IMG/VR virus record: IMGVR_UViG_3300042516_005475
Span: 1 to 64,000 of that record
Length of the DNA stretch: 64,000 nt
From: a virus
Reading direction: 5' to 3' (one strand)
Positions 1-64,000 of this stretch are shown here, in pieces. The position numbers and the translations under genes were made by a program. Below the pieces are notes generated by a model. That model searched no databases. It had not been told where the DNA came from and was given only the letters and a program-made list of their open reading frames with translations. Positions within the stretch are counted from its first letter, which is position 1. Each line of letters starts with the position of its first letter.

Positions 1-1089
1 AGCAGCACCACGGCGGTGACGAACTGCAATTCTGTTTGCTTCAACGATCAACTTCTGATAGAAGTCGCGATTACGCTCAGCCAACCAGCGACCGTCAGCA
101 GCAGAAGCTGTCCAGCTTGTTACGGAACCGTAAGAAGCATACTTCAAGCAGACTTGGATCATTCTGATGACCATTTCACGATCGATTTCAGCCTGGAGCT
201 CATAGCTCATGGCGTTTGTCAATTCAGCATCGATATCGATACCGTTCATGTTCTTCAAGTCCTGCTCCAACTCAACAGACCAACGAGCAGCTAGTCTGCG
301 GGTACCAGCTTCAACGGCTGTCTTCTCGAAGGAGATAGAAGCTGTTGGGATCTGAGAAGTGAACTCGTAGTTGGCTAGCAACTGAGCAACACCTTGATCA
401 GAATCAATAATCTGGAAGTTGGTGTTGTTTTCATATGCTGCTAATTCAGCAGAAGAAGCACCAGTGAAACGGGTGTCTAGGTATTGGTAACCAAGTTCAC
501 CAGAATAGGTACCACCGAACGTACCAGTGTTACCTGGGCTCACTACACCAGCAGCAGCAGCCTGCCATGGGTAAGGTCCAGGGTTGCCGTAGGCAGCATC
601 ATTGTACTTGCCTGGGATCTGGCTACCTAGTACGTCATTGTCGTACTTGTAACGTAGAGCGAAGGCGAGACCAACTGGACCGCTCATTGGCTGAACACCA
701 ACGATTTCGTTAGTGATCAACTCAGGGAAGGTACGGCGGATCATTGGAATGAGGATCTTTGGCAAACGAGCATCACCGGTAGCATACCAGTCAGCATTCG
801 TATCGCCAGTAGAGTTGTTTACGGCTGCACCGTAACCACCCATACCACCTACTGCACCGTATGCGCCACCGAAAGCTGATTGAGTAGATCCAGAAACGTT
901 AGCGCCGGATTCTTCAATGCACCATCTCTCTTGGTTCTCAAGAAGAATGGCAGTGTTAAGACGTGTGTGATCGTCTTCGATGTTTCTCACGTTCTTGCTG
1001 TTAAAATCAAGAACAGGTGACCACTTCTCAAGAAGAGCGCCAGCTCTATCTGGAGAAATATATGACTGTGAAGGTCTGATATTTTTCAT
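1..1089 (-). CDS. 23: Major capsid protein, gp23-like (C-terminus cut by window edge)
   Basis: Forms the hexamers of the head shell. Reading the minus strand from the ATG at 1089 gives 363 codons open to the window edge. Residues 127-140 (NEIVGVQPMSGPVG) and the following FALRYKY are typical of gp23. T4 gp23 loses about 65 N-terminal residues to the gp21 protease; here an IEE|S site after residue 60 fits the (L/I)xE rule. The processed N-terminus would be Gly/Ala/Tyr-rich (residues 61-95). The gene follows the protease and scaffold genes, as in T4, and has its own late-type box directly upstream. Recognition is firm; the cleavage site is inferred. Confidence 0.95.
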   Translation of the reverse strand, partial: MKNIRPSQSYISPDRAGALLEKWSPVLDFNSKNVRNIEDDHTRLNTAILLENQERWCIEESGANVSGSTQSAFGGAYGAVGGMGGYGAAVNNSTGDTNADWYATGDARLPKILIPMIRRTFPELITNEIVGVQPMSGPVGLAFALRYKYDNDVLGSQIPGKYNDAAYGNPGPYPWQAAAAGVVSPGNTGTFGGTYSGELGYQYLDTRFTGASSAELAAYENNTNFQIIDSDQGVAQLLANYEFTSQIPTASISFEKTAVEAGTRRLAARWSVELEQDLKNMNGIDIDAELTNAMSYELQAEIDREMVIRMIQVCLKYASYGSVTSWTASAADGRWLAERNRDFYQKLIVEANRIAVRHRRGAA

Positions 1090-1094
1090 ATGTT

Positions 1095-1102
1095 TATTTA
1101 TT
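1095..1102 (-). promoter_or_regulatory. Late promoter box of the capsid gene
   Basis: AATAAATA on the minus strand, five bases before the ATG. This matches the T4 late consensus TATAAATA at 7 of 8 positions. The predicted +1 falls on the start codon. Confidence 0.6.
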
Positions 1103-1160
1103 TTTAGACATTATATGATGTCAAATCATAATCAGGCTTATGCCTCAATGGAAATTTATT

Positions 1161-2066
1161 TTAGTGTCTTGATAGCTCCTGCATGTACAACTTCAATGGA
1201 GGGTGATCAGAAGCTTCTGATGTACCTTCCTCGATTACCTGTTGAGTATTTTCAACTACAGGGCGATCAAGATTTCTAGAAACAGACTGTGATACAGCTT
1301 GCTCGGTTAGAGTCTCGATGTTCTTAGCTTCTTGCTTTTCAAACATCTTGCTTGTATAGTCATAGTTTTCTTTAATGAATTCAGCAGACTTACCCTTGAA
1401 TACCTTGGCCAAATATGCCTTCTTGTTATCAGATAAACCAGCTGTCTTCTGTTCAAAAATTAAATTAGAGACTGCTCTATTGTAAGATTCATTGAGCTGC
1501 TTGTTATCAGCCTTAAGAGCCTCAATGATCTTGGAGCTTTCATCAATCTTTTGCTTACCATCCAATACGGCTTCGCGAATTGATTCTTTACCGAGTACTA
1601 GATCGATAGAAAGCATGCTGCGTAGTTCGTTTAGAACTTGAGCAGAGCGTCTGTTTTGTACAGCCTCTTCAATGGCTGTCTTTGGCAAGTTCTCATCGAG
1701 GTATGACTCGAGATAGTTGGAAATTGATTCAACAAGAGATTGCTTGAATGATGCAGCATCCTCATTGAGAGCCTTCTCGTACTTGCGTACAACAGTCTTG
1801 AGTTTACCAGCATGGTTCTCGTTGATTGCTTCAACAACCTTCAAAAGCTTCTCAGAGTGATTACGGTCAATAGCCTCAACGAGCTTCTCTACCTTGGCAG
1901 AGTGATCTTCGTCGATTTGTACCAATAAACTCTCGAGTTGCAATTTTGCACGATCTTCAGCAGCCTTGTTTACTTGCTGCTCGAATGCCTCAGAAATTTG
2001 ATTTAGTGATTCCTCACTAAGAATATCCTTGGTAACTTCCTTTAATTTTTCAATTAGAGCTGACAT
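1161..2066 (-). CDS. 22: Prohead core scaffold protein, gp22-like
   Basis: 301 residues, almost entirely helical and charged, placed between the protease and capsid genes exactly as gene 22 in T4, where it is the major scaffold digested by gp21 during maturation. Residues about 53-95 hold three tandem copies of a roughly 17-residue unit built around H-S/A-x-K-L-x-x-V-V-E-A-I, suggesting a repeated helical segment. The call rests on position, length and composition more than on motifs. Confidence 0.8.
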   Translation of the reverse strand: MSALIEKLKEVTKDILSEESLNQISEAFEQQVNKAAEDRAKLQLESLLVQIDEDHSAKVEKLVEAIDRNHSEKLLKVVEAINENHAGKLKTVVRKYEKALNEDAASFKQSLVESISNYLESYLDENLPKTAIEEAVQNRRSAQVLNELRSMLSIDLVLGKESIREAVLDGKQKIDESSKIIEALKADNKQLNESYNRAVSNLIFEQKTAGLSDNKKAYLAKVFKGKSAEFIKENYDYTSKMFEKQEAKNIETLTEQAVSQSVSRNLDRPVVENTQQVIEEGTSEASDHPPLKLYMQELSRH

Positions 2067-2069
2067 ATG

Positions 2070-2210
2070 TTAAAAAAGTGGTTTGTTCAAAGCAGTTTTA
2101 ATACGGCTTTTAATCTTATTATCTAAGACTTGTTGTAAATATTTATTAGCCTCAGAGTAATTTTTTACCCCAACATGCTTAATAAATGACTTAATAAGTT
2201 GAGTTTCCAT
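2070..2210 (-). CDS. Small (46 aa) protein, possible minor prohead core protein
   Basis: A 46-residue frame (METQLIKSFIKHVGVKNYSE at its start) fills the gap between the protease and scaffold genes with 4-base spacing on each side. A late-type box lies five bases before its ATG, which supports it being real. T4 has small core proteins (gp67, gp68) in this neighbourhood. The body (EANKYLQQVL, then KIKSRI) has the look of those short helical proteins, but similarity is weak and the role is inferred from context. Confidence 0.6.
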   Translation of the reverse strand: METQLIKSFIKHVGVKNYSEANKYLQQVLDNKIKSRIKTALNKPLF

Positions 2211-2214
2211 ATAA

Positions 2215-2889
2215 TTATTTAAGCTTATTGATAAAAATTAATACTTGCTCTCTCAAATATTTATCCACATCTTTGCGAGGCAAGTTACCAATAGACTTTT
2301 CAAACTTATTATAAGCCTCTTCTAGATCACCAGTATCACTTAAAATCCATTGTTTAGACTCTAGAATACCGTTAACAAATGCTTTGGGACATGAAGGATC
2401 TGCAACTACGTCAATAGCAACAAGCTTCATGTTCTTTACTCTATTTACATCTTCTTTAATAGAGTCTGGTTCTAATTGACCTAAACATCTTGTTGAGACG
2501 CCAGGAGTAACTCCATCATCAATAAGATTTTGTACAATCTTACCCATTGGAGTACTTAGAACGAGGGACTTTCCTACAAAGTAATTACCTTCTTGTCTTA
2601 AATTTTGGACACTGTGACAGGCTCTTGCTAGATCAATATCAACAGTGGTTGGGTGGTTTAGTTCTCCTAATGCTCTACCTGACTTAATCATCTCATCGGA
2701 ATATCTCTTTACTTCAGAGACCATTTCCATTAAATCATATAGACGTCTATTTTTATTGACCTCGTTTGCCATCATGAAAGGCCCTTCGATGTATAATCTT
2801 GGCCCTTTCCCGTCGCGCAGATTCTTTTCCTCTTTAATATAAGTAAAGCTGCCGAAATCAGGAGTTTCAACTAATAGTCTGTGTGGCAT
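2215..2889 (-). CDS. 21: Prohead core protease, gp21-like
   Basis: Serine protease that cuts scaffold, capsid and internal proteins during head maturation. 224 residues. His79 in GELNHP and Ser132 in GVSTRCLG occupy the places of the catalytic His and Ser of the T4 gp21/herpesvirus-assemblin fold. The region YIEGPFMMANEVNKNRRLY near residues 33-51 is also characteristic. Its substrates appear to include the capsid protein and many small head proteins elsewhere in this window. A TATAAATA box lies at 2903-2910, 13 bases before the ATG. Confidence 0.92.
   Translation of the reverse strand: MPHRLLVETPDFGSFTYIKEEKNLRDGKGPRLYIEGPFMMANEVNKNRRLYDLMEMVSEVKRYSDEMIKSGRALGELNHPTTVDIDLARACHSVQNLRQEGNYFVGKSLVLSTPMGKIVQNLIDDGVTPGVSTRCLGQLEPDSIKEDVNRVKNMKLVAIDVVADPSCPKAFVNGILESKQWILSDTGDLEEAYNKFEKSIGNLPRKDVDKYLREQVLIFINKLK
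2216..2223 (-). promoter_or_regulatory. Late promoter box of the 46-aa gene
   Basis: CTTAAATA on the minus strand, five bases before the ATG at 2210. It is a weaker match (6/8) but has the same spacing as the other late boxes. Confidence 0.4.
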
Positions 2890-2902
2890 ATAATTATAAA
2901 AT

Positions 2903-2910
2903 TATTTATA
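2903..2910 (-). promoter_or_regulatory. Late promoter box of the protease gene
   Basis: Perfect TATAAATA on the minus strand, 13 bases upstream of the protease ATG, predicting a leader of about 8 bases. Confidence 0.6.
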
Positions 2911-2927
2911 GTAAACGTTAGTATTTT

Positions 2928-3386
2928 TTAAGATTTTTTTGGAAAGAGCTGTTTTTCTGTCAAAATTAGGAAGTCAAAATCTTTGCCCTCACACCATTTT
3001 TTAGCAGCTTCCCACTTAGCCATATTCTTAGCATATGTTGTAGCCTCAGTAACATAAGTACTTTGTTTTTTATTACCGTGCTGTTTGGGTGGCTCTGTTT
3101 GCTTGGATGGCTTTATCTCAACGAGAAACTTCTTTACAGTATTTTCATTAATCTTGTAAACTATACTATTGTCTACATAGTACTTGTGAAATTTATTATC
3201 AAGCGGTGATTTGTATGGAATAACTACAGCTTCTGAAGTCCATTCAAGAACTTTAGGGTTATTATCACACCAACGAAAGAAAAACAATTCATAGCTACTC
3301 CTGTAAACAGGGTCTTGTGTTCCAAGATATTTTGATCTGTTTACAGGTTTATAAATTCCTTTTTTATATTGGCCAACTTTAAACAT
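2928..3386 (-). CDS. 4: Head completion protein, gp4-like
   Basis: 152 residues. The segment YRSSYELFFFRWCDNNPKVLEW followed by VIPYKSPLD is the signature of T4 gp4 (gp50/65), a nuclease-like head-completion protein that trims or finishes packaged DNA before tail joining. A downstream Asp (VDN) and EIK (LVEIKP) fit a PD-(D/E)xK-type core. Its ATG overlaps the stop of the upstream gp13-like gene by one base, implying translational coupling. Confidence 0.85.
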   Translation of the reverse strand: MFKVGQYKKGIYKPVNRSKYLGTQDPVYRSSYELFFFRWCDNNPKVLEWTSEAVVIPYKSPLDNKFHKYYVDNSIVYKINENTVKKFLVEIKPSKQTEPPKQHGNKKQSTYVTEATTYAKNMAKWEAAKKWCEGKDFDFLILTEKQLFPKKS

Positions 3387-4258
3387 TATCCAACAAAGAA
3401 TAATGGAGGTTCGGCATCTCCGAAACCTGCTGTAGACTTTGTAAACAATTGAGTTTCTAGTTTTTCTTTCTCAGCTAAACCTTGACTCAACATGTCATTA
3501 TAGTTTACAGTACCACCTCCGAATAAACTTTGTCCGGCATACTTACCTCTTATTTGGCCAATTGCTATCTTTGTAAGTGCTAATGAGTATTGCTGTACCC
3601 AAGGCTCCATGACAATATATTTTATTTGACGTTCTACATAACAACCAATTAAACCAAACCAACGACTAGAAACTGTTTGTACGGATGGGTCCGGTAAAAT
3701 CTTTAGGTACTGTGTTCTTGGATCAAAATAGAAGTAATAATACTGAGTAAGAGTCTTCGCTCTTGTGCTCATATACATCTGAGTAATGTGCCAGCTTACC
3801 AAATCAAAACCGTAGTTACCAAGAGCATAGTTAAAGTAGGTTTGCTGAGCCAATGTTTGTTCAATAGTAAACAATGTATTAGTACCAGTTGTAGTACCTT
3901 GATCCAAAGAGAATACATCAACGACTTTTCTATAATTATCTAGATCATAGTCAAAGTTTGCTGAGAGAGCACTCATCAAAGGTGTAATAGTAAACAATGT
4001 ATCAAGCTTTACACCAGCATAGTGATCGTATAAAGCGCTATCAAAAATAAGAAACTCTTCAGTATAGCCTGCATACTTTGTAAACAATTCACAAGCCATG
4101 GAAATGTTCTCATATACAATATCTTGAGTAACTTCAAGCTTTAGTACTGGAGCACCGAGCTGAAAGCCAATTCTTTGAGCCAATCTACTGTAAGAATTAA
4201 TCTTAGTATCTAAATTGGTATTTTGATAATATGCTACTGGGTTACAAGGTATTGACAT
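3386..4258 (-). CDS. 13: Neck protein, gp13-like
   Basis: 290 residues. The N-terminal LGAPVLKLEVTQDIVYENIS and the C-terminal W-V-Q-Q-Y-S-L-A-L-T-K-I-A-I-G-Q-I-R-G-K-Y block fit the gp13 head-tail connector family, which closes the portal after packaging and accepts the tail. It lies between portal and gp4 genes. The gp14 partner is about 46 kb away at 50863-51648, whereas 13 and 14 are adjacent in T4. Confidence 0.78.
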   Translation of the reverse strand: MSIPCNPVAYYQNTNLDTKINSYSRLAQRIGFQLGAPVLKLEVTQDIVYENISMACELFTKYAGYTEEFLIFDSALYDHYAGVKLDTLFTITPLMSALSANFDYDLDNYRKVVDVFSLDQGTTTGTNTLFTIEQTLAQQTYFNYALGNYGFDLVSWHITQMYMSTRAKTLTQYYYFYFDPRTQYLKILPDPSVQTVSSRWFGLIGCYVERQIKYIVMEPWVQQYSLALTKIAIGQIRGKYAGQSLFGGGTVNYNDMLSQGLAEKEKLETQLFTKSTAGFGDAEPPLFFVG

Positions 4259-4264
4259 ATATTA

Positions 4265-6076
4265 TTAGGTTGGTAGTGCAGAAGCTTCAGCGCCTGGAGC
4301 TGGTGTTGGAGCTGCTCCACCTTCTGGTGCAGTACCTGGAGCAGGAGCCTCTCCACCCTCAGCGCCAGGTAAAGGAGTAAAGGCTGGAGGAGCTCCTCCA
4401 CCACCCATACCACCACCCCCACCACCAAAGCCAGCAATCTGACCTTCAGCGGAGGTAGGCTCGGCTTGTTTTTGTTCCCAATCAGGGCCTGTGTTAACAA
4501 TTTGAGCGAGCTCCCATTTCAATCCAGCATCTTTCTTTAACCATTCTCTGTTAGCCTTGATATCAACATCAGACCAACCCAAGTACTTCTTCATGGCAAA
4601 AGAAGTAGAGAACATTTCATTAGAAGATACTTGACCGAAGTTAGCAAATTTTAATTCAAGAATCTGGTTCTGTCTTAGTTCGTAATAATTTGTTGGTGGT
4701 ACAAATTCAAGCTGAACATCACTCTCTGCAATATCATAGGTTTCAAGCAAACCTTTTAGCTTGAGCTGAGTAATAAAGGCTGGACGTAAACCAGCAGCAA
4801 ATGTTCTTTGCAATCTAATAATAAAGTTAGCAAACTTTAGCTCTTCTCTTAAGATAGTTGCAGAATCATTAGTAGTATCTTCTGGGTTAAGTCTTGTTAC
4901 AGGTACCTTAAGAGCCTTATAAAGCTTCTTAATAAAATAGTTTAAGTCATCTAACTGGCCTAGATTCTGACCTGCAGCTAATGTTGTAACAGTTGTACCT
5001 TCACCACCTTGTCTCTTAGCAAACCAGAAAGCATCCATCATTGATTGTGGATTATAAGTCAAAACTGGTGAGCCGTTGTAAGCATCATAGCTCTTTTTGC
5101 TCCAGAAGTTATTCATCAACTTCTTTAAGTAAGCCTCAGCTTTTGGCTTAGGCATATCACCAACATCAACATTAAACACCAATCTCTCAGGAGCTCTAAC
5201 TAAACGATAAATGATAATAGAATCTTCAATCAAAGATAATTGACGATAGGCTCTTCTAGCATTTTCAATGAATGGTACACGAATAGTCTTTGATTGATTC
5301 CAAATACCAGAATTAATATACATAATCTGGTTCTTTTCCATTGGAATTAATTCAAATTTACCAGTAGTAGATTGTCTCTTGCTAGCCTCTGTCTTTGAAT
5401 TTCCAGCAAAAGGTTTGCGGAGCAAAAACCCTTTAATCAAAAGATTCTGTACATTTTCATATACTGGATCGATTAGTTCGCATGGAATGTTAATAAAGCC
5501 AAGAATACCTTTGTCTGGTTCTTTTTGACTTACAACATTTTCGAAATATAACTCACCATCCATTAAGAGCATTCTAATATACTCCCAACCTTTGCTTTCA
5601 AGATCTAGCTTCTGTAAGAACTTTTGTAGCTCTTTATTAATAATAGTTGAAACTTTTTCATCGTGTTGAAAGTTACGTAAATTAAGCTTTACTATCTCGT
5701 TATGCTCATCTTTATTAAGAAATGAATCACAAATTTCATCTAGAGCATCAGCTACCTCAGCAAACTGAGCCATGATTCTGTATTCAAGCAAACGACGAGT
5801 CTTATCAAAGTCGACGTTAGCATACATGAACTGGCTATAGTTCTTATCAATAGTAATACCACCCATTGGGTGTGTATCCAGTTTTGGTGTTGAAACAGCC
5901 TGTCGGTTCAACATTTGGGCTTTATTTGAGCCCATTCCGTAAAACAATTTATATTTTGGGTTAATTACATCTAACGGATCGACATTATTCAAAGGGGATG
6001 TGTAAGGAAGCTTTGAATATATCATATTCATTACTTGACCCATTGTGTCGTTTTTTGATGAACCATCAATTGCCAT
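4265..6076 (-). CDS. 20: Portal vertex protein, gp20-like
   Basis: 603 residues. Dodecameric portal through which DNA enters and leaves the head. The segments RIMAQFAEVADALDEICDSF and RAPERLVFNVDVGDMPKPKA and the GQNLGQLDDLNYF/PVTRLNPED block are strongly characteristic of T4-like portals. The last ~65 residues are an added low-complexity Gly/Pro/Ala tail (GGGGGGMGGGG, then repeated PAPG). A late box lies five bases before the ATG. Confidence 0.95.
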   Translation of the reverse strand: MAIDGSSKNDTMGQVMNMIYSKLPYTSPLNNVDPLDVINPKYKLFYGMGSNKAQMLNRQAVSTPKLDTHPMGGITIDKNYSQFMYANVDFDKTRRLLEYRIMAQFAEVADALDEICDSFLNKDEHNEIVKLNLRNFQHDEKVSTIINKELQKFLQKLDLESKGWEYIRMLLMDGELYFENVVSQKEPDKGILGFINIPCELIDPVYENVQNLLIKGFLLRKPFAGNSKTEASKRQSTTGKFELIPMEKNQIMYINSGIWNQSKTIRVPFIENARRAYRQLSLIEDSIIIYRLVRAPERLVFNVDVGDMPKPKAEAYLKKLMNNFWSKKSYDAYNGSPVLTYNPQSMMDAFWFAKRQGGEGTTVTTLAAGQNLGQLDDLNYFIKKLYKALKVPVTRLNPEDTTNDSATILREELKFANFIIRLQRTFAAGLRPAFITQLKLKGLLETYDIAESDVQLEFVPPTNYYELRQNQILELKFANFGQVSSNEMFSTSFAMKKYLGWSDVDIKANREWLKKDAGLKWELAQIVNTGPDWEQKQAEPTSAEGQIAGFGGGGGGMGGGGAPPAFTPLPGAEGGEAPAPGTAPEGGAAPTPAPGAEASALPT

Positions 6077-6081
6077 AAAAT

Positions 6082-6089
6082 TATTTATT
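6082..6089 (-). promoter_or_regulatory. Late promoter box of the portal gene
   Basis: AATAAATA on the minus strand exactly five bases before the ATG at 6076; a leaderless late transcript is predicted. Confidence 0.6.
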
Positions 6090-6117
6090 GTTTAGAACAT
6101 GTATTTCAATTTTATTA

Positions 6118-7494
6118 TTACAAATGTGTTGGTGTAGGAGTAGGGGTACTACTAGTTGTTATTGAAGGGGTAGGTGAAGCAGAAGGAGTAAAGCAGAATG
6201 GGAATACATTAGAGTTAATATAACCACCACCAGTCATAATAGTAAACGAGGTATTAATGTCGTAACCCAAACCACCTGGCTTATAAGCATAGTTAATTAC
6301 CCCTTGAGGAGTCAAACCTTGCAAGTACCAACCATTTAGAGATGGTAAGTAAGTCAAGTGAGAAGTTGGAGCTGTGTTATTTGTGTATTGTATCACATCA
6401 TCTGTAACACGGTATAATACACCGTTAATGTATAGAGAGTAAGTTAATCTGCCTACAAATGCTAATGTATAGCAACCATAAACACAGAAGTCGTTACCAA
6501 CACCTGTAATAATAATTGCAGGTCCAAGGGTTGGTGTTAATCCTGGAGTTAATGTAGGGGTAGGTGTAGGTGTCGGTGTTGTAGTTTGAGTTGGAGTAAC
6601 CCCTGGGGTGCTTGTCGGTGTAATTGTCGGTGTACCTGTAGAGGTAACAGACTGAGTTGGGGTAGGTGTTGGGGTAGGAGAAAGAATACCAGGAGTCGTA
6701 GTAACAGTGGGTGTTGGTGTAGGTGTCGCAGGACTAACATCAAATATTGTAATACCATCTGAAATACAATATCCAGACTTATTAAATGTAATAAACTTAA
6801 TTGTCTGACCACTACTAAAATTACTTAAAGGTGGTAGGGTAAATAAAGCTTTACTGTTTGATAGTTTAACGAAGTTTGTTACTCTTACAGCCGAAAATGC
6901 TGGATAAGCTGTAGAGAGATTATAAACAGTGGTTGGTAAGTATCTTAACGAAACTAGATTTGCTGGAGAGAAGAAATTAACATACTCTGTAGTTAATGGA
7001 GAAAATAACGAATTGTCAGTAGCGCTAAGATAAATTTCATCTAAGAATAAAAAGTTACCTGTAATTGTTACATCTCTAAATGTAGATCTCTTACCATATC
7101 TTGAATAATGAACATATGAAATACATGGCAAAGCTGATATAACTACAGTCTCAGTTAATATAGAACTTGCTGGTAAAGTGTATATATCCCCACCTGAAAC
7201 ATATTCAGATGTTATGTAAATTGTTTCTGTAAGATTAGAACTGGCTGGAAGAGAGTAGGTATTTCCACCTGAAACGTATTCAGATGTTATATAAATCGTT
7301 TCAGTTAAATTAGAACTAGCTGGTAAAGTATATGTATTTCCACCTGAAACATAATCAGATGTTATATAAATGGTCTCTGTAAGACTGGAACTAGGAGGTA
7401 ATGAGTAGGTGTCCCCACCTGAAACGTATGCAGCTGTAATGTATATTGTTTCGGTTAGATTCGAACTATAAGGTGGGTAGTTTGTAGAACTCAT
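6118..7494 (-). CDS. Repeat-containing, Pro/Thr-linked structural protein
   Basis: 458 residues, not assignable to a T4 gene. After nine residues there are four 25-residue tandem repeats (consensus SSNLTETIYITSxYVSGGxT, then YxLPA) and part of a fifth. A beta-rich region with several aromatics follows. Next comes a long Pro/Thr linker (residues about 252-325, PTPTP and TxTP runs), a second compact domain with a Cys pair (FCVYGCY), and a final PTPTPT tail. This layout is typical of exposed adhesin or decoration proteins. It sits between the portal and gp15 genes, with three bases to the latter, so it is probably a virion component. Function is inferred. Confidence 0.75.
   Translation of the reverse strand: MSSTNYPPYSSNLTETIYITAAYVSGGDTYSLPPSSSLTETIYITSDYVSGGNTYTLPASSNLTETIYITSEYVSGGNTYSLPASSNLTETIYITSEYVSGGDIYTLPASSILTETVVISALPCISYVHYSRYGKRSTFRDVTITGNFLFLDEIYLSATDNSLFSPLTTEYVNFFSPANLVSLRYLPTTVYNLSTAYPAFSAVRVTNFVKLSNSKALFTLPPLSNFSSGQTIKFITFNKSGYCISDGITIFDVSPATPTPTPTVTTTPGILSPTPTPTPTQSVTSTGTPTITPTSTPGVTPTQTTTPTPTPTPTLTPGLTPTLGPAIIITGVGNDFCVYGCYTLAFVGRLTYSLYINGVLYRVTDDVIQYTNNTAPTSHLTYLPSLNGWYLQGLTPQGVINYAYKPGGLGYDINTSFTIMTGGGYINSNVFPFCFTPSASPTPSITTSSTPTPTPTHL
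7135..7467 (-). repeat. Tandem 75-bp coding repeats (4 full + 1 partial)
   Basis: Codes the 25-residue SSNLTETIYIT...YVSGG...LPA units of the surround gene. The copies differ mainly at silent and a few variable positions, consistent with stepwise duplication. Confidence 0.85.
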
Positions 7495-7496
7495 TT

Positions 7497-8162
7497 TTAG
7501 TATACATCAAATCCAGAAACAGGTATGAAATTAGCGTCAATTACAAAAATATTATTAACAGACCCTTGATCTTTTGGAAACAACCAACCTTTTATAGTAA
7601 AGCTAGTATCTGCTGAGACTCTATAAGGAGTTGTACTATCAATATCTGTTGGATAGGACATGTTCATACTCTCAGACCATAACACCTCTGTTCTTATCTC
7701 TTGAGGTACTTGCACGAAAGCTGGTGGTATTTTCCAAGATATAACTACGTAAGGGTTACTGTATGGTATGAAATTGCTTAGTATCTGATCCATATCTGTT
7801 TGATATTTGGTCAAGATACTCATGTTAACATTAATGTTGATTGGGGTTGGTTGAGGTAGAAAATCTGTTGTACCAACACCATTGTTAGCATAAAAAGAAC
7901 CTAAAATCTTATTGAATACTCTTGAGCTATCTCTTTGAATACCACCAATTGTTACAGCAATTACTGGTAAAGTTAAATGCATTGACTTGTTAACTAAGTC
8001 TTGTATAACTCTTTGTTTTGGTGAATAAACGTATGAAACTCTAAGTTTTTTCTCATCAGGTACTCTGTCTTTGTCATATCGATTAATAACTACAGAGTTA
8101 AAGGCAGCTACGAACTGCGTAATCAGATCTTTTATTTCAAAATAGAATGGTTGATCTCTCAC
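7497..8162 (-). CDS. 15: Tail sheath terminator/completion protein, gp15-like
   Basis: 221 residues from a GTG start. T4 gp15 forms the hexameric ring that ends the sheath and tube and binds the neck. The order of conserved pieces matches: RVSYVYSPKQRVIQDLVN, LPVIAVTIGGIQRD, P-I-N-I-N-V-N-M-S-I-L-T-K-Y-Q-T-D-M-D-Q, and a C-terminal FTIKGWLFP. The GTG is supported by a perfect TATAAATA box five bases upstream. Confidence 0.85.
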   Translation of the reverse strand: MRDQPFYFEIKDLITQFVAAFNSVVINRYDKDRVPDEKKLRVSYVYSPKQRVIQDLVNKSMHLTLPVIAVTIGGIQRDSSRVFNKILGSFYANNGVGTTDFLPQPTPININVNMSILTKYQTDMDQILSNFIPYSNPYVVISWKIPPAFVQVPQEIRTEVLWSESMNMSYPTDIDSTTPYRVSADTSFTIKGWLFPKDQGSVNNIFVIDANFIPVSGFDVY

Positions 8163-8167
8163 AGAAA

Positions 8168-8175
8168 TATTTATA
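8168..8175 (-). promoter_or_regulatory. Late promoter box of gene 15
   Basis: Perfect TATAAATA on the minus strand followed by five bases and the GTG start. It lies in a 31-base gap shared with the divergent glycosyltransferase-like gene. Confidence 0.7.
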
Positions 8176-8193
8176 AGTAGTTTAGGCTTTTAT

Positions 8194-9081
8194 ATGTTGA
8201 AAGTTCTATTTATCAACAACTTCAATCAACCAGACTATTTATCTAACATGCTCTATATAGGGCTAGCTAATAAGCAAGATGTTGAACTATATACTTATGC
8301 AGCTCCTTTTCACTTAATATCTGGCATTGGTTGGAATGATAAATTTATAGTTAATAGTAAATGGGAAGACAATATTAAAGCTCCAGGCTTTACAGTTTGT
8401 AGTAAAATTAAAAGAGGTCCTATTATAGATTTTGCACAAGAAATTAAATTTAGAATTCAAAATCATTTTTACGATAAAATTATCTATTCTTCTATTTGGA
8501 GAGATCAAATGTACTTTGAAGACGTTATAAAGACCTATAGCAAAAAAGATATTATTATGATCGATGGAGATGATCATGAATTAATACTTGAGTCGGTTGC
8601 AGATAAAGGTATCTATTTTAAGAGAGAATTATTCATTGATAGAACGGATATTAGACCAATAGCAATGGCTATACCAGATTCTATTTTACAATCAGACTCT
8701 TCAACAAACAAAACACAGCTCTTTTCTACTGTATATCCAGGTAGACCTGAAACTTATATTTTTAAAACAGAACAAAGCTATTACGAAGATTACCAAAAAT
8801 CGTATTTCGGTACTACATTTAAGAAGGGTGGTTGGGATTGCTTGAGACACTATGAAATTATAGGCAACAAATGCATCCCCTACTTTATAGGGTTAGAAGA
8901 ATGCCCAAAAAATATTTTATTTAATTGGCCAAAAAAACTTATTTTAAAGACAAATGAGTACGCAAAAAACAGTATAGCGCCTCAAGAGTATGACGAACTC
9001 TTAGAAGAGCTATACTGTTTTGCGAAGCAGTATATGACTACATCTGCTTTAGCTAATTATGTTATTGAAACCTCTGAATGA
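8194..9081 (+). CDS. Exostosin-like (GT47-type) glycosyltransferase
   Basis: 295 residues. The C-terminal WDCLRHYEIIGNKCIPYF, followed by LEECP and a PKKLIL segment, matches the conserved end of exostosin/GT47-type glycosyltransferases. The N-terminal half has a Rossmann-like start (LKVLFINNF) and is less conserved. Acceptor and donor cannot be told. It is transcribed away from gene 15 and overlaps the helicase gene end to end by 20 bases. Confidence 0.6.
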   Translation: MLKVLFINNFNQPDYLSNMLYIGLANKQDVELYTYAAPFHLISGIGWNDKFIVNSKWEDNIKAPGFTVCSKIKRGPIIDFAQEIKFRIQNHFYDKIIYSSIWRDQMYFEDVIKTYSKKDIIMIDGDDHELILESVADKGIYFKRELFIDRTDIRPIAMAIPDSILQSDSSTNKTQLFSTVYPGRPETYIFKTEQSYYEDYQKSYFGTTFKKGGWDCLRHYEIIGNKCIPYFIGLEECPKNILFNWPKKLILKTNEYAKNSIAPQEYDELLEELYCFAKQYMTTSALANYVIETSE

Positions 9082-10693
9082 AGTATTGAGGTAGCTTATC
9101 CTTACACTTCATGAGCACAAACTTAATTGCCCCATCTAAGATATAAGTATCACAATGATCTTCTTCAGTTCTGATACCACGACCACAAGCCTGAACAAGA
9201 CTGCTTAGCATCTTATTCTCGTACCATTCAGGATCAAGCTTAAAGAGAGTTTCTACCCGCTTAGAGCCAAGTGGCAAGTAAGGTAGTTTCAACACAATCT
9301 GAAAGCGAGCTAGCTCATCCTTAAGATCAACCCCATGAGTAAGTGAAGGAGATACTAGAACAGTTGGCTTGTCAGACTCTACATGCTCTTTAACAATATC
9401 TTCGTTAGTTTTACCTGATTGACGGTAAAGCATTCGATCACCATAGTCATCAAATTTAGCTTTAACGTATTCAGTAATTTTAAACGAATGTGTATGAATA
9501 ATACCTTTATCGTTCTTATACTTGTCAACTAGCTCTTTTGCAATATTGCAAACATGAGGTAGGTTCTGTTCAAGGTTAGCATGATTTAGCTTATACTTAG
9601 TATGAACAAAAATTGGAGCCTTCTTAGGATCAAACGATGAAGGCATTTCAACATACTCATACTCTTCAATGCCAAGACTCTTAGCAAAATTAACTGGATC
9701 AATAATAGTTGCTGACATCAGAATAATCTTCTCACCATGATTAAAGATATGACTTGAGAGCTTATCAACCTTCAACGGAGAGAAGTTAACAGCTGTAGCA
9801 GACTTCTCAATCACATACTTACAATCATTCCAATGACCAGTAACAGTCTTAACAGAGTGCACAACATTATTCAAGCCACGAAGCTTATTTTGCTGAGCAT
9901 CAGAAAGCTCTTTCTTATTACGCTTTTCAGTTAGAATCTTGATTTGTTCTTCAATAACACACAATAGATTAGTAAGCCATTCAATGACTCGATTAGGTAC
10001 ATCAGTAGCTAGCTTTTGAGTATGAATTCCAAGCTGAGCCAAACGCTCATAGCTAATATCAAACCCGAAACGCTTTACCAATTCGTCTTCAAGCTCTGCA
10101 GCCTCATCACAAATCAAAAGCTCTTTACGCTTCAGTTGGTCTGGTAGAGCCAAAAACATACTATAATTAAGAATGCCAAAATTACTAGTAACAACTCGAT
10201 TACGAGCCTCATAGTACGGGCAAATACACTTTTTCCAGCAATCATCTTTAATCTTTCCAACAACAACACAAGGAGCAATTTCAACATCCTTAGTTTCATC
10301 AATTGTACATTGATAGTTAGATTTACCTTTTAAAATATCAGAATCATCAAAAAACTCCTTGTATTGGTTCTGCAAATTCTTTGAAATTGTCAATACCATT
10401 GAACCAAAAGGTTGTTGCTTATCAATTTCTTCTTGATTAGAGAATTCACCAGACTGATCCATCTGATAAATAGAATACGAATCAACCAAATGCTTAAAGT
10501 CTTTGCTACAAGAGTCAGTCAAGTTAGCTACAGTGCGAGAAATATAAGACTTACCTGAGCCTGTAGGCGCACATAGAATAAGAAACTTTTTATCTCCACG
10601 AAGAAACTTTTCAATCTTCTTTAAGACAGCAGCCTGCTGTGCTCGAGGGGTGTGGTTACTTGGAAATGCTGATAGGATGTCTTTCTGTTTCAC
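9062..10693 (-). CDS. DinG/XPD-family superfamily 2 DNA helicase
   Basis: About 543 residues from the GTG at 10693. Walker A APTGSGKSY, a Walker B variant ICDEAAEL, motif III-like LMSATI, and a motif VI QACGRGIRT identify an XPD/Rad3/DinG-type helicase. Between motifs Ia and II lie five Cys (C-x12-C-x9-C-x3-C-x-C, ending CPYYEAR), fitting the Fe-S cluster domain of this family. A frame extends to a TTG at 10729, but that TTG is the -35 element of a sigma70-like promoter whose -10 ends seven bases before the GTG; GTG is therefore preferred. Possibly acts on R-loops or replication forks. Confidence 0.82.
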   Translation of the reverse strand: MKQKDILSAFPSNHTPRAQQAAVLKKIEKFLRGDKKFLILCAPTGSGKSYISRTVANLTDSCSKDFKHLVDSYSIYQMDQSGEFSNQEEIDKQQPFGSMVLTISKNLQNQYKEFFDDSDILKGKSNYQCTIDETKDVEIAPCVVVGKIKDDCWKKCICPYYEARNRVVTSNFGILNYSMFLALPDQLKRKELLICDEAAELEDELVKRFGFDISYERLAQLGIHTQKLATDVPNRVIEWLTNLLCVIEEQIKILTEKRNKKELSDAQQNKLRGLNNVVHSVKTVTGHWNDCKYVIEKSATAVNFSPLKVDKLSSHIFNHGEKIILMSATIIDPVNFAKSLGIEEYEYVEMPSSFDPKKAPIFVHTKYKLNHANLEQNLPHVCNIAKELVDKYKNDKGIIHTHSFKITEYVKAKFDDYGDRMLYRQSGKTNEDIVKEHVESDKPTVLVSPSLTHGVDLKDELARFQIVLKLPYLPLGSKRVETLFKLDPEWYENKMLSSLVQACGRGIRTEEDHCDTYILDGAIKFVLMKCKDKLPQYFIQRFQ

Positions 10694-10700
10694 TACGTTG

Positions 10701-10729
10701 AGTATAGCGTCACGTGAAATGAAAAGCAA
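10701..10729 (-). promoter_or_regulatory. Sigma70-like promoter of the helicase gene
   Basis: TTGCTT, 17-base spacer, TATACT, then seven bases to GTG. Predicted +1 is at or one base before the start codon. Confidence 0.55.
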
Positions 10730-11045
10730 GCTTATTGTTTAGGTATTTAGACTTATAAAGTTTGTAATACTCATCTATTTTAATTTTCAGAGTAATATCA
10801 TCTGTAAGAAGCTCTACTTTATAGTCGAATAAAAATCCAGCTGCAGTTTCAACTATTTTAAATGGTAGTGGTATTTCCAAATACTTGTTCTTGTTATTTG
10901 AATTGATACAAAAAACTAAATAGTATTCTTTTGGAGCAAATAAGATAAACTTACCTGTTCTCAATACTTTTTCATTCAAAAGAATTTGTATGTTCTTTTG
11001 AAAGTGTTTCTGTAATTTTTGCTCCAGTACAAGACTATCTATCAC
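10710..11045 (-). CDS. Conserved-looking protein of unknown function (111 aa)
   Basis: Not recognised. Lys-rich and soluble-looking, with alternating hydrophobic strands (KFILFAPKEYYLVF, KYLEIPLPFKIVE) suggestive of a small beta-rich domain and a C-terminal helix. It starts with GTG; no clear Shine-Dalgarno. It lies 14 bases after the DUF2693-like gene and just before the helicase, so it may be co-transcribed with the former. Confidence 0.6.
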   Translation of the reverse strand: MIDSLVLEQKLQKHFQKNIQILLNEKVLRTGKFILFAPKEYYLVFCINSNNKNKYLEIPLPFKIVETAAGFLFDYKVELLTDDITLKIKIDEYYKLYKSKYLNNKLAFHFT

Positions 11046-11059
11046 AAATATTAATTACA

Positions 11060-11437
11060 CTAAACGCGCATAAAGTCAATTTTTTGCTTCTCTGTCATAA
11101 AGGCTAGCTTCTCATTATAGTATTGCCAAAATTCATCATTAGCCTTTATTGTAGCTACAACTTGACAGGCTGCTACATTAACTTGTCTATAGTCTTGTTC
11201 AAAAATATCCCAGGTAACAACTAAACCTTTTAATTCTGGATTATAATCTAATTGCTGGTGTGGTGGGCGGTAGTTAAGAGCAACTCTACCCTTTGTGCTG
11301 TTTAAGAGAGAATAGCTGTTGGTACAAAGCATTCTTCTAAAAAGAGGTTCGCCAGGCTGCGGTCTGCGCCTGGCGAATTTAAGTTCTACTACGTTTTGCT
11401 GTAAGAGAAGTTTTAACTGATTTAGGCTTACTTTCAC
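11060..11437 (-). CDS. DUF2693-like small phage protein
   Basis: 125 residues, GTG start. The N-terminus (SLNQLKLLLQQNVVELKFAR) and the later GLVVTWDIFEQDYRQVNVAAC resemble a small domain common in T4-like phages and annotated DUF2693 (function unknown, usually ending in a TVWDxxxxxWRxF-like strand). A late-type box lies exactly five bases before the GTG. Family assignment is from memory of the pattern and moderate in certainty. Confidence 0.6.
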   Translation of the reverse strand: MKVSLNQLKLLLQQNVVELKFARRRPQPGEPLFRRMLCTNSYSLLNSTKGRVALNYRPPHQQLDYNPELKGLVVTWDIFEQDYRQVNVAACQVVATIKANDEFWQYYNEKLAFMTEKQKIDFMRV

Positions 11438-11442
11438 CTAAT

Positions 11443-11450
11443 TATTTATT
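11443..11450 (-). promoter_or_regulatory. Late promoter box
   Basis: AATAAATA on the minus strand, five bases before the GTG at 11437. It overlaps the 3' end of the upstream GroES-like gene by two bases. Confidence 0.55.
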
Positions 11451-11886
11451 AACTCATTGTAACTGCTGGCTGTTCTGCTTTAGAGCAAACACCGAAAATA
11501 CGAGTCTCATCCAAGAAAATAGACTGCTTAATCTTCCCAAGACCTCTTACAACAACGTTTGATACTGGAATGCCTTTATCATTTGGAAAGCAAACGTAAT
11601 CATCAACCTTAACATTCTTGCAATCAGGACCAGCAAGAATAATCTGTCCAATTCTCCAGGCCGCCTTGGTGTGGTCGATTGGTACTAGAATACCGTTTCT
11701 CATAACAGTTTGATTACTGTCAGGTGTATCAACATAGCGAACTAGAATAATATTATCAAGAACCTTATCAAGTTCAAAGTCATCAATAAGAGTGAATGTA
11801 TCACTGGCATGTTTGTCAAAGTTCAATGCGCTTGTTTTTTGCATATGAACTGGGACAGGAACATTAGTAGGAAGTGTTGGTACCAT
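11449..11886 (-). CDS. GroES-like co-chaperonin (gp31-type role)
   Basis: 145 residues. The middle and C-terminus follow the Cpn10 pattern: DNIILVRYVD, GILVP, WRIGQIILAGPD, KVDDYVCFPNDKGI, and FLDETRIFGVC. Phage co-chaperonins such as T4 gp31 replace GroES so that the host GroEL chamber can fold the large capsid protein; that role is inferred here. The mobile-loop region appears as the variable NQTVMRNG stretch. Confidence 0.75.
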   Translation of the reverse strand: MVPTLPTNVPVPVHMQKTSALNFDKHASDTFTLIDDFELDKVLDNIILVRYVDTPDSNQTVMRNGILVPIDHTKAAWRIGQIILAGPDCKNVKVDDYVCFPNDKGIPVSNVVVRGLGKIKQSIFLDETRIFGVCSKAEQPAVTMS

Positions 11887-11908
11887 ATTTGTATATAGTT
11901 ATTATTAG

Positions 11909-12268
11909 TTACTTTTCAAGATGCTCTGCGTACATTTTAATCTCTCGCTGAGATAATTCAAGATTGCGAGCAAGCATTTCCAGATTTTCATCCTCCTTAG
12001 TCTTTTCTTTCTTTACTTTTTTAATGTATTCGATTTTCTTATATCGCATGCGAGGAATTACATTAATAAGAAACTTATTTTGTTCATCCTTAGACAAACA
12101 CATCCAATAGCGATTAGATGTTTCGTTAACAATAGTAGCAACTTCACCACTATGCATACTCAACCACCTATTAACAAGGAAAAACTGATACTCCCGCTCT
12201 TCTTCAACAGAAATATCAGTCTTCTTTTTTAACGTGGTGATATTAGTAATAATATCAAAAATCGTCAT
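11909..12268 (-). CDS. 62: Sliding-clamp loader small subunit, gp62-like
   Basis: 119 residues. The pattern FDIITNIT followed by FFLVNRWLSMHSGEVATIVN and a basic PRMRYKKIEYIKK is that of the clamp-loader small subunits of aquatic T4-like phages (shorter than T4 gp62, 187 aa). It would work with gp44, not found in this window, to load the gp45 clamp encoded at 44401-45138. It overlaps the next upstream gene by one base. Confidence 0.7.
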   Translation of the reverse strand: MTIFDIITNITTLKKKTDISVEEEREYQFFLVNRWLSMHSGEVATIVNETSNRYWMCLSKDEQNKFLINVIPRMRYKKIEYIKKVKKEKTKEDENLEMLARNLELSQREIKMYAEHLEK

Positions 12269-12849
12269 TAGATAACCTTACTAGTAGCAATAAAGATATC
12301 ATCAGTAATAGCATAAAAAATCTCAACAACCTTCTTCATAAACTCTTCAACTTGCTGATGAGTCATGTTAGTCGAGAATGCAAAAGCAGGAGCCTTCTTA
12401 CCAGCAGTAACGTTAATAGCGGTATGACCTAGAGCAGCACCATTAACCAAATGAGTAATACTCACACTAGCCTTACCCTTGGGTTGAATAATACCATGCT
12501 GGTTATGCTCAGCATGAACAATCAAATCATCCCCATCAACCTCAATAGGTTTATTGATAATGGAAGTAAGAATATTTGCAATCTGAGTATTAAAGAGACG
12601 CTGAAATGAAACAGCCGCGAAAGCATCAATATTAGGAATTTCCCAGCAAAAGTTAACTGCGTCATCACTGTAAATGTAGTCATTATTAAGAATATCTTCT
12701 GTATCAATCATACCCTCAGCTTCAACATGCATCGGTGCACGGAATGCAACAATGTTGCCGATAGGCAAGGTACGATCTCGAAAGAACTTATAGGCAAAGC
12801 GCTTATGAATGAGATTGCCATCGTAGATCGGAATATTATTCAATATCAT
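12268..12849 (-). CDS. DUF366-like conserved protein
   Basis: 193 residues. Segments GNLIHKRFAYKFF, GNIVAFRAPM, DAVNFCWEIPN, and GHTAINVTAGKKAPAFAFST are strongly patterned and resemble the uncharacterised DUF366 family found in archaea and phages. No catalytic role is known to me. It overlaps its upstream glycosyltransferase gene by four bases, suggesting an operon. Confidence 0.6.
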   Translation of the reverse strand: MILNNIPIYDGNLIHKRFAYKFFRDRTLPIGNIVAFRAPMHVEAEGMIDTEDILNNDYIYSDDAVNFCWEIPNIDAFAAVSFQRLFNTQIANILTSIINKPIEVDGDDLIVHAEHNQHGIIQPKGKASVSITHLVNGAALGHTAINVTAGKKAPAFAFSTNMTHQQVEEFMKKVVEIFYAITDDIFIATSKVI

Positions 12850-14225
12850 GCGTTGATTCTAATATATTTTTCAGCGAGTTCAACTGAAACCTTTTCAAGT
12901 TTTAATTCTTCTAGCAGCTCTAATATTCCTACATTCCCACGCTTTGGATTTCTGCAGTCATAGAAATACAAATAATCGTCAATATAAACTTCATTCTCTG
13001 CAAATGAAGGTATAGCCAATGAATAGAATCTATCTTCTTGATCGTTCATCTCTGGAAAGAGAATATTCAGAGCAATAGATTTCTTAACAGGGGACAAATG
13101 GTTGGGGCAACGATAGTAGGTTACAGGTTGAGCTGATCCATCAATTGTACCCATTTTATGGCTCCAGTTCTTATGCTTCATTGTAATCTCAACACGTCTA
13201 GGAGTCTTACCATTGAAAGTAATAATACTGTTAAAACCAACAACATCAGGCTTGCTGTCAGTTGCTTTGAGAATTTTTTCGACATATTTTTCTGAAACCC
13301 AATCATCATCATCAATAAAAGCTATATACTCTCCTGATGCATTGTGAATTAAGTCGTTACGCTTCTTACCAATAGTTAGCTCTCTATTATCTTTTGCTAC
13401 AAGAATTTCTACTTCTGGGGTTAGTTGAGGTTTTAGTCTTGTTTTAAGGCGCTCAAGATAATTCTCTCTACCATTCACTGTGCAAATTAGCAAACTAAGT
13501 CTCTTGTAAGGCTTTGGAACAAATCTAGTATTCCATTTTTCTTTGAAGATAGCATGCTGAAAATCCATACTACATAAATTACGATCTTCTGCTTTAATAG
13601 TTCCATGAGACTTACTAAGCAAATGATGTATATGAGAGCTTGTACACAAGCCATGCTTCACATTGTAAGAGTTATACATCTCGACCCAGTCATTGTCTTG
13701 ATAATAAAAGGCAAAGCGTTCATCAAAACCACCTAAAATATTAAATAACTTTCTACGAATAATAAAACTCCAACCAGTAAACTCGTAAGAGGTTCTTGTT
13801 CCAATGTGAAGTTCTTTTAATGAGCTAAAGATAGACTCGGTATGTCTGTGCCACTTACGATCAATTGGGCTAACAGACATTAACTCAGGATCAATTTCAA
13901 ATTGTTTTGCAATAGCAGTAAACCAACCCTTGTAATAAATAACATCATTATTTGTAATTAGCACCAAATCGTTTTTACATTCTCTCAAACCAATGTTTAA
14001 GTATAGATTGTAATTAAATTTAGGTACTTGTGGGATAAGAAACTTTGCTCTTATTTCAGAAAGCTTGTGAGTAAACAAAGAAGAAACTTCTTTGCAAGAT
14101 TCAACAACAATTACGTTAAATTTATGCTCTGGTTCTGAATCATGAATAGAATCAACAGTTTGTTTAAGAATATCAAACAACTCGTTAGTAGTTGTGTTGC
14201 TAAGAATAATTACATCGACGTCCAT
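12846..14225 (-). CDS. Two-domain GT2 glycosyltransferase
   Basis: 459 residues with two GT-A domains. The first (residues ~1-235) has a DxD-like ITNNDVIYYKGW and a GWSFIIRRKLFNILGGFDERFAFYYQDNDW acceptor loop split over the usual ED/DN place. The second (from ~243) has LLICTVNGRENYL, KRNDLIHNASGEYIAFIDDDDW, where DDDD provides metal and sugar-nucleotide binding. It overlaps the next GT2 gene by 16 bases. Likely builds a short glycan, either on a virion or host component; the acceptor is unknown. Confidence 0.85.
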   Translation of the reverse strand: MDVDVIILSNTTTNELFDILKQTVDSIHDSEPEHKFNVIVVESCKEVSSLFTHKLSEIRAKFLIPQVPKFNYNLYLNIGLRECKNDLVLITNNDVIYYKGWFTAIAKQFEIDPELMSVSPIDRKWHRHTESIFSSLKELHIGTRTSYEFTGWSFIIRRKLFNILGGFDERFAFYYQDNDWVEMYNSYNVKHGLCTSSHIHHLLSKSHGTIKAEDRNLCSMDFQHAIFKEKWNTRFVPKPYKRLSLLICTVNGRENYLERLKTRLKPQLTPEVEILVAKDNRELTIGKKRNDLIHNASGEYIAFIDDDDWVSEKYVEKILKATDSKPDVVGFNSIITFNGKTPRRVEITMKHKNWSHKMGTIDGSAQPVTYYRCPNHLSPVKKSIALNILFPEMNDQEDRFYSLAIPSFAENEVYIDDYLYFYDCRNPKRGNVGILELLEELKLEKVSVELAEKYIRINA

Positions 14226-15028
14226 AGAGTTTTAGTCTTAATAGCCTTTAATCTTTGCAGAACAATGTCCTGCTTAGTATCAGAAATAGATACAGGAGAG
14301 TCTTTATATATCAAGCTGAAATAATTGGCTCCATCTTGAATATTCTTTTTCCAATCTGATCTTGGTCGAATAGTAGAATCGTTTTCTGAGCAAGCCAATT
14401 CTTCGAGAAAATCACTTGAATTAACAATATCAGGCCACCACCAATAGGCTGGTAGATACCCGTTTAGAACAGCTCTATAACTGTGTTCTACATGTTCCCA
14501 AGCATTAACAAAAGTCTCATCAAACAAACCAATTCTCATTAGGAGATCCCTGCTATAGTAACAGAAGCCACCTACGCAATTAGGGTTGAATGCTAGTTTA
14601 GTTTTACTATATTCAACTACACAGCGAGGGTCTGGCTTTTTATCTTTCTTATTAGCTGGACCGTGATATCCAAACATTAGGTGTTTAATGCCAGAATCTT
14701 TACTCGCCTTAATATATTCATCAAAGACGTTAGAGTCTTTAATAAAAATATCATCTTCAAGCAAAAAGATATCAGTGCAATCTTGGTTAAGCAAATGAAG
14801 CATAGCTTTATTTTTGCTACGACCTACACCAATATTCTTTTCATTCTTTAAGTATGTTAAATTCAGAGTATCTACTATTGATGGTAAAGGCTCATTACCA
14901 TCGTCTACAAGAACAACCTCATCAAGCCTATTAAAAGGTATTGTTTTAAGAACCTGTTTAAGGAATACAGGTCGATTGCAGGTAATAATACCCAGTCCGA
15001 TTTTTTGTTTTGTTTTAGTTTCTATCAT
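14210..15028 (-). CDS. GT2-family glycosyltransferase
   Basis: 272 residues from the ATG at 15028 (MIETKTKQKIGLGIITCNRP); an upstream in-frame ATG at 15088 would lengthen the overlap with the preceding oxygenase gene to 74 bases and adds residues outside the fold, so it is not chosen. LGIITCNRP, VVLVDDGNE, GVGRSKNKA and FLLEDDIFI (metal-binding EDD) are GT2 hallmarks. FDETFVNAWEHVEHSYRA is the acceptor-side loop. Forms an operon with the two-domain GT2. Confidence 0.82.
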   Translation of the reverse strand: MIETKTKQKIGLGIITCNRPVFLKQVLKTIPFNRLDEVVLVDDGNEPLPSIVDTLNLTYLKNEKNIGVGRSKNKAMLHLLNQDCTDIFLLEDDIFIKDSNVFDEYIKASKDSGIKHLMFGYHGPANKKDKKPDPRCVVEYSKTKLAFNPNCVGGFCYYSRDLLMRIGLFDETFVNAWEHVEHSYRAVLNGYLPAYWWWPDIVNSSDFLEELACSENDSTIRPRSDWKKNIQDGANYFSLIYKDSPVSISDTKQDIVLQRLKAIKTKTLWTSM

Positions 15029-15719
15029 CTTGACAAGTCCATATTTGGAGGTTAAACCGATTATTTTCCCAAGGCATAGCTGGATCACAGATTACTTCTG
15101 AGCAAGCATGCGGTAATCTAGATGGAAAAATACATAAGAAATTATTTTTAAGAGGGTATTCATAACATTTACCCTCATGCATAAACAGCTGGCTACCACC
15201 CTTAAGTAGAGATTCATCTTTGACAAGAGTATACGACATGGTAAAGACAGGTGTCATAGCTACTTCTTTACCTTTAATTGAAAGACCGTAAATTCCATCA
15301 TCAGAATGCCAATTATAATAATCACCATTACCGTAGCTAATAATATGAGTTCTTCCATTAAGACCATATCGAGAACCCAATTGAAACTCTCTACTCTTGC
15401 ATTGACCCATAAACTTGAGTATGCCTTGATGAAAGAAAAACTTATCAAGGTTGTTTAATGCATAGCCAGCTGGAATGTTATGATCAGGAAGCCAAACATC
15501 ACTACCCCAACAAAGATGGTTTAAATTATTCTTAGTTGTTTCAAAATCAGTAGAAGTATCTTGCTGTCTTGTTGCACCATCTCCAAATTTCCAAACAGGG
15601 GTACCAAAATACTGTTTGATATCAGTCATTTCTTTATAGATAGTATCAACAACAGCTCTTGGAAGAAAGTTTTCAGCCCATATAATAGGTGGGTCAGTTT
15701 CCTCATGTAGTAAGAACAT
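15015..15719 (-). CDS. 2-oxoglutarate/Fe(II)-dependent oxygenase
   Basis: 234 residues from the ATG at 15719; the open frame continues to a TTG at 15791 inside the divergent phoH gene, which is unlikely. The double-stranded beta-helix motif is visible: H-S-D (NWHSDDG), a distal His in FPSRLPHACSEV, and the Arg of NRFNLQIW for 2-oxoglutarate. HIISYGNGDYYNW precedes the metal site. Phage relatives hydroxylate proteins or nucleic-acid bases; here the glycosyltransferase operon context makes a role in preparing a glycan acceptor possible, which is inference. Confidence 0.78.
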   Translation of the reverse strand: MFLLHEETDPPIIWAENFLPRAVVDTIYKEMTDIKQYFGTPVWKFGDGATRQQDTSTDFETTKNNLNHLCWGSDVWLPDHNIPAGYALNNLDKFFFHQGILKFMGQCKSREFQLGSRYGLNGRTHIISYGNGDYYNWHSDDGIYGLSIKGKEVAMTPVFTMSYTLVKDESLLKGGSQLFMHEGKCYEYPLKNNFLCIFPSRLPHACSEVICDPAMPWENNRFNLQIWTCQDDRN

Positions 15720-15780
15720 ACATTTTATTTTAAAGTAAAAATTTGGATTTTCAACTAAATATACATATATATCTTTGATT

Positions 15781-16467
15781 ATGTCATCCAAAACTCCAAA
15801 GACATTTAATGTAGCAGAGAAGTTTGAGCTTTCTGAAAATCACAAACGGATTGTAGATGCTATATTAGATAGAGACAATAAGCTTATCTTTATTGATGGA
15901 CCAGCAGGTTCAGCCAAGACATACTGTGCTGTATTAGCAGCCTTAAAACTTGTTCAAAGAAAGAGCTTCAAGAGCATTCTTTATTTGAGAAGCATTGCTG
16001 AATGTTCTAGTCAAAAACTAGGTTCATTACCTGGAGAGTTGCATGAGAAGATTGGTCCGTTTGGAGCCCCATTTTTGGAAAAGCTTAGCGAAATGATTTC
16101 AGAGGCTGCAATTACTAAGTTAGCATCTGAAAGCGCTTTAGATATTCAGCCTCTTAACTTCTTGAGAGGTACTACATTCCATGATAAGATTGTATTGCTA
16201 GATGAGGCTCAAAATGCTGAACTCGATCAGCTCATCATTGTTCTAACCCGTCTTGGAGAACACGGAAAGCTTGTTGTTATCGGAGATAGTAACCAAGTAG
16301 ATATTAGAGATAAGAAGAGCTACGGAAATGTTGTAGCTAAGTTTAATAGTGAGGAATGTAAGAGTGTTGGCATTCAATCCTTCACTCTCACAGAAGATGA
16401 TATTAAAAGAAGTAAGATCTTAAAGTTTATTGTTGGTAAGCTTAATGAACTTAAGTCTAACCGTTGA
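15781..16467 (+). CDS. phoH: PhoH-like P-loop ATPase
   Basis: 228 residues. Walker A DGPAGSAKTY, the LRSIAECSSQKLGSLPGELHEKIGPF region, Walker B VLLDEAQNA and the IGDSNQVDI sensor are classic PhoH. Widespread in aquatic phages; likely an RNA-acting ATPase, although its phage role is unsettled. The ATG at 15781 is chosen over an upstream TTG. Divergent from the oxygenase gene across a 61-base AT-rich gap that must hold promoters for both. Its end overlaps the next minus-strand gene by 11 bases. Confidence 0.9.
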   Translation: MSSKTPKTFNVAEKFELSENHKRIVDAILDRDNKLIFIDGPAGSAKTYCAVLAALKLVQRKSFKSILYLRSIAECSSQKLGSLPGELHEKIGPFGAPFLEKLSEMISEAAITKLASESALDIQPLNFLRGTTFHDKIVLLDEAQNAELDQLIIVLTRLGEHGKLVVIGDSNQVDIRDKKSYGNVVAKFNSEECKSVGIQSFTLTEDDIKRSKILKFIVGKLNELKSNR

Positions 16468-16672
16468 TGTGAAACTTAAGAGCTTTGGAAATCTTTTCCA
16501 TAATCTTTTTAGGATGATTTCCTTCTTTTAAAAGTCTATTGTACTCGCTTTTGAAGCTTGTAATAAACTCTTCAGACAACTTTAGATTTCTTGGATAAAA
16601 TAATCGAGACTGTGTTCTTAACGGGGCATAGTTCTCGAGTAATTTATTGAAGTTGTTATTGAATTCTTTCAT
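16457..16672 (-). CDS. Small putative internal head protein with capsid-targeting-like N-terminus
   Basis: 71 residues, Lys-rich. It begins MKEFNNNFNKLLENYAPL: Lys2, aromatic at 4, hydrophobic run and an LLE site, as in T4 internal-protein targeting sequences (MKTYQEFIAE) that gp21 removes. The start at 16672 is preferred over the ATG one codon upstream because the late box AATAAATA then stands five bases before it. Function unknown. Confidence 0.6.
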   Translation of the reverse strand: MKEFNNNFNKLLENYAPLRTQSRLFYPRNLKLSEEFITSFKSEYNRLLKEGNHPKKIMEKISKALKFHING

Positions 16673-16677
16673 CATAG

Positions 16678-16685
16678 TATTTATT
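16678..16685 (-). promoter_or_regulatory. Late promoter box
   Basis: AATAAATA on the minus strand, five bases before the ATG at 16672. It overlaps the end of the upstream gene. Confidence 0.5.
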
Positions 16686-16896
16686 TTTTGCAATGAAAAT
16701 TTAAAAACCAATTAGACTGTGCTTTTGTATGAGCAGTAGCCTTTTTGGTTTTTAGCTTTCTAGCCTTGCTACAAGTCATCTTGCCTTTACCGAATTTCTT
16801 GGTAGCTTTAGCTTTAAGAGTACCTTTACCACCTCGCGGAGTGGTGCGGGTGGTTTTTTCTAAAAGAGTAAAAAATCTCTTTTCGTACTTGTTCAC
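16681..16896 (-). CDS. Small very basic putative internal head protein
   Basis: 71 residues from a GTG start. The N-terminus MNKYEKRFFTLLEKTT has the targeting-like pattern with an LLE|K site. The rest is strongly basic (KGTLKAKATKKFGKGK, RKLKTKKATAHTK), suited to binding packaged DNA. A late-type box lies six bases before the GTG. No family recognised. Confidence 0.65.
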   Translation of the reverse strand: MNKYEKRFFTLLEKTTRTTPRGGKGTLKAKATKKFGKGKMTCSKARKLKTKKATAHTKAQSNWFLNFHCKK

Positions 16897-16902
16897 TACA
16901 AT

Positions 16903-16910
16903 TATTTATT
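16903..16910 (-). promoter_or_regulatory. Late promoter box
   Basis: AATAAATA on the minus strand, six bases before the GTG at 16896. Confidence 0.5.
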
Positions 16911-16937
16911 CTTTTTAGTTTGTTCGCGCCAAAGATA

Positions 16938-17516
16938 TTAGTTTATTTTTTTTAAAAACGTATATAAACTCTCCCAATTATAAACTCTATCCCCTGTCCA
17001 GTTTTTATTGTATGGGTGATCCATAATTATACTTCGCAACCCAACTTGTTTACCGCTTTCTGCATGAGAAACACTATCCTCTAACCAAAAATAATTTTTA
17101 TCCTTGTACTGAACTTTAAGAAAATCTAATTTACTTTTTTTAAAATCTAAACTACAATTAATATAGTCAAACACATCTCCAAATAGGTGTTTTAAATTGT
17201 TTACTCTTAACCTTTGAGCGTATTTGTCAATATGTAAACAACTGATAACTTCAAACCTCCAACCATCTTCTGCTAATTTTTTTACAAATTCTTGAGCATC
17301 TCGGAAAGGCGGAAGAAAACCAACTGCTCCACTTTCATTAAACCTTGATATACAATCTAAGGCTACCTCTTCAGGTAGCCCATATCTAGCACCTTGATAA
17401 AAAATGTGGTCGGTGTTAGGTAATCTTTCATAGCCTCGCTCACTCATCCATACATCGAAAGCAAAAGACCAGTCAAGTAAAACACCGTCACAATCAGTGA
17501 TTAATTTCTTATGCAT
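16938..17516 (-). CDS. HAD-superfamily phosphatase
   Basis: 192 residues. The nucleophile motif DCDGVLLDW (DxDG) at residues 8-16, the motif II-like FEVISCL, and the FWLEDSVSH motif IV-like acidic loop place it in the HAD family, close to 5'-nucleotidase-like members. Substrate unknown. It overlaps by eight bases the sugar-nucleotidyltransferase gene, so a role in making an activated sugar or alcohol phosphate is plausible. Confidence 0.75.
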   Translation of the reverse strand: MHKKLITDCDGVLLDWSFAFDVWMSERGYERLPNTDHIFYQGARYGLPEEVALDCISRFNESGAVGFLPPFRDAQEFVKKLAEDGWRFEVISCLHIDKYAQRLRVNNLKHLFGDVFDYINCSLDFKKSKLDFLKVQYKDKNYFWLEDSVSHAESGKQVGLRSIIMDHPYNKNWTGDRVYNWESLYTFLKKIN

Positions 17517-18234
17517 TTTTTATATACTTGTTTAATTCTTGCCAAGTACCTAAATCAATATAATCCTCTACTTCGATCCCCTTACTTAAATACAAAGGGG
17601 TACTTTTTATCTCGTTTAAAAGTACCCGCTGCTTCAAGGTACTTTTTTCCATAAATGTTATGCTTTGATCGAATGCTCTTTTTCTAAACGCAAAACTACA
17701 CCAAAAAGCATTAAATCTCTCTAATTTTTCTTGCGGCTTATCTTCATATAGTTCTATTATATTGTTTTCATTAATATAAAGGGAACCTTTTGTTTTAAGC
17801 ATAGCAGGGTTCTGTTCTCTTTTATAAAAAAAAGAGAATCCGGTTTCTGTAAGACTATTTTCTACAGATGTAAATAAATCCACCCCTAAACCTAGTTTCA
17901 TTAATGTGTCGGGTAGTAATATAACATTGTGTTCTCCAAACAAATGTTTTGCGCTTTTTATAGCACCTGTATATTCTTGCTCATTAGGGTTTTGAAAAGT
18001 AAAACTAATATCAAACCTATCTTTATACTTGGAAAGATAATTTACAACATCTAGTTTATTTTCGTTTATAACTATAACAAACTCTACATCTTTTCTACCG
18101 TAATCTCTAAAAAAATTAAACGAAAAATCAATTAGAGAAGAATCTTCATCGACTCTAAGGATTTCTTTTGAATATGGTAATTTTAACCTACTACCCTTAC
18201 CAGCTGCAGGTATAATTACAGTTAGTTTGCTCAT
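17509..18234 (-). CDS. Sugar-phosphate nucleotidyltransferase-like protein
   Basis: 241 residues. TVIIPAAGKGSRLKLPYSKE is the nucleotide-binding signature of RmlA/GlmU-type pyrophosphorylases, with the conserved Lys after the Pro. VILLPDTLM corresponds to the metal-binding Asp strand. It should convert a sugar (or polyol) phosphate and NTP into an NDP-sugar for the phage's glycosyltransferases. Substrate cannot be read. A late-type box (18244-18251) lies nine bases upstream. Confidence 0.78.
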   Translation of the reverse strand: MSKLTVIIPAAGKGSRLKLPYSKEILRVDEDSSLIDFSFNFFRDYGRKDVEFVIVINENKLDVVNYLSKYKDRFDISFTFQNPNEQEYTGAIKSAKHLFGEHNVILLPDTLMKLGLGVDLFTSVENSLTETGFSFFYKREQNPAMLKTKGSLYINENNIIELYEDKPQEKLERFNAFWCSFAFRKRAFDQSITFMEKSTLKQRVLLNEIKSTPLYLSKGIEVEDYIDLGTWQELNKYIKNA

Positions 18235-18242
18235 ATGTCTCT

Positions 18243-18959
18243 TTATTTATTTTTTTCAGGTTTCTTTTGCTCAGGTCTTGCCAAGGCTTCTAAGGCCTCA
18301 ATATCTTCCATGCCGAGATTTGGATCGTTAAAGATATTAGCATTAGGGTCCATTGAGTCTCCATCCGCATCAAGATAGAGCTTCATGATCTGAATACGTT
18401 CATTACGCTCACCGTATGTTTCAATAATAGGTGGTCGATCATCAGCATGAAAATAATTAGATTTTGGATTATCTCTATTTTCCATTGCAAACACCTTAAA
18501 GAGATTATCAATCTCAACTCGCATAAAAGGGTTAGCATCTCTCATACCATCTTCTTGAATATCAGGAGTCTTGGCTGCTCTTGTAATTGGGATATAGAAA
18601 ATAATATCAATATGTTTTAGAGCATCACGAACAACTGGGATACACTTCTTAATAAAGTCAAAATCAATATCTCCAACGTTGTGATGATAGGCCCACATAG
18701 AATACACGAGATTATCTAGCGGACAACGATCAAATACAATTCTATCACTTTTGCGAGTACCTTCTAGTTGCTTGACCATAAAGTCAAGAATAGCCTGTTG
18801 GGATTCTTTAGTAGTTTTTGAGCTATGGGTTAAACCTTTTTCAACTAAAACATCTCTATATGTCTTTTCTGGAGATTTATAGTTAGTCCACTCAGCAAGA
18901 AAATCTTTAATCAGAGTAGATTTGCCCATGCACTGGGCACCGGAAATGGCAATTCTCAT
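18243..18959 (-). CDS. P-loop nucleoside/nucleotide kinase-like (NadR kinase-type) ATPase
   Basis: 238 residues. Walker A GAQCMGKST and the FDRCPLDNLVYS lid/Walker B region resemble the ribosylnicotinamide-kinase domain of NadR and related AAA/kinase proteins. The C-terminus is an acidic then Lys/Pro-rich tail. Substrate not determinable; a NAD-salvage role would fit with the NMNAT-like protein at 23525-24151 but this is speculative. TATAAT stands six bases before the ATG. Confidence 0.65.
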   Translation of the reverse strand: MRIAISGAQCMGKSTLIKDFLAEWTNYKSPEKTYRDVLVEKGLTHSSKTTKESQQAILDFMVKQLEGTRKSDRIVFDRCPLDNLVYSMWAYHHNVGDIDFDFIKKCIPVVRDALKHIDIIFYIPITRAAKTPDIQEDGMRDANPFMRVEIDNLFKVFAMENRDNPKSNYFHADDRPPIIETYGERNERIQIMKLYLDADGDSMDPNANIFNDPNLGMEDIEALEALARPEQKKPEKNK

Positions 18960-18965
18960 GATACT

Positions 18966-18971
18966 ATTATA
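18966..18971 (-). promoter_or_regulatory. Sigma70-like -10 box of the kinase-like gene
   Basis: TATAAT on the minus strand, six bases before the ATG at 18959. No good -35 is seen. Confidence 0.45.
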
Positions 18972-18994
18972 TAGTTCATGTATTGATAAATCTA

Positions 18995-19279
18995 CTAAAA
19001 GTTAAACATTGGTGACTCTCCCTGAAAGAACTTAACAGACCCAACATTCAATAGAGATTTAATCTTTTGTTTATCTTCCTGTGTAAGAAGTGTAAACATA
19101 TTTCTATATGTCTCGTCTGCTATATTAATGTTCTTTCGCTTGCACATACCACAGCTAGTCTTTCTAGCAGTACTAACAACACCCATGAAGCTTTGTATCT
19201 TAGTGCTTGTAAAGTGAGTATTGTTTGTATTAAGAAAATCGTAAAACTCGTTGAAGTTTTTAAAAATATGTTCGCTCAT
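18995..19279 (-). CDS. Unknown 94-aa protein with a CxxC
   Basis: Not recognised. Contains SCGMCKRKN near residue 43-51 and mixed helical sequence. Its start overlaps the stop of the upstream membrane-protein gene by four bases, implying coupled expression. Confidence 0.55.
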   Translation of the reverse strand: MSEHIFKNFNEFYDFLNTNNTHFTSTKIQSFMGVVSTARKTSCGMCKRKNINIADETYRNMFTLLTQEDKQKIKSLLNVGSVKFFQGESPMFNF

Positions 19280-19623
19280 AGTTCTAGCTTTTTAATTAAT
19301 AAGTATGAAATATAGATACCATACCAATACAATGATACATAAAAAAAGTCTGGAATAATATTTATACTGAACAATAATACTGAAGACCAAAAAGAAATAC
19401 AAAACGGGCAAGCCAGCAGACTGGTAATAACATTTTTATATTCTGTTTCTAAAAACAAAGGGAAGTCAATGTTGTTTAAATTTCTTCGCCATCTCCTCAC
19501 AAGGCCTACTTGATCCATTGATACAAAAGAAAGAACATCTGGAATAAGACTAGTGTCCTTCCAGATGTAAATTAACAACGAAATAAAAATAACTAGACAT
19601 ACGCTTAAATCAAACAAGCTCAT
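19276..19623 (-). CDS. Small membrane protein with CPFCISFW motif
   Basis: 115 residues. An N-terminal membrane segment (LSVCLVIFISLLIYIW), a basic cytoplasmic-type middle (RRWRRN), the motif LLACPFCISFWSSVLLF starting a second segment, and a third C-terminal hydrophobic stretch. The CPxCxxxW pattern resembles DUF1360-type small membrane proteins. TATAAATA lies nine bases before the ATG (19633-19640). Role unknown. Confidence 0.6.
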   Translation of the reverse strand: MSLFDLSVCLVIFISLLIYIWKDTSLIPDVLSFVSMDQVGLVRRWRRNLNNIDFPLFLETEYKNVITSLLACPFCISFWSSVLLFSINIIPDFFYVSLYWYGIYISYLLIKKLEL

Positions 19624-19632
19624 ATATCTAGT

Positions 19633-19640
19633 TATTTATA
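19633..19640 (-). promoter_or_regulatory. Late promoter box
   Basis: Perfect TATAAATA on the minus strand, nine bases before the ATG at 19623. Confidence 0.5.
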
Positions 19641-19660
19641 TGTATCAGACTTTCAAGCCC

Positions 19661-20392
19661 TTAAACCTTGAGAGCTTTATTCCACAAGACCAATTGCAAT
19701 CGAGGACTAAAGTTAAAACCATGCTTCTTGCAAACCTCTGCTACCCAAGGAGCAACAGCATTATGCTCATCTCGAGAACCACAGCAAGGCATCAACCAAA
19801 TTTGATCTTCAGTAATACTAAAAGGTTTGATATACTTTTCGATAATCTCTTCAACATCACTATCTTTCTGCACAACAAACTTAAAGTAAGAGTAGATACT
19901 AGCGTGGTAAGCAATAACCTCTGGAACGTATCTCTTCTCTTCTGGATCTCCGTTAGTAGACAACTTAGGAGACACAGTAAAAGTAGCATTTATACTTTCC
20001 CAAAAACTTGAAGGATTAATCGTACAGTTAGTTTCAAAATCAATAACAGGATAGAAATCGAACTTTCTGAAAAAGGCTTCAATAAACTCAATCAAAGCCT
20101 TTTGCTGAATAAGAGGTTCACCACCAGTAATCTTAAGAACATGATTGCCTTTCAACTTATTTAGGTAATCATTATCTTCAAAGATCTTAAAGATCTCTTC
20201 AAAGGTTAGCTTATTCTTCTTAGACCAGCTAACATAGCTATCACAACCAAACGGAGAATCAGGAGACTTAAACCCGATGCAAGTCAAGTTGCACATTGCC
20301 AATCGCATGAAGATGCTTGGCTTACCAACCAAATGACCTTCACCTTCGATAGTTTCAAAGACAAAGTCATCAGAGAGAAATAATGAACTCAT
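19661..20392 (-). CDS. queE: 7-carboxy-7-deazaguanine synthase (QueE-like radical SAM enzyme)
   Basis: 243 residues. QueE turns 6-carboxytetrahydropterin into CDG. The N-terminal TIEGEGHLVGKPSIFMRLA and KITGGEPLIQ are the SAM/substrate motifs of QueE. The Fe-S cysteines are spaced CNLTCIGFKSPDSPFGC, that is C-x3-C-x11-C rather than the usual C-x3-C-x2-C, as if an insertion separated the third ligand. Lies 30 bases downstream of queD in an apparent operon, with folE divergent nearby. Confidence 0.87.
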   Translation of the reverse strand: MSSLFLSDDFVFETIEGEGHLVGKPSIFMRLAMCNLTCIGFKSPDSPFGCDSYVSWSKKNKLTFEEIFKIFEDNDYLNKLKGNHVLKITGGEPLIQQKALIEFIEAFFRKFDFYPVIDFETNCTINPSSFWESINATFTVSPKLSTNGDPEEKRYVPEVIAYHASIYSYFKFVVQKDSDVEEIIEKYIKPFSITEDQIWLMPCCGSRDEHNAVAPWVAEVCKKHGFNFSPRLQLVLWNKALKV

Positions 20393-20422
20393 AATTTAAT
20401 GATATAGGAATCACTCTTAAGT

Positions 20423-21139
20423 TCAAGCCCATTTAGTACCAAAGTCCCAGGTACTAGGACGATTCTTACCACCGACTGGAACCCCTTGCGGAGGAGCATC
20501 AGTCTGCTTAGGGGTAACCCTAACTGGTTTATTTGTGTCATAAGCCAAGGCTTCAGTCTGCTTTTCAGACTTAGCAGGCGGAGCCCAGACAGGTTCAGCA
20601 GTCTTACCCTTCTTGCCTTTGCCTTTAGCAGGCGCAGCCTCAGCTTCATCAGCAACTTCTGCTGTAGATTCTTGAGCAGTTTCAGCAGAATAAATAGCAG
20701 AGTTCTTCTCATGCTCAAACACCTCAACAGAATGAGCTCGAACTCGACCGCTAGTCTTATGCTTCACGTAGCTATCTGCAGCATTAAAGCAATACTTTGC
20801 AAACAACTCAATTCCAACCCCTTCATCCATAACAACGATTGAGGCAGCTCCAGCCTTTTCAAGAGCCTCAAACTCTTTCATAGCAGGGTCATTCTTAGCA
20901 AGAACGAGAGTATGATCAAACTTCTCCTGCAAGAATCCCTTCAATTCGTCAAAGTCTCCGAAGTCAACAACCCAATTGTTGCCGTCAAGAGAATCAGAAG
21001 TAAACGTAAATTTACCAACCAATCGATAACCATGAATGAATCTGCAATGGGACTTTGCATTAGGCTGACGAAATGCAGCACTTCCGAGTTCAATAACCTT
21101 CGTGGAATAATATCTCATACTCAGATATGTTATGAACAT
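20423..21139 (-). CDS. queD: 6-carboxytetrahydropterin synthase-like (QueD) with long C-terminal tail
   Basis: About 238 residues. The core (first ~145) has FRQPNAKSHCRFIHGY, NWVVDFGDFDELKG and KFDHTLVLA, the QueD/PTPS pattern. The usual AxH of the first zinc ligand appears as AAF and HGH as HGY, so metal binding differs from bacterial QueD. The last ~95 residues are a low-complexity Ala/Glu/Lys/Pro tail ending STWDFGTKWA. The ATG at 21139 is chosen because AGGA stands five bases before it; 21118 is an alternative. Confidence 0.8.
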   Translation of the reverse strand: MFITYLSMRYYSTKVIELGSAAFRQPNAKSHCRFIHGYRLVGKFTFTSDSLDGNNWVVDFGDFDELKGFLQEKFDHTLVLAKNDPAMKEFEALEKAGAASIVVMDEGVGIELFAKYCFNAADSYVKHKTSGRVRAHSVEVFEHEKNSAIYSAETAQESTAEVADEAEAAPAKGKGKKGKTAEPVWAPPAKSEKQTEALAYDTNKPVRVTPKQTDAPPQGVPVGGKNRPSTWDFGTKWA

Positions 21140-21157
21140 TTTTCCTAGAATCAAGCC

Positions 21158-21185
21158 TTGACTTGAACGAATTTGTCTCTATAAT
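21158..21185 (+). promoter_or_regulatory. Sigma70-like promoter of folE
   Basis: TTGACT, 16-base spacer, perfect TATAAT, then six bases to the ATG at 21192. Predicted +1 is the A of ATG. Confidence 0.7.
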
Positions 21186-21191
21186 AGGCGT

Positions 21192-21848
21192 ATGAATGAT
21201 GAGATTAGAGAGAAAGATTACCTCCTCCCGACTGCTAACAGTTCTATGGCTTTGACAGAAGAGCAAAAGCTTGCTATTATCGACAAGGGTGCTAAGGCAT
21301 ATGAGACTTTTTTGGATGCTCTTCGCATTGACTGGCGTAATGATCCGAATAGCGCAGGTACTCCTCGACGTGTTGCAAAGTCGTACGTGTTTGATTTAAT
21401 CTCTGGGTGCTATGAGGCTCCGCCGAAGATTACTTCTTTTCCTGCTGATGGTTATGATGGCATCGTCTCTCAGACGAATATTCCGTTGACTAGTATGTGT
21501 AGCCATCACCATTTGGCCTTTACTGGATTGGTGCATGTTGCTTATATTCCTAGTCTTGAAGGTCGTGTTATTGGCTTGAGTAAGCTCAATCGTATTGTTG
21601 AGTTTTATGGTCGTCGACCTCAGATTCAAGAAGGTTTGACGATGCAGATTCATAAGGCTATTAACGAGGTCTGCGAGCATAACAAGGGTGTTGCAGTTGT
21701 TGTTAAGGCTCAGCATACTTGTGCTTGTAATCGAGGTGTGAGACATCAAGGTTGTTATATGGTTACATCTAAGCTGTCTGGAGACTTCTATGATGACGAG
21801 AAGACTCGCAAGGAGTTTTACGACTTTATTAAAATGGCTGAAGAGTAG
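21192..21848 (+). CDS. folE: GTP cyclohydrolase I
   Basis: 218 residues. Makes dihydroneopterin triphosphate, the entry to folate and 7-deazaguanines. SMCSHHHLAFTGLVHVAYIP holds the zinc Cys and catalytic His; AQHTCACNRGVRHQGC carries the second zinc Cys and GTP-binding residues. Length matches the family. With queD, queE and queC in the same window it most likely feeds DNA base modification. Confidence 0.93.
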   Translation: MNDEIREKDYLLPTANSSMALTEEQKLAIIDKGAKAYETFLDALRIDWRNDPNSAGTPRRVAKSYVFDLISGCYEAPPKITSFPADGYDGIVSQTNIPLTSMCSHHHLAFTGLVHVAYIPSLEGRVIGLSKLNRIVEFYGRRPQIQEGLTMQIHKAINEVCEHNKGVAVVVKAQHTCACNRGVRHQGCYMVTSKLSGDFYDDEKTRKEFYDFIKMAEE

Positions 21849-21880
21849 TCTTTCTACCTGGCTGCAGTAAATAATACTGT

Positions 21881-22417
21881 ATGTCAGGCGCATTTGAACA
21901 TAAAATTTTAACTGTTAGTCAGTCAAAGCAAGCCGGTCTTCTTGGCCCAGCGAAAATCGCTGCTAGTAAACCCGATACAGGTGTTACTATAGTCAAGAAG
22001 TCGGCTTATTTTGTTATTAGGGATTGTGCAAAAATTACTGAAAAGTATCTCGTACACCATGTTTGGGGTGAAATTAAAAACCCCATTGATAGGCTCGAAG
22101 GAGCATTTACCAGAGCTGAAATTGAAGATTTCTTATCTAGAGCCAAAAGAGATACTGAAACACAGCAATTGTGTTCTGTAATTCTAGAAGACATTCATAA
22201 GAAGAATAAGCTTGAAAATACAGGCATTGTATCTCCTGTAGCTGATGCTCCGGTAGTTAAATTTGACTTTACCGAATTTGAGAATGATAAGATTTATGGT
22301 GATTATGATACTGGCGCTCCACAAGCAGACGTTGTAGAAATTCCAACTGGGGTGTTACCAGAAAAAGAAAAGTCAACTTATGAGCTATTTCTTGAAGCCT
22401 TTAAACCTAAGTTATAA
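21881..22417 (+). CDS. Unknown 178-aa protein
   Basis: Not recognised. N-terminal half is basic and mixed alpha/beta (TVSQSKQAGLLGPAKIAASK, FVIRDCAKIT, VHHVWGEIKNPIDRLEG); the C-terminal third is acidic and linker-like. AGTAAATA, a weak late-type box, precedes the ATG by seven bases. It ends eight bases before the tubulin-like gene, so the two may be co-expressed. Confidence 0.6.
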   Translation: MSGAFEHKILTVSQSKQAGLLGPAKIAASKPDTGVTIVKKSAYFVIRDCAKITEKYLVHHVWGEIKNPIDRLEGAFTRAEIEDFLSRAKRDTETQQLCSVILEDIHKKNKLENTGIVSPVADAPVVKFDFTEFENDKIYGDYDTGAPQADVVEIPTGVLPEKEKSTYELFLEAFKPKL

Positions 22418-22420
22418 ATA
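22413..22420 (+). promoter_or_regulatory. Late promoter box of the tubulin-like gene
   Basis: Perfect TATAAATA, five bases before the ATG at 22426, overlapping the stop codon of the upstream gene. Confidence 0.7.
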
Positions 22421-22425
22421 AAATT

Positions 22426-23532
22426 ATGAGTGATGATACATCTTTCGATATGGAGTTGCCAGACATTCCAATGCCTGGTCAAGAAATTAATACCGACATT
22501 GAAGACAAGATACAAGTAGGGTTTAAGTTTAGCTTTGTTGGAGCTGGTCAAGGTGGTTCAAGAATCGCTGAAACCTTTCACAAGCTTGGCTACAAGAGAA
22601 CCTGTGTGCTTAATACCGCTCAGCAAGACTTGGCAACAATTGAAGTTCCAAACAAGCTTAAGATTGGTACTGATTCTGGAGCAGGTAAGAATAGAGAAGT
22701 TGCTAAACAGGCTTTAATTGAACAGAGAGAAGATGTTCTTGATCTATTCAGAAAGTCTTTTGCTGGTAACTTTGATCGTATTTTTGTTTGCGCTGGTGCT
22801 GGTGGTGGTACTGGTTCTGGAACAACAACTGAGCTAATTAAGATTGCTAAAGACTACCAAGATTCAATTAAATCTACTTCTGAAAAGGTTGGTGTATTTT
22901 TAGCCTTGCCAAAGAACACTGAAGGTAAGAAGTGTGCTGAGAACGCTCTTAAGACTTTAACTGAGGTTCTTGAGCTCGTAGATCAAGGAATTGTTTCTCC
23001 ATTGGTTATTATTGATAATGAGAAGATTAATACAATCTATCCAAGATTGTCTATTAATCAGTTCTGGAATACTTCTAACAACAGCATCTGTTCTCTATTC
23101 AATCTATTCAATAACATTATTACAAAGAACAGTAGCTATACTTCTTTTGATAATAAGGATTATAAGACAGTGCTTGATAGTGGTATTATTGTATTCGGTG
23201 CAACCCAAGTTACTCAATGGTCTGACGGTACTGAGATTTCTAAAGCTATGAGAGATAACCTCAAGAAGAATATCTTGTCTGGTGGCATTGATCTCGGTAC
23301 TGGTAACATTGCTGCTGCAGTTGTTGTTGGAGATTCAAATGCTCTTGACAATATTCCACAAGAGTATCTTGATCAGGCTTTTGAGCAGCTTACCCGTACA
23401 TTGAAAAACAACTCAACTGTACACCAAGGTATCTATAAAGGTAACAAGGCTGGCTTGAGTATCTTTACTGCAATCGGTGGTTTAGGTAAACCAACCGCTA
23501 AAATAGAAGAGCTTAAGAAGTTATCTACTTAG
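22426..23532 (+). CDS. Tubulin/FtsZ-superfamily GTPase
   Basis: 368 residues. After an acidic ~30-residue leader comes a complete FtsZ-type GTPase: T1 VGAGQGGSRIAETF (38-51), T3-like NTAQQDL (63-69), the tubulin signature AGAGGGTGSGTTTELIK (123-139), and a T7 synergy loop SFDNKDYKTVL (240-250) matching FtsZ NxDxxD. The catalytic acids are kept, so polymer-coupled GTP hydrolysis is expected. The C-terminal domain follows, but the FtsZ tail peptide that binds FtsA/ZipA is not seen. Phage tubulins (PhuZ) move or centre DNA and heads in some giant phages; here the perfect late promoter suggests a role in assembly rather than early takeover. That role is inference. Confidence 0.88.
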   Translation: MSDDTSFDMELPDIPMPGQEINTDIEDKIQVGFKFSFVGAGQGGSRIAETFHKLGYKRTCVLNTAQQDLATIEVPNKLKIGTDSGAGKNREVAKQALIEQREDVLDLFRKSFAGNFDRIFVCAGAGGGTGSGTTTELIKIAKDYQDSIKSTSEKVGVFLALPKNTEGKKCAENALKTLTEVLELVDQGIVSPLVIIDNEKINTIYPRLSINQFWNTSNNSICSLFNLFNNIITKNSSYTSFDNKDYKTVLDSGIIVFGATQVTQWSDGTEISKAMRDNLKKNILSGGIDLGTGNIAAAVVVGDSNALDNIPQEYLDQAFEQLTRTLKNNSTVHQGIYKGNKAGLSIFTAIGGLGKPTAKIEELKKLST

Positions 23533-24151
23533 CCTTGTTGAGGATGTCGAATAAAGTTTTGGCATCCTCTTCACTTGTACCAGGTGGCAATGCAGCTTTA
23601 AAAGCATAATAATCACCAGCTTTAGCAAGGGCTCTTACTTTAGAGCCCTTTACTGTTTTTACATCATTAGGATCTATTTTACCCGACATTGCTCTTTCAC
23701 CACCTAGAGAAACAACACCAACCTTAGTTCCATCTCTCATTGGAGTCTTAAATGTTTCTTCGTTATCAGCTTTACGATCACTACCGCTAATTATGCTTAC
23801 AATAGGGTATTTTAAAACGTTGTGTAAGTAACCTGCAGCATGTTGAGGGGTAGTAATTCTATCATTTTCAACAACGTTAATATCTGCGTAGTTTGGATTG
23901 GTTTTAAATACAGATAGCCTTGCTTTGTATGGAACAGGGTTCTTATCTCCCTTTTCACTTGGAGATAAGAATACATAGAAGTCTGCGTTATTTTTATCTG
24001 CGTATTCTTTAGCGAGTTTAATTAGGTAGTCATGACCAGCTGTTGGAGGATGCATTCTTCCAAATATAAAGTATGCAGCATCTTTCTTCTGCTTAGAGTT
24101 TAAGTCTGCATGAGTTACAACTGCCTCGTATATCTCATTAAAGGTTTTCAT
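23525..24151 (-). CDS. NMNAT/cytidylyltransferase-like nucleotidyltransferase with capsid-targeting-like N-terminus
   Basis: 208 residues. GRMHPPTAGHDYLI (32-45) is the nucleotide-binding (H/T)xGH motif; SIISGSDRK and VKGSKVRALAKAGD correspond to the later ISxTxxR-type motifs of adenylyl/cytidylyltransferases. The first residues, MKTFNEIYEAV, nearly copy the T4 internal-protein targeting signal MKTYQEFIAEA and contain an IYE|A cleavage site. An enzyme packaged in the head and injected, as T4 Alt is, is therefore likely. Substrate unknown. Overlaps the tubulin-like gene end to end by eight bases. Confidence 0.78.
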   Translation of the reverse strand: MKTFNEIYEAVVTHADLNSKQKKDAAYFIFGRMHPPTAGHDYLIKLAKEYADKNNADFYVFLSPSEKGDKNPVPYKARLSVFKTNPNYADINVVENDRITTPQHAAGYLHNVLKYPIVSIISGSDRKADNEETFKTPMRDGTKVGVVSLGGERAMSGKIDPNDVKTVKGSKVRALAKAGDYYAFKAALPPGTSEEDAKTLFDILNKAK

Positions 24152-24591
24152 TATTCGTCTCTAGTTTCAGCTGTATCTGTTTCAGATGGAATTTCAAGAA
24201 GACCAGCATCATCAATAACCTTCTTTAATACACCTAACATTTCTTCAGCGTTCTTGGCCGTTACTTTCTTAGTGAGTAAATTGGTTTGAAATCCACTAAG
24301 ATCAACTGTATTAGGATCTAACCAGAAGGCTTTTTTTATCAGGTTAATGAGATAGATTACACCTTCTGGGGTTGGTGTTTTATCTTCTTCCTCTTCTGGC
24401 TCGTCATCAATAGGAGTAGTTGCGTCTTGTGGCATTGGCATATCACCTGTTGCCAATGACTGTGGTCCTTCAGGAGCATCTCCAATTTGAGGAGAAGAAG
24501 GAATTGCGACACCACCTTCACCCTGTTCATTAATTTGAAGAAGGTATTTTACAACGGTAGCGTCAAAGGATGATATATTAGGCTTGGGCAT
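24151..24591 (-). CDS. Acidic putative head protein
   Basis: 146 residues, unrecognised. N-terminus MPKPNISSFDATVVKYLLQI is followed by NEQG (I-x-E site), then an acidic Pro/Glu linker (DDEPEEEEDKTPTPEG) and a helical C-terminal domain (LTKKVTAKNAEEMLGVLKKV). One-base overlap with the nucleotidyltransferase gene and 14-base overlap with the upstream gene suggest one late transcript. Confidence 0.6.
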   Translation of the reverse strand: MPKPNISSFDATVVKYLLQINEQGEGGVAIPSSPQIGDAPEGPQSLATGDMPMPQDATTPIDDEPEEEEDKTPTPEGVIYLINLIKKAFWLDPNTVDLSGFQTNLLTKKVTAKNAEEMLGVLKKVIDDAGLLEIPSETDTAETRDE

Positions 24592-25039
24592 AGCTTACTC
24601 TTGGTCTATTTGGATTGTTTAAGGTTTCAACGTTATCGCTTACTACTGTCTTTGAAAGATTGGCTTCTTTATCTACATCCGGATTTAAGGAATTAACATT
24701 ACCAGTCTTCTTAATCTTACTCATGGTCTTTATCTTAGCAACAATTTCTTGCTCAGGCTGAGTCAAAGGCTTACCTACAGCTAGCTTGTTAATTGTAGTT
24801 CTGATATCACCTTCATTGTCCTGAAGTTGTAATCTTGCAATAGATCTTGGTGTACCAGCTCTAATTTTTGTCTTGTCAATATCTTGTTCTAAATCACCTG
24901 CATCCATCATACCTGGCAATGGTCTAATAGGGCTAGCATTAGGATTAATACCTGTATTGCCTGATTGGCCGAAAGTACCTGCTGACGAATACTCAAGAAG
25001 ACTGTAGTATTTGTTAAGAGTTTCCTCAAATTTACTCAT
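24578..25039 (-). CDS. Putative internal head protein with targeting-like N-terminus
   Basis: 153 residues from the ATG at 25039; a perfect TATAAATA box five bases upstream decides this start over one seven codons earlier. It begins MSKFEETLNKYYSLLEYSSA (aromatic at 4, LLE|Y site). The rest is hydrophilic with short helices. No family recognised. Confidence 0.65.
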   Translation of the reverse strand: MSKFEETLNKYYSLLEYSSAGTFGQSGNTGINPNASPIRPLPGMMDAGDLEQDIDKTKIRAGTPRSIARLQLQDNEGDIRTTINKLAVGKPLTQPEQEIVAKIKTMSKIKKTGNVNSLNPDVDKEANLSKTVVSDNVETLNNPNRPRVSYAQA

Positions 25040-25043
25040 ACTA

Positions 25044-25577
25044 TTATTTATACAATCCATGCTTTACTTTCAGATCGTTAAAGTACTCTTCTGATAAAAA
25101 CGTTAATTTATACTTCTTTGCGAATGTTTTAATACTTCTAAATGAAAAATCTTTTTTGTTCTTTTTATCTATCTGAATCTTTAGCTTTTCTTTTAATTCC
25201 TGCATTTCTCCTGAATTAAACTTATCATCAATACATTCAAATGGAAGTTTATCACAGTAAAAAACAATAGGTAAAGTCTTGTTTAATCTACTAATTAATA
25301 ATTCTACCTCTTTATCTGATAAATTATCTTGAGTGTTAAAATAAAAAACATAAGCAAAATATGTTTTTTCTTTGTTATAGATTTCACAAACTGTCTTAAT
25401 AAAGTTGTGGTAGAAAAACTGTTTGTGGTGGTCTGTGTTTATTGAAAATAATTGACCGTAGTACTCAACAACATCGCTTATCGTCTGTGGTATAATTTCC
25501 TCTTCTAATAAGAATTTTAAATCTATTAACGAAATCGTGTTAAGATTAAGCTTCTTTATATATTTTTTCTTCTCCAC
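25044..25577 (-). CDS. Unknown 177-aa protein
   Basis: Not recognised. GTG start. Lys/Phe/Tyr-rich, with a possible alpha/beta core (YFAYVFYFNTQDNL, LPIVFYCDKLPFE) and a basic C-terminal half. A sigma70-like promoter ends six bases before the GTG, so it is likely transcribed earlier than its head-protein neighbours. Confidence 0.6.
   Translation of the reverse strand: MEKKKYIKKLNLNTISLIDLKFLLEEEIIPQTISDVVEYYGQLFSINTDHHKQFFYHNFIKTVCEIYNKEKTYFAYVFYFNTQDNLSDKEVELLISRLNKTLPIVFYCDKLPFECIDDKFNSGEMQELKEKLKIQIDKKNKKDFSFRSIKTFAKKYKLTFLSEEYFNDLKVKHGLYK
25045..25052 (-). promoter_or_regulatory. Late promoter box
   Basis: Perfect TATAAATA on the minus strand, five bases before the ATG at 25039, lying inside the 3' end of the upstream gene. 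Confidence 0.7.
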
Positions 25578-25583
25578 AACGAG

Positions 25584-25611
25584 ATTGTAACGGTGATTTA
25601 TTCTTATTCAA
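25584..25611 (-). promoter_or_regulatory. Sigma70-like promoter
   Basis: TTGAAT, 16-base spacer, TACAAT, then six bases to the GTG at 25577. A leaderless mRNA is predicted. Confidence 0.55.
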
Positions 25612-26014
25612 CTGGTTTCTTAAGAAACTTTTTCAGTCTAATATTTATAATACCGTTGTAACAATTCGGGTCAAAAAGCACTCTGCTCTCCATCTGAAGT
25701 CTTGCTTCTTCGTACGCACAGTCCCACTTAGATTTAGCCAAGAATAGTATTTCTCTCTTGAAGCTTTCTTTTCCATATTTCTGAATATCTTTTAATAACT
25801 CTTCTGACGAGCCCCAGTACTCTTTCCAATCAGAAGATTGCTTTTCATGCCGCTTATTTTTCTTGCCTTTGAGTGGTGGTCTCTTTAGAATCTTCCAGAA
25901 GAACTTTTTACCAATGTAATATTTACCAGTTGGTATATGGGTAATTTTATAGACGAAGCCTACATAGTCGTCTAGGTTAATATCTTCTGCCAAATTTTGC
26001 CAACTTACATCCAC
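25604..26014 (-). CDS. GIY-YIG nuclease-like protein
   Basis: 136 residues. GFVYKITHIPTGKYYIGKKF is the GIY-YIG core (VYK and YIG), followed by a basic loop and SDWKEYWGSSEELLKDI, and a Glu-bearing helix (ARLQMES). This form is common in T4-like phages, both as Seg-type homing nucleases and as stand-alone proteins of unknown role. It overlaps the methyltransferase gene by ten bases and does not visibly interrupt anything. Confidence 0.75.
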   Translation of the reverse strand: MDVSWQNLAEDINLDDYVGFVYKITHIPTGKYYIGKKFFWKILKRPPLKGKKNKRHEKQSSDWKEYWGSSEELLKDIQKYGKESFKREILFLAKSKWDCAYEEARLQMESRVLFDPNCYNGIINIRLKKFLKKPVE

Positions 26015-26547
26015 ACTACACCTGTCCCGGTAATATGTCCGATGTGGGAAATATCTTCTTTTTTGTGAATAATATTATTCCAAAAAGCTCTCATTTCATT
26101 ATTAAGATGGATATCATCAAATAATAAAAGCCCTTTATAGTTAATCTTTATAAGCCAATCATAAAAAAGCTTTTCATGTATACCATTATGATCAGTATCA
26201 TACATTATAAATGGAGAATTTTTAATTAAATCCTCTCTTAAAAGAACATCTCCTATTATAAATGTGTAATTACTTGGAAGGGTACAAGTAATACTATTAT
26301 TTAAATCAAAACCAGTTACCTTATTTTCAATATTTTCACTTAATGCGCAACCAGACATACCTTTTAAAACACCAACTTCAACCAATGAGGTTTTATTAAA
26401 TTGGTAACCTAACCAAACAAGTAGCCTATAATGCTCAATTCCAGCTTGCATTGGTATATACTTTGCGTAATCATCTTCCTTTGGAATTCTATTAAGAACA
26501 CCAGACATGTCAATACTATCAAGATCTTCTTTGGATGGCCAATTCAT
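26005..26547 (-). CDS. SAM-dependent methyltransferase (class I, TylF/MTase_24-like)
   Basis: 180 residues. LVEVGVLKGMSGCALS is the SAM-binding motif I, with GFDLNN as the ribose-binding acid. DTDHNGIHEKLFYDWLIKIN and KGLLLFDDIHL (DD for metal) resemble sugar- or small-molecule O-methyltransferases. It could decorate the glycan made by the phage's glycosyltransferases; the substrate is not visible. Confidence 0.75.
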   Translation of the reverse strand: MNWPSKEDLDSIDMSGVLNRIPKEDDYAKYIPMQAGIEHYRLLVWLGYQFNKTSLVEVGVLKGMSGCALSENIENKVTGFDLNNSITCTLPSNYTFIIGDVLLREDLIKNSPFIMYDTDHNGIHEKLFYDWLIKINYKGLLLFDDIHLNNEMRAFWNNIIHKKEDISHIGHITGTGVVWM

Positions 26548-26767
26548 ATTTTTTCTTTTTCTTATTTAGCGATTTGGGTCTTTTATTCAATCTAGTAGAA
26601 CCTTTTGGAAATACCTGACGAGCGTCGTTACTGGCATACCAGTCTGTAGTTTGAATGGCATTACCAAAGCTACCCATACCACCCGGAGCATATGCATTTC
26701 CAAATGATGAATTAGTACCTCCAGCTAGGTTCATTTCAGAAAAGAATCTTTTTTCGTATGAGAGCAT
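26519..26767 (-). CDS. Small head-type protein resembling the capsid protein N-terminal arm
   Basis: 82 residues from the ATG at 26767, decided by a late box five bases upstream. It starts MLSYEKRFFSEMNLAGG, a targeting-like signal with an FSE site. Residues 20-54 closely track gp23 residues 70-111 of this phage: SSFGNAYAPGGMGSFGNAIQ against SAFGGAYGAVGGMGGYGAAV, then T-x-DWYASNDARxxxPK against ADWYATGDARxPK. The C-terminus is basic (KKKKKYELAIQRRS). It looks like a packaged protein borrowing or mimicking the processed capsid arm. No known family. Confidence 0.65.
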   Translation of the reverse strand: MLSYEKRFFSEMNLAGGTNSSFGNAYAPGGMGSFGNAIQTTDWYASNDARQVFPKGSTRLNKRPKSLNKKKKKYELAIQRRS

Positions 26768-26772
26768 ATAAC

Positions 26773-26780
26773 TATTTATT
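26773..26780 (-). promoter_or_regulatory. Late promoter box
   Basis: AATAAATA on the minus strand, five bases before the ATG at 26767. Confidence 0.55.
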
Positions 26781-26807
26781 TGCATTCTGTTTTTTATTGT
26801 ATATAAT
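26780..26807 (+). promoter_or_regulatory. Sigma70-like promoter of the uvsY-uvsW transcript
   Basis: TTGCAT, 16-base spacer, TATAAT, six bases, ATG at 26814. It is back to back with the late box for the minus-strand gene. Confidence 0.6.
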
Positions 26808-26813
26808 TCCTTT

Positions 26814-27227
26814 ATGAGTGTTGTTGCTGACGAAACGGTTCTCGAAAGATATAGTAAAGAACTAACTGATTTCTGTACTATTAATGAGTTTACTGTAAAA
26901 GAAAAACAACTTCAATTACCAGCATTTAAACACTTGTTCGTAGGCCGCCTTATTAGACATAAAATCTATGCTAGTAAGTTAAAGTCTCAAAAAGAAAAGC
27001 TCCGCTCTGAACTAGCCCACGCTGCTGCAAAGGCTGCTCCTGTAGCCCTAGACTTCTCTAAAGTGGAGAAAGCTATGGAAAGTAATGAGAAAATTGTGGA
27101 TCTTAACAATCAGATATACTATAATACACTCATAATAGAGTATCTCGAAAAAGTAGAAAAAGTTCTTTCATCAATAACATATGATATAAAGAACATCGTC
27201 GAGATAATGAAACTTGAGACTACATGA
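26814..27227 (+). CDS. uvsY: Recombination mediator, UvsY-like
   Basis: 137 residues, exactly the length of T4 UvsY. Mostly helical; the end (NQIYYNTLIIEYLEKVEKVL then IKNIVEIMKLE) parallels the C-terminal helix of UvsY that drives hexamer formation. It loads UvsX onto gp32-coated single-stranded DNA. Assignment is supported by the 4-base overlap with uvsW, as these genes are neighbours in T4. Confidence 0.75.
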   Translation: MSVVADETVLERYSKELTDFCTINEFTVKEKQLQLPAFKHLFVGRLIRHKIYASKLKSQKEKLRSELAHAAAKAAPVALDFSKVEKAMESNEKIVDLNNQIYYNTLIIEYLEKVEKVLSSITYDIKNIVEIMKLETT

Positions 27228-28666
27228 CGGTTTTAACCATTGATGTTGATAACAGACGTAATACTGCTTCTTTAAGTGGAGACTTTAAAGCAGTTAGAGA
27301 ACACTTCTCTATAAAAAATAAGACTGCTGTCTTTGCTCGTAAACGGGGTTTCTTTGCACCGGAAAGAACATATGTTATTACACCAACTGGTAGAATAGAA
27401 CCTCATTTCCATACTGTTCTTCAAAAATACGCTCAACAAAGTGAAGACCCAACTGAAATTGTCTTAACAGAGAGCTTTAAAAAGTTATTCTCACCCAAAT
27501 TAAAGCTAGACTACCTTGATAAGAAATTACGTCTTGATTTACGTGATTATCAAACCGATGTAGTCCAAACTGCTTTAAAATCTGGTTTTGGTATTATCGA
27601 GTTAGCAACCGCGGGTGGCAAGACTCTCATAATGTCTTCTATCCTAGAAAACATTTATCATCAAAACCCAAACTTTAAATGTCTTCTCATTGTGCCTGAT
27701 TTAGGTCTTGTTAATCAATCGTTTAATGACTTTAAAGATTATAACGTTAGCTTTACTTATAGTACTTGGACAGGTAGTTCTGAGTTGGATTTAAGTACAA
27801 ATGTAATTATTGCTAATATGGGTATCTTACAATCTGAGATATCCGATACTGAATGGACGGAAAGCGTTGATCTTCTCATTGTTGACGAGGTTCACAAAGT
27901 TCGTAGAGGCAATAAGATCAACGACATTATTAAAAAGATCTATACTATTCATAAGTTTGGCTTTACTGGTACCTTGCCTGAAGAGGTATTAGATCAATGG
28001 AATATTTTTGCTAAGTTTGGAGATAGAATTTATTCCAAGATGTCTCACGAGCTAAAGTCTGAGAGTTATGTTACTCCAGCCAAGGTAACTGCTCTTGTTA
28101 TTAATTATAAAACTGGCCCTCAATTTGAAAGAACTAAAGACAGCACACCAGCTGATGAGTATATTGCTGAGCTGAAGTTCTTGCTAACAAACGATTTTCG
28201 TAATGGGGTTATCAATCACCTAGTTAACAAGTTTGACAATAACTCTCTTGTTCTTGTGGACTTAATTGACCACGGTCAAGCCATTTATGATAAAATTACT
28301 ACAAGCTCTACTACTAAAGAGGTTTATTTCATCAGAGGTGAAGTAGAAGTAGAAGAACGTAAGAGAGTTCAGACCTTAATGGAGAAGCAAACTAACGTTT
28401 GTGTAATTGCTATCTCTAAAATATTTTCGACAGGTATTAATATCAAAAATCTTCACTATTTAATCTTTGCTGGAGGTGGAAAAGCGAAGGTAAAGATAGT
28501 ACAATCAATAGGTCGTGGATTACGATTACACGAAGATAAGAAAGAGCTTATCATTATTGACATTGCTGATAACCTAAAGTATGGCATGCAGCACTATCAA
28601 AAAAGAAAGCAGCTTTACAATCAAGAGAAAATACCACATACCTTTACTAACTGCCATGAAAAATAA
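27224..28666 (+). CDS. uvsW: Recombination/branch-migration helicase, UvsW-like
   Basis: 480 residues. Superfamily 2 motifs: LRDYQTD (Q-like), LATAGGKTLI (Walker A), LIVDEVHKV (DEVH box), GFTGTLPE (motif III), IFSTGINIKNL and QSIGRGLRLH (motifs V and VI). An N-terminal domain of ~110 residues precedes the helicase, as in T4 UvsW. It unwinds R-loops and branched recombination intermediates and so turns off early origins. In operon with uvsY and gene 55. Confidence 0.92.
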   Translation: MTVLTIDVDNRRNTASLSGDFKAVREHFSIKNKTAVFARKRGFFAPERTYVITPTGRIEPHFHTVLQKYAQQSEDPTEIVLTESFKKLFSPKLKLDYLDKKLRLDLRDYQTDVVQTALKSGFGIIELATAGGKTLIMSSILENIYHQNPNFKCLLIVPDLGLVNQSFNDFKDYNVSFTYSTWTGSSELDLSTNVIIANMGILQSEISDTEWTESVDLLIVDEVHKVRRGNKINDIIKKIYTIHKFGFTGTLPEEVLDQWNIFAKFGDRIYSKMSHELKSESYVTPAKVTALVINYKTGPQFERTKDSTPADEYIAELKFLLTNDFRNGVINHLVNKFDNNSLVLVDLIDHGQAIYDKITTSSTTKEVYFIRGEVEVEERKRVQTLMEKQTNVCVIAISKIFSTGINIKNLHYLIFAGGGKAKVKIVQSIGRGLRLHEDKKELIIIDIADNLKYGMQHYQKRKQLYNQEKIPHTFTNCHEK

Positions 28667-29162
28667 TTTACCAAAAATTAAGAAACCTGAAACCTTTGTG
28701 ATGGATCCAACATCCAAGCCACCCAAAGAACAATTTTACGTTGATCCTAAAGAGTTTTATAGGCAGATAAAAGACTATTATAAGAGCGGAGAAATAAACG
28801 ATTATTTGGCAGAATCTATCTATAAGATTGCAAAAGGTCTTTCTTACGCACCTAATTTTATTAATTATTCTTATCGAGACGACATGGTTGGTGATGCTGT
28901 CGTAAAGATGTATACAGCCCTAAAGAATAAGAAGTTTAACGTTAAGACCAAGGATAAAAACGGCTACAATTATAACCCGTTTAGTTACTTTACAACCATT
29001 GCATTCCACGCATTTATCACTAGAATTAAGAAAGAAAAGAAAGAGAAAGACACTATAGCCCTTTATCAAGAAGCGCAGTTTAGAGAGGCTATGCAATCCT
29101 TACCTAACGGTGATTGTGTTTATATCGATCCTGACAGGGAAGATAATTATAACGAAGCCTAG
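28656..29162 (+). CDS. 55: Late promoter-recognition sigma factor, gp55-like
   Basis: 168 residues from the ATG at 28656 (MKNNLPKIKKPETF), overlapping uvsW by 11 bases. YRDDMVGDAVVKMYTALKNK and YNPFSYFTTIAFHAFITRIK match region 2 of gp55, the sigma-like subunit that makes host RNA polymerase recognise TATAAATA boxes. These boxes are abundant in this window, so the factor and its targets are both visible. Confidence 0.9.
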   Translation: MKNNLPKIKKPETFVMDPTSKPPKEQFYVDPKEFYRQIKDYYKSGEINDYLAESIYKIAKGLSYAPNFINYSYRDDMVGDAVVKMYTALKNKKFNVKTKDKNGYNYNPFSYFTTIAFHAFITRIKKEKKEKDTIALYQEAQFREAMQSLPNGDCVYIDPDREDNYNEA

Positions 29163-29163
29163 T

Positions 29164-30195
29164 ATGACTTTAAAAAATTCCAAAGTATGTTGTTTTAGTG
29201 ATTTACACCTTGGTGTCCATCAGAACTCTTCTCAATGGCACGATATTGCTATCGAGTTTGGTAAATGGTTAAAGAGAGAGCTCAAAGAACGGGACATCAA
29301 AGACATTATTTTTTGTGGTGATCTCTTGCATTATAGAGATGAGATTGCAGTAAACACTATTCAAGCTACTTCAGAATTTTTAAATCTTCTCAAAGAGTTC
29401 AACATAATCATGATTCCAGGCAACCATGATTGTTATTTTAAGAATAACTCTTCAGTACATTCTTTGTCTATATTAAAAGGTCATAAGAATATTACAGTGC
29501 TTGATAAGCCCACTACTGAGATTTTCTTCGGTAAGACGCTTACGTTTGCGCCTTGGGGTACTGATATGACCGAAATGCCTGCTAGTGATATTATTTTCGG
29601 TCATTTTGAAATTGCTACCTTTAAACTAAACGAGATTAAAATTTGTGAGCATGGTATGACTAGCGAGAACTTGTTATCAAGAGCTCCATTGGTTATCTCT
29701 GGCCACTTTCATACTCGTCAAGAAAGAGAGTATAGCACTGGTAAGATTGTTTATCTTGGTTCTCCATACCATATGGACTTTGGAGATTCTGGACCAAGAG
29801 GCTTTACAATTCTCGATATTGAAAACAATCAAATGGATTTTGTTCAAAACGATGTGTCTCCTGTTCATATTAAAGTTAGCCTTTCCGAAGTAAAAAACGA
29901 TAGTGTTGTTCTTAACAAAAAGTTAGTCAAGAACAACTTTATTAAAATTATTGTTGATACTAATTATGAACCAGAAGAGGTTGAAGAGCTTATTAAAACT
30001 GTTAATACAGCTAGCCCTAACAACTTAACAATTGATTATAAGTACAATACAGCTGTACAAAAAATAGTGAGTGATGTTGACTTCGCAAGCGTCGATGTTG
30101 CAGACGCAATAAAAGAATTCATTAATAAGCTGGATATTGAGAATAAAAAGAGTATAATTGATTACACTTTGGAACTTTACCAGAAAAGTAAATGA
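29164..30195 (+). CDS. 47: Recombination nuclease, gp47-like (SbcD/Mre11)
   Basis: 343 residues from the ATG at 29164. Metallophosphoesterase motifs: FSDLHLG, FCGDLLH, IPGNHD, FGHFE and SGHFHT in order. It is the nuclease subunit that, with gp46, resects DNA ends for recombination-dependent replication. One base after the gene 55 stop; four-base overlap with gene 46. Confidence 0.94.
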   Translation: MTLKNSKVCCFSDLHLGVHQNSSQWHDIAIEFGKWLKRELKERDIKDIIFCGDLLHYRDEIAVNTIQATSEFLNLLKEFNIIMIPGNHDCYFKNNSSVHSLSILKGHKNITVLDKPTTEIFFGKTLTFAPWGTDMTEMPASDIIFGHFEIATFKLNEIKICEHGMTSENLLSRAPLVISGHFHTRQEREYSTGKIVYLGSPYHMDFGDSGPRGFTILDIENNQMDFVQNDVSPVHIKVSLSEVKNDSVVLNKKLVKNNFIKIIVDTNYEPEEVEELIKTVNTASPNNLTIDYKYNTAVQKIVSDVDFASVDVADAIKEFINKLDIENKKSIIDYTLELYQKSK

Positions 30196-31997
30196 AGCAC
30201 GTCAATTTTAAAAATCTCACCATCAAGAACTTTTTGTCTGTTGGTGAGAAGCCTGTTGAGCTTACTTTTAAGCCAGGTCTCAACATTATTACCGGCACTA
30301 ATAAAGATAAAGAAGATCGTCGCAACGGAGTCGGTAAGTCTACTGTTGCTGATGCTCTTTACTTTGCTATCTTTGGAAACACTCTTCGCGAGATCAATAC
30401 AAAGTATATCAAGAACAATCTCACAGATGGTAAGGTCAAAGTGGCTCTAGAATTTGAGATCGTCTCTAATAATGTTACAACTGAAATATATGTTGAGCGT
30501 ACTCTGAACCCGGCTAAGGTTTTTCTCAAGATTAACGGCGAAGATAAGACTCGCGATAGTATTGCTAACACCAATACCTATATAGAGTCTCTTCTTTCTA
30601 CTAATGCTGATATCTTTCAGAACTGTGTTACATTGACTATCAATAACACTATTCCTTTCATGGGTAAGAAGAAAGGAGATAAGCGTAAGTTTATCGAAAG
30701 CATCTTTAATCTAGAAGTATTCTCTAGAATGTCTGATAGACTCAAGGCTGATATTAACGAAGTTAAGAACTCTTACAATACAGAGTTTACTCGTCTCAGT
30801 ACTTTACAGTCTAACTATAATAGTCTTAACTCTCAAAGTGATTCCTTTGAAGAAGACCGTCGCAATCGACTCGAGAAGTATCTCAATAGAAAGAAGAACA
30901 ACAATGCTGAATTGGCTGTTATTGAAGACTACTTGAGAGAGTTTAAAGATGTCTCAATTGCTCCTATTAAGGAGAAGATTGCTACTGCTAATGAGAACTT
31001 AAAGAAAACAGATACTAAAATTAATGAGTTTTTTACTAAGATATCTCAAGTTGAGACTGAAATTACTCATTTGAACCATCGTTATAAGACTATTGGTACA
31101 AAAGAGGATAAGTGCCCTGTGTGTGCAAGATCTATTCTTGATCATGATAGAGAGCATATCGATTCAGAAAAGAAGACTACTCTTGATGAAATTAATCAAA
31201 AGAAACAAGACAAACAAAAGATTGAAGCAGATAACCAAAAGTTTGATGCTGTAAAGGCTTTTGTTTGTAGTCAAATTAAAGATCTTAATCAGAAGCTTAA
31301 AGAGGCAGAACTAGAGCTTGTTAAGTACAAAAACAACTTAGAGCGTAAAGAACAGCTCAAAGGCTGGCTCACTACTTTGGACGATGATATCGATGTAGTC
31401 TCTAAGCAAGAGAACACCTATAAGAAAATCCTGACTGAATCTAAGAACAGCATAACTGAAAGCGAGACTAAGATTGAGACAATTAAGAATCTATCCAAGG
31501 TTCTCGATAACGTCAAGTTTGTTGTCTCTGAAGAAGGTGTTAAGTCTTATATTATCAAGAAGATTTTGCAATTGTTTAATAACAAGATTGCTTATTATTT
31601 GAGCAAGCTAGACTCTAACTGTGTTCTTACCTTTGATGAATACTTCGAAGAGAAGATTATCAATGATAAGGGTATTGAGTGTAGCTATAACAATTTCTCT
31701 GGTGCTGAGAAGAAGACTATTGACTTGGCATGTTTGTTTGCGTTTATGGATATTAGACGCTTGCAAGGTGATGTTGCATATAATGTTTGCTTGTTCGATG
31801 AACTGCTAGACTCCTCGTTTGATGAGAAAGGTGTAGAGTTGGTACTAGATGTACTAAAAGACCGCTCTGACATGTATAGCGAATGCTGCTACATTATTTC
31901 TCATCGCAAAGAATCTATTAAGGCTGCTACTGGAGAGATTATTTATCTTGAGAAGTATAATGGTCTTACTCAACGTATGGAATTTACTGGTCTGTAA
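30192..31997 (+). CDS. 46: Recombination ATPase, gp46-like (SbcC/Rad50)
   Basis: 601 residues. Walker A NGVGKST near residue 47; two long coiled coils flank a zinc hook CPVC near residue 313; ABC signature FSGAEKKTIDLA; Walker B VCLFDELLDSSFD. Length and layout match T4 gp46. Works as a complex with gp47. Confidence 0.94.
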   Translation: MKHVNFKNLTIKNFLSVGEKPVELTFKPGLNIITGTNKDKEDRRNGVGKSTVADALYFAIFGNTLREINTKYIKNNLTDGKVKVALEFEIVSNNVTTEIYVERTLNPAKVFLKINGEDKTRDSIANTNTYIESLLSTNADIFQNCVTLTINNTIPFMGKKKGDKRKFIESIFNLEVFSRMSDRLKADINEVKNSYNTEFTRLSTLQSNYNSLNSQSDSFEEDRRNRLEKYLNRKKNNNAELAVIEDYLREFKDVSIAPIKEKIATANENLKKTDTKINEFFTKISQVETEITHLNHRYKTIGTKEDKCPVCARSILDHDREHIDSEKKTTLDEINQKKQDKQKIEADNQKFDAVKAFVCSQIKDLNQKLKEAELELVKYKNNLERKEQLKGWLTTLDDDIDVVSKQENTYKKILTESKNSITESETKIETIKNLSKVLDNVKFVVSEEGVKSYIIKKILQLFNNKIAYYLSKLDSNCVLTFDEYFEEKIINDKGIECSYNNFSGAEKKTIDLACLFAFMDIRRLQGDVAYNVCLFDELLDSSFDEKGVELVLDVLKDRSDMYSECCYIISHRKESIKAATGEIIYLEKYNGLTQRMEFTGL

Positions 31998-31998
31998 C

Positions 31999-32006
31999 TG
32001 TAAATA
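31999..32006 (+). promoter_or_regulatory. Possible late promoter box
   Basis: TGTAAATA (6/8) six bases before the ATG of the glycosyltransferase at 32013, adjacent to the gene 46 stop. Confidence 0.35.
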
Positions 32007-32012
32007 AAACAA

Positions 32013-33275
32013 ATGATACGTCCTGGTTTTAACGTTCTTGGTCGCCCAACTATTGGAACTCCTTCTGTTAATACAAATAACACTATTGTTGAGTATGAAA
32101 ATAAACCACCTAGAAAAGATCTAGTACAAGCAGAGACCCAACTTCCAAAGAGTGTGAACTTCTTGGCAGATCATTCTGGTTGTGGTTTTTGGCGATTGTT
32201 TTGGCCAGCTGATCAACTCAATTCAAGAATCGAATCTGTTGTTATGAATTCATGTCAGATGATTCATGACGAAATGTTCTTTAGTACCTTAAAGACTGTT
32301 CGTATTCAAAGACAGGCTACTGAGAATCAATACCGCTATGTAACTTATCTTGAGAAGATGAGAAACAAGTTTGGTTTCAATCTCGCATACGAAATCGATG
32401 ACATTATGTATTACTCAGACATTCCTGAGTATAATAAATTCAAGCCTGGATTTAGTGACCCTAAGATTGCTGAGTTCTGCACAAAGATCATGCAGACTTG
32501 CGATGAGATTACAACCACTAATAAGTTCATTGGAGATTATTACGCTGACAAGACTGGTAACAAGAATGTAACTGTTATCCCTAACTATCCACCTCGTTGG
32601 TGGATAGGTAACCACTATGATGAGAAGAAGATTAGCCAGAACTTCGATAAGAACCGTAAGAAGCCTCGTATCCTTTATGCAGGCTCTGGTGCTCATATTG
32701 ACGTTGAAGGTCGCTGCAAGTATAAGGACGACTTCTATCATATTAACGAACTTGTACGTAAAACAGTAAACGAGTTCCAGTGGGTATTCTTTGGAGCCTT
32801 GCCAATCCCTCTTGTTGATCTTTATAAGTCTGGTAAGATTGAATTCCATAATTGGACTAAGCTGTATGACTTCCCTGAGAAGATTGCTAGCCTGAATGCT
32901 CAGCTCATGATTGCTCCATTGCAAGACAATGTCTTTAATCAAGGCAAGAGTGATATTAAACTCATTGAGGCTGGGGCATTCGGTACTCCTGTTATTTGTC
33001 AAGACTTGGTAACCTACAAGGAGGCAGACTTTAAATTTAAGACTGGAGATGAACTTGGAGATCAGATTAGAAAAGTCTTGAAGCACAAAGACGACTACAT
33101 GAAGTCTTCCAGAAAGCATAGAGCTCGCTCTGAAAAGCGCTTCTTAGAGAATCCAGAGAATCTGGGCAAGTGGAAAGAAATGTACCACTTCAAGTATGGT
33201 GTAGCAGAAAGAAAGCTCCTGAATGAATTTAATGGAATAGCTTGCGTTCCTGCGAGTGTTAGCGTATCATCATGA
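32013..33275 (+). CDS. GT-B type glycosyltransferase (GT4-like)
   Basis: 420 residues. N-terminal half carries LAYEIDDIMYYSD, and the C-terminal half has RKKPRILYAGSGAHIDVEG, a VFFGALP strand and the donor-site KSDIKLIEAGAFGTPVICQD, where E-x7-E-like spacing is replaced by EAGAFGTP. This is a GT-B nucleotide-sugar transferase. It is an insertion between genes 46 and 43, which are separated differently in T4. Substrate unknown. Confidence 0.8.
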   Translation: MIRPGFNVLGRPTIGTPSVNTNNTIVEYENKPPRKDLVQAETQLPKSVNFLADHSGCGFWRLFWPADQLNSRIESVVMNSCQMIHDEMFFSTLKTVRIQRQATENQYRYVTYLEKMRNKFGFNLAYEIDDIMYYSDIPEYNKFKPGFSDPKIAEFCTKIMQTCDEITTTNKFIGDYYADKTGNKNVTVIPNYPPRWWIGNHYDEKKISQNFDKNRKKPRILYAGSGAHIDVEGRCKYKDDFYHINELVRKTVNEFQWVFFGALPIPLVDLYKSGKIEFHNWTKLYDFPEKIASLNAQLMIAPLQDNVFNQGKSDIKLIEAGAFGTPVICQDLVTYKEADFKFKTGDELGDQIRKVLKHKDDYMKSSRKHRARSEKRFLENPENLGKWKEMYHFKYGVAERKLLNEFNGIACVPASVSVSS

Positions 33276-33279
33276 TACG
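33263..33279. repeat. Perfect inverted repeat abutting the DNA polymerase start codon
   Basis: CGTATCAT-C-ATGATACG: two 8-base arms around one base, ending immediately before the ATG of gene 43. In RNA it can form a 6-bp stem with a 5-base loop. T4 and RB69 gp43 repress their own translation through a hairpin at the same place, so an operator role is possible. Confidence 0.6.
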
Positions 33280-35886
33280 ATGTACAGAAACGTAGCATAT
33301 CGACAGCAAAATGGAGAGGGTGTTGTCTATCATTTCACGTGGGACGAAAACGGTAAACGAATTGTCACAGAACACACCGTTCGTCCCTATTACTATCGTG
33401 AAACAACTAGTGAGCGATCGACTCATACAAGCATCTATAATACTAAGCTTGAAAAGGTTAGTTTTGATACTGAGTATGATCGCAATACTTCTATTCGCTC
33501 AAAGGGTGGAGAAGATCGAGGAGTTATACGAGTTTATGAAAATCTTCGTGTCGAGCACCAATTCCTAGTCGACTATTATTGGAAGAACTGGGATAATATC
33601 AATCCAGTTGAAATGCCTCTTAAGACCTGGTTTCTTGATATTGAGGTGTACTCACCAGATGAATTCCCTGAGGCTTCTAAGGCAGCTCACCCTGTTAATG
33701 TAATTACGATTTATGATACTCTTAAAGAGAAATACTTCTCTTGGGGTTATAAAGAGTATACTCCTAAGTCTGCTGATCATGAATACTTTTGTTGTTCTGA
33801 TGAACGAGACATGTTCAAGAAGTTTCTTGACTTTGAGGCTCTAGATTATCCTGATATTATTTCTGGTTGGAACTCAGAGTTTTTCGACTTACCTTACTTG
33901 ATTAATCGTTTGGCTCTGCTCTTCGATGAAGATGAACCTAAGCGTTTGTCTCCTGTTGGACGTCTTCGTGCTCGTGAGATTAGAACTGCGTTTGGTAAAC
34001 TTCAGACTAAGTGGGGTATTGAAGGTATCTCTTGCGTAGATTATATTGAGTTATATAAGACGTTTACTCAGCAACCTCGAGAAAGTTACAAGTTGAATGC
34101 TATTGCTCAGCTTGAGTTGGGTGAGGCTAAGATTGACTATGGTGAGTCTAATCTTGCATCTTTGGCAGAGAAGAACTGGGAGCTGTTTATTGATTATAAC
34201 GTTCAAGACGTTAAGCTGCTTGTTAAGCTCGATCAGGCTAAGATGTATGTTAAGCTGCTTCGTACTTTGGCATTCGTTGGACTTACTCCTCTCGAGAATG
34301 CTCTCGGTACTATTTCTACTGTAACTGGTGCTGCTATTATTGAGGCTCGTAGAAATAATGTTGTTATTCCAACATTTGTGAGAACTGATGATGAGCGAGC
34401 TGAGAAGTACGAAGGAGCATATGTGAGTGATCCTCAGAAAGGATTTCAAGACTATGTTGTATCTTTCGATGCTAACTCGCTGTATCCTTCAGTTATGATT
34501 TCACTTAATCTTTCACCAGAGACTAAGTTCGGTAGTATTGTATCTAAGAATAAGGATTACGTTGTTGTAAGGGATGTCAACAACAGTGAATATAAGTTGA
34601 CTCCAACTAAGTTCTTGGCCTTTTGTCAAAAAGAAGGTATTGCTATTACTAAGGCTGATAAACTATTCTTGCAGAATAAGAAAGGTATTTTTCCGACTAT
34701 TACTGAGAGGTTCTGGCGAGTTCGTCAAGACTATAAGAAGCAATGGGATAAGACTCGAGCTCAACAATCTAAGCTTGATAAGAACTCCGAAGAGTATAAG
34801 AAGCTTAGCATTGAGGTTGAACGTCTTTGGATTCAGCAGCTTACCTATAAGATTTTGATCAATCGTATTTACGGATACTTTGGTAATAAGAGTTCGCCAA
34901 TGGGTGATCCTGATATTGCTCGTTCAATTACTCTTACTGGTCAAGGAGTTATTAAGAAGAGTAACGAAGTTCTTAGACGTTATATCAAAGAGAAGACTAA
35001 TATGACTGATCAAGAGATTGAGAAGTTTGATCCAGTTATCTATAACGATACTGACTCTGTGTATATTACCATTAAAGAAATCGTTAAACGTAATAAGATT
35101 AACTTCTTTAACGATAAAGAAGTCTCAGCTGAGATATACAATATTGTAAATGATATTGAATCTGTCTTGAATAAAGAGATTGTTGATTGGGCTAAGAACT
35201 GTTTGAACTCTAAAGACCCTTGGTTTAAGTTCAAGCGGGAGTCTATTTGTGATACTGGCTTATTCTTGCAAAAGAAGCGTTATGTATTGCACAAGCTTGA
35301 TGACGAAGGTCTTAAGTGTAATAAGTTTAAGTATACTGGTGTTGAGGTTGTGAGATCTACAATGCCGAATCCGATCAAGCCATTGGTCAAGAAGTTGATT
35401 GAGACTTTGATCTTAACTAAGAGTTATCCAGAGACTAACAAGCTGTTTAATGAGACTTATGCTGTGTTTAAAGAGCTACCTATTGAGAGCTACGCACAGG
35501 TAATGGGTGTATCTAATTACGATCACTATGCATTTAAGTGTCAAGGCTTCAAGACTGTTAAGGGTATGCCTTATCATGTTAAGTCTGCATACTTTTATAA
35601 CTTGTTGTTGGATAAGCTTAACTTGAAGCACAAGTATGAGCCAATTGTATCAGGTGATAAGATTCGATTTATTCGAGTTGAAGAACCTAACAAGTTTGGT
35701 GTTAAGTCAATTGCTTACAAGTATAACTTTCCAGAAGAGTTTAAAGAGTTTCTCAAGCCTGATGTTGACATGATGTTTGAGAAGATTGTAAGCAATGTTA
35801 TTGAGAGATTTTATGAGGCTGTCGACTTTAAGTTTGCACCACCAGGACAGCAACTCAAGGCTAATTTATTTGAGTTGTTCTCTTGA
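33280..35886 (+). CDS. 43: Family B DNA polymerase, gp43-like
   Basis: 868 residues from the ATG at 33280. Exonuclease motifs TWFLDIEVYSPDE (Exo I), ISGWNSEFFDLPYL (Exo II) and IDYNVQDVKLL (Exo III); polymerase motif A SFDANSLYPSVMI, motif B KILINRIYGYFGN, motif C YNDTDSVYI. A PCNA/clamp-binding C-terminal ending (LFELFS) fits gp43. The proofreading and polymerase active sites look intact. Confidence 0.97.
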   Translation: MYRNVAYRQQNGEGVVYHFTWDENGKRIVTEHTVRPYYYRETTSERSTHTSIYNTKLEKVSFDTEYDRNTSIRSKGGEDRGVIRVYENLRVEHQFLVDYYWKNWDNINPVEMPLKTWFLDIEVYSPDEFPEASKAAHPVNVITIYDTLKEKYFSWGYKEYTPKSADHEYFCCSDERDMFKKFLDFEALDYPDIISGWNSEFFDLPYLINRLALLFDEDEPKRLSPVGRLRAREIRTAFGKLQTKWGIEGISCVDYIELYKTFTQQPRESYKLNAIAQLELGEAKIDYGESNLASLAEKNWELFIDYNVQDVKLLVKLDQAKMYVKLLRTLAFVGLTPLENALGTISTVTGAAIIEARRNNVVIPTFVRTDDERAEKYEGAYVSDPQKGFQDYVVSFDANSLYPSVMISLNLSPETKFGSIVSKNKDYVVVRDVNNSEYKLTPTKFLAFCQKEGIAITKADKLFLQNKKGIFPTITERFWRVRQDYKKQWDKTRAQQSKLDKNSEEYKKLSIEVERLWIQQLTYKILINRIYGYFGNKSSPMGDPDIARSITLTGQGVIKKSNEVLRRYIKEKTNMTDQEIEKFDPVIYNDTDSVYITIKEIVKRNKINFFNDKEVSAEIYNIVNDIESVLNKEIVDWAKNCLNSKDPWFKFKRESICDTGLFLQKKRYVLHKLDDEGLKCNKFKYTGVEVVRSTMPNPIKPLVKKLIETLILTKSYPETNKLFNETYAVFKELPIESYAQVMGVSNYDHYAFKCQGFKTVKGMPYHVKSAYFYNLLLDKLNLKHKYEPIVSGDKIRFIRVEEPNKFGVKSIAYKYNFPEEFKEFLKPDVDMMFEKIVSNVIERFYEAVDFKFAPPGQQLKANLFELFS

Positions 35887-35912
35887 AATCTTGAAAAAAG
35901 CCTTTATATATT

Positions 35913-36299
35913 ATGAGTATGGAAAAGAAAAACCTAATTGTATTCGTTGATAACGTTGGTCGTAACATCTATGGTGAGCTTGTTTCACGTGAAGAAAAGT
36001 ATTTCTTCGTTAAGAACCCAGCCATCATAAATATTGTGCCGAACCCTAGCTCTGGCCAGCTACAGGTCCAGGTGTTGCCTTACTTCTTTGGAGAGTTTCT
36101 AAAGAACAAGGAAGAGCCTAAGACTGTATGGAAGTTTAGTGCCAAGAGTGTGGTGGAGGCAACAGAACTCGACTTGGATGATAAGTTGGTCAGCCAGTAC
36201 GAGAGAATGTTTAGCAACTCCAAGATCATTACTCCTGAGCGCCAGGTAACTCCTGCTGCTGCGGGTACTGCAGCTAAAGTTGTTAAACTATTTGAATAA
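35913..36299 (+). CDS. Small conserved T4-like protein, possible beta-barrel (unknown)
   Basis: 128 residues, no certain family. NLIVFVDNVGRNIYGELVSR, FFVKNPAIINIVPN and QLQVQVLPYFFGEFL give a strand pattern like the small SH3/LSm-like proteins that sit near replication genes in many T4-like phages. A TATATT element suggests that translation might start at the second ATG (35919). It lies between gene 43 and uvsX. Confidence 0.6.
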   Translation: MSMEKKNLIVFVDNVGRNIYGELVSREEKYFFVKNPAIINIVPNPSSGQLQVQVLPYFFGEFLKNKEEPKTVWKFSAKSVVEATELDLDDKLVSQYERMFSNSKIITPERQVTPAAAGTAAKVVKLFE

Positions 36300-36319
36300 C
36301 AAATAGAAAACAATATAAT
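36292..36319 (+). promoter_or_regulatory. Sigma70-like promoter of uvsX
   Basis: TTGAAT, 16-base spacer, TATAAT, seven bases to the ATG at 36327. The -35 overlaps the end of the preceding gene. Confidence 0.55.
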
Positions 36320-36326
36320 AGAAAAT

Positions 36327-37472
36327 ATGAGTAAAGAAACGCAAAAAGCAATTGATAACGTATTTGAAGCATTAAACAAAATTAATCCTGAAGCAAACTA
36401 TCTTTCAGAACAAACGCTTTCTGAAGTTAGTGAATTTATCGATACAGGCTGTTATGTACTTAACGCCATTATGTCAGGGTCTCTCCTAACTGGAGGTATT
36501 CCAAAGGGCCGAATCACAGGGTTTATTGGACCATCTCAGACAGGTAAGACCTATATTATCAACAAGATTCTCGGCAATGCTCAGAAGAAGGGAATGATCC
36601 CAGTCATTTTCGATACTGAAATTGCTGTTGAGAGTCGTGGTGCAGAAAATGTTGGTCTTGATCCTAAAAAGACAAAGCATGTACCTGTTGATACTGTTGA
36701 AAATTGCCGTAATCAGATCTTTGCTCTACTCGATGGTATTGAAAAGAATCCTAGTTTAAAGGGTAAGTTTATTATTAGCATTGATTCGCTAGGTAACTTG
36801 TCTGCACAGAAAGAACTCAATGACGCTGAGGCTGGTAAGTCAGCTGGCGATATGGGTTTGAGAGCCAAGCAATTGAAGTCAATGCTCAGAACTTTGACTT
36901 ACAAGGCTGCTCGTACTGGAACTACTATTCTATTCAGTAACCATACTTACGATGACCCTGCTGCTATGTATCCGACGCTTGTAAAGAAGCAGTCTGGTGG
37001 CTCTGGTCCAATTTACATGGCTAGTTTGCTTGTGCAATTAGCCAGCCGTTCTGAAAAGCAGGACGATAAAAACGAAAACGATAAGATGCTCCCTGAGGCT
37101 AAAAACTATAGTGGTGTTACTCTCAGAGCTCTTACTGTAAAAAACAGATTTGTGCCTCCTTATCTTGAAGCAGAAATGTATCTGAACTTCCTTACTGGCC
37201 TCGATAAGTATGCTGGCATTCTCGGTCTTGCTGTTAACCATGGTGTTATTATTCAAACCGGAAGCACGTATACTTTGCCAGATGGAACCAAGTTAGGTTA
37301 CTATAGCAAATTTAAGGAGGACAAAAATTTCTGGGACAATAAAATCATCCCTGAAGTAGAAAAGATAATTAAGGAAAAATACAAATATGGTAACTCCAGC
37401 ACAAGTGCTAACATCGAAATCGATGAAGAGTTTCCAGATGAGGGAGGGGGTGTTGAAGATGGCCAAGACTAA
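36327..37472 (+). CDS. uvsX: RecA-like recombinase, UvsX
   Basis: 381 residues. Walker A GPSQTGKT near residue 69-76, VIFDTEIAVE, Walker B FIISIDSLGNL, loop L1/L2 region with KSAGDMGLRAKQLKSML, and ILFSNHTYDDP. It forms the strand-exchange filament with UvsY and gp32. Own promoter upstream; the last codons overlap the small Lys-rich frame that follows. Confidence 0.94.
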   Translation: MSKETQKAIDNVFEALNKINPEANYLSEQTLSEVSEFIDTGCYVLNAIMSGSLLTGGIPKGRITGFIGPSQTGKTYIINKILGNAQKKGMIPVIFDTEIAVESRGAENVGLDPKKTKHVPVDTVENCRNQIFALLDGIEKNPSLKGKFIISIDSLGNLSAQKELNDAEAGKSAGDMGLRAKQLKSMLRTLTYKAARTGTTILFSNHTYDDPAAMYPTLVKKQSGGSGPIYMASLLVQLASRSEKQDDKNENDKMLPEAKNYSGVTLRALTVKNRFVPPYLEAEMYLNFLTGLDKYAGILGLAVNHGVIIQTGSTYTLPDGTKLGYYSKFKEDKNFWDNKIIPEVEKIIKEKYKYGNSSTSANIEIDEEFPDEGGGVEDGQD

Positions 37473-37530
37473 AGAAATCAAGAAGGAAGTTGTAAAGGAC
37501 GTAAAGAAGGAAGTCAAGAAGGGTAAGTAA
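37459..37530 (+). CDS. Possible 23-aa Lys-rich peptide
   Basis: MAKTKEIKKEVVKDVKKEVK then KGK. It starts within the last codons of uvsX in another frame; GGGAGGGGG about ten bases upstream is the strongest Shine-Dalgarno-like stretch in the window. It ends just before a terminator. Real expression is uncertain. Confidence 0.35.
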   Translation: MAKTKEIKKEVVKDVKKEVKKGK

Positions 37531-37544
37531 GACTTCAACGAAAA

Positions 37545-37581
37545 AGGGCAACGATATAAAACTTGTTGCCCTTAATTTTGT
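37545..37581 (+). terminator. Rho-independent terminator after uvsX
   Basis: Stem AGGGCAAC/GTTGCCCT (37545-37552 with 37565-37572), 12-base loop, then a T-rich run. The distal arm also contains the -35 of the queC promoter. Confidence 0.75.
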
Positions 37582-37594
37582 TTTCATATATACT
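37566..37594 (+). promoter_or_regulatory. Sigma70-like promoter of queC
   Basis: TTGCCC, 17-base spacer, TATACT, six bases, ATG at 37601. The -35 is embedded in the 3' arm of the uvsX terminator stem. Confidence 0.6.
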
Positions 37595-37600
37595 GTGTGT

Positions 37601-38311
37601 ATGAGTAAGTGTGTAATTCCTGTTAGTGGTGGCATTGATTCAACGGTCATGCTTTATGATGCTGCTGCATCTAAGACCTATTCAGATATCTTCGCGATTA
37701 GTTTTTATTACGGTCAGCGTCATGCTACGAATGAGCTGGCTTGTGCAACTAAATCTGTTAATACTTTAAAGGAAAAGTACCCAGAGATTAATATCTATCA
37801 CCGAAACATTGATCTAAGCTTCTTTGGTGAGATTGCTATTAGCTCTTCAATTACCAATAATGATATTGCTGTTGCTCAGACTAAAGATGTTCTTGGTGAT
37901 CCACAGCCGGTTAATTATGTACCGTTTCGTAATCTAATGATGCTTTCTATTCTCTGCTCTTTTGCAGAGGCTCATGGTGCTCGAGATGTTTACTATGGTA
38001 GTGCTCTTGTTGATTCTCAGGCTGGGTATTGGGACTCTAGTAATGAATTCTACTTGAATCTCGCTTCTGTTATTGGTCTCAATCGTAAGAATAAGATTTC
38101 TATTATTACACCGTTGATTAAGCTTGATAAGAAAGATATTATCAAGTTAGGTGATGAGCGTGGGGTTGACTTTAAGAGTACCTGGACTTGTTATGAAGGT
38201 AAAGAACAAGCCTGTGGATATTGTCCAGCCTGCTCTAGTCGAATCAAAGGCTTTATGGATTATATGATGGTTGACCCTATTGAATACAGCCGAAAGATTA
38301 AATTTATCTAA
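37601..38311 (+). CDS. queC: 7-cyano-7-deazaguanine synthase, QueC
   Basis: 236 residues from the ATG at 37601. QueC uses ATP and ammonia to turn CDG into preQ0. PVSGGIDSTVML is the PP-loop, FYYGQRH follows, and the zinc-binding C-terminus TWTCYEGKEQACGYCPACSS carries four Cys. NYVPFRNLMML is also diagnostic. The amidotransferase gene follows after one base, so the two are probably translated together. Confidence 0.94.
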   Translation: MSKCVIPVSGGIDSTVMLYDAAASKTYSDIFAISFYYGQRHATNELACATKSVNTLKEKYPEINIYHRNIDLSFFGEIAISSSITNNDIAVAQTKDVLGDPQPVNYVPFRNLMMLSILCSFAEAHGARDVYYGSALVDSQAGYWDSSNEFYLNLASVIGLNRKNKISIITPLIKLDKKDIIKLGDERGVDFKSTWTCYEGKEQACGYCPACSSRIKGFMDYMMVDPIEYSRKIKFI

Positions 38312-38312
38312 T

Positions 38313-38963
38313 ATGTGTGCAATATTTGGTTCTGCTTCTAAAGAAAAATTTGTTAAACTATACGAGTTAAATAAACCTAGAGGTGTATCTGCTTCCAGTT
38401 ATTTAACTATAACTGATAATGGTTGGATTGATTGTTACAAGAGCGCTGGTGCATTTGATGAAAATAGATTAAAATCTAGTAAGTTATATCTTGGTCATTG
38501 CCAGGCTCCAACCACAGTTAATCAGAGCTTTAACCCTGAACTAGCTCACCCATTTTATTGGAATCGCTTTTATGTCGCTCACAATGGTATTATTACCAAT
38601 GTAGAAGAGCTTTGTGAAAAGTACTTTATTAAGCTTGAAGATATTAAAGTTGACTCTAGTATCATACCTGCTTTGATAGGTTACTTCTATCATAAAAAGA
38701 ACTCTGACCAACTTCAAGACATTATTAAGCGTGTTGCTGAGTTGCTCAAAGGTACTTTTGCTTGTTATATTGTAGATGAAAGATCTAATCGAATATTTCT
38801 TATTCGATCAGGTTCTACCTTGTTCTATGATCAAGATAGCAATATCTCCTCTACTAAGTTTGATAATGCTATTCCTTTTGAAGAAGGTAGGGTAGGTGAA
38901 ATTGTTAAAAACAAGATTATATATCACAATACCTTTATTTGTAACTCCCCATTTTTTATATGA
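38313..38963 (+). CDS. Class II glutamine amidotransferase, stand-alone Gat partner of QueC
   Basis: 216 residues from the ATG at 38313. It begins MCAIFG, so removal of Met exposes the Ntn nucleophile Cys2. LGHCQAPTT and VAHNGIITN are the glutamine-binding motifs. A fused amidotransferase-QueC (Gat-QueC) is known in archaea and phages that make archaeosine-type 7-deazaguanines; here the two domains are separate adjacent genes. It may deliver ammonia to QueC or amidate preQ0. The four-base overlap with the next gene suggests an operon. Confidence 0.8.
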   Translation: MCAIFGSASKEKFVKLYELNKPRGVSASSYLTITDNGWIDCYKSAGAFDENRLKSSKLYLGHCQAPTTVNQSFNPELAHPFYWNRFYVAHNGIITNVEELCEKYFIKLEDIKVDSSIIPALIGYFYHKKNSDQLQDIIKRVAELLKGTFACYIVDERSNRIFLIRSGSTLFYDQDSNISSTKFDNAIPFEEGRVGEIVKNKIIYHNTFICNSPFFI

Positions 38964-39694
38964 AAATTTTATTTTATACTTGTACTAAACAGAACGTAGA
39001 TGCATTTCTTAAGTTCTCTCCATTAATTAAATGTCTTGGTCTTGGCAACGATTTGCCTTACAAGCCTAAGAAAGCCTCTCTTAATGAACCTCTCGAACTC
39101 AATTACAAGTTTAAGAATCTTCGTTATGGTGCTGATCTGATTGTTTGGACTGAAAATACTGATAGTCTCAGTGTTCAGTATAACAAGGCTAAGAAGTATT
39201 ATGATCAATACGATGCTATTATATTCTTGCACGATGATGTGTTTATTACTGATGCCTTCTTAATTGAGAAGCTCCAGGTAGCCTTTGCACAATTTGACGT
39301 TGTTGGATTGGCAGGTGGAGCTGATATTAGTCTTAAGAGCTATGGCTTGTGGCATATGATGTGTGATCCAAAGACCTTTAGTGGTGCAGTTTCACATTTT
39401 GATAATTCTGGAAAAGAGTTTGTTACAGCCTTTGGACCGTTTGGCAAGCGTTGTTTGCTTTTAGATGGTTTGTTCTTGGCTGTAAACACTAAGACAGCTA
39501 AGGCTGTTAATTGGGACGAAAATGTAAAGTTCCACCATTACGACTTGCTATTCTGCTTGGAAGCTAATAAACTCAAGCTGAAGCTAGGTACTGCTCCTAT
39601 TTACGTGACTCATGAATCTCCTGGATTAAAAGGATTTAGTGAGGAATTTAAGAAGAGTGATGCTTACTTCAAAGAATACTTTAACAAATACTAA
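38960..39694 (+). CDS. GT-A type glycosyltransferase-like protein
   Basis: 244 residues. KILFYTCTKQN start, VQYNKAKKYYDQYDAIIFLHDDVFITD with a DD(V) metal site, and GPFGKRCLLLDGLFLAVNT give a GT2/GT-A-like fold. Begins four bases inside the amidotransferase gene and ends at the first base of gene 41. Substrate unknown; a DNA-hypermodifying role is possible from its position but unproved. Confidence 0.65.
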   Translation: MKILFYTCTKQNVDAFLKFSPLIKCLGLGNDLPYKPKKASLNEPLELNYKFKNLRYGADLIVWTENTDSLSVQYNKAKKYYDQYDAIIFLHDDVFITDAFLIEKLQVAFAQFDVVGLAGGADISLKSYGLWHMMCDPKTFSGAVSHFDNSGKEFVTAFGPFGKRCLLLDGLFLAVNTKTAKAVNWDENVKFHHYDLLFCLEANKLKLKLGTAPIYVTHESPGLKGFSEEFKKSDAYFKEYFNKY

Positions 39695-41046
39695 TGGAAA
39701 AGAAATCAAAAACGAGCAAGATAGATAGCGACTTTTTTGAGTACGTTATTCTATTTAACTGTCTGACTGATGAGACCTACATGGGTACAGTTGTAGAGTA
39801 CTTGAAGCCAGATCTCTTTAATAGTAAAGATGTTCAGAACATCGTAGAGATTATTAAAGAATACTTTAACAAGCGTTCTAATGTACCTACTCTTACTGAA
39901 GTTAAGACTTATCTTGTAACTGATGAGCTAAAAAACTCTTTCAAGCGTCTTGTTGAGCAATTCAAGACGCTTGAAAAGTCTAATAACAAGCAAGAGCTTC
40001 TTGAGAATACTGAAAGGTTTATTAAAGAGAAGACTGTATTTAATACAATGCTTGAAGTCACTGATATGTGTACTAAGGCAGAAGTTATTGATACAAATAT
40101 CGTCTTGGATAAGTTCGAGCATGCATGTTCTATCTCGCTTAATAATGAGAAGGGTCACGACTACTTTGCTGATATTGATAAGCATTGTAAAGATCTAGTC
40201 AAGGTTGATAATCATATTAAGACAGGTTGGGAATGGCTCGATAAGAAGCTTGGTGGTGGATTCTTGCAAGATGGTAGAGCAATCTATGTCTTCGCAGGCG
40301 AAACTAACGTAGGTAAGAGTATCTTTTTGCAGAACCTGGCTGTTAATATTGCGAATCAGAATAAGAGTGTTATTATCTTGTCTCTTGAAATGTCTGAGAT
40401 GGCTTACTGTAAACGTATTTCATCTAACATTACTCAGATTCCATTTAATGACTTGCGTAATAATGTTGATAGTCTAAAGCAGACTGTTACTAATAAGAAA
40501 CTTAATCTACCGAGCTCTCGATTGCTTGTTAAAGAGTTTCCACCTAATACTGTTACTCCAGGTCAGATGACTGCATTCATTAAGAAGCTGCAACAGTCTG
40601 GGTATAAGTTCGATGCTATTGTTATTGACTATTTGAATCTACTTAATGCCCCAAAAGGGGATAACTCTTATGAGCGAATTAAGTATACTGCTGAGCAAGT
40701 TCGTGCAATGAGCTATGTTTTTAATTGTCCAATTATTACAGCAACTCAGTTGAATCGCAGTGGTTACAATCAAGAGAATCCTGGACTAGAGTCTATTAGT
40801 GAAAGTATTGGTACTGCTGCTACTGCTGATTGTGTGATGGGTCTATGGCAGCTCGATGAAGATAAAGAGCTCGGTGTTATTAAAATGAGTTTGTTGAAGA
40901 ACCGTTATGGTCCTAACTTCGGTACAATCAACATGAAAATTAACTACCCAACTCTTACTCTTGAAGAGGATAACACATTGAATGCAGATGAAGAGATCGT
41001 AAATACCTCAGAAGCGCTCAAAGCGTTATCTGAAGAAATGACATGA
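39694..41046 (+). CDS. 41: Replicative DNA helicase, gp41-like
   Basis: 450 residues. DnaB-type: N-terminal domain, then GWEWLDKKLGGGF, Walker A FAGETNVGKSIF, LSLEMSEM, Walker B AIVIDYLNLL, and ATQLNRSGY/LKNRYGP arginine-finger region. Unwinds the fork with primase gp61 (47956-49023). Four-base overlap with the DHH-family gene. Confidence 0.92.
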   Translation: MEKKSKTSKIDSDFFEYVILFNCLTDETYMGTVVEYLKPDLFNSKDVQNIVEIIKEYFNKRSNVPTLTEVKTYLVTDELKNSFKRLVEQFKTLEKSNNKQELLENTERFIKEKTVFNTMLEVTDMCTKAEVIDTNIVLDKFEHACSISLNNEKGHDYFADIDKHCKDLVKVDNHIKTGWEWLDKKLGGGFLQDGRAIYVFAGETNVGKSIFLQNLAVNIANQNKSVIILSLEMSEMAYCKRISSNITQIPFNDLRNNVDSLKQTVTNKKLNLPSSRLLVKEFPPNTVTPGQMTAFIKKLQQSGYKFDAIVIDYLNLLNAPKGDNSYERIKYTAEQVRAMSYVFNCPIITATQLNRSGYNQENPGLESISESIGTAATADCVMGLWQLDEDKELGVIKMSLLKNRYGPNFGTINMKINYPTLTLEEDNTLNADEEIVNTSEALKALSEEMT

Positions 41047-41948
41047 AAAACGAACTGCTAATTATTAATCAAGATTTAGACGGAGCTGGCTGTTACACTG
41101 CTTACAGCTGGTTTCATAAAGACGCACCTGAAGTATTTTTTGTAACGCAAAAGAAGGCTGAAAGTATGATCAAAGGTTTCTTTGATCGTCATTCTTTGCC
41201 TGACTTTAAACGAATCACTGTTCTCGGTCTAGATGTTTCTGGATTCGAAGACTTTCTTGACTGTAAAAATGTAATTATTATTACAGCTCATAAGAAGATG
41301 GTTGAGCTAAAGTACAACTTTAAGCTCGCAACTGCCTTAACTAAGATTGATGGTTCATCTACTCGATTAACCTTTAATATTTTTAAGAAGTTATACCCTG
41401 ATATTAAGCCAACAGAGCATCAAAAGCTTTTGGTTGTTTTAATTGATGATGCAGTTAGTAAGACATATGCACTAAAACAATCTAAACAACTTGAGACGTT
41501 GTATTGGAACTCAAAGTCTTTCGAAAGAGTCTTTAACTTCTATCAAGACTTTCGCAAAGGCTTCTTTCAATTCAATGACTATCAATTGAGACAAATCGAA
41601 TACTTTCAAAAGAAGTGCGATACTATTATCGACTCTCTAGCATTGTATCATACTAATTTACCTGTTAAGAATAAAAAGTATAATTTTTATGCTACATTTG
41701 CTGAAGGCTGTTTTCAGGAAGTAGCTGACTATATTTTTAACGAATATAGCGCTGATGTTGTTGCAGTAGTTAGCCTAGAGGCTGGCAAGGTATATTTTAG
41801 ACGTAGCAAAGTTTGTGATGTTAAGGTAAATAACCTGGCTAAGACTCTCTGTGATGGTGACGGCTATGAATATGCCGCTAGTGGTAGCCTAACAGATAAG
41901 TTTGTAGAATTTACAAAGCTGTTAAAGCGCCATAAAAGTCAAATATGA
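41043..41948 (+). CDS. DHH-family phosphoesterase-like protein
   Basis: 301 residues. N-terminal LIINQDLDGAGCYTAYSWF corresponds to the DHH-family motif I (usually HxDxDG; the His is Asn-Gln here). The C-terminal GKVYFRRSK...LAKTLCDGDGYEYAASGSL is a DHHA1-like substrate-binding domain with GDGYEYA in place of GGGHxxA. Could be a nuclease or nucleotide phosphodiesterase in the replication operon, but altered residues leave activity open. Confidence 0.65.
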   Translation: MKNELLIINQDLDGAGCYTAYSWFHKDAPEVFFVTQKKAESMIKGFFDRHSLPDFKRITVLGLDVSGFEDFLDCKNVIIITAHKKMVELKYNFKLATALTKIDGSSTRLTFNIFKKLYPDIKPTEHQKLLVVLIDDAVSKTYALKQSKQLETLYWNSKSFERVFNFYQDFRKGFFQFNDYQLRQIEYFQKKCDTIIDSLALYHTNLPVKNKKYNFYATFAEGCFQEVADYIFNEYSADVVAVVSLEAGKVYFRRSKVCDVKVNNLAKTLCDGDGYEYAASGSLTDKFVEFTKLLKRHKSQI

Positions 41949-42238
41949 TTCAACCATACGATAGCATATGTTCAATTGAGACTAGAAATAACTTCTATAG
42001 AGCCTGCTCTTTTGTGTGCATGCTTAAAAATAAACGATTGAACTATGCTAACATTCTTATTATACTTCTTCAAGAGAAAAAACTAATCAGACTTTTTAAG
42101 AATCTTTGTAGCTTTGAAAACGATTTTGAGTGCATTAGATTCTTTTTAGAGTGTGATCCTAATATTTACAAGTCTAAATACATAAAACGATTCCTTAAAA
42201 AGCACTATGATAACGTCTACAGAAAAGAGAATATATAA
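41945..42238 (+). CDS. Unknown 97-aa protein in the replication operon
   Basis: Not recognised. Basic, helical, with four Cys scattered and not in a zinc pattern. Starts with a four-base overlap to the DHH gene and overlaps the next gene by 32 bases. Confidence 0.55.
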   Translation: MIQPYDSICSIETRNNFYRACSFVCMLKNKRLNYANILIILLQEKKLIRLFKNLCSFENDFECIRFFLECDPNIYKSKYIKRFLKKHYDNVYRKENI

Positions 42239-42860
42239 TACTTTTCTAGCCATATCACGCAAAAAGCAAAACAAGCCATTTAAATTACGTCAAGATTTCG
42301 AGAACTTTGAACAGGATGAAAAGTACCCTGCTATTAAAAAGCTCGCTTACTTCTTTGAACGTTTTCCGAATATTGATATCAACGATTATTTCTTGGCTCC
42401 GTATTCCATTTACGTAAACGATGAGAATACCTATTACGATCTTCAGTTTTATTTGAGCCAAAAGGCTCGTTCTGTGTATACTATGCACATGAAGAAGAAA
42501 GAAAACGTAGAGGCTGATTCAGAAGAAAATTTGAAAAAATGCAAAGAATCTCTGCTGTTTATCTATAAATATTGTAAAGACCAAGGCTGCTCTGTAGAAG
42601 AGTATTTGAATCTTAAAGAGGAGAATTCACTCTTGCCTGCCTTTGCTGTTCATTTAAAAAATAGAGACATTAACGTCTACGCGTTATTTGCCTTTGAAGA
42701 CTTTGAGAATAAATTCTTTCAGATTCCTGCGGATTTGCTTGAATTCATCTTTGGGAGTCTGTATAATGATTTCGCACAACTTAGACGGAAATTTGTGATG
42801 TCTGAGAAGTGCAAACAGATCTGTAGATCAGGTCTGAAAATAATAGAAACAAAAAGCTAG
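42207..42860 (+). CDS. Possible helicase loader (gp59 position), otherwise unknown
   Basis: 217 residues, the same length as T4 gp59, and placed between gene 41 and gene 32 as expected for a loader that bridges them. Wholly helical and charged: FKLRQDFENFEQDEKYPAIK, FERFPNIDINDYFLAPYSIY, LQFYLSQKARSVY. I do not recognise specific gp59 residues, so this rests on size and context. Confidence 0.5.
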   Translation: MITSTEKRIYNTFLAISRKKQNKPFKLRQDFENFEQDEKYPAIKKLAYFFERFPNIDINDYFLAPYSIYVNDENTYYDLQFYLSQKARSVYTMHMKKKENVEADSEENLKKCKESLLFIYKYCKDQGCSVEEYLNLKEENSLLPAFAVHLKNRDINVYALFAFEDFENKFFQIPADLLEFIFGSLYNDFAQLRRKFVMSEKCKQICRSGLKIIETKS

Positions 42861-42896
42861 AAAAAACTAAAAATAGAAATATAATAAAAACGAAAT

Positions 42897-43781
42897 ATGA
42901 GTACATTTAATAAATCAATGTTTGAGTCGATTAAGGAAGAGTTGAACAAGTCCAAGGCTAAGTCCGGTCTTCGTGATATTCTTCGTACACCTCCTGGTCA
43001 TACTTACACTGTGAGGCTTATTCCCAACATCCAGGATCCTAAGAAGACCTTTTTCCATTACTACAACTTTGGTTGGGAGTCTTATGCTACTGGTGAGTAT
43101 GTTCAGTTTATCTCTCCTTCTACTTGGGGTGAGCGCGATCCGATTGCTGAAGGTCGTTTGAAGTGCTTGAAGCATGGTTCTGCTGAAGATAAGGCAAAGG
43201 CTGAGAAGCTCTTGCGTCGCGAAAATTGGTTGGTTAACGTTTATGTTATCAACGATACCAATGAACCTGATAATAACGGCAAGGTGAAGATGCTCCGTTA
43301 TGGTCGTCAGATTCAGAAGATCATTGACGAGGCTATGAACGGTGAAGATTCAGATCAGTTCGGTGCTCGTATCTTTGACTTGAGTGGTACTGGTTGCTCG
43401 TTCAAGATCAAGGCTGAAAAGCAAGGCGACTTCCCGACGTTTGTCTCTTCTCGATTCTCATCTCCTGGTGAGGTGCCAGCTCTTGGTAGCGATAACAAGA
43501 AGATTGAGGCTATTTATAACTCAGTCCATGCCCTCGATACTGTGTTCCGTGTTCAGTCTTACGATGAGCTCAAGGCTGCTTTCGAGAAGCATTTCTTGTG
43601 TGAGACTCCTGCAGCTCCTGCTCCTAAGGCTGAGGCTGCTACTGATGATAGTCCGTTCGTTGAGTCTAAGAAGTCTGCTGTTCGTACGTTGCCTAAGCCA
43701 GTTGAGCCTGAGGCTGCGGATGAGGATGAAGATGGATTGGATGATGCTAAGGTTGCTGAACTTCTCAAGGGTTTGAGTTAA
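42897..43781 (+). CDS. 32: Single-stranded DNA-binding protein, gp32-like
   Basis: 294 residues. The N-terminal LAST-like basic start (MSTFNKSMFESIKEELNKSK), OB-fold core FFHYYNFGWESYATGEYVQF and NWLVNVYVINDTNEPDNNGK, and the acidic tail EAADEDEDGLDD are gp32 features. The T4 zinc ligands (His/Cys3) are not present: the equivalent region has only RLKCLKHGSAED. A TATAAT and an A-rich leader precede the ATG. Followed by a strong terminator, so it may be expressed alone at high level. Confidence 0.9.
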   Translation: MSTFNKSMFESIKEELNKSKAKSGLRDILRTPPGHTYTVRLIPNIQDPKKTFFHYYNFGWESYATGEYVQFISPSTWGERDPIAEGRLKCLKHGSAEDKAKAEKLLRRENWLVNVYVINDTNEPDNNGKVKMLRYGRQIQKIIDEAMNGEDSDQFGARIFDLSGTGCSFKIKAEKQGDFPTFVSSRFSSPGEVPALGSDNKKIEAIYNSVHALDTVFRVQSYDELKAAFEKHFLCETPAAPAPKAEAATDDSPFVESKKSAVRTLPKPVEPEAADEDEDGLDDAKVAELLKGLS

Positions 43782-43798
43782 GATAGTTAGTTGTTGCG

Positions 43799-43831
43799 AC
43801 GGCAGAGCTCAAAAGGCTCTGCCGTTTTTTT
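43799..43831 (+). terminator. Strong rho-independent terminator after gene 32
   Basis: Ten-base perfect stem ACGGCAGAGC/GCTCTGCCGT with a seven-base loop (TCAAAAG) and a run of seven T. Confidence 0.92.
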
Positions 43832-43865
43832 GTGGCTATCTCTAATCAATCTCATAAAATATTGT

Positions 43866-44429
43866 ATGAACAATCAGGATGAACCAATCGATCAAGAAGC
43901 TATTTATGCTATTGCACACTTAGCTGGGCAGGCAGCTAGTGAGCTTAAGGCTCTAGATAAACTAGCGCTTGGTTCTAGTCCTAACATGAAAGGATTACAA
44001 TTTGAACCTCAAGAACTTATTCGCCAGAATTTTTTACCAAGGATGCAGGCTAATGGAGCTCCTCCTGCATCCGCAAACCCTAATTATCGCATGCGTGCAC
44101 CAGCTCCTCGACCACCATTCCAGCCACCTCAACATCAACACCCACCACAGCAAATGATGCAACCACCCCCTCAGCAAATGATGCACCCTCAACCAGCGCA
44201 ACAGGCCCCTCAAGTCTTTGCTGGGGTAGCTCCTAATATTTCAGAAGCTCAGATTTCATTGTTGATGGAGAAGTTGCTTAGAGTTGAGCGTTTGCTTGAT
44301 TCTTGTGTTAGTGGTCAAGAACGTCTGCAAACAACTCTTGATAAGAGCTTGGAAAAGTTGTTGCAAAAGAAAATGAAAGACATTAAAATTACGTTCAAAG
44401 ATGACAATACCGATTCACAACAAGAATGA
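43866..44429 (+). CDS. Pro/Gln-rich linker protein with C-terminal coiled coil (unknown)
   Basis: 187 residues from the ATG at 43866. N-terminal helix, then a low-complexity P/Q/M/H stretch (residues ~75-120, PPQQMM repeats), then a helical coiled coil (LMEKLLRVERLLDSCVSGQE). Overlaps gene 45 by 29 bases. Not recognised; possibly a clamp- or replisome-associated scaffold by position only. Confidence 0.6.
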   Translation: MNNQDEPIDQEAIYAIAHLAGQAASELKALDKLALGSSPNMKGLQFEPQELIRQNFLPRMQANGAPPASANPNYRMRAPAPRPPFQPPQHQHPPQQMMQPPPQQMMHPQPAQQAPQVFAGVAPNISEAQISLLMEKLLRVERLLDSCVSGQERLQTTLDKSLEKLLQKKMKDIKITFKDDNTDSQQE

Positions 44430-45138
44430 ATTTGTTGACAAGTTTCTTACTCCCTTGTCTCGAATTAATAACTCCTGCTCATTACATCTCAAGGGTGATA
44501 AGCTAACGGCTCTAGTTGCTACTCCAGATGCATCAGTTATTTTGAATGCTGTCTGGAAGTTTAGTGATGATATTTCTGAAGAGAATAAGCTTAACATTCC
44601 AGACATTAATAAGTTTATTAAGGTTCTTGATTGTATCAGAGAAGATTATCTTTCTCTTAAGATTAACTCTAATAACATTAGTTACAATGAGAAGGGTATT
44701 AAGTTTAAGTATCATCTTCTTGAAGATGGTATTTTGTCTACTCCTGCTATTAACATTGAAAAGGTAAAGGCCTTGAAGTATGATACTGAGTTTAATATTG
44801 CTGGTCCTGACTTGCAATCATTGATCAAGAGCTCTACCTTTGCTTCAGAGACTGATAAGCTTTACATTAGAACGGGTGAAGGAATTGTTTACAGTGAGTT
44901 GACTGATAAGAACAAGTCTAATGTTGATTCTATTGAATTAGTATTGTCTCCAGAGTTCTCTGGTTCTGAGATTGATAATCCATTGGCTCTTAGCTTTGAG
45001 ATTATTCGTATTGTATCATGCAATCGCTTTGGTAATGTATCAACAAAGATTAATACTAACCTTGGAGTTTTGCTTTTTGAGCTAAATAATGATAACGTTG
45101 AACTCATCTATGTCGCATCAGGATTGGCAGAAACCTAA
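44401..45138 (+). CDS. 45: Sliding clamp, gp45-like
   Basis: 245 residues (T4: 228). FVDKFLTPLSRINNSCSLHL, an internal LDCIREDYLSLKI, and LLFELNNDNVELIYVASG at the end show the two-domain processivity-fold pattern. Forms the trimeric ring that tethers gp43 and activates late transcription with gp55. Gene 44 is not adjacent and not found in this window. Confidence 0.82.
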   Translation: MTIPIHNKNEFVDKFLTPLSRINNSCSLHLKGDKLTALVATPDASVILNAVWKFSDDISEENKLNIPDINKFIKVLDCIREDYLSLKINSNNISYNEKGIKFKYHLLEDGILSTPAINIEKVKALKYDTEFNIAGPDLQSLIKSSTFASETDKLYIRTGEGIVYSELTDKNKSNVDSIELVLSPEFSGSEIDNPLALSFEIIRIVSCNRFGNVSTKINTNLGVLLFELNNDNVELIYVASGLAET

Positions 45139-45469
45139 GAATAAAATAACAACTCAAGGCTACTTTATTAAGAGATTGAGAGACTCTGGTTATACTGCCT
45201 GTAGAATCTTTAACGGTTACAAGATATATGATCCACGCAAATGGACTATTCTTGTAAACCCAGAGAATGAGGCTATATGGGTTACCTTAGTACAAAACAA
45301 ACAAAATATAGGTGACTTTTACTTTGAACTGAATGATGGTGGTTTAAGATTTCCAAAAAACTTCGGTATAAATACCGATAGCTTTGAAGTTGTTTTAAAC
45401 TTCTTAAACGAGAAAGGTATTACTGGTATATGGACGAGAAATCAAGAAAAGAATTACAGAAACGTTTAA
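45110..45469 (+). CDS. Unknown 119-aa protein
   Basis: Starts at the ATG at 45110, inside the end of gene 45. WTILVNPENEAIWVTLVQNK, GDFYFELNDGGLRFPKNF and a C-terminal helix suggest a small alpha/beta domain. No family recognised. Overlaps the next gene by 40 bases. Confidence 0.55.
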   Translation: MSHQDWQKPKNKITTQGYFIKRLRDSGYTACRIFNGYKIYDPRKWTILVNPENEAIWVTLVQNKQNIGDFYFELNDGGLRFPKNFGINTDSFEVVLNFLNEKGITGIWTRNQEKNYRNV

Positions 45470-45693
45470 CTACGGCTCTACAAGAAGAGCCAGACAGCGA
45501 ATTTAATAGAAACTGTAAAATGACTGTCGATTTTCTGGATCAGGTTCTGTCTAACTATATGGTTATTGGTTATGATTTAAACAATGTTCCATTTGTTATT
45601 TGCAATAACAGAACTCAGAAAGACGCTGATGCTCTTAAAACTCTCATAACAAAAGTTATGATGGGACAAGACTTGAACATCAAAAAAATCTAG
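45430..45693 (+). CDS. Unknown 87-aa protein
   Basis: Helical N-terminus (MDEKSRKELQKRLTTALQEE) and a short alpha/beta end (MVIGYDLNNVPFVICNNR). No family recognised; last gene of the clamp transcript. Confidence 0.55.
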   Translation: MDEKSRKELQKRLTTALQEEPDSEFNRNCKMTVDFLDQVLSNYMVIGYDLNNVPFVICNNRTQKDADALKTLITKVMMGQDLNIKKI

Positions 45694-45701
45694 TATATAA
45701 T
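45673..45701 (+). promoter_or_regulatory. Sigma70-like promoter of the epimerase-like gene
   Basis: TTGAAC, 17-base spacer, TATAAT, six bases, ATG at 45708. Confidence 0.6.
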
Positions 45702-45707
45702 TTTATT

Positions 45708-46580
45708 ATGCATACACCTGGTGTGGCCATCTTCGGTGGGGGCTATGTAGGCTCCAACCTCTTTAAAGAACTACAAAAATCATACAAGCTTGAATCTTTT
45801 TTAATTGATAGACAGAAGCTTGATTATACAAACGAAAGAGCTCTTAGAGAATTTTTCGAAGCCTGTGAGCCAGACTACGTTGTTAACTGTGTCGGCTTTA
45901 CTGGCCGACCTAATGTTGATGCCTGTGAACTCAACAAAGAGGAAACATACAAGCTAAACGTTCAATTGCCTATCTTGATGGCTAAGCTTTGTGAAGAGTA
46001 TAGAGCAAGCTTGTATCATATTTCTTCTGGTTGTATCTATTCAGGTTATGAATTTCCGTATAGCGAAACTCACATACCTGACTTTGGGGCTTTTAGTGAT
46101 AAAAGTTCTTTCTATTCTAAGACAAAGCACGCTGCTGAATTGGCATTGGCTCAGTTTAACAATGTAAAGATTTTTCGTATTAGAATGCCGTTTTGTGGTG
46201 AACACACAGATCGCAACTATCTATTGAAGATTCGTAAGTATAGCAACCTTCTAAACGAAGTTAATTCAAAGACTCATATCCCTGGATTCGTTGAAATCTT
46301 GAAAAAGCTTCTTGAAACCAATAATGAGAGAACTCCTAAGTACACTCTCAATGTTTGTAACCCTTACCCTCTCAGAACAGATCAAGTTGTAGAGATTTAC
46401 CGCAAGCATAATTTTGATAACCCTAGTTGGAAGTTTATTAGCTATGATGAATTGCCAATTAAGGCTAATCGTTCAAATTGTGTTATGGATTGTACAAAGC
46501 TGAAGGACTTTGGTTTTGAATTCGAAACAGAAGAAGAGGCTATCACCAAGAGTATCATTTCCTTGAGAGACAATGCTTAA
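45708..46580 (+). CDS. NAD-dependent epimerase/reductase, RmlD-like
   Basis: 290 residues, extended SDR fold. GVAIFGGGYVGSNLFKEL is the NAD(P) site (GGxxGxxL), VNCVGFTGRPNVDACE and YHISSGCIYSG follow, and the catalytic Tyr-x3-Lys is FYSKTKHAAEL. Close in pattern to dTDP-4-dehydrorhamnose reductases. Probably makes an activated deoxysugar used by phage or host glycosyltransferases. Confidence 0.82.
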   Translation: MHTPGVAIFGGGYVGSNLFKELQKSYKLESFLIDRQKLDYTNERALREFFEACEPDYVVNCVGFTGRPNVDACELNKEETYKLNVQLPILMAKLCEEYRASLYHISSGCIYSGYEFPYSETHIPDFGAFSDKSSFYSKTKHAAELALAQFNNVKIFRIRMPFCGEHTDRNYLLKIRKYSNLLNEVNSKTHIPGFVEILKKLLETNNERTPKYTLNVCNPYPLRTDQVVEIYRKHNFDNPSWKFISYDELPIKANRSNCVMDCTKLKDFGFEFETEEEAITKSIISLRDNA

Positions 46581-46941
46581 CAAACTTAAGAATTTATACA
46601 GGAGCAAGTCATATAACAATGACTATGAAGGTAATCTTTACTTCGTAAATGGAGGTAAGTATAAAGGAGATTATTATGTAATCGTAGGTGAAAGCCATGG
46701 CAATTATACAATGTTCAATCTCACACCTGACTCTGATGGAATCAAAGTTTTCGAAGTGCCTAGAGAGAAGTTACTTTCTGGAGTAAATGAGAAAATAGTT
46801 GACTTCGTTGAGAGGCTTCCATATAATATCTATATAGACTGCAAAAACGTCTACCTAAAAAATGAAAACTCTAATTCTAGATTGCAACAATCTACTGTAC
46901 CGGACGTTTTGGCTGTCGAAGAACAAGACCCTGACGAATAG
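46573..46941 (+). CDS. Unknown 122-aa protein
   Basis: Not recognised. Beta-rich middle (GNLYFVNGGKYKGDYYVIVG) and a hydrophilic tail. It overlaps the epimerase by 8 bases and the RNase H-like gene by 80 bases, the largest same-strand overlap here, so its last ~27 codons are in a double-coded stretch. Confidence 0.55.
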   Translation: MLNKLKNLYRSKSYNNDYEGNLYFVNGGKYKGDYYVIVGESHGNYTMFNLTPDSDGIKVFEVPREKLLSGVNEKIVDFVERLPYNIYIDCKNVYLKNENSNSRLQQSTVPDVLAVEEQDPDE

Positions 46942-47767
46942 TAGAGGAGAAAATGTTGGTGGGGTCTATTACTTTCTCAATTGTGTAAAGTCTTATACTA
47001 AGCAATATGAACCTGATCGCATTTTCGCAGCCTGGGATAAAAAGCTTACCTGGCCATCTTCTAACTTTCGTAAGGAGATGCTTACTGTTCAATACAAAGG
47101 TAATCGTAATTATACCCCTTTTGAGGGAGTTCACAACTATGATGATCTGATTCAACAAATGCTTTCAAATCTTAACATTAAGAACATTTATCCTAATGTT
47201 ATGGAAGCAGATGATGTAATTGCCTGGCTTTGTCATACCCTAGATGGAGAAAAAGTTGTAGTTTCAACTGATAAGGATATGTGGCAATTGGTTAATCAAG
47301 ATACAAAGATCTTCTTTCCAACTGGTAAGAAAGAGATTAATCTAGATAACTTTGCAAGAGAGGCTGGTATTGCTAAAGAGCATTACTTGCTTTACAAGTG
47401 TATTCTTGGTGATATTTCTGATAATGTTAAAGGGGTTGAAGGTTACGGTAAAGTAAAGGCAAAGAAGGTTGCTGAGAATGGAGTTTCTATGCTCACCGAA
47501 GAGCAACAACAGATTGTTCAGACTAATTTGAAGCTTTCTGATTTGCTTTATGGTTATCGATACTACCCTGAAGAGGAAATTTGCTACAAAGAGCAGATGG
47601 AACAACTCAAGGAGAATACTTTGGATATGGAATCTTTCAAAGATATTATTTCTTACTTAGAGCTTGATTCTATCACGAAAGATATTAACATTTGGGTCAA
47701 TACCTTCGAGAAAAAGAAAAACATCACTAAGTGTATAGAAGATTTGAAGAAGCGACTAAATATTTGA
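46862..47767 (+). CDS. rnh: RNase H / 5'-3' flap exonuclease, T4 Rnh-like
   Basis: 301 residues. TLILDCNNLLYR (metal Asp), AAWDKKLTWPSSNFRKE, VMEADDVIAWL and VVVSTDKDMWQLV, with GDISDNVKGVEGYGKVKAKK as the helix-hairpin-helix, define the FEN/T4 RNase H family. Removes RNA primers from Okazaki fragments. Confidence 0.9.
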   Translation: MKTLILDCNNLLYRTFWLSKNKTLTNSRGENVGGVYYFLNCVKSYTKQYEPDRIFAAWDKKLTWPSSNFRKEMLTVQYKGNRNYTPFEGVHNYDDLIQQMLSNLNIKNIYPNVMEADDVIAWLCHTLDGEKVVVSTDKDMWQLVNQDTKIFFPTGKKEINLDNFAREAGIAKEHYLLYKCILGDISDNVKGVEGYGKVKAKKVAENGVSMLTEEQQQIVQTNLKLSDLLYGYRYYPEEEICYKEQMEQLKENTLDMESFKDIISYLELDSITKDINIWVNTFEKKKNITKCIEDLKKRLNI

Positions 47768-47768
47768 T

Positions 47769-47972
47769 ATGAATAACGAACCGTTTGTTAGACCTGTCAA
47801 AGTCCCTTCTCCATACACAGGAGATTATTGTCAACCTCGTATCAGAGAAACTTCCGATAAGAACTATCGTATCAAGGAAGCTATCTGGATCTGTCCTACT
47901 ACTGGAGAATTCTTCAAGAGAGGTATCGTTTCACGCGATCCAATCAATCCACCAAATGAGAGTGCTTCCTAA
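47769..47972 (+). CDS. Unknown 67-aa protein
   Basis: NYRIKEAIWICPTTGEFFKR is the best-structured part. One base after rnh and 17 bases overlapping the primase gene; tight packing supports it as a gene. No family recognised. Confidence 0.5.
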   Translation: MNNEPFVRPVKVPSPYTGDYCQPRIRETSDKNYRIKEAIWICPTTGEFFKRGIVSRDPINPPNESAS

Positions 47973-49023
47973 CGATTACGCTGTTCAAAAGTTTTTACAA
48001 TTTGCTGGTTATCCAAAGTTCAAGCGCCACACTCAAGTTTATGAGGGTGGCTGCCCTACTTGTAGAGAAGGTAATTCTTGGGGTAGAAAGAGACGTTTAT
48101 ATTTCATTACCAAGAAGAATCTCATTTGTTGTCACAATTGTGGTTTGAGTCTTTCAACCTATAGCTGGGTTAAAGAGGTGTGTAAGTTGTCTGATAAAGA
48201 CATTCTCAAAGAGCTGTCAGAGAGAGATTTCTTACTCACAGATATTGTTTCTGCTCCCGAGCAGAAATCTGAGAATGAGCAGACAATTAAAAAGCAAAGT
48301 GCTCTGCCTGAGGATAGTATTAATCTTAGCGATCAGAACCAAATAGAATATTACAAGAACGAACCAGGTGTTAAGGCTGCCTTAGAATACATAAAAGAAC
48401 GTAAGCTTGACGTGGCATGTAACAAGCCAAAGGACTTCTGGATCTCTCTTAAAGACCCTATTCATAAGAATCGTTTAGTTATTCCATTCTATGATAAAGG
48501 TAAGATTGTATATTATCAGACTCGTACAATTATTGAGAATAATACTAAACACTTCCCGAAGTATCTTAGTAAAATGGGAGCTCAAAAGACATTGTTTAAT
48601 ATTGACAATGTAGATGCATCTAATGAGAATTACTTTGTATTTGAAGGACCGATCAATGCTTGCTTTAGTAAGAACAGTATAGCTGTTGCTGGTATTCAGG
48701 AGAGTAGCAAAAAGAACTTTACTGATTTACAAGAACAGCAATTGAAAAGATTGTTCTTAATGAAGAGAGTCTGGGTTCTAGATAGTCAATGGTTAGATAA
48801 TGCTAGTAGAAAGAAGAGTAAGATCTTGCTTGATCAAGGAGAGACTGTGTTTATTTGGCCTAAAGAATATGGTACTGTGTTCAAGGACTTTAATGACATT
48901 TCAAAAAAATTGAACCTTTCCGAGATTCCAGAAAGGTTCATTCTTGATAATAGTTATGATAAGCTTAAAGGTAACGTTAAGCTGGGTATTATTAATTATT
49001 CTTCGTCGCTAGAGAGCATGTAA
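47956..49023 (+). CDS. 61: DNA primase, gp61-like
   Basis: 355 residues from the ATG at 47956 (T4: 342). N-terminal zinc ribbon GGCPTCREG...LICCHNCGLSL, then VIPFYDKGKIVYYQTRTII, a toprim-like FVFEGPINACFS with its Glu, and VWVLDSQWLDNASRKKS. Works with gp41 as primosome. Ends in a 28-base overlap with the opposing head-protein gene. Confidence 0.9.
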   Translation: MRVLPNDYAVQKFLQFAGYPKFKRHTQVYEGGCPTCREGNSWGRKRRLYFITKKNLICCHNCGLSLSTYSWVKEVCKLSDKDILKELSERDFLLTDIVSAPEQKSENEQTIKKQSALPEDSINLSDQNQIEYYKNEPGVKAALEYIKERKLDVACNKPKDFWISLKDPIHKNRLVIPFYDKGKIVYYQTRTIIENNTKHFPKYLSKMGAQKTLFNIDNVDASNENYFVFEGPINACFSKNSIAVAGIQESSKKNFTDLQEQQLKRLFLMKRVWVLDSQWLDNASRKKSKILLDQGETVFIWPKEYGTVFKDFNDISKKLNLSEIPERFILDNSYDKLKGNVKLGIINYSSSLESM

Positions 49024-49427
49024 CCCTTGAAAGATTCAGTCAAAGAAGACATTTCTTGGGCTAATCTTGCGATTCTCTTTCTTTCACCTCTTGCGATTTC
49101 AGCAAATAAGGTACCTTCACCAGCATCATTTAATACCTTTTGAATAGAGTTATTGTCAACTCCATTTAGGTATGATGTGAAATTTGTTAGTTTGTCAATC
49201 CACTGCCCTAATTGCTGCACTTGCTTTTCTCTAATTTGATTTTCAGGAGATACAGCTGGTGCACCGGTTGGGGTATTTGTATCAAAATCTCCTGGGTTTG
49301 TGCCGTCATCCAATGAAGCAGCAAAAGCGTCTTCATCACCAATATCGTCTGGTTTAACGTCTAGTTCTGGATTTTCTGGCTCGTCTTGTTCTAACAGATG
49401 AAAAACTCTGTGATTAAATGCTTTCAT
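48996..49427 (-). CDS. Acidic putative internal/head protein with targeting-like N-terminus
   Basis: 143 residues. Begins MKAFNHRVFHLLEQDEPENP (LLE|Q site), then an acidic spacer and a C-terminal helical part (QIREKQVQQLGQWIDKLTNF). Late-type box CATAAATA at 49437-49444 on the minus strand, nine bases upstream. No family recognised. Confidence 0.65.
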   Translation of the reverse strand: MKAFNHRVFHLLEQDEPENPELDVKPDDIGDEDAFAASLDDGTNPGDFDTNTPTGAPAVSPENQIREKQVQQLGQWIDKLTNFTSYLNGVDNNSIQKVLNDAGEGTLFAEIARGERKRIARLAQEMSSLTESFKGYMLSSDEE

Positions 49428-49430
49428 AGC

Positions 49431-49444
49431 TATAAATATTTATG
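49431..49444. promoter_or_regulatory. Bidirectional late promoter (near-palindrome)
   Basis: TATAAATATTTATG reads TATAAATA on the plus strand and CATAAATA on the minus strand. It lies in the 19-base gap between two divergent ATG codons (49427 and 49447) and can serve both. Confidence 0.6.
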
Positions 49445-49446
49445 TT

Positions 49447-49818
49447 ATGAAACGACTTTTATTCGAGGATATGGATATGTATTACAACAAATACAATGCC
49501 AATGTCGCTGCTCGAGATCTCAAGCCACCCACACATACTTTACAAGACTTACTAAACTATTTCACTAATCAATATCCAAACATTATTAGAGCACCTAAGC
49601 AGTACCCTGCTCCTCTAATTAATGCTGATACTAAGACTCTTGAAATGTATAACTTGGTATTAGATCTAAAGTCTAATATTCAGGCCTCTATGGGCAACCC
49701 AGTTATTAGAAAAAACCCTAAGTTACTAGCCAGAGCCAGCCATGCAGTTAAGTTATTGAACAGTGTGTTAAAGAGTATTATGACAGTTGATAAATTGCTC
49801 ATACATTATAAAATCTAG
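49447..49818 (+). CDS. Unknown 123-aa protein, possible head protein
   Basis: Begins MKRLLFEDMDMYYNKYNANV, loosely like the targeting signals (LFE). Mostly helical and basic; HTLQDLLNYFTNQYPNI and a C-terminal hydrophobic helix. No family recognised. Late box eight bases upstream. Confidence 0.6.
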   Translation: MKRLLFEDMDMYYNKYNANVAARDLKPPTHTLQDLLNYFTNQYPNIIRAPKQYPAPLINADTKTLEMYNLVLDLKSNIQASMGNPVIRKNPKLLARASHAVKLLNSVLKSIMTVDKLLIHYKI

Positions 49819-49819
49819 T

Positions 49820-50191
49820 ATGGTTAAGAAGCTTCTTCTATCTTTAACAGTCACGATGAGCATTAGCTCTGGCGTTTCATATTTTTTAACTAGCTTTGAA
49901 ATACCTTTTATCAAGACGTTTATTCTTGCAACAGTTGTGCAATTCTTATTCTTCTATTTCTACAACACCTATAGCCAGGCAAAATTTAACAAGTTTGCTG
50001 TTGAGCAGTTGTCTGAAACTGAAACTCAATTTGAACAGGCTGGAGCAGATGTTGTATGTGCCAATTGTAAGAAAGAGGTTTTTGCTCCTATTGAATTGCC
50101 TGAGCCTAACAACTTTACTTGCCCGCATTGTGGTTCAGAGAACTCTATTTACCTAAATATCGAGACTGCAGTTACCACTCGACCTGTATGA
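49820..50191 (+). CDS. Membrane protein with C-terminal zinc ribbon
   Basis: 123 residues from the ATG at 49820. Two membrane segments (residues ~4-24 and ~30-48), then a soluble part with CANCKKE...CPHCGSE, a four-Cys zinc ribbon. Such a layout would anchor a nucleic-acid- or protein-binding ribbon to the membrane. Function unknown; overlaps the next gene by four bases. Confidence 0.65.
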   Translation: MVKKLLLSLTVTMSISSGVSYFLTSFEIPFIKTFILATVVQFLFFYFYNTYSQAKFNKFAVEQLSETETQFEQAGADVVCANCKKEVFAPIELPEPNNFTCPHCGSENSIYLNIETAVTTRPV

Positions 50192-50592
50192 TTAAAATGG
50201 ATGAAAAAGAGTCTGGGTTAAAACCTGTTAAACTCGAAGAAAAGAAAGTAAATTACTCTGATATTGTTGAGCAACTCAAACAATACTTTTTAAGCCGCAG
50301 AGGTTTAGATAAAGGAGAGTTTCTCAGCGCAGTTGAGCTTTCCAAGTTTCACAATGCTGATTTCTTCAAAGTAGAACCTCAGGTCTACTCAGCCAATTTA
50401 CTCAAGCTTGTTTTTGATGAAATTCTCAACGAAGAGAAAAACGTTGAAAAGAGAGAATATAAAAAAGCTGTTTTGGCTACTATGATGAATTCTCTAAACG
50501 AAATGTTTCCGGAAAAGTCTAAAGACAAAGGTCGTATTTTTTGCCTATTTGCAGCCTACACAATTGGAATATTCGAACTCTTTGACGAATAA
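50188..50592 (+). CDS. Unknown 134-aa protein
   Basis: ATG at 50188 overlaps the preceding stop (ATGA). Charged, helical: SDIVEQLKQYFLSRRGLDKG, LLKLVFDEILNEEKNVEKRE, and a hydrophobic C-terminus. No family recognised. Confidence 0.55.
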   Translation: MIKMDEKESGLKPVKLEEKKVNYSDIVEQLKQYFLSRRGLDKGEFLSAVELSKFHNADFFKVEPQVYSANLLKLVFDEILNEEKNVEKREYKKAVLATMMNSLNEMFPEKSKDKGRIFCLFAAYTIGIFELFDE

Positions 50593-50597
50593 AAAGC

Positions 50598-50626
50598 TTG
50601 ACGAAACTTAACTTTCCCTCTATACT
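50598..50626 (+). promoter_or_regulatory. Sigma70-like promoter of the 77-aa gene
   Basis: TTGACG, 17-base spacer, TATACT, then six bases to GTG at 50633. One of the best sigma70 matches in the window. Confidence 0.7.
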
Positions 50627-50632
50627 AAGAGT

Positions 50633-50866
50633 GTGAAGAAAAATACTACTAAGAACATTTCCACCGAAATCATCGACAGCAATGAGAAGCTTTCTCGTTG
50701 GCTTGCTCTTATGGAAGGTATTGAGATTATTGAACAGAAGGCTACCGAGCTCAAGGTTGACAAGGCAGAGTTTGATAGCCTGTTGAAGCCATTGGCTTTG
50801 CAGAAGTATATTAACGAGCGTTATAATTCTATTAAGCTCGAGCTCGATTACCAAAGTGGTTGTTAA
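50633..50866 (+). CDS. Unknown 77-aa protein
   Basis: GTG start on which the predicted transcript also begins. Helical, charged (LSRWLALMEGIEIIEQKATE, KAEFDSLLKPLALQKYINER). Likely expressed early from its own promoter. It overlaps gene 14 end to end by four bases. No family recognised. Confidence 0.6.
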   Translation: MKKNTTKNISTEIIDSNEKLSRWLALMEGIEIIEQKATELKVDKAEFDSLLKPLALQKYINERYNSIKLELDYQSGC

Positions 50867-51648
50867 TTATAACCACCGTATACATCATCGGTATTACCAT
50901 AGGCTCCGTAATCGAAGATATCGTTAGATACTTCGTTAGTAGTCTGTTCAAATGGGTTCATATTACCATCGATTAGAACATCGTTTCCAGTAAACGTACC
51001 AGTAAATGTATCATCAATAACTTGATTAGATGCACCTTCTCTAGGTGAGTTAGTCTCGTAAGTAAAGTCAAAGCGCTTGGCTTTTACCATCCATAAGTAG
51101 TGACCCATCAACGGATTAATACGAGCTACATCTTCATCAAGACGTTGAGTGAGCTGGAATATTCTTCCAGTTCTGCCATTAATTCTATCGCTACCGTATT
51201 CGTTTAATTCAATTAAATCTCCAGCCTTAGGCTCTGGAATACCAGAAGAGTAATACGCTGAAACAGCAGATAAGGCAGTACCAAAAGCGCTAATAGTTAC
51301 AATAGCAGTTAAGTCGTCATCTGAGATTAAACCGAACTTACTCAATAATGGAGAGGCATCATTTACTTCAATATACATGACGAAGTAATAAGGTAAAGAG
51401 TAACCATCGAGAGGAGCCTCTCCGTAAAGATTATCAGCATTTTCAAGATTAGTACCGTTGATATAGTAGTTAACCCTTTGACCGTACATTGTAATCATCT
51501 CAGTATAATAGTTCTGAGTTATTTCTCTTTCCCCTTGATTAGTTCCTTTATCAAGTACACGATATACCTCACCACAACTCAAAAACATATTGTCTAAGAG
51601 ATTGCAGTCAGATATTACTGTAAACATTGATGCTGTATCTATGGCCAT
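50863..51648 (-). CDS. 14: Neck protein, gp14-like
   Basis: 261 residues. PEPKAGDLIELNEYGSDRIN followed by GRIFQLTQRLDEDVARINPL and YLWMVKAKRFDFTYE fits the pattern of gp14, which with gp13 forms the neck platform. The C-terminus is Asn/Tyr/Asp-rich. Not next to gene 13 in this genome; lies one base after a small head-type gene. Confidence 0.7.
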   Translation of the reverse strand: MAIDTASMFTVISDCNLLDNMFLSCGEVYRVLDKGTNQGEREITQNYYTEMITMYGQRVNYYINGTNLENADNLYGEAPLDGYSLPYYFVMYIEVNDASPLLSKFGLISDDDLTAIVTISAFGTALSAVSAYYSSGIPEPKAGDLIELNEYGSDRINGRTGRIFQLTQRLDEDVARINPLMGHYLWMVKAKRFDFTYETNSPREGASNQVIDDTFTGTFTGNDVLIDGNMNPFEQTTNEVSNDIFDYGAYGNTDDVYGGYN

Positions 51649-51649
51649 A

Positions 51650-51985
51650 TTACTTCTTTAAGTAGAAAGATTTTTGTTGTGGGTTATATCCAATATAAAT
51701 GCCGCTTGTACTTAACTGCTTTTCGTTTTGGCCAGGTTTAAAGTCTTTTAAATTGTATTTTTTAAGAATGTCTTGAGCAGTTAAGTTGGAAATATTTAAC
51801 ATGCCATTTCTTTGCTTCTTTAGTTTATCAACCTCAGGAGCATCATTTGGATCTTTCTTTTTGTAATTTGGGACTAAATTAGCGTGCAATCTAGAATCAG
51901 AATCTGTACCGGTTTGGATTCTAGTTTTGAGCTTGTCTTGTACTTTAACAATTTGCTCGAAAAAATATTTTTCGTATAGATTCAC
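51650..51985 (-). CDS. Basic putative internal head protein
   Basis: 111 residues from GTG at 51985, decided by a late box five bases upstream. N-terminus MNLYEKYFFEQIVKVQDKLK resembles the MNKYEKRFF start of the protein at 16681-16896, with an FFE site. The C-terminal ~50 residues (LTAQDILKKYNLKDFKPGQ, GIYIGYNP) form a small domain. No family recognised. Confidence 0.6.
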   Translation of the reverse strand: MNLYEKYFFEQIVKVQDKLKTRIQTGTDSDSRLHANLVPNYKKKDPNDAPEVDKLKKQRNGMLNISNLTAQDILKKYNLKDFKPGQNEKQLSTSGIYIGYNPQQKSFYLKK

Positions 51986-51990
51986 GTAAT

Positions 51991-51998
51991 TATTTATG
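51991..51998 (-). promoter_or_regulatory. Late promoter box
   Basis: CATAAATA on the minus strand, five bases before the GTG at 51985. Confidence 0.55.
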
Positions 51999-52016
51999 AT
52001 TTAAGTAGCAGTAAAC

Positions 52017-52047
52017 AAAAAAAAGCTGGATACTTTCGTATCCAGCT
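52017..52047 (-). terminator. Rho-independent terminator
   Basis: Minus strand: AGCTGGATAC-GAAA-GTATCCAGCT followed by a run of T; ten-base perfect stem with a stable GAAA tetraloop. Ends the transcript of the gene at 52071-52958. Confidence 0.93.
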
Positions 52048-52070
52048 AATTTAGCGTAGTTTAGCGACCG

Positions 52071-52958
52071 TTATACCTGAAATAGTTCTTGGCCTGGCTT
52101 TGTGATCTTGCTGTGAGGCTGTGGCTTACCCTTGGTGTTAGTCATAGCGTTTACAGCTGGCTGAGTGTTGTGTTGCTTTGGATCAGCCTGTACATTTGGA
52201 ATCTTACCATTGTCGGCCTTGCCAGTTGAAGCAGCATAACCTGGAGCGCTTGGCTGTGGCTTACCCTTGGTGTTAGTCATAGCGTTTACAGCTGGCTGAG
52301 TGTTGTGAACCTTTGGTTCTGGCTCACTAACAATGGCCTCTTCTGGCATATCTTGGCCACCTTCATACATTGCACCCTCGTCAGCGTCCTCGAGACCTTC
52401 TTCACCCTCATCTTCATCACCGAAATCATCTTCACCTTCAGCTGCTTCTTCGCCAGCTAGAGATGCCTTGAGATCAGAGAGAGCTGAAATAATATCTTCA
52501 ATCTTTTGAGCTAGATCACCGTGCGCACCAGCAGTAGCTCCGAGGTTTTCCATGCCATCATTGAGATCGGCATCCATTTCCATATCACCGGCGCCGTCAG
52601 CACCTAGAGTTACATCTAGATCTTCGTCACCCATGACATTTTCGAATAATTCATCAAATTTGTTTTTTTGAGATTTCATAGTGTTGCTTCTGAAATTATT
52701 TATGCTCTCCTTTAGCTTTTTTCTAGCCTTTTTAATCTTTTTCTTGCCCTTAGAGCCTTTTGATGGCTCATAGGCCTTAGCCATTACAGGGTCTTTATCG
52801 TCAACATAAGAGGCCTTTGAATTGGCTGAATAATGCGGAGCATCCTTAGGTGTTACAAGGTCTTTCTTAACCTTTGCATCACCGGTAATTTTGAATGGTT
52901 CAAGGAGTTTTTCAAATCCAGGAAATGAGTGAACTACATCTTCTGATAGATCTTTCAT
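52071..52958 (-). CDS. Head-type protein with nested internal start and duplicated segment
   Basis: 295 residues from the ATG at 52958 (MKDLSEDVVHSFPGFEKLLE). Residues ~60-90 are strongly basic (KGKKKIKKARKKLKES), after which the protein turns very acidic. At residue 94 an internal ATG (52679) begins MKSQKNKFDELFENVMGDED, a targeting-like signal with LFE, and is preceded by CATAAATA 17 bases upstream, so a 202-residue shorter product is possible. Near the C-terminus the 17-residue segment HNTQPAVNAMTNTKGKP occurs twice. No family recognised; core or internal protein likely. Confidence 0.6.
   Translation of the reverse strand: MKDLSEDVVHSFPGFEKLLEPFKITGDAKVKKDLVTPKDAPHYSANSKASYVDDKDPVMAKAYEPSKGSKGKKKIKKARKKLKESINNFRSNTMKSQKNKFDELFENVMGDEDLDVTLGADGAGDMEMDADLNDGMENLGATAGAHGDLAQKIEDIISALSDLKASLAGEEAAEGEDDFGDEDEGEEGLEDADEGAMYEGGQDMPEEAIVSEPEPKVHNTQPAVNAMTNTKGKPQPSAPGYAASTGKADNGKIPNVQADPKQHNTQPAVNAMTNTKGKPQPHSKITKPGQELFQV
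52117..52172 (-). repeat. 56-bp direct repeat, copy 1
   Basis: Identical over 56 bases to 52252-52307, 135 bases apart in the same frame; codes the repeated HNTQPAVNAMTNTKGKP segment. Confidence 0.9.
52252..52307 (-). repeat. 56-bp direct repeat, copy 2
   Basis: Second identical copy; absence of silent changes points to a recent duplication or gene conversion. Confidence 0.9.
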
Positions 52959-52979
52959 AAATAGTTTTAAATATTTATA
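52956..52979. promoter_or_regulatory. Overlapping divergent late promoters
   Basis: CATAAATA on the plus strand (52956-52963) 15 bases before the terminase ATG, and TATAAATA on the minus strand (52972-52979) 13 bases before the ATG at 52958. Each box overlaps the start of the opposing gene. Confidence 0.5.
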
Positions 52980-55741
52980 TGCCAGCCGAAGAAAATTACT
53001 ACTTAGGTAATAAAAATCTCCCCAAACCAGACACACAGTTCGATTGGACTCCGGAAATGCTCGAGCATTTGGAGAGAAGCCGTGATGATATTTTATATTT
53101 TGCCCAAACGTTCTTCTTTATTATCAACCTAGATAAAGGTAAACAGCTAATTAAACTGCATCCTTGTCAATTAAGAGTGCTAAAAACACTAGATGATGAG
53201 AGATTCGTATCTTTGCTAGCCTCCCGTCAATCTGGTAAAGCTTTAGCGCTTGATACACCTATACCTACCCCTAATGGTTGGACTACTATGGGTGATTTAA
53301 AGGCTGGGGATAAAGTTTATAGTAGTTCAGGACAACCTTGTAATGTTGTTATGGCTCATGAAATTCTTCATAATAGAAATTGTTATGAAGTTGAATTTGA
53401 TAACGGGGAAAAAATCGTTGCAGATGAAGAGCATTTATGGTTCACTCAATCAAGAACCGAACGAAGCAAAGATATTAGTGGTTCTGTAAAAAATACTAAA
53501 CAGCTTTTTGAGACGCTAACCTCCGGTAACAAAAAGAAAGAACCTAATCACAGAATACAAGTAAATGTAAATGGTGTTTGTGGAGAACACAAAGATTTAT
53601 TAATCGATCCTTATGTTCTTGGTTTATGGTTAGGTGATGGTAGTTCTAACTCCTCAGTTATTACTGTTGGTAAGAGAGACATTCACGATTTAATTGATAT
53701 ATTAAATACTCAGCACAAGCAATTTAATAAGATTATTTTAAATGAGTATAATAAAAGTGTATATAGTTTAAGATTGACTGTTGAAGATAAGGTTAAGACT
53801 AAATGTTTAAGCACCCTTTTAAATATAGCGAATTTAAAAGATAATAAACATATACCTGCAGAATATTTGTTAGCTAGCAGAGCACAGCGTTTAGAGTTAT
53901 TAAAGGGTCTTATAGATTCAGATGGTTATATTGATTCGAGAGGCAATGCTAACTTTTACAATACAAACATTGATTTGGTTAAACAGGTAAAGAAGTTAGT
54001 TGAAAGCTTAGGCTACAAGGTAACCTTTAAAACTTTTATACCAAAATTAAAAGGGGTAGAGTGTAAGGAATGTGGTGTTCTGTATTTTAAGCCTATAGAA
54101 TATGTTTGTAAACTAGCGTTTAAAAAAAATAGAATAAAAATTAAAGAGGATATTAATGATTCTAAGCTTAGAAATCAGTGGCATTACATAAAAAATATTA
54201 AATCTATTGACTCTGTTCCAGTAAGATGTATAACAGTCGATAGTGTTGATAGTTTATACTTGTGTGGAAATCAGTATATACCCACTCATAACACGACTCT
54301 AATGACAATCTATGCTCTTTGGATTGCATGCTTCAACAAGGATAAGAGGGTACTTGTTGTAGCAAACAAAGAGAAGACAGCGATTAACATCTTTCGTCGT
54401 ATCCGCACAGCCTATGAGATGTTACCGAACTACTTAAAACCGGGTGTTAAAGAGTATGGTAAAACATCTATAACCCTAGAAAATGATTCATCAATTGGTA
54501 TTTCGACTACAAGTTCAGATGCTGGTCGTGGTGATTCCGTAAACGTTCTAATCCTGGATGAGTTAGCATTCATTCCAAATAACATTGTTGATAAGTTCTG
54601 GAAATCAGTATACCCAATTATTTCTTCATCCAAACAATCTAAGATCTTCGTTGCTTCTACTCCTAATGGTACGAAGAATTTATTCTATGATTTGTATTCT
54701 GGAGCCATGGAGGGTAAGAACGGTTGGGCAGCAGAGCGCATTGATTGGTGGGAAATACCTGGTAGAGATGAAGTTTGGAAGCAAAATACAATCAGAGAGA
54801 TTGGTAGTGAAGAAACTTTCAATCAAGAGTTCGGCAACGAATTTATTGAAGTTGGAGAGAGTACTCTTTCAGACAAATTATACGAATTTCTTAAATCAAA
54901 TGTAGCTCCACCTTTGCATATATTCGATGACGGAGCATATAAGATGTGGGAGAATCCAAACAAGGCTAGCCTGTATGTTATAGGTGTAGATGTCGCTGAG
55001 GGTGTAGGTCAGAATGCTAGCTCAATAGAAGTATTTGACATTACAGATTTAGGAAACATTAGACAAGTAGCAGAGTATTGCAACAATAATATCAATCCCT
55101 ACACGTTCACTCAAAAGATCAATCAGATATGTAAGCATTGGGGTTCTCCTCCGGTTTTGATTGAGCGTAATAATCATGGTGGTGGTGTTTGTGATAACCT
55201 TAAAAACGAATACAACTACACGAAGATTGTAACCTATACCGTAAAAGCTGGCAAGCTACATTTTGACAGACCTGGTATTCATTCTCATACAAACACCAAG
55301 TACAAGTGTATGACCAATATGAGATATTGGTTGAATGAAACAATGAGAGTTAAGATTAAATCTGTTGATTTGCTCAACGAATTAAAGAGCTTCACCCGTA
55401 ACAAGAACGGTACTTGGAGTGCTAGATCTGGTGAGTTAGATGACAGAGTAATGGGTATGGCTTGGGCCTTAATTATTCTAGACAGAGAAGTTTGTGAGAA
55501 GTATTTTGAAGTTTTAGAGTTCGATAAGAATCAAAAACCATTCAAAATTAGGAGATTAAGCTATTCTCAACCAGGAGAGTTTGTTGATGATTTTGGCATA
55601 TTAACTAATAGAAAGATTGCTCAAAATGATGGAGAAGAAGACTTTAACGAAATGCCTTCTTTCTTTACTAACTTTGGTAATGAGCCAGAAAATCCAGAAA
55701 TGGATGATTTAATTTCACAAGGATGGGAGCGTTGGGGATAA
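52979..55741 (+). CDS. 17: Large terminase, gp17-like, interrupted by an intein
   Basis: 920-residue precursor; 569 residues after splicing (T4: 610). Extein motifs: HPCQLRVLKTL, Walker A SRQSGK|TT rejoined across the intein, Walker B NVLILDELAFI, coupling VASTPNG, and nuclease acids VIGVDVAEG and DDRVMGMAWAL. It is the ATP-driven packaging motor and headful nuclease. The intein (residues 88-438) splits the Walker A Lys-Thr bond, so the motor should be inactive until splicing. Shares a divergent late promoter with the head-type gene upstream. Confidence 0.95.
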   Translation: MPAEENYYLGNKNLPKPDTQFDWTPEMLEHLERSRDDILYFAQTFFFIINLDKGKQLIKLHPCQLRVLKTLDDERFVSLLASRQSGKALALDTPIPTPNGWTTMGDLKAGDKVYSSSGQPCNVVMAHEILHNRNCYEVEFDNGEKIVADEEHLWFTQSRTERSKDISGSVKNTKQLFETLTSGNKKKEPNHRIQVNVNGVCGEHKDLLIDPYVLGLWLGDGSSNSSVITVGKRDIHDLIDILNTQHKQFNKIILNEYNKSVYSLRLTVEDKVKTKCLSTLLNIANLKDNKHIPAEYLLASRAQRLELLKGLIDSDGYIDSRGNANFYNTNIDLVKQVKKLVESLGYKVTFKTFIPKLKGVECKECGVLYFKPIEYVCKLAFKKNRIKIKEDINDSKLRNQWHYIKNIKSIDSVPVRCITVDSVDSLYLCGNQYIPTHNTTLMTIYALWIACFNKDKRVLVVANKEKTAINIFRRIRTAYEMLPNYLKPGVKEYGKTSITLENDSSIGISTTSSDAGRGDSVNVLILDELAFIPNNIVDKFWKSVYPIISSSKQSKIFVASTPNGTKNLFYDLYSGAMEGKNGWAAERIDWWEIPGRDEVWKQNTIREIGSEETFNQEFGNEFIEVGESTLSDKLYEFLKSNVAPPLHIFDDGAYKMWENPNKASLYVIGVDVAEGVGQNASSIEVFDITDLGNIRQVAEYCNNNINPYTFTQKINQICKHWGSPPVLIERNNHGGGVCDNLKNEYNYTKIVTYTVKAGKLHFDRPGIHSHTNTKYKCMTNMRYWLNETMRVKIKSVDLLNELKSFTRNKNGTWSARSGELDDRVMGMAWALIILDREVCEKYFEVLEFDKNQKPFKIRRLSYSQPGEFVDDFGILTNRKIAQNDGEEDFNEMPSFFTNFGNEPENPEMDDLISQGWERWG
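53240..54292 (+). mobile_element. Class 3-type intein with LAGLIDADG homing endonuclease
   Basis: 351 codons. Starts with Ala (ALALDTPIPTPNGWTTMGDL) instead of Cys/Ser and ends IPTHN before Thr+1. Block B ADEEHLWFTQ gives the Trp, VPVRCITVD the block F Cys, and PTHN the Thr: the W-C-T set of class 3 inteins, which splice through the internal Cys. Two endonuclease motifs, LGLWLGDGSS and LLKGLIDSDGYI, are intact. A CxxC (CKECG) lies between the endonuclease and the C-terminal splicing blocks. The DNA is visibly richer in TTA/AAT codons than the flanking extein, consistent with separate origin. Confidence 0.92.
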
Positions 55742-55744
55742 ATA
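55737..55744 (+). promoter_or_regulatory. Late promoter box
   Basis: GATAAATA overlapping the terminase stop codon, five bases before the ATG at 55750. Confidence 0.5.
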
Positions 55745-55749
55745 TTAAC

Positions 55750-56058
55750 ATGAAGTACGACATACTTGTACAACAATTATTAACAGAAGCTAAAAAGGGA
55801 CCATCTTTGTCTATTAAACGTGGAGAGAAATTACCAGTTAGCAAAGGAGCAGGTTTAACTGCTAAGGGTAGAGCCAAGTATAATAGAGCCACAGGCAGTA
55901 AATTAAAGGCTCCTGTAACTGGTAAAGTAAAGAAAGGTTCTAAAGCATCTAAGAGACGCAAGAGTTTCTGTTCAAGATCCAAGGCCTGGATACCATCTGG
56001 TGGTTGCGCAGGTAAGGATACAAGAGGTTGTGCAGCTCGTAGAAGATGGAAATGCTAA
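55750..56058 (+). CDS. Basic Cys-containing putative internal head protein (DUF6321-like)
   Basis: 102 residues from the ATG at 55750. N-terminus MKYDILVQQLLTEAKKGPSL has an LTE|A site. The rest, with KGAGLTAKGRAKYNRATGSK, then RRKSFCSRSKAW and a C-terminal CAARRRWKC, is strongly basic and resembles a small phage domain I know as DUF6321. First of three head-to-tail small basic genes. Confidence 0.65.
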   Translation: MKYDILVQQLLTEAKKGPSLSIKRGEKLPVSKGAGLTAKGRAKYNRATGSKLKAPVTGKVKKGSKASKRRKSFCSRSKAWIPSGGCAGKDTRGCAARRRWKC

Positions 56059-56059
56059 T

Positions 56060-56212
56060 ATGAAATTCGACGATATTATAAATCAAATATTATCCGAAAA
56101 ACAAGATAGATGTTATCACCGAGCTGTCCAGGCTTACGGTAAAAAGACGTCTGCTTATAGATCAGCAGCAATGGTAAAGTGTAGAAAAGGTAAAATTTGG
56201 AAGAAGAAATGA
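56060..56212 (+). CDS. 50-aa basic putative internal head protein
   Basis: MKFDDIINQILSEKQDRCYH: targeting-like start with LSE|K. Remainder basic (SAAMVKCRKGKIWKKK). One base after the previous stop and four-base overlap with the next gene. Confidence 0.6.
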   Translation: MKFDDIINQILSEKQDRCYHRAVQAYGKKTSAYRSAAMVKCRKGKIWKKK

Positions 56213-56475
56213 AAAACTTTATTTCATTTAAAGCCTTTTTTGAAGCTTCAGATAATTTGCATCAATGGTTTAAACGCAAGGCAAAAGACCCAAAAACAGG
56301 TAAAACCTTTCATGGTTGGGTAAATTGTAAAACTGGCGGGCCTTGTGGTAGAAAATCAAAGAGCTCAGGAGGTAGTTATCCTGCTTGTAGACCTACAAAA
56401 GCTGCTTGTAATTCTATAAAAGGGAGCATGTATAAAAAGAAAGGTTCTAAGCGAGTTAATTGGAAAAAGAAATAA
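56209..56475 (+). CDS. 88-aa basic Cys-rich putative internal head protein
   Basis: MKNFISFKAFFEASDNLHQW: targeting-like start with FFE|A. Then DPKTGKTFHGWVNCKTGGPC and ACRPTKAACNSIKG, with four Cys, and a Lys/Arg tail KRVNWKKK. Similar small Lys/Cys/Gly-rich proteins occur in several large phages; function unknown. Confidence 0.65.
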   Translation: MKNFISFKAFFEASDNLHQWFKRKAKDPKTGKTFHGWVNCKTGGPCGRKSKSSGGSYPACRPTKAACNSIKGSMYKKKGSKRVNWKKK

Positions 56476-56478
56476 AGT

Positions 56479-57120
56479 ATGAGCTATAAAGACATTACAG
56501 ACAAACATAATTATCTTAACCAGGCTGTTCTTAATAAAGCAAGAGTAGACAAGTTTTTGCTTATTATTACTATGCCTGAAGCCTTGCGTAAAATTGATGT
56601 AAGGTATGGTAATGAAACACCATCAAAAATTATTTCTGATAAGCTACAGATGTCTGTTTGGGGTAATGTTGTACCAGCTATTAGTGTACCATCTATTGCT
56701 GTGCCTTATCAAGGGCAAGTACCAAAGGTATCTTCTTTTTCTAGACCAGCCTATGACCCTGTTACAGTTAATTTTAATGTTGATAGCGAATTTTATAATT
56801 ACTATGTAATTTGGAAATGGTTAGCCTTATTAAATGATCCAAAGACATCTGTTTTTGATGCAGCTAATAATTCAGGATTAGTAGATGCTGGTACCAATAG
56901 ATTGATTAACCCAAATGCTCCAGGATATATTCCAAAATATGCTTCTCAGATATCCTTGCAGCCATTAAATGAGTATAATCAGGTATTAGGGGAGTTTGTA
57001 TTTTCTCAGTGTTTTGCTACTTCGTTGAACGGTATAAATTTTAATTATCAAGGCAGTGAAGAAATCTCTTCTAGTTTTACTTTTGAATTTAGTCAATTAA
57101 CTTTTACTATTATTCCTTAG
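56479..57120 (+). CDS. Tail tube-fold protein (gp19/gp54-type)
   Basis: 213 residues. VPSIAVPYQGQVPKVSSFSR, VTVNFNVDSEFYNYYVIWKW, and a C-terminal FTFEFSQLTFTIIP follow the strand pattern of tail-tube-fold proteins (T4 gp19, gp48, gp54). It precedes the sheath gene, while the clearer gp19 follows it, so this may be a tube-end or baseplate tube adaptor. Exact counterpart unsure. Confidence 0.65.
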   Translation: MSYKDITDKHNYLNQAVLNKARVDKFLLIITMPEALRKIDVRYGNETPSKIISDKLQMSVWGNVVPAISVPSIAVPYQGQVPKVSSFSRPAYDPVTVNFNVDSEFYNYYVIWKWLALLNDPKTSVFDAANNSGLVDAGTNRLINPNAPGYIPKYASQISLQPLNEYNQVLGEFVFSQCFATSLNGINFNYQGSEEISSSFTFEFSQLTFTIIP

Positions 57121-57139
57121 AAAACTTTCATTGCCGAAA

Positions 57140-57147
57140 CATAAATA
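57140..57147 (+). promoter_or_regulatory. Late promoter box of the sheath gene
   Basis: CATAAATA, ten bases before the ATG at 57158. Confidence 0.5.
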
Positions 57148-57157
57148 ATTAAAACAT

Positions 57158-59656
57158 ATGCCAACACAAACTATAGAAAGTCCTGGTGTTCAGATTAATG
57201 AGGTAGATTTATCTCTTAGAGCAGTTGTTCCAAATGGTACTAATGTTTTGGTATTAGGTTACGCTAATCAAGGCCCGATTGAAGAGGTGCTTGAAATTCC
57301 TGATATTCAAACATTTACAACCATTTATGGAACTCCTACAAACGCAGCAGAAAGATACTTTTACTACTCAGTAAGAGGGGTTCTAAACGGAGGTGGTAGA
57401 CCCATCGTTTCCAGATTGCCTTACGGCTCTGGTACTGGTGTTGGTTCAACCTCAGCAAAATATAGCTGCTTAGCTTATCCGGCTGTTCCGTTTGCTCAAA
57501 CTTGCTTTGCTTTCAATTTATCAAGCACAGCAACATTTTCAACTGAACAATCTGGGTATTTTGTCGGTGCTCCTGAATATTTACAATTAACAGAAGATCA
57601 GTATTTGTCTATTTTACAGGGCAATATTAATTGGATTGACTCTTCTACTGTAAGTCAATTTGTAAGAACATCTGCTGGAGAATTTTCAACATTTGCAAAT
57701 TTAGCTTCTGCTGGTTTTCTTGTTCTAAATAAGTTCCAATCAACATTTGATAACAAGTCTCTTGAAGGATATACAATTGGCATTGCAGATAGCTTAGATA
57801 CTGACCCACAATCAGATTTTAATAGTGTTACATCAATTAAATACTCTCCGCTTAATGAGACTCATACTAACTATGGTGAGTATTTAACAATTCCAAGTTC
57901 TAGACTTAACTTTGTACTTGAATCTGGTGCAACAAGCAATATTCCATCTGTTTCTCGTCAAATTGAGCAACAAGATCCAAATATTAACTTGTTCCAGGGA
58001 GCATTTATTGATTCAATTAGCTTAAGAATTGCTAAATTAAGACAATCAATTTACACACCACAGGCTGTAACATTGGATTACACTTTCCCTGATGGATTCT
58101 TAGGTTCTTTCAATAGCAGAAGACAAGTACAATCTCAAAACGGTGGACAGCCAGTCAACTTCTTCGTTGGAGATGTTGAGGATAGTTCAACTTATATCTC
58201 TATTATTGTAAACCCAAATATCTCAACTGTTTCTGGTGATTGGACAAATGCTGCCGGTAAACCTAGTAAGTTTGTTCTCTTCAACCATTCTACAAGCGGT
58301 ACTGTAGCTAAAACAGAGCAAGTAAAGAACAATGCTGCTTTTGCTAATACTCCATTATTCGGTAATGGTTTGTCAGCATGGGTAACTCCAGCTTCTGGAT
58401 CCTTATATGCTAATATTGAAGCATATTTAAATGCATTCTTATTCCCGGTAGATGCTCTTTATAGCTATTGCCCAACAATCCTTAACAGTACAGTTAACGG
58501 TGCTACTACATTCGCAATTGGTAACGCTCCAGCTAAGATTGATAGAGTATTCCAAACAATTGATGATGTTGATGCATTGAGAATCGACTTGTCTGTTGAA
58601 GCAGGTTTGGGTACAATGTATTCAATTTGCAATACGCTAAGTTCACCATCTGCTCAGTTGCAGGCATTTGATGATACAGTTGTTGTTGATATTGGTGCTA
58701 CTGTTAGCGGTCAAACATCAACAGGCTTCTATCGTACAAATGGCAATCTTGATGCAGATACGCTTTCTGCTACAGTTCCAGGAGTAGGGTCTGCACCATT
58801 CACTTATAAGGCTCAGGATTTGAAGAACAATTACTTGGCTGTATATGAAGTGTTTAGAACATTTGCTCAGGATGTGAGAAAAGATCACTTGTTCATTGCT
58901 GATGCTCTACGCCCTATCTTTATTACAGGTGCTAGAACAAAAGTTCTTTCTAACAGAAATAATACTTTTACTCAGCACATTAATACACCGTTGAGAAATC
59001 AATTTGATACAACAAGCACAAGTTATGCTACAGTTTACGGTAACTGGGCCTTGGTCAATGATTTAACTTCTGGTGATAATGTTTGGATTCCAGTCTCTGG
59101 TTTAATTGCCGGTATGATGGCCAAGGATGACGCTAACTACGCTCCATGGTTCGCACCAGCAGGCTTTACAAGAGGTAAGTTCCCAACACCAGTGCTTGAT
59201 ATTGCAGTATCTCCAAGCCAACGCAACAGAGACTTGCTCTACAAGCAGGGTATCAATCCAATTACTAAGTTCCCTAACGACGGTATCACAGTATTCGGTC
59301 AAAAGACTAAGTTGTCAACACCTTCAGCCTTTGACAGAATCAACGTTAGAAGATTGTTCTTGTATTTGGAGAAGGTTACAAGAACAACACTTAAGTACTT
59401 CGTATTCGAGCCTAACACGCTCTTTACAAGAACAAATGTTGTTAACGTTCTCAATCCAATTTTTGAGAATGTCAAGAACAATCAGGGTATGTATGATTAC
59501 CTCATCGTTTGCGATGCAAGAAATAACACCCCAACTGTAATTGACAACAATCAATTGGTTGTAGACATTTACATCAAGCCTACTCGCTCAGCTGAGTTCA
59601 TCTTGGTAAACTTCTACGCAACTAGAACAGACCAAAACTTCAACGAGTTAGTCTAA
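57158..59656 (+). CDS. 18: Tail sheath protein, gp18-like
   Basis: 832 residues (T4: 659). ESPGVQINEVDLSLRAVVPN and GYANQGPIEEV at the N-terminus are typical of contractile sheath subunits; the conserved C-terminal domain contains DDANYAPWFAPAGFTRG, VLDIAVSPSQRNRDLLYKQG, NPITKFPNDGITVFGQKT and NVRRLFLYLEK. The extra length lies in the middle, surface-facing domains (roughly residues 90-480). Confidence 0.95.
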   Translation: MPTQTIESPGVQINEVDLSLRAVVPNGTNVLVLGYANQGPIEEVLEIPDIQTFTTIYGTPTNAAERYFYYSVRGVLNGGGRPIVSRLPYGSGTGVGSTSAKYSCLAYPAVPFAQTCFAFNLSSTATFSTEQSGYFVGAPEYLQLTEDQYLSILQGNINWIDSSTVSQFVRTSAGEFSTFANLASAGFLVLNKFQSTFDNKSLEGYTIGIADSLDTDPQSDFNSVTSIKYSPLNETHTNYGEYLTIPSSRLNFVLESGATSNIPSVSRQIEQQDPNINLFQGAFIDSISLRIAKLRQSIYTPQAVTLDYTFPDGFLGSFNSRRQVQSQNGGQPVNFFVGDVEDSSTYISIIVNPNISTVSGDWTNAAGKPSKFVLFNHSTSGTVAKTEQVKNNAAFANTPLFGNGLSAWVTPASGSLYANIEAYLNAFLFPVDALYSYCPTILNSTVNGATTFAIGNAPAKIDRVFQTIDDVDALRIDLSVEAGLGTMYSICNTLSSPSAQLQAFDDTVVVDIGATVSGQTSTGFYRTNGNLDADTLSATVPGVGSAPFTYKAQDLKNNYLAVYEVFRTFAQDVRKDHLFIADALRPIFITGARTKVLSNRNNTFTQHINTPLRNQFDTTSTSYATVYGNWALVNDLTSGDNVWIPVSGLIAGMMAKDDANYAPWFAPAGFTRGKFPTPVLDIAVSPSQRNRDLLYKQGINPITKFPNDGITVFGQKTKLSTPSAFDRINVRRLFLYLEKVTRTTLKYFVFEPNTLFTRTNVVNVLNPIFENVKNNQGMYDYLIVCDARNNTPTVIDNNQLVVDIYIKPTRSAEFILVNFYATRTDQNFNELV

Positions 59657-59677
59657 ACTAAGAAAGGAATTTAACAT

Positions 59678-60268
59678 ATGGCATTAAACATAACAGATTA
59701 TTTCAGAGTGATGCAGCAAAGAGATTTCTTGCGCAATCACCAGTACAGAATCTCAGCACTCTCTTACGAGGGATTCACTCTTGGTTTAGACTCACTCGTC
59801 TACCTCAAGACAGCTGAGGTACCTAACCGTACAATTAATTCAGTACCTGTACCATTCATGGGATTAAACTTCTCAGTACCGGGTACAGCTCAATACGCAG
59901 GCACAATGGATTTACAATTCTATTGTGACCAACCTCAAATCATCAGATCATTCTTCGAAGGTATCTCTTTTGCTACATTCGATGAAAGACAGTCTGGTGG
60001 TGCTTATACAGTTAAGCAAGAAAATGTACTTTCCTTCTATACTTACAACAATGTAAGTGCTGAATCCCCAACAACTCAATATACTTTAATCGGTATTTAT
60101 CCAACAGTTGTAGGTAATTTAGGAATGGATACTACAGGTTCTGGTGATGTTGTAAACTTCACTGCAACTATTGCTTACCAATTCTGGACTAAGACACAGA
60201 TTCAGAACCCACTTGTTGCTGCTGCTCAACGTCCAGTTGCTCCGTTAGCCGGGGTTGCTGTACCTTAA
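59678..60268 (+). CDS. 19: Tail tube protein, gp19-like
   Basis: 196 residues. DYFRVMQQRDFLRNHQYRIS, the PFMGLNFSVPGTAQY loop and MDLQFYCDQPQIIRSFFE match gp19. It has a Shine-Dalgarno (AAGGAA about ten bases before the ATG), unlike most late genes here, and follows the sheath gene by 21 bases so it can be read from the same mRNA. A strong terminator follows. Confidence 0.88.
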   Translation: MALNITDYFRVMQQRDFLRNHQYRISALSYEGFTLGLDSLVYLKTAEVPNRTINSVPVPFMGLNFSVPGTAQYAGTMDLQFYCDQPQIIRSFFEGISFATFDERQSGGAYTVKQENVLSFYTYNNVSAESPTTQYTLIGIYPTVVGNLGMDTTGSGDVVNFTATIAYQFWTKTQIQNPLVAAAQRPVAPLAGVAVP

Positions 60269-60283
60269 TTTGTAAGATAATTC

Positions 60284-60316
60284 AAGCCCTTGGCCAAAAA
60301 GCCAAGGGCTTTTTTA
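60284..60316 (+). terminator. Rho-independent terminator after the tail tube gene
   Basis: AAGCCCTTGGC/GCCAAGGGCTT, six-base loop and six T; eleven-base perfect stem. Confidence 0.94.
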
Positions 60317-60335
60317 TGCAATAATGTCTATAATC

Positions 60336-60343
60336 TATAAATA
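60336..60343 (+). promoter_or_regulatory. Late promoter box
   Basis: Perfect TATAAATA five bases before the ATG at 60349, just after the terminator. Confidence 0.7.
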
Positions 60344-60348
60344 ATTAC

Positions 60349-61248
60349 ATGGGTCTCTTAGATACACTAAATGTTATTAATCCGCTGGTTAACGGTAACC
60401 AGCCTGCTATTAATGATAATTTAGCTCTTGTGAATGGGGCTGGTCAACAGCTCCCATATACCACCCCTCAGTTTGGCTCTAATTTAATTTTAAATTTTCC
60501 AGCCCCTCACATGGGTTTCTTAGATGCTCTTTCTCAGTATGCTGCTGCAGTACCACTAAGAACTTTTTGGGTTGTTCAGTTTAAAATACCAAACTTGATA
60601 GTGGAGCAAAATTTAATTGATTTGAGCGAAACATTTCGCAACAATGATTTAGCTAAACAAACGTTATCTAATCCAAAGTTCACTAGAAATATTGGTTGTA
60701 TATTCTGTAGAAGTTTTAATTTTTCAGGGGAAAACAACAATTCATCTGTTCCAGAAATGGATATTAGAGGCTTTAGAAGTGTACCATATGCAGGTGGTAG
60801 AAGTAGTGCATTTTTAAATAACCTTAATCTTACATTCTACGAAAGTACAATTAGCTTCATTGATCATATTATTAGACCTTGGATTGTTTTAATGTCATAT
60901 TACTCTACCATTGCAAGAGATAATGGTAACCCAAGCAACAACGCAATATACGATTTAAAACAAGATATTACTTGCCATTTAATGACTAGAACCGGTGTTG
61001 GTCAAACTGATCAGCAAAGACAGGCTAACCAACAGATTAACAGCAACTCTAATTCCGCAATACCTAATTACAATAACCCTTGGGCAGCAAGAAAAACTAT
61101 TGTGTTTAAGAATTGCTTTCCTAAAGACATGGGTACTTTAGAGTATGTTCAATCAGATAATAACTCCCTGGAGACTGTTAATACAACATTCTGTTATACT
61201 AATTACGAGGTTTCTCACACCCCTATTGCCATCCAGCAGGTTACTTAA
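60349..61248 (+). CDS. Baseplate/tube initiator-type protein (gp54/gp48-like)
   Basis: 299 residues. After a low-complexity start, CRSFNFSGENNNSSVPEMDI, LNNLNLTFYESTISFIDHII with RPWIV, and IVFKNCFPKDMGTLEYVQSD followed by NTTFCYTNYEV give a tube-fold pattern with an added N-terminal region. In T4 gp48 and gp54 start the tube on the baseplate. Which of the two this matches cannot be decided. Confidence 0.65.
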   Translation: MGLLDTLNVINPLVNGNQPAINDNLALVNGAGQQLPYTTPQFGSNLILNFPAPHMGFLDALSQYAAAVPLRTFWVVQFKIPNLIVEQNLIDLSETFRNNDLAKQTLSNPKFTRNIGCIFCRSFNFSGENNNSSVPEMDIRGFRSVPYAGGRSSAFLNNLNLTFYESTISFIDHIIRPWIVLMSYYSTIARDNGNPSNNAIYDLKQDITCHLMTRTGVGQTDQQRQANQQINSNSNSAIPNYNNPWAARKTIVFKNCFPKDMGTLEYVQSDNNSLETVNTTFCYTNYEVSHTPIAIQQVT

Positions 61249-61259
61249 TAATTAATACG

Positions 61260-62063
61260 GTGCCGTATTATACATTTAAGATCTACTCTTCTGGAAAAAA
61301 TGTACTCGCTAAACAATTCTCAACACAGGATTGCATTGATTTACATTTTTTATTAGCCAATGAAGATTATACAGGAGTAGACTTATTTTGCCAGTTAAAA
61401 TTTGAAGAATATACTAATGATAAAACTAAGCTAAACTCTTTTGATAAGTTTTTATTTCTGGTTTCTCAAAAAATTATTAGCCACACCTTTGATACTTCTG
61501 TTGTACACTCTATTCAAGGAAGTGAAACTAAATTAACTAAGCTTGTCAGCCTTGTTAAGATTTACAATACAATTTCTGATATCAGCTTCAGAGTTAAAAA
61601 TGTTTTTTCAGAAGGTAATTTGCAAATAGAATATGGTATTCCTTACGATTTAGCTGATAAGAAATCCTTTAATTTTTATTCTATAAAATTAGGAGATATA
61701 GAATATAAAGACGTTAACGAATATGATTGTTCTAGTCTTTCCTTCCTCCCAGTAAAATTATATATGGATTTACAGAACATGCAACTGGAAAACAATAAAA
61801 AAATTAAATCAGAATATTTCCAATCTAATTTTATTCGAGAGCTGACGTTTAGTAATGAATGTTTTCTGTATTTTTTAGACTTTATATACAGTGAAAATGT
61901 TGCTGATTTCTTTTCTTTAACATATAATATGAATAAAGATTTCGGTGTTGCTTTTAGTCACATAAAATCAATAACAATGAGAGAATTGTATCTCCTTGTA
62001 GATACAATAAATAAGAGTACACAAGACAAGAAGAAAAAGACTACCGATGAACGAGCTATTTAA
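61260..62063 (+). CDS. Putative baseplate hub/wedge assembly protein (gp26/gp51-type)
   Basis: 267 residues, GTG start. YTFKIYSSGKNVLAKQFSTQ, and FLLANEDYTGVDLFCQLKFE with SFDKFLFLVSQKI, resemble in layout the N-terminus of T4 gp26-type hub subunits, with a helical C-terminus. Similarity is weak; context (between tube initiator and long coiled-coil gene) supports a baseplate role. Confidence 0.5.
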   Translation: MPYYTFKIYSSGKNVLAKQFSTQDCIDLHFLLANEDYTGVDLFCQLKFEEYTNDKTKLNSFDKFLFLVSQKIISHTFDTSVVHSIQGSETKLTKLVSLVKIYNTISDISFRVKNVFSEGNLQIEYGIPYDLADKKSFNFYSIKLGDIEYKDVNEYDCSSLSFLPVKLYMDLQNMQLENNKKIKSEYFQSNFIRELTFSNECFLYFLDFIYSENVADFFSLTYNMNKDFGVAFSHIKSITMRELYLLVDTINKSTQDKKKKTTDERAI

Positions 62064-62763
62064 TATAATCAAAAATTCCTTAAGAACAAATTCCTTTTAC
62101 ATTCCAAGCCAGAACACATATGTAAATGGTTGCTCTCTTACTATTAAGCAATACAATGATTTGTTAGAGCTTGACGCAACACTTGAATTCGGCTTTGAGC
62201 AGTATATCAAACATTCTATCTTAACTGATAGCATTATAAAAGAAAATGTTGATAATTACGAAAGTCTGCTTTATTTTGACAAGCCATTCCTACTAGCTCA
62301 AATTAAATTAGCTCAAGAAAGCAACTTTCTAGGTTTTTCTTTGGGGGAATATAAAGAAGGTATTTCTAATAGAATTAGTACTGTAACCCTATCTTCATAC
62401 GAGGCAGTATACAACAGTAATAATCTTGTTATAAGCTTTGGGTTGAACACATTTAAAGATGTTCAGCTGATTAATAAAGAATATTTTGAAACATTAAACG
62501 GTAAGTACAATTTGGCTGGAGATGTAATATCATTAGAGATTTTCAAACACTTAAAAGAAATTTCTTATCTTAATCAAAGCATTGGTAGTGTAAGAAATAT
62601 TAAAGAGCTCAAACCATTAATTGATCAAATGCCTGCTGGCTTGGTTGAAACCTTTAATGGGTTGCTTAGTAAAGTAAACGAAGATATAAGAGAGCTTAAT
62701 AAGTTCGAAATTGACGGTGAAAACTTTGTTTTTAATCCTTCGCTAGAGTTTATGTTGTCGTAA
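62047..62763 (+). CDS. Putative baseplate hub-type protein
   Basis: 238 residues, overlapping the previous gene by 17 bases. SLTIKQYNDLLELDATLEFG and FDKPFLLAQIKLAQESNFLG recall T4-like hub assembly proteins of the gp26/gp51/gp27 neighbourhood. C-terminal helices. Not firmly assigned. Confidence 0.5.
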   Translation: MNELFNIIKNSLRTNSFYIPSQNTYVNGCSLTIKQYNDLLELDATLEFGFEQYIKHSILTDSIIKENVDNYESLLYFDKPFLLAQIKLAQESNFLGFSLGEYKEGISNRISTVTLSSYEAVYNSNNLVISFGLNTFKDVQLINKEYFETLNGKYNLAGDVISLEIFKHLKEISYLNQSIGSVRNIKELKPLIDQMPAGLVETFNGLLSKVNEDIRELNKFEIDGENFVFNPSLEFMLS

Positions 62764-62769
62764 TAAATA
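62762..62769 (+). promoter_or_regulatory. Late promoter box
   Basis: AATAAATA overlapping the preceding stop codon, five bases before the ATG at 62775. Confidence 0.6.
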
Positions 62770-62774
62770 TTTAC

Positions 62775-64000
62775 ATGGGTGTAAAAGATAGTAACACACA
62801 GGCTATAATAGATGCCATTACAAATCTTGTAAAAGAGACGCAGCAATCCAACCGTATTGTTGAAAGAGAGATTAAAAATCTAAGCGTCAACACCAAGTCT
62901 TACATTGAGAAAGCACAAAGTAGTGCAAACTTTGAAAAGGTTTTTGAGTCCTTTTCAAAAGAATTCTCTACAAATATATCTGAATCAATTAATGAAACTG
63001 TTAAAGATGCAAATGAGAAGACCTTTAAGCAGCTAAAAGAAGGTATTCAGTCTAAAAAGCAGGAGATAGAAAAAAGAAAAAAGGATTTAAAGAGCTCTGC
63101 ATCCCTTGGACCTGAGTTTCAAAAAGATCTTAACAAAAAAATTAAGCAATCTGAAAAAGAGTTAAGAGAGCTTATTGAAAACTACGATAAAACTGCTAGA
63201 ACAAACAACCAGAATTTAATTCAGCAGATTAGAGAATCTCAAGCTAAACTAACAGAAGAGCTTACTGGTGGTCTACAGGAATTTGGTAAATCTTCCTTTA
63301 AAAACTATGTAAAAGAAACAAACAATGTAGATGAAGCACTAGTAAAATATAAAAACGCTTTAAAAGAACAGTATACTTCCCTTGAAAAAAATGTAGAGAC
63401 AAGAAAAAAACTTGGCTTAACTGACAAGAAAATGGAAGAAATAAAAGAAGATCTTTATGATTCTTATTTTAAGGAACTAGAAGCTCAGGGTAACAGAGCA
63501 GATATTGATGAAAAGACAAGAAAAGTTCTCACTGACAAATTAAAGAGAGAGCAAATATTAGCTGGTAGATCTACCTATGAACAAACTTATGGTAAGACTT
63601 CTTCTATAGGCCAGCTAGCTGGTAGATTAGCTGATTTTACTACAAGTAGATACAAAAAGCAAGATCAAAATACCTCTGCTTTGGGTAAAGCCTTTAACGC
63701 AGGTTTAGGTGCTTTATTTAAAGGTAAAGATGCTAAGGAACCTTTCCTAGAAGCAGATAAAAACGACTTATCAACAAAACCATCTATTACTCAAAAAGAT
63801 ATAGAAGGTGGAGAAGGTAGCACTTATATTAAACCATATAGTGAATCAGAAAATAAAGAAACTGTTGAAACAGCTGAAGCAGATAAAATAGCAGCTGAAA
63901 ATGCAAATGCTTCTGTAAATCCTTCTGCTCAAGTAGAGGCTCTAGAAGCTATTCAACAATCATTTGAAGAAGCAAAAGAAAATGTACCGTTTAAGGTAGT
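62775..64000 (+). CDS. Long coiled-coil protein, possible tape measure or baseplate hub component (cut by window edge)
   Basis: 408 codons, open at the edge. Starts MGVKDSNTQAIIDAITNLVK. Residues ~1-230 are almost unbroken helical heptads (KKQEIEKRKKDLKSSA, KKIKQSEKELRELIENYDKT), followed by Gly/Ala patches (QLAGRLADFTTSRYKKQ, ALGKAFNAGLGALFKG) and an acidic region. Tape-measure proteins such as T4 gp29 look like this and lie in the hub gene cluster, but the truncated end prevents a firm call. Confidence 0.55.
   Translation, partial: MGVKDSNTQAIIDAITNLVKETQQSNRIVEREIKNLSVNTKSYIEKAQSSANFEKVFESFSKEFSTNISESINETVKDANEKTFKQLKEGIQSKKQEIEKRKKDLKSSASLGPEFQKDLNKKIKQSEKELRELIENYDKTARTNNQNLIQQIRESQAKLTEELTGGLQEFGKSSFKNYVKETNNVDEALVKYKNALKEQYTSLEKNVETRKKLGLTDKKMEEIKEDLYDSYFKELEAQGNRADIDEKTRKVLTDKLKREQILAGRSTYEQTYGKTSSIGQLAGRLADFTTSRYKKQDQNTSALGKAFNAGLGALFKGKDAKEPFLEADKNDLSTKPSITQKDIEGGEGSTYIKPYSESENKETVETAEADKIAAENANASVNPSAQVEALEAIQQSFEEAKENVPFKV

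Follow-up and report, generated by a model that had tools for sequence, protein, structure and literature searches.

A tubulin-superfamily GTPase gene behind a late-type promoter box in a T4-like phage: an apparently undescribed viral family with a possible role in head assembly or packaging

The DNA analysed here (the window) is a stretch of 64 kb at the start of a 230,047-base metagenomic IMG/VR record, which may be incomplete. The ORF at positions 22426-23532 (plus strand; start codon ATG, stop codon TAG) encodes a protein of 368 amino acids, which is a tubulin/FtsZ-superfamily GTPase with a complete set of nucleotide loops, as the initial annotation had it. The Pfam model Tubulin (PF00091) scores 64.7 bits with the protein, against a curated cut-off of 33 (E = 1.8e-17), and PF22453, the model of the TubZ-type C-terminal domain, scores 26.7 bits, barely above its cut-off of 26. 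The best sequence matches in PDB are RepX/TubZ (4ei7; 2e-16) and FtsZ (2r6r; 2e-15). All three loops claimed from the sequence are found: T1, GAGQGGS (residues 39-45; 22540-22560, plus strand); T4, the tubulin signature GGGTGSG (residues 126-132; 22801-22821, plus strand); and T7, the synergy loop, SFDNKD (residues 240-245; 23143-23160, plus strand). That inventory of motifs was correct as far as it went, but a conserved N-terminal motif (see below) had been overlooked. The phage protein can be aligned with FtsZ and TubZ over the T1, T3, T4, T6 and T7 loops.

An AlphaFold2 model, for which 27 related viral sequences served as input, has a pLDDT of 89 and a pTM of 0.88, with disorder restricted to residues 1-20. 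The structure search that had been proposed for this protein returned TubZ (Foldseek TMq up to 0.80), CetZ (0.74) and FtsZ (about 0.67) and, more weakly, viral PhuZ-type models of BFVD (0.52-0.61). Both aspartates of T7 (D242 and D245) are unchanged in 27 viral relatives, down to 27% identity, and the gene is under very strong purifying selection, dN/dS amounting to 0.027-0.032 in comparison with relatives at 95-98% identity. The tubulin gene of one viral contig (L007, 1292-2479) has some 28 amino acids duplicated in tandem and in frame, which may be an assembly artefact.

The phage is T4-like, as had been claimed: the record includes genes of the T4 kind for gp55, UvsX, UvsY, gp41, gp32, gp45, gp43, tube, sheath and terminase, as well as a T4-type portal gene (4265-6076; phrog_213, 1e-107). 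A late sigma factor similar to gp55, which is expected to recognise the late promoter boxes, is encoded at 28581-29162 (plus strand; phrog_234, E = 7.8e-27), and a sliding clamp similar to gp45, in T4 a co-factor of late transcription, at 44401-45138 (plus strand; phrog_223, E = 2.7e-8). The DNA polymerase from the window shares no more than about 33% identity with those of annotated phages, and searches for defence families returned no match. The terminase large subunit (52979-55741; 920 amino acids) contains an internal LAGLIDADG homing-endonuclease domain (an intein or similar insert), while in the tail sheath protein (57158-59656; 832 amino acids) the matches to the sheath domain are confined to the C-terminal residues 614-822. 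Genes for GTP cyclohydrolase I (21192-21848) and a QueC-like protein (37595-38311) occur along with a QueE-like ORF recognised by eye (19661-20392), a set that possibly specifies a 7-deazaguanine pathway for DNA modification. The tubulin gene itself lies outside the head operon, between a gene of 178 codons (g21881; 21881-22417, plus strand) and a convergent gene block.

Directly ahead of the tubulin gene is a T4-type late promoter box, TATAAATA (22413-22420, plus strand), the last A of which occupies position -6 relative to the ATG; it contains the stop codon of the preceding gene. By number, a single copy is near chance (13 in the window; 7.3 expected), and a fortuitous occurrence was plausible on that raw count; it is ruled out by the position of the boxes, which are locked to gene starts. 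Among the 203 genes of at least 100 amino acids in the record, ATAAATA ends 4-14 nt ahead of the ATG in 38, where 0.9 would be expected from the upstream background, and ends exactly at -6 in 21 of these, including the tubulin gene. The box-bearing genes include those for sheath (57158) and portal (4265); replication and metabolic genes, among them folE, uvsY and uvsX, have TATAAT-like boxes close to the ATG instead. In near relatives the box is kept as [TC]ATAAATA, or changed to CATAAATA or TTAAATA, at fixed spacing in variable surroundings, and the first T of the late box is known to be poorly conserved among T4 relatives (PMC1524935). In a second T4-like lineage (L154, L155, L161, L167 and L177), with tubulins 55-60% identical, ATAAATA ends exactly at -6 in all five contigs; there, no overlap with an upstream stop codon forces the box, as one may do in the window.

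The T4 late box occupies positions -13 to -6 relative to the transcription start (PMC1524935), so that with 5 nt between box and ATG the tubulin mRNA would, by T4 rules, start at the ATG itself. Throughout the record, late (ATAAATA) and early-type (TATAAT) boxes alike are situated some 6-8 nt ahead of the ATGs, and Shine-Dalgarno sequences are depleted (GGAG 2 times; 8.7 expected). Since both promoter classes are this near to the ATG, the arrangement predicts largely leaderless mRNAs in this T4-like phage. The "perfect" box noted initially is therefore real and conserved in relatives, but it is no single-gene feature: it belongs to a genome-wide arrangement of the leaderless type. With a box of the TATAAATA type at fixed spacing and a gp55 encoded in the same genome, the predicted late timing of the tubulin gene is well supported.

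Searching IMG/VR with a family alignment yielded 248 matching stretches, the best 80 of which were kept; among the loci retrieved, 120 distinct ones were left after merging identical places and were compared. Near relatives (78-100%) are on contigs with the same gene neighbourhood as in this phage, and an alignment with phage G added reached marine contigs at 50-60%. In 50,697 records of annotated phages, the sole true match was gp138 of phage G (26% identity). Two further matches labelled bacteriophage, MT836225 and MT837522 (L032 and L033), were rejected as bacterial contigs: they carry division genes (murC-ftsQ-ftsA-ftsZ-like) and are likely to be host DNA. In the tree, the viral proteins cluster separately from FtsZ, TubZ, phage G and PhuZ (support 95/97; 90/97 once long branches are removed), with the PhuZ of phiKZ outside it on a very long branch. 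The bootstrap support drops to 62 when proteins from bacterial metagenome-assembled genomes (MAGs; see below) are included; a tree that joins the family with FtsZ is not rejected (p-AU 0.10), and one that joins it with TubZ is borderline (0.04). The protein thus belongs to a large viral tubulin family of its own, which is apparently new to the literature and abundant in viral contigs from the sea and from fresh water. T4-type phages were initially said not to carry a tubulin normally; one is present here, but it is no one-off, as at least three T4-like lineages and a sizeable group of other marine phages carry relatives. A further, divergent group of viral tubulins (28-32% identity) occurs on contigs of up to 242 kb (L106, L108, L109, L111 and L112).

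Earlier reports describe a circular phage contig with an FtsZ homologue and without shell genes (PMC7452251), a few scattered large phages with tubulin (PMC11835377) and marine jumbo phages with tubulin and shell (PMC9123017), while the main text of a 2023 survey of FtsZ and tubulin does not mention phages, Phycisphaerae or Omnitrophota (PMC9871819). In the open-access papers searched, we found neither the family nor its late promoter and its association with head genes described.

Outside the near relatives, the tubulin gene is in many phages located close to genes for head and packaging proteins. In the second T4-like lineage, a T4-type terminase gene (52-56% identical to that of the window) is about 5.5 kb away in all four contigs that reach it. 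In a third (L101; tubulin 38% identical), a T4-type portal gene (phrog_213, 2.5e-97) lies downstream of the tubulin gene at a distance of about 2 kb, and a T4-type major head gene (phrog_138, 1.6e-90) at about 6 kb. Within 16 kb of this contig there are 12 copies of TATAAATA, where 2.9 are expected (0 of 200 shuffles), and one of them, together with a Shine-Dalgarno sequence, is ahead of the gene that precedes the tubulin gene. In marine phages that are not T4-like, genes for an ERCC4-type nuclease and the terminase large subunit (phrog_2, 2.7e-26) come first, followed by one other gene, F2 (630-710 amino acids; 45-100% identity), the tubulin gene, small genes, F4, F9 and F10. Of 92 informative marine contigs, 77 have F2 immediately ahead of the tubulin gene, and the locus includes the terminase in 48 of 59, counts that are not independent because of shared ancestry; two contigs without the terminase (L169 and L205) retain F2-tubulin-F4-F9-F10. 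Only the terminase is established by profile. From gene order, F2 is probably the portal protein, and F4, F9 and F10 would be protease/scaffold, decoration protein and capsid protein, respectively; F9 matches phrog_122 (0.012), F10 has weak capsid matches, and PHROG, Pfam and PDB gave no usable support for the portal or capsid identity of F2, F4 and F10. Such neighbourhoods imply common timing, not physical interaction, but they strengthen the role in head assembly or positioning that the initial annotation had suggested.

This location among head genes in marine phages, along with the late promoter, would also suit a structural or scaffolding component that is built statically into the particle or its assembly site and for which GTP would serve in folding or switching rather than dynamics. 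The entire catalytic site, including the T7 aspartates, is however under strong selection, and we regard a static part as very unlikely.

The gene adjoining the tubulin gene in the window and in close relatives, g21881, is preceded by a late-type box of its own (GTAAATA). It was considered as a dedicated partner of the tubulin and rejected, homologues being present in ten contigs without any tubulin gene, several of them T4-like. Its sequence has no Pfam or PHROG match and its model (pLDDT 72) no fold match in PDB, hence no resemblance to a DNA-binding fold. Its family (L122-L131) consists of late-type genes of T4-like phages without annotation; in L123 and L125, the gene is downstream of a homologue of the clamp-loader small-subunit-like gene of the window. 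A stretch IYGDYD is common to the C-terminal tail of g21881 and the N-terminal tails of the tubulins in L155, L161, L167 and L177.

The absence of a recognisable TubR-like protein beside the tubulin gene (g21881 having been examined by fold, Pfam and PHROG) bears on the idea that the tubulin segregates or positions DNA as TubZ does, either for a phage genome kept like a plasmid or by centring the replicating DNA. TubZ is the top sequence match in PDB, its fold scores highest and its C-terminal Pfam model is just passed, all of which would fit. On the other hand, there is no tubC-like array near the gene (no multi-copy repeat at 20800-24600), g21881 is unlike any DNA-binding fold in PDB and occurs without tubulin, and a late promoter and a head-gene neighbourhood are unsuited to maintenance in a dividing host; DNA segregation is thus an unlikely function.

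The disordered tail predicted for residues 1-20 holds the motif DMELPDIPMP (residues 8-17; 22447-22476, plus strand). While the tail varies in length and sequence within the family, the motif is kept, with a consensus of about D-x-x-x-P-[DE]-[ILM]-x-x-P (FDMELPDIPMPG here; IDVMVPDIPLPPE in marine phages). The strict pattern is found in 86 of 112 aligned rows. Of the others, two are fragments without the N-terminus and most have near variants, e.g., PEIPIP and PDILIPP; the second T4-like lineage has the most divergent form. No other protein of this phage contains the pattern. Judging from this conservation, the motif is a likely site of docking to a head or packaging protein.

The nearest cellular kin that we found are proteins with 35-39% identity, encoded at 14 loci (L140-L153) in MAGs of Phycisphaerae, other Planctomycetota and Omnitrophota; a scan of genome contigs with the single protein had returned nothing, and they were found with the family alignment. 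The genes are among ordinary chromosomal genes, e.g., those for ketol-acid reductoisomerase and signal peptidases, and several of the proteins have lysine-rich N-terminal tails. The L101 phage protein groups with them (support 96/93). FtsZ above the cut-off was not detected in eight of the nine MAGs with relatives, which may be incomplete, and Omnitrophota have been reported to be without FtsZ while otherwise keeping division genes (PMC5147048; PMC12283558). These relatives offer a starting point for work on the cytoskeleton and division of bacteria that reportedly have no FtsZ.

The initial annotation had also raised interference with host FtsZ. On this view, the phage protein would bind, cap or co-assemble with FtsZ and disturb division, giving longer cells and more progeny. 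The two proteins share a superfamily, the phage protein could in principle cap FtsZ through a similar surface, and the P-D-I-P in the N-terminal tail weakly recalls the D-I-P near the C-terminus of FtsZ (E. coli ...YLDIPAFLR). Yet a decoy would be expected to retain the interfaces of FtsZ, and this protein is about 20% identical to it and scores far under the FtsZ cut-off; it retains all residues for a polymer of its own, its promoter is late rather than early and most of the genomes that encode its closest cellular relatives have no detected FtsZ. Interference received no positive support, and we consider it distinctly improbable.

The reading that we prefer, at a probability of roughly one half, is that of a polymerising late GTPase for head assembly or packaging, akin to PhuZ in moving capsids but operating without a nucleus. 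From the computed fold, intact loops, purifying selection, late box and head-gene neighbourhood in other lineages, we infer polymerisation, timing, cargo and docking as follows. The gp55-type sigma factor would transcribe the tubulin gene alongside the late genes, from a promoter giving a leaderless mRNA. Subunits would join head to tail into a GTP-driven filament, each GTPase site being completed by the T7 loop of the neighbouring subunit. In the particle-building phase, the filament may gather, move or position procapsids, packaging complexes or both with respect to the replicated DNA, to which end the N-terminal motif would dock it to a head or packaging protein. T4 itself builds heads without tubulin.

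More tentatively, and with rather less confidence, the family as a whole may constitute a nucleus-independent cytoskeleton: widespread viral tubulins that recur beside terminase and head genes in tailed phages unrelated to one another. Their filaments would organise capsid assembly or packaging by way of the N-terminal docking peptide, and they would share ancestry with chromosomal tubulins of mostly FtsZ-less bacteria. To our knowledge, phage tubulins have been studied almost only as PhuZ, in nucleus-forming phages, and as TubZ, in plasmid-like partition. An apparently undescribed, predicted late tubulin family near head genes suggests that phage cytoskeletons probably extend beyond giant nucleus-forming phages, and because gene order and promoter class tie it to particle building, a role of phage cytoskeletons in capsid assembly or packaging becomes directly testable.

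Compared with known systems, the protein shares with FtsZ the GTPase core and the layout of the T7 loop, but it scores 80.7 bits with TIGR00065 (cut-off 295.2), is placed in a separate clade and ends in ...KIEELKKLST, without the FtsZ C-terminal peptide, as had been noted. Phage G gp138, annotated as FtsZ-like, groups apart, with a relative from L110. The Phycisphaerae and Omnitrophota proteins differ in their N-terminal tails and chromosomal neighbours. TubZ/RepX of Bacillus plasmids is the closest studied protein in both sequence and fold; nevertheless, identity is about 25%, the clade is separate and there is no long C-terminal tail of the TubZ type. Neither profile nor fold groups the protein with PhuZ: the PHROG PhuZ model matches part of it (E = 6e-4), and PhuZ fold matches are weaker than those of TubZ. 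The phages differ likewise, as the window's phage has neither a match to the nuclear shell nor one to the multisubunit RNA polymerase (searched with the Rpb2 domain 6 family). The shell was absent from the whole record of the window (G000) and from records L083, L090, L101 and L108 (the last being the one record checked of the divergent viral group) with a profile that recovered the phiKZ shell but, built on two sequences, could miss a very divergent one. The window's tubulin gene has a promoter of the late class; for PhuZ, by contrast, early expression is described (PMC8314001). What they have in common is a phage-encoded tubulin-superfamily GTPase in a genome of more than 200 kb; treadmilling PhuZ filaments transport procapsids late in infection (PMC8314001), and it is this transport that the proposed late role of the window's tubulin resembles.
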